DNA from: a bacterium
Lineage (GTDB): Bacteria > Patescibacteria > ABY1 > BM507 > VMTK01
Assembly: GCA_030641105.1 (NCBI GenBank)
Contig: DAOWHZ010000064.1
Span: 1-6,103, forward strand
DNA length: 6,103 nt
Direction: 5' to 3'
Shown here: piece by piece, positions 1 to 6,103 of the stretch
How positions within the stretch are numbered: the first letter of the stretch is position 1
Layout: every line of letters begins with the position of its first letter
The notes under the pieces: generated by a model
Told to the model about the DNA's origin: nothing
The model's input: the letters and a program-made list of their open reading frames with translations, nothing else
Databases searched by the model: none
Made by a program: the position numbers and the translations under genes

Positions 1-143
1 ATTTCGAACGGAGCCCCCGCATCATTGTGCGGGATAAACTCCGCGGAGAGAGAAATCCCTTAAGCCCTGTCCTGAGTTTACCGAGGGATTGATTTTACGC
101 TATTCATGGTTAAGGGATTCCTCGCCTGCGGGCTCGGAATGAC
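1..143. repeat. Intergenic hairpin-rich repeat cluster, cut by the window edge
   Basis: This non-coding stretch is visibly richer in G+C than the genes around it and holds several dyads. CCCGCA (16-21) pairs with TGCGGG (28-33). The 13-base arms 50-62 and 111-123 are complementary with one mismatch, with AATCCCTTA facing TAAGGGATT. The 18-mer CGGGATAAACTCCGCGGA (30-47) recurs exactly at 3818-3835, so this is a dispersed family in the genome. The segment 'cctgtcctgagtttaccga' resembles repeats I associate with CPR genomes (recollection, not checked). No ORF, tRNA or T-box-like leader is apparent, and no convincing promoter could be picked out. Confidence 0.8.
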
Positions 144-165
144 AAAAAATGATGTTTCGTAATTC

Positions 166-171
166 AAAGGA
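166..171 (+). promoter_or_regulatory. Weak Shine-Dalgarno of leuS
   Basis: AAAGGA ends three bases before the ATG at 175. The spacing is shorter than the usual 5-9 bases, so it is a modest RBS. It is the only SD-like site seen before any gene start in this window, and it supports the ATG at 175 as the leuS start. Confidence 0.5.
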
Positions 172-174
172 ATT

Positions 175-3100
175 ATGTATAATCACAAAAAAATAGAAAA
201 AAAATGGGCTGAAAGATGGGTTAAAGATAAAACTTTTACGCCGGATTTAGAAAAAGCCAAAAATCCTTATTACGCGCTTTTTATGTTTCCTTATCCAAGC
301 GCAGAAGGTTTGCATATTGGAAATTTTTACGCCTTTACCAGCGTGGATGTTATGGCAAAATATAAAAAATTGCAGGGAAAAGATGTTTTTGAGCCGATCG
401 GCTTTGACGCTTTTGGAATGCATTCGGAAAATTACGCCTTGAAAATTGGTGAAACGCCAAAAAAAATGCTTAATCGCACCATGGCTAATTTCCGAAAACA
501 GTTAAATTCAGCCGGTTTGGGCTGTGATTGGACGCGTGAAATTGACACAACTGCCCCTGAATATTATAAATGGACTCAATGGATATTTACTAAATTATTT
601 GAAAAAGGATTAGCTTATCAAAAAGAAGCGCTTTTAAACTGGTGTCCGAGCTGTAAAACGGTTTTAGCTGATGAACAGATTGAAAACGGAGTATGCGAAA
701 GGTGCAAAACCATTCCGGAAAAAAAGACAATGAAGCAATGGTTTTTAAAAATTACAGCTTACGCGCAGCGGTTGCTGGACGGGCTGGATGATATGGATTG
801 GTCAGATATTACTAAGCATGCGCAGAGGAATTGGATTGGGAGGTCGGAAGGAGCGATGGTGAAATTCCAAATCTCAAATTCCAAATCTCAAATAAATTCT
901 AAATCTCAAATTCCAAATAATCAAAAAATGGAAATTGAAGTATTTACTACCAGGCCTGACACTTTGTTTGGGGCGACATATATGGTGCTGTCCCCTGAAC
1001 ATCCTCTTGTAAATAAAATCACTGCTGAAAAACAAAAAAAAGAAGTGGAAAAATATATTAGAGAATCAGGGGCAAAGTCTGATCTGGAGCGGTCAGAAGC
1101 TAAAGAAAAGACGGGCGCTTTTACAGGCGCTTACGCTGTTAATCCTGTTAATAATGAAGAAATTCCGGTTTGGATAGCTGATTATGTTTTAATGGGCTAT
1201 GGCACAGGCGCGATTATGGCTGTGCCGGCGCATGACGAACGGGATTTTGAATTTGCGAAAACATACAATTTGTTGATTAAAGAAGTGGTTATTCCGATAT
1301 TCGGCAATGAACATAAGAACGAAAAATACAGGGAAACAATTACCGCTTTAGTCCATAGAAAAAAAGACAATAAATTTTTATATTTAAATGATAACCATTA
1401 CAAAATAGCCGCGCCAATAATTGGAGGAATTAAAAAAGGTGAATCAATTAAAGATACAGCCGAAAGAGAAGTGTATGAAGAAACAGGGTATAAAGTAAAA
1501 TTTATTAAAAAACTCGGCAACCAAATTGAATCTCATTTTTTTGCTTCACACAAGAATGTCCGGAGGCATAGATTAGATCAGCCGGTTTTATGCGAATTAT
1601 TAGATGAAGACGCAGAGCCGGATAAAATATCTGAAGAAGAGGCAAATAAGCATAAAATTATATGGCTAACTGCCCAAGAAGCGTTAAAAAGGATTGTGTA
1701 TGAGGATAACAAAATAGGATTATTAAAATATTTAGGCAAGTATGGGGTTTTTTGCGGAGATGGCAGAAATATAAATTCTGATTTTTCTGATGAAGTTTTA
1801 ACTAAAAAGATGAATTGTGTAATGATTCATGGTTCCTCGGGAAGAAGTAAAATAGATGACCCTAATTACATAGCGCCCAATAAGCGCCATTGGCATGGTT
1901 GGCTAGAGGATAAATTAAATGAGAATGGCTACGAAGTTAAAAACCCCATAATGCCTCAGGACTGGGAACCAAATTATAATGAGTGGAAAAAAGAAATTGA
2001 AAAATTTGATATTAATGAAAATACAATATTAATTGGAACAAGCGCTGGCGGAGCATTTATAGTAAAATGGCTGGGGGAAACAAAAAAGAAAATTAAAACC
2101 TTAATTCTAAATGCTCCATCAAAAATTTTAATTAAAAAAGATGAACGAATGAAAGAATTTTGTGATTTCAAGATTGACCCTAAAATTAAAAATAGGGTTG
2201 AAAAAATCACTATTTTTATTTCAAACGATAGGCCGCATAGAATAAAAAGCGCTCATCTTTATGCTAAAGAATTAAACGCTAAACTAATTAAATTAGAAAA
2301 TCGTAAACATTTTTGCGTTAACGATAACCCAATCAATAAAGAATTCCCAGAATTATTAGAGGAAATTTTAAAACAAGAATGTTTGACAGATAAAAGAGTG
2401 AACGCGGATTCTATATTTTTAAATGGCTTAACAACAAAAGAAGCAAAAGAAAAAATAATTAAATGGTTGGAGAAAAAAAACTTCGGCAAAGGAACTGTAA
2501 ATTATAAATTACGTGATTGGTGCATCAGTAGGCAAAGATACTGGGGGCCGCCTGTGCCGATTGTTTATTGTAAAAAATGCGGTGTTCAATCTGTTCCAGA
2601 AAAAGATTTGCCGGTTAAATTACCTGAAATGGAAAAAGGGTGGGAGCCGGCAGGAGACGGGAGAGGACCGCTGGCTAAAGTAGATAAGTTTATGAAGACA
2701 ATTTGCCCGAAATGCAACGGTCTGGCCGAACGCGAACCGGATGTTATGGATAATTTTTTAGATTCAGCATGGTATTTTTTTAGATATATTTCTCCGCATG
2801 ATAACAAAAATATATTTGATAAAAAGTTAAGCAAAAAATGGCTGCCTGTTGATTTATATGTCGGCGGAAATGAGCACGCTGTCCTGCATCTTATGTACAC
2901 CCGATTTATTACCATGGCTCTGCACGATTTGGGCTTAATTGATTTTGATAATCCTTTTAAAAAGTTTCGGGCAAACGGTATGATATTAAAGGATGGCCAG
3001 AAAATGAGCAAATCAAAAGGCAATATTGTTCATCCGGAAGAGTACGGCGAAAAAATCGGTTATGACGCGCTAAAAATTTATCTTTTATTCTTAGGCCCAT

Positions 3101-3765
3101 TAAGCGAAGATAGGTCATTCAGCGATGCTGGCGCGCTAGGCGCTAGGCGATGGGTGGAAAGAATAGCCCGCTTAAAAGAAAAAGTAAATAACAACTGCGA
3201 AGACAGCGTGAATACAATAAAAAAATTTCATCAAACCATTAAAATAGTTACTAGCGATTTTGAAGGTCAAAAATACAATACGGCTATTGCCCGTTTAATG
3301 GAGTTGACAAATGCTTTAAGCGCGGAAAAAAATATTTCAAATAAAACATGGGAAAAATTTCTAATTCTCATTGCTCCTTTTGCTCCAGCGCTTGCTGAAG
3401 AGTTGTGGTCCTCCTTCGCTGAAGCTACGGAGGATAAATCCTCCTGCGCCCCCACCGACGCTCAAGCTTTGGCGGGCAAGAAGGCTACGGAGGATAAAGA
3501 AGCGAGAAAAAAATATAAGCAATCAGTTTTTAAACAGTCATGGCCAAAATACAACAAAGAATTAGTTAAAGATAAAATTATAAATTTAGTGGTGCAGGTG
3601 AACGGCAAATTGCGTGATACTATTGAAGTTGGCGCTGATATTAGCGAAAAGGAAGCCAAGAAAGTGGCTTTGGCAAGCGGAAAAATTAAGAAGTGGATTA
3701 AAGGGAAAGAGGTGGTTAAGGTGATTTTTGTGAAAGGGAGGTTGGTGAATATTGTTGTAAAATAA
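175..3765 (+). CDS. leuS: Leucyl-tRNA synthetase with NUDIX and serine-hydrolase insertions in the editing domain
   Basis: This cytoplasmic class I aminoacyl-tRNA synthetase charges tRNA-Leu with leucine using ATP and is essential for translation. Seen: an N-terminal Rossmann fold with FPYP and HIGN (residues 47-50); a probable zinc site C157/C160/C174/C177; CP1 editing motifs TTRPDT (258-263) and AHDERD (352-357), where D357 corresponds to the Asp that anchors the misacylated substrate; a second CxxC pair set at C799/C802 and C844/C847; LeuRS-typical blocks RDWCISRQRYWG, DSAWYFFRY and GGNEHAVLHL; KMSKS (943-947); an anticodon-binding helical domain (about 1003-1112); and a C-terminal domain with VQVNGKLRD. 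Bacterial LeuRS is usually about 800-880 residues; this one is 1196. The excess is a NUDIX domain (about 378-520), a serine hydrolase (about 546-735) and two repeat-derived peptides (about 230-250 and 1079-1110). All core motifs are intact and the frame is open throughout, so it is probably active. The start is chosen because MYNHKKIEKKW is the normal LeuRS N-terminus. Confidence 0.97.
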   Translation: MYNHKKIEKKWAERWVKDKTFTPDLEKAKNPYYALFMFPYPSAEGLHIGNFYAFTSVDVMAKYKKLQGKDVFEPIGFDAFGMHSENYALKIGETPKKMLNRTMANFRKQLNSAGLGCDWTREIDTTAPEYYKWTQWIFTKLFEKGLAYQKEALLNWCPSCKTVLADEQIENGVCERCKTIPEKKTMKQWFLKITAYAQRLLDGLDDMDWSDITKHAQRNWIGRSEGAMVKFQISNSKSQINSKSQIPNNQKMEIEVFTTRPDTLFGATYMVLSPEHPLVNKITAEKQKKEVEKYIRESGAKSDLERSEAKEKTGAFTGAYAVNPVNNEEIPVWIADYVLMGYGTGAIMAVPAHDERDFEFAKTYNLLIKEVVIPIFGNEHKNEKYRETITALVHRKKDNKFLYLNDNHYKIAAPIIGGIKKGESIKDTAEREVYEETGYKVKFIKKLGNQIESHFFASHKNVRRHRLDQPVLCELLDEDAEPDKISEEEANKHKIIWLTAQEALKRIVYEDNKIGLLKYLGKYGVFCGDGRNINSDFSDEVLTKKMNCVMIHGSSGRSKIDDPNYIAPNKRHWHGWLEDKLNENGYEVKNPIMPQDWEPNYNEWKKEIEKFDINENTILIGTSAGGAFIVKWLGETKKKIKTLILNAPSKILIKKDERMKEFCDFKIDPKIKNRVEKITIFISNDRPHRIKSAHLYAKELNAKLIKLENRKHFCVNDNPINKEFPELLEEILKQECLTDKRVNADSIFLNGLTTKEAKEKIIKWLEKKNFGKGTVNYKLRDWCISRQRYWGPPVPIVYCKKCGVQSVPEKDLPVKLPEMEKGWEPAGDGRGPLAKVDKFMKTICPKCNGLAEREPDVMDNFLDSAWYFFRYISPHDNKNIFDKKLSKKWLPVDLYVGGNEHAVLHLMYTRFITMALHDLGLIDFDNPFKKFRANGMILKDGQKMSKSKGNIVHPEEYGEKIGYDALKIYLLFLGPLSEDRSFSDAGALGARRWVERIARLKEKVNNNCEDSVNTIKKFHQTIKIVTSDFEGQKYNTAIARLMELTNALSAEKNISNKTWEKFLILIAPFAPALAEELWSSFAEATEDKSSCAPTDAQALAGKKATEDKEARKKYKQSVFKQSWPKYNKELVKDKIINLVVQVNGKLRDTIEVGADISEKEAKKVALASGKIKKWIKGKEVVKVIFVKGRLVNIVVK
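862..925 (+). repeat. AT-rich tandem repeat inside leuS, translated in frame
   Basis: Two perfect copies of AAATTCCAAATCTC (862-875 and 876-889) are followed by degenerate copies at 890-907 and 908-922. The stretch encodes a Ser/Asn/Gln/Lys-rich peptide (about residues 230-250) with no LeuRS counterpart. It sits between GRSEGAMV and MEIEVFTTRPDT, at the entry of the CP1 editing domain where two beta strands are normally joined by a short turn. The motif looks like intergenic repeats of CPR genomes (recollection). The total length keeps the frame open, so it was tolerated as a surface loop. Confidence 0.85.
1306..1734 (+). other. NUDIX hydrolase domain embedded in the LeuRS CP1 domain
   Basis: Residues about 378-520 of the leuS product form a full NUDIX domain. 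The box follows GX5EX7REUXEEXGU exactly: G417, E423, R431-E432-V433, E435-E436, G438, with Y439 in the last hydrophobic place. The metal-binding glutamates are all present. The NUDIX family cleaves nucleoside diphosphates linked to another moiety. The substrate here cannot be read from the sequence; dinucleoside polyphosphates such as Ap4A, a known side product of aminoacyl-tRNA synthetases, are a reasonable guess. The domain replaces the short loop that in E. coli LeuRS joins the strand after AHDxRDYEFA to the GVLFNSGEF segment. LeuRS sequence resumes at GDGRNINSDF (528-537). I recall similar NUDIX-bearing LeuRS in other Patescibacteria but could not verify it. Confidence 0.93.
1810..2379 (+). 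other. RBBP9/YdeN-like serine hydrolase domain embedded in the LeuRS CP1 domain
   Basis: Residues about 546-735 form a complete small alpha/beta hydrolase of the RBBP9/YdeN type. It opens with MNCVMIHGSSG, which has the form of a free-standing protein's start and first beta strand with HG. The nucleophile elbow is GTSAGG with Ser623. The acidic residue is most likely D685 in ISNDRPHR, and the catalytic His is H712 in NRKHF. The order and spacing of Ser, Asp and His match the fold, and about 190 residues is the normal full length of the family. It lies between INSDFSDE and FLNGLTTKEA of LeuRS, where E. coli reads NSGEFNGL without interruption. The natural substrate is unknown. No intein splice residues are seen at either junction, so it probably stays in the mature enzyme. 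Confidence 0.9.
3409..3498 (+). repeat. GC-rich palindromic repeat inside the 3' part of leuS
   Basis: TCCTCC (3409-3414) can pair with GGAGGA (3429-3434), and GGAGGAT (3429-3435) also pairs with ATCCTCC (3438-3444) across AA, so two hairpins compete. GCTACGGAGGATAAA occurs twice (3424-3438 and 3484-3498), exactly 60 bases or 20 codons apart, giving the peptide ATEDK twice. Between them lies an imperfect dyad with arms CCCACC and GGCGGG. The encoded residues 1079-1110 interrupt LeuRS between AEELW and the KQSWPKYNKE block. Codon and base use are clearly unlike the AT-rich flanks. This resembles an intergenic palindromic element that entered a gene without breaking the frame. Confidence 0.85.
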
Positions 3766-3779
3766 TTCAAAATTTAGAT

Positions 3780-3933
3780 TGTCATTGCGAGGAATGGAGT
3801 GAAGCCCCGATTGCTATCGGGATAAACTCCGCGGAACGGAATGACGAAGCAATCCCGTGATTAGTGCGGTTTGCCACGGGATTGCTTCGTCGCTCCATCC
3901 CGCCAAGGCGGGATTCCGCTCCTCGCAGTGACA
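3780..3933. repeat. Composite palindromic repeat filling the leuS-nucleotidyltransferase gap
   Basis: The outer ends are inverted: TGTCATTGCGAGGA (3780-3793) against TCCTCGCAGTGACA (3920-3933), with one mismatch. Inside are a perfect 17-bp stem (3843-3859 with 3875-3891) with a 15-base loop, CCCGAT/ATCGGG (3806-3811 with 3816-3821), and ATCCCGCC/GGCGGGAT (3897-3904 with 3907-3914). The 18-mer at 3818-3835 also occurs at 30-47. The 'gtcattgcgagg...cctcgcagtgac' layout is a widespread bacterial dispersed repeat type (recollection). It ends nine bases before the next start codon. It could fold in the transcript and reduce read-through, but no U-tract follows the stems, so it is not called a terminator. 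Confidence 0.88.
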
Positions 3934-3942
3934 TGGTTTTTT

Positions 3943-4617
3943 ATGCAAGCAGTAATTTTAGCAGCGGGTCGGGGAACAAGATTGCGTCCGATAACATACA
4001 ACATACCCAAGCCCATGATCCGCATAGCTGGAAAAAATTTAATTGAGCATAATATTAATCAGTTGCCGGACGAGATTGATGAGCTGATTATAATTGTTAA
4101 TTATTTGGCAGAGCAGATTATTAATCATTTTGGCAATGAATTTGCCGGCAGAAAAATCAAATATGTAAAACAGAAAAAGTTATTAGGCACTGGCCATGCT
4201 TTAAATTTGTGCAAAAATTTGCTCAAGGATAGATTTTTGGTGATGATGGCTGATGATATTTATAGTGGTGAAGATATTAGAAGATGCTTAAAACATGAAA
4301 GATGCATTTTAACTAAAGAAGTTCATGGCAAGTTTGTTGGCGGGCGCGTTAAACTTGATAGTTCAGGCCATCTGGAGGATATTATTGAAGGCGCGCATAA
4401 CAGAAGTAAAAGTTTAGCTAATGTTGGTTTGTATGTTTTAACTGACAAATTTTTTAAATATGATTTAGTACCTTTGACTGGTCAGAAAGGTTATGGTTTG
4501 CCACAGACCGTGGTAAAGGTAGCTCGTGATTGGCCGATTAAAATTGAAAAAGCGAATTTTTGGCTGCAGATTAATGATTTAGCAGGATTAAAAAGGGCGG
4601 AGAAAATATTAAAATAG
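3943..4617 (+). CDS. Sugar-phosphate nucleotidyltransferase (NDP-sugar pyrophosphorylase family)
   Basis: This 224-residue protein should join a nucleoside triphosphate and a sugar 1-phosphate to give an NDP-sugar and pyrophosphate, in cell-surface polysaccharide supply. Seen: the N-terminal nucleotide-binding signature LAAGRGTRLRP (6-16); PKPM (22-25) with the phosphate-binding Lys; GTGHA (82-86), the base-recognition region; and ADD (103-105), the probable metal-binding Asp at the place of the family's GD motif. The C-terminal FWLQINDLAGL resembles the family's closing W-x-D/N segment. It ends after the catalytic domain, with no left-handed beta-helix, so it is not a full GlmU. The specific sugar and nucleotide cannot be told. 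The ATG at 3943 is chosen because MQAVILAAG is the normal family start. An upstream TTG in the same frame (3871) would only add translated repeat sequence. No Shine-Dalgarno is visible before the ATG. Confidence 0.88.
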   Translation: MQAVILAAGRGTRLRPITYNIPKPMIRIAGKNLIEHNINQLPDEIDELIIIVNYLAEQIINHFGNEFAGRKIKYVKQKKLLGTGHALNLCKNLLKDRFLVMMADDIYSGEDIRRCLKHERCILTKEVHGKFVGGRVKLDSSGHLEDIIEGAHNRSKSLANVGLYVLTDKFFKYDLVPLTGQKGYGLPQTVVKVARDWPIKIEKANFWLQINDLAGLKRAEKILK

Positions 4618-4680
4618 TTAATCAGTTACTCAGTTTGAAATAATTAGAATTAAACTAAGTAACTGATTAACTGATTAACT
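4616..4680. repeat. 21-bp inverted repeat overlapping the nucleotidyltransferase stop codon
   Basis: Arm 4616-4636 begins within the TAG stop and is complementary to 4652-4672 at 20 of 21 positions, with a 15-base spacer (4637-4651). The motif CTGATTAA then repeats in tandem up to 4680. The next gene starts at 4686. The hairpin is AT-rich and has no U-tract, so it looks more like a dispersed palindromic repeat than a classical terminator, though it could still influence transcript ends. No SD sequence for the following gene is present. Confidence 0.85.
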
Positions 4681-4685
4681 AAAAT

Positions 4686-5840
4686 ATGTTTAAACTAAAA
4701 TATTTCCACAACAATCTATCTCCTGGCTTTGTCGCTTTATTTTCCGGCAGAATGATTCAGTTTGCGGCCGCTGGCTTGATTGGTTTGTTTTTGCCGATTT
4801 TTTTGTTAACCAAATTAAATTATCAGGTTGAGTATGTTTTTATTTATTACCTGGCCGGTTATTTGGCTTATGCCTTGCTTGTGCCTTTGGGCGCTCAATT
4901 TTTAAATAAAATCGGTTTGCGCCGTTCTTTGCGAATAAGCGTCCTCTTGGATGGCGCTTTTTATACTTGCTTTTTTTTATTTGATAAGAGCCCCGGTTTA
5001 TTTTTGGTTTTATCAGTAATAATTTTAACATTGGCTCGGCTGTTGTTTTGGCTGCCGTATCATACTGATTTTGCGAAATTTACCAATAAAGCTGATCGGG
5101 GCAAAGAAGTTAGCTTAATGTGGGCTACCCGCTCTTTTTTAATGGTAGTTATGCCCATAGTAGCGGGTTTTTTAATAGTTCGTTTTGGCTTTAATTTAGT
5201 TTTTATTATAGCTATTATTTTTTATTTGTCAGCCGGCATTCCTTTTTTAACTTTGCCGCGAACCAAGGAAAGATTTAGCTGGGGAATAGGTGAGACTTTT
5301 AAAAAATTTTTTAGCAAAAAAAATAGAAAATTAGTTTTGGCTAACATGGCCAATGGCGCGGAAAATTGCGTTGGCATTATAATTTGGCCGATTTTTATCT
5401 GGCAGTTGGTTAATGAAAATTATTTAGAAGTCGGCATTTTGTCGTCATTGATTATTTTAGTAGCAGTGATTTTACAATTAGTTGTGGGTAAATATACTGA
5501 TGTATTTGATAAAAGAAAATTACTGCGCTGGGGCTCGGCTTTTTATGCTTTGGGCTGGTTGGTTAAAATTTTTGTTTTAACCGCTTTTCATATTTTTATA
5601 GCCGGCGCTTATCATGTCTTTGCTAAAATTTTTAAAGATACGCCGTTTGACACTTTAAATTATGAAATTTTAGCTGATCAAGGACATTTGGTTGATGAAT
5701 ATACGGTTTTAAAAGAAATGGCAATCCAGTTTGGCAGAGTTTTAATGCTGATTTTTGCCATTATTATTGCTTTGAATTTTGGCTTAAACTGGACTTTTGC
5801 GCTGGCGGCCTTGGCGTCGTTGTTTATTACTTTGCTATAA
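4686..5840 (+). CDS. Predicted MFS-type transporter, substrate unknown
   Basis: This is a 384-residue, strongly hydrophobic inner-membrane protein with about 11-12 predicted membrane spans (by eye) and a polar cytoplasmic loop near 190-217 dividing two halves, as in the major facilitator superfamily. A degenerate motif A, GAQFLNKIGLRR (69-80), follows the second span. The equivalent place in the second half reads GKYTDVFDKRK (268-278). The paired motifs support MFS and the internal two-fold repeat. No substrate signature is recognised. The protein ends in SLFITLL, inside or at the edge of the last span, with no cytoplasmic tail, and a large inverted repeat starts four bases after the stop, so the C-terminus may have been trimmed. 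The ATG at 4686 lies six bases after a repeat and lacks an SD. The nearest alternative is a divergent membrane protein of another family. Confidence 0.75.
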   Translation: MFKLKYFHNNLSPGFVALFSGRMIQFAAAGLIGLFLPIFLLTKLNYQVEYVFIYYLAGYLAYALLVPLGAQFLNKIGLRRSLRISVLLDGAFYTCFFLFDKSPGLFLVLSVIILTLARLLFWLPYHTDFAKFTNKADRGKEVSLMWATRSFLMVVMPIVAGFLIVRFGFNLVFIIAIIFYLSAGIPFLTLPRTKERFSWGIGETFKKFFSKKNRKLVLANMANGAENCVGIIIWPIFIWQLVNENYLEVGILSSLIILVAVILQLVVGKYTDVFDKRKLLRWGSAFYALGWLVKIFVLTAFHIFIAGAYHVFAKIFKDTPFDTLNYEILADQGHLVDEYTVLKEMAIQFGRVLMLIFAIIIALNFGLNWTFALAALASLFITLL

Positions 5841-5844
5841 CAAT

Positions 5845-5943
5845 ATGCTAATCTAGCGAATAAATGCAAATCTGCGAATTGCGAATGATATAGATTCGCA
5901 TATTCGCAATTCGCAGATTTGCATTTATTCGCATTATTAGCAT
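5845..5943. repeat. Inverted repeat with 42-bp arms between convergent genes; possible bidirectional terminator
   Basis: Arm 5845-5886 matches the complement of 5902-5943 at 39 of 42 positions, including 31 uninterrupted inner pairs, around a 15-base spacer (5887-5901). The arms are built from recurring GCGAAT/ATTCGC and ATGCAAAT-like units. It occupies the whole gap between the MFS gene (stop at 5840) and the convergent partial gene (stop at 5950). The RNA would form a very stable hairpin on either strand, so it could end transcription in both directions. No clear U-tract follows, so termination is inference, while the inverted repeat itself is plain. Confidence 0.92.
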
Positions 5944-5949
5944 AGTATA

Positions 5950-6103
5950 TTAAAGATTAGTTAATTTCCATGTTCCATCCCCCTGTTTTTTAACATGAAA
6001 ATGAATTGGAACGTTGTCGCCGCCTAAGGGGAAATAAACTTCGCTAGAGTATATTTTTTCATCATTAGTTGAACTGGACAGTTTTGCTCCTGACATAATA
6101 TTG
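5950..6103 (-). CDS. C-terminal end of an unidentified protein, possibly NTF2-like
   Basis: Read on the minus strand, an open frame enters at the right edge and runs 50 codons to TAA (5950-5952). It carries EVYFPLGGDNVPI and ends in GDGTWKLTNL. A closing beta strand of the form 'W-K-(I/V/L)-x-(D/N)-(L/I)' after a polar turn is common at the end of NTF2-like/DUF4878-type secreted or lipoprotein domains, which is the only hint of identity. A Met lies at the third codon, but the fragment most likely continues beyond the window. It converges on the MFS gene. The frame is short, so coding status rests on the protein-like ending and the tidy position next to the inverted repeat. Confidence 0.6.
   Translation of the reverse strand, partial: NIMSGAKLSSSTNDEKIYSSEVYFPLGGDNVPIHFHVKKQGDGTWKLTNL

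Follow-up and report, generated by a model that had tools for sequence, protein, structure and literature searches.

Two hydrolases inserted at the base of the editing domain of a patescibacterial leucyl-tRNA synthetase, a case of recurrent enzyme insertion

Aminoacyl-tRNA synthetases are universal and conserved, yet essential members of this group gain, lose, and swap whole enzymes among relatives whose cores are 72-87% identical. A case in point is a stretch of patescibacterial DNA of 6,103 nucleotides (the window, by which the whole analysed stretch is meant), where one intact leuS gene is followed by a sugar nucleotidyltransferase-like gene and then by an MFS gene. The leucyl-tRNA synthetase (LeuRS) encoded by this leuS holds two further enzymes, at points designated B and B', and its features are the following:

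175..3765, + strand: leuS, bacterial-type leucyl-tRNA synthetase of 1196 aa with two enzymes inserted
826..1332, + strand: CP1 editing domain (PF13603 match, aa 218-386), containing FTTRPDT (943-963) and HDERD (1231-1245)
880..924, + strand: repeat-derived in-frame peptide at insertion point A, aa 236-250 (pLDDT below 50 at aa 236-250)
1291..1743, + strand: site-B insert, NUDIX domain, approximately aa 373-523
1423..1491, + strand: Nudix box GGIKKGESIKDTAEREVYEETGY
1744..1785, + strand: LeuRS segment GVFCGDGRNINSDF between both inserts
1786..2409, + strand: site-B' insert (linker, serine hydrolase, linker), aa 538-745
1810..2379, + strand: RBBP9/YdeN-like alpha/beta hydrolase (PF06821), beginning at an internal Met
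2041..2043, + strand: putative catalytic Ser623 (GTSAGG)
2227..2229, + strand: putative catalytic Asp685 (SNDRP)
2308..2310, + strand: putative catalytic His712 (RKHFC)
2410..3762, + strand: LeuRS resumes (SIFLNGL...SRQRYWG...KMSKS...C-terminus)
3409..3504, + strand: additional repeat-like peptide preceding the C-terminal domain, aa 1079-1110 (low confidence at aa 1087-1099)

The host protein shares its catalytic core, CP1 editing domain, and KMSKS loop with bacterial LeuRS of the T. thermophilus and E. coli type, from which it differs in having approximately 150 and 210 additional residues, placed at two positions in the base of CP1. The motifs HIGN (aa 47-50, HIGH-like), KMSKS (943-947), FTTRPDT (257-263), and HDERD (353-357) are all present, the last two belonging to the editing pocket. 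The protein scores 903.7 bits against TIGR00396 (curated cut-off 548.4), and its full-length structure model matches 2bte, among others. This model was limited to 35 LeuRS rows, because standalone hydrolases were misaligned when added; its hydrolase part is weak (10-residue means of 45-87), and the hydrolase domain modelled alone is good. In an alignment to the Anoxybacillus and E. coli LeuRS, the NUDIX insert takes the place of the loop behind IKEVV (site B), and the hydrolase insert interrupts INSDF|FLNGL (site B'). Since this latter motif is continuous in Anoxybacillus LeuRS, the segment GDGRNINSDF between the inserts consists of genuine LeuRS residues, as originally predicted. According to the alignment and the known organisation of LeuRS, both sites are located in the base of CP1 on its C-terminal side, at the return to the core and outside the editing pocket; the earlier placement of the inserts within CP1 is narrowed to this base. 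The A+T content of both inserts is higher than that of the LeuRS core.

The insert at site B displays the two features common to Nudix hydrolases, a match to PF00293 (aa 390-508; 38.8 bits for the whole protein and 43.8 for the domain, cut-off 21.1) and a Nudix box of the form GX5EX7REUXEEXGU at aa 417-439, whose final U is Tyr and not I, L, or V. The strict box is kept in 71 of 75 site-B NUDIX rows. No specific Nudix subfamily model reached its cut-off with the window domain, and the search found only 3 standalone relatives, 52-53% identical. The insert at site B' matches PF06821 above cut-off (aa 568-716), has the alpha/beta-hydrolase fold, and aligns with the Ser-Asp-His triad at S623, D685, and H712. 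Its closest studied structure with known activity is RBBP9; it is 21-24% identical to the RBBP9/YdeN serine hydrolases, and is distinguished from them by its location inside a synthetase. Glu108 of RBBP9, which binds the free alpha-amine, aligns to E657 only via a gapped stretch, and relatives vary here. Both hydrolases claimed at the outset are complete, with Nudix box and triad intact, and we regard the tandem-insert architecture as virtually certain. The intact motifs also suggest that the polypeptide may combine the four activities originally proposed (synthesis, editing, NUDIX, and esterase/amidase-like).

A misjoined contig or assembly chimera might be invoked for such an architecture, an explanation that can be rejected as extremely improbable: both insert borders are in frame within the 1196-aa ORF, the same NUDIX-hydrolase tandem is carried by an independent LeuRS, P0001, whose longest contig is 131 kb, and the NUDIX domain occurs at an identical border in the near relatives P0003-P0006 and L179. 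Neither is the architecture unique to the window, given P0001 (hydrolase at A, NUDIX at B, hydrolase at B') and the recurrence of inserts across the surveyed LeuRS. A protein search with the insert region gave 42 proteins, which according to their Pfam lists are 38 LeuRS, 3 UvrB (P0008, P0009, P0022), and 1 DNA ligase (P0023). In a set of 143 LeuRS enriched for inserts, NUDIX at B is combined with a hydrolase at A, B', or C in 23 by clustering, or in 22 if L171, whose A insert fails the hydrolase profile, is left aside.

The tree of these 143 LeuRS cores, calculated with insert columns removed, duplicate loci L005, L109, and L110 omitted, and the identical row pairs L179/P0006 and L025/P0037 retained, places the window in a clade of 8 rows with support of 100. 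Within it, L178 (72-78% identical to the window) has no insert; L180, from a contig of a Falkowbacteria genome, has only a hydrolase, located at the NUDIX site B; L179, identical to P0006 and 84-86% identical to the window, has only NUDIX; P0005 has NUDIX; and P0003 and P0004 have NUDIX at B, an unrelated stretch of approximately 90 aa at B', and a different alpha/beta hydrolase at C, P0003 also having a Ham1-like N-terminal part. The B' stretch of the last two (P0003 aa 500-592, P0004 aa 541-630; GAEP.EG.EPS...) is reminiscent of translated antisense tRNA. Because insert content differs within this clade, whole enzymes have been gained or lost among LeuRS that are 72-86% identical to the window, and the relatives with NUDIX only, hydrolase only, or neither support the proposal that the two insertions were independent.

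What could maintain such enzymes within a synthetase? The explanation that we consider best, with confidence evenly divided, is that a functional LeuRS took up two accessory enzymes in loops, located in the base of CP1, that tolerate insertion. Comparison of relatives shows that the loops designated A, B, B', C, and D accept in-frame material, and that small, compact one-domain enzymes from standalone genes land there and are retained for a time; the captured enzymes would be kept because they act beside LeuRS. A serious rival, to which we assign a real if lesser than even chance, is near-neutral capture, where the loops of class Ia synthetases are unusually permissive and any compact domain with close ends may drift in and out with no role in LeuRS. 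The rapid turnover within the window clade favours such drift, and L178, a close relative, does without inserts, which speaks against an accessory role. On the insert-enriched LeuRS tree, the minimum number of changes is 33 at A, 55 at B, and 20 at C, also as drift would have it; the retention of catalytic residues in most copies argues in the opposite direction.

The breadth of the phenomenon was surveyed in 144 genomes drawn evenly from the class of L180's genome (the class sample), with aa 1-219 of the window LeuRS as query. LeuRS was matched in 136 genomes, and all 46 open LeuRS frames of at least 928 aa were inspected; an insert of at least 60 aa is present in 44 (one insert in 37, two in 4, three in 2, and four in 1) and is absent in L148 and L177. 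The figure of 44 is a lower bound, since the count covers only frames of this length that are not truncated at a contig end. Among the 46, site B holds NUDIX in 20, a hydrolase in 4, a member of a nucleotidyltransferase cluster in 4, and another domain in 1; site A holds members of the hydrolase cluster in 11, of which 3 (L142, L155, L171) fail the hydrolase profile, that of L142 being Ham1-like, and of the nucleotidyltransferase cluster in 1; site C holds a hydrolase in 11 and an ASCH-like domain in 1; site D is occupied in 2 and B' in 0. The 1554-aa LeuRS of L142 (G047) carries four inserts (Ham1-like, NUDIX, hydrolase, and nucleotidyltransferase cluster), and single inserts of two domains occur in L154 (NUDIX, HAD) and L157 (hydrolase and, by eye, Ham1-like). 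The window LeuRS is thus one case of a recurrent, fast-changing insertion of hydrolases in tRNA-loading enzymes of tiny bacteria and archaea. In the wider insert-enriched LeuRS set, 175 inserts form 11 clusters, the two largest being NUDIX (77) and alpha/beta hydrolase (76). Among ten selected inserts or portions of inserts, Pfam identified His_Phos_1 (3), NUDIX, PDDEXK_3, DUF559, Aminoglyc_resit (a nucleotidyltransferase fold), Ham1, and HAD_2, with an ASCH match slightly below cut-off. That PDDEXK_3, DUF559, HAD, Ham1, nucleotidyltransferase-fold, and ASCH-like domains occupy the same LeuRS loops counts against an accessory role, and so very mixed a set of families is in keeping with neutral drift.

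Inserts are also present in the related synthetases for valine and isoleucine. ValRS was matched in 131 of the 144 genomes, and all 18 frames of at least 1014 aa were fetched; a large histidine-phosphatase-like insert with an RHG, VHG, or VHS motif is found in 16 (L199-L213, L215), located behind the SRQ.WFG..IPVW region in 14 and further on, behind STLGWP, in L202 and L209. Among the 18, L198 and L214 have no such insert, the frame of L214 being wrong and counted as a miss. IleRS was matched in 134 genomes, with 31 frames of at least 1114 aa, and 18 of the 20 fetched (L218-L221, L223-L226, L228-L237) carry a histidine-phosphatase-like insert with RHG, RHA, or RHT, at a single alignment point behind the zinc-hairpin region; L222 and L227 are the two among the 20 with none. 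Pfam confirmed His_Phos_1 in all three IleRS and ValRS inserts scanned (L218, L204, L201). A further stretch in ValRS L199 and L201 is ASCH-like by eye, and Pfam found no ASCH in L201. By motif, the usual IleRS and ValRS insertion points share a region with LeuRS site C, though not demonstrably a residue. G129, among the genomes nearest the window by LeuRS, has NUDIX in LeuRS (L179), a histidine phosphatase in ValRS (L203), and both in IleRS (L218). That each synthetase and site favours a particular family (NUDIX at site B of LeuRS, histidine phosphatase in IleRS and ValRS) counts against drift.

Two broader readings were rejected. That all LeuRS behave in this manner is contradicted by 140 genomes from the phylum of G532 (contig titled Gammaproteobacteria), where LeuRS was matched in 133 and 1 of the 133 frames exceeds 1000 aa (G658). 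That any long essential gene does so is contradicted by UvrB, matched in 122 of the 144 class-sample genomes, with one frame above 800 aa; this 1204-aa open frame (L242, from G041) displays, in the portion read, an intein-like C-terminal border (FVHN|T) and not a hydrolase. The hydrolase of the window LeuRS does occur in the UvrB proteins P0008, P0022, and P0009 and in the DNA ligase P0023, so that LeuRS is not its sole host, a point against an accessory role and for neutral capture. UvrB is not known to be linked to Ap4A. In the UvrB of P0009 and L003, which are probably one gene, a single loop ahead of QIIRPTGLLDP contains both a histidine phosphatase and the hydrolase, arranged in tandem.

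Regarding origin, standalone relatives of the window hydrolase are up to 64% identical to it, and a hydrolase tree with 58 rows intermingles inserted copies with standalone ones, its well supported branches requiring 6 changes or more. A contig scan with the hydrolase alignment placed, among the best 80 of 91 loci, 21 inside LeuRS, 1 inside UvrB, and 58 in neither, the titles being mostly of Patescibacteria and DPANN. Among these 58, L028 has two copies fused head to tail in a 382-aa frame, and in L031 the hydrolase is fused behind another domain. leuS lies in the flank of 4 of the 58 and in none of the other 54 flanks examined. In three (L014, L026, L040) a LeuRS with no insert is followed directly, on the same strand, by the hydrolase gene, and in the fourth, L044, the hydrolase is not adjacent. 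G004 (L243) combines a copy inside LeuRS with a second one directly downstream of leuS, in the same orientation. With the gene start placed at the first Met, the overlap is 4 nt in three of these four gene pairs, and L026 has a gap of 1 nt; all four are DPANN loci. In a DPANN sample of 148 genomes, 3 of 41 hydrolase matches are in LeuRS frames and 1 is directly behind leuS, and in the class sample 11 of 40 are within a LeuRS frame, with none seen behind leuS; the query misses distant copies, such as the profile-matching LeuRS inserts of G408 (L184), G442 (L189), and G503 (L185). From these counts, the neighbouring arrangement is that of a minority, and the location of most standalone copies away from leuS argues against an accessory role. 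The original prediction had held separate hydrolase genes in close relatives to count against the fusion; this is realised in part, as standalone genes exist, some of them abutting leuS, and they explain the origin of the insert while leaving the fusion intact. The gene pairs, the frequency of LeuRS as hydrolase host, and the different family preferred by IleRS and ValRS lend the accessory role moderate weight, the pairs also counting against drift, and a working link between the hydrolase and LeuRS seems to us as plausible as its absence.

Purifying selection on the inserts also speaks against neutral capture, dN/dS lying between 0.075 and 0.266 wherever a NUDIX or hydrolase pair yielded a value (five pairs). 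Between the window and L179 it is 0.157 for NUDIX and 0.069 and 0.091 for the LeuRS core; between L181 and L183 it is 0.181 for the hydrolase, 0.101 for a HAD-like insert, and 0.066-0.069 for the core; other NUDIX pairs gave 0.172 (L154/L195), 0.075 (L112/L113), and 0.266 (L130/L133), with L116/L196 saturated. Against the accessory role, the number of pairs is small, most of their values exceed those of the LeuRS core, and saturation affects some of them. These sequence comparisons indicate that the inserts are under constraint, weaker than that on the core.

If the captured enzymes do work with LeuRS, their substrates may be suggested, somewhat doubtfully. The RBBP9-like hydrolase would cut esters or amides of hydrophobic amino acids, and could free leucine from small peptides or deacylate wrong aminoacyl products. 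The excerpted text of PMC8866121 describes conjugates of RBBP9 with Leu/Ile, Met, and aromatic residues, and RBBP9 is taken to cleave hydrophobic amino acids from amide, ester, or thioester linkage. The NUDIX domain would degrade nucleotide by-products such as Ap4A. In the excerpt of PMC10148737, synthetases produce Ap4A, as do DNA ligases, and Nudix enzymes break it down; production by the Leu, Ile, and Val synthetases is described there as weak, which counts against this role. Were the link functional, an embedded or neighbouring hydrolase would indicate an undescribed reaction beside leucine charging; were it neutral, LeuRS loops would constitute a natural record of the positions and the ways in which a protein tolerates inserted domains.

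The movement of domains evokes a further possibility, that the inserts are left over from, or travel with, a mobile element that gains from residing in an essential gene, in the manner of inteins. The LeuRS cores of L130 and L133 before the insert are 87% identical, while their NUDIX domains are 31% identical and occupy separate regions of the NUDIX tree; one of the two was therefore replaced in a domain swap. Similarly, the window NUDIX clusters with NUDIX domains from LeuRS that include P0018 and P0019, and apart from L197, from the family of L180's genome, with modest deep support. Such transfer at the level of domains, essential hosts with fixed points hit repeatedly, and two nuclease-like inserts, PDDEXK_3 at site A of L004 and DUF559 at site A of L044, would suit a selfish origin. 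We nevertheless judge it improbable: Pfam gave only NUDIX and hydrolase families for the window inserts, the window protein having neither a Hint-type splicing domain nor a homing domain, NUDIX and hydrolase domains account for most inserts, and comparison by eye revealed no DNA border common to the window and its relatives and no exact target-site duplication at B'. The DUF559 insert of L044 is bordered by a repeat-like peptide.

A more ambitious extension of the accessory reading, which we consider rather unlikely, is that in Patescibacteria and DPANN the proofreading class Ia enzymes LeuRS, IleRS, and ValRS possess docking loops for exchangeable catalytic plug-ins suited to the products of each synthetase, the domains passing between lineages apart from the synthetase. 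LeuRS would receive an aminoacyl hydrolase and a Nudix enzyme, and IleRS and ValRS a histidine phosphatase; if true, this would add a modular second tier to quality control or to the clearing of by-products.

No report of these LeuRS inserts was found in the open-licence literature, as judged by titles and abstract starts among the matches listed. PMC13114784 regards the LeuRS editing domain itself as an insert, and its excerpt does not contain the word Nudix. PMC11515920, in its excerpted text, describes lineage-specific insertional domains of RNA polymerase, likewise a repeated domain insertion in an essential information-processing enzyme; those are dated early in bacterial evolution and the excerpt lacks the word hydrolase, whereas the LeuRS inserts are fast-changing and, by their motifs, probably catalytic. 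IleRS with an N-acetyltransferase domain (NF040702, known here by name alone) also joins a class Ia synthetase to an additional enzyme domain, as in the window, and differs in both the synthetase and the enzymes; the window LeuRS scores 53.9 against that model, whose cut-off is 1999.

Finally, repeat peptides occupy the same loops as the enzymes, a further point in favour of neutral capture. Around window point A, copies of a DNA repeat extend over 848-925, and the L180 hydrolase is preceded by an in-frame CACAAAAA tandem repeat; the ValRS and IleRS of L180's genome likewise hold repeat peptides. These few examples suggest that loop repeats may help the capture of enzymes. In-frame tandem-repeat peptides are also seen in the ValRS and IleRS of G001 (L096, L102), reading KTQKHKNTKT... 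and RMSDVGCRMSDVG... Elsewhere in the window, intergenic inverted repeats with arms of 21-43 nt lie at 3831-3903, 4607-4681, and 5844-5944, and an 18-nt direct repeat has copies at 30-47 and 3818-3835.
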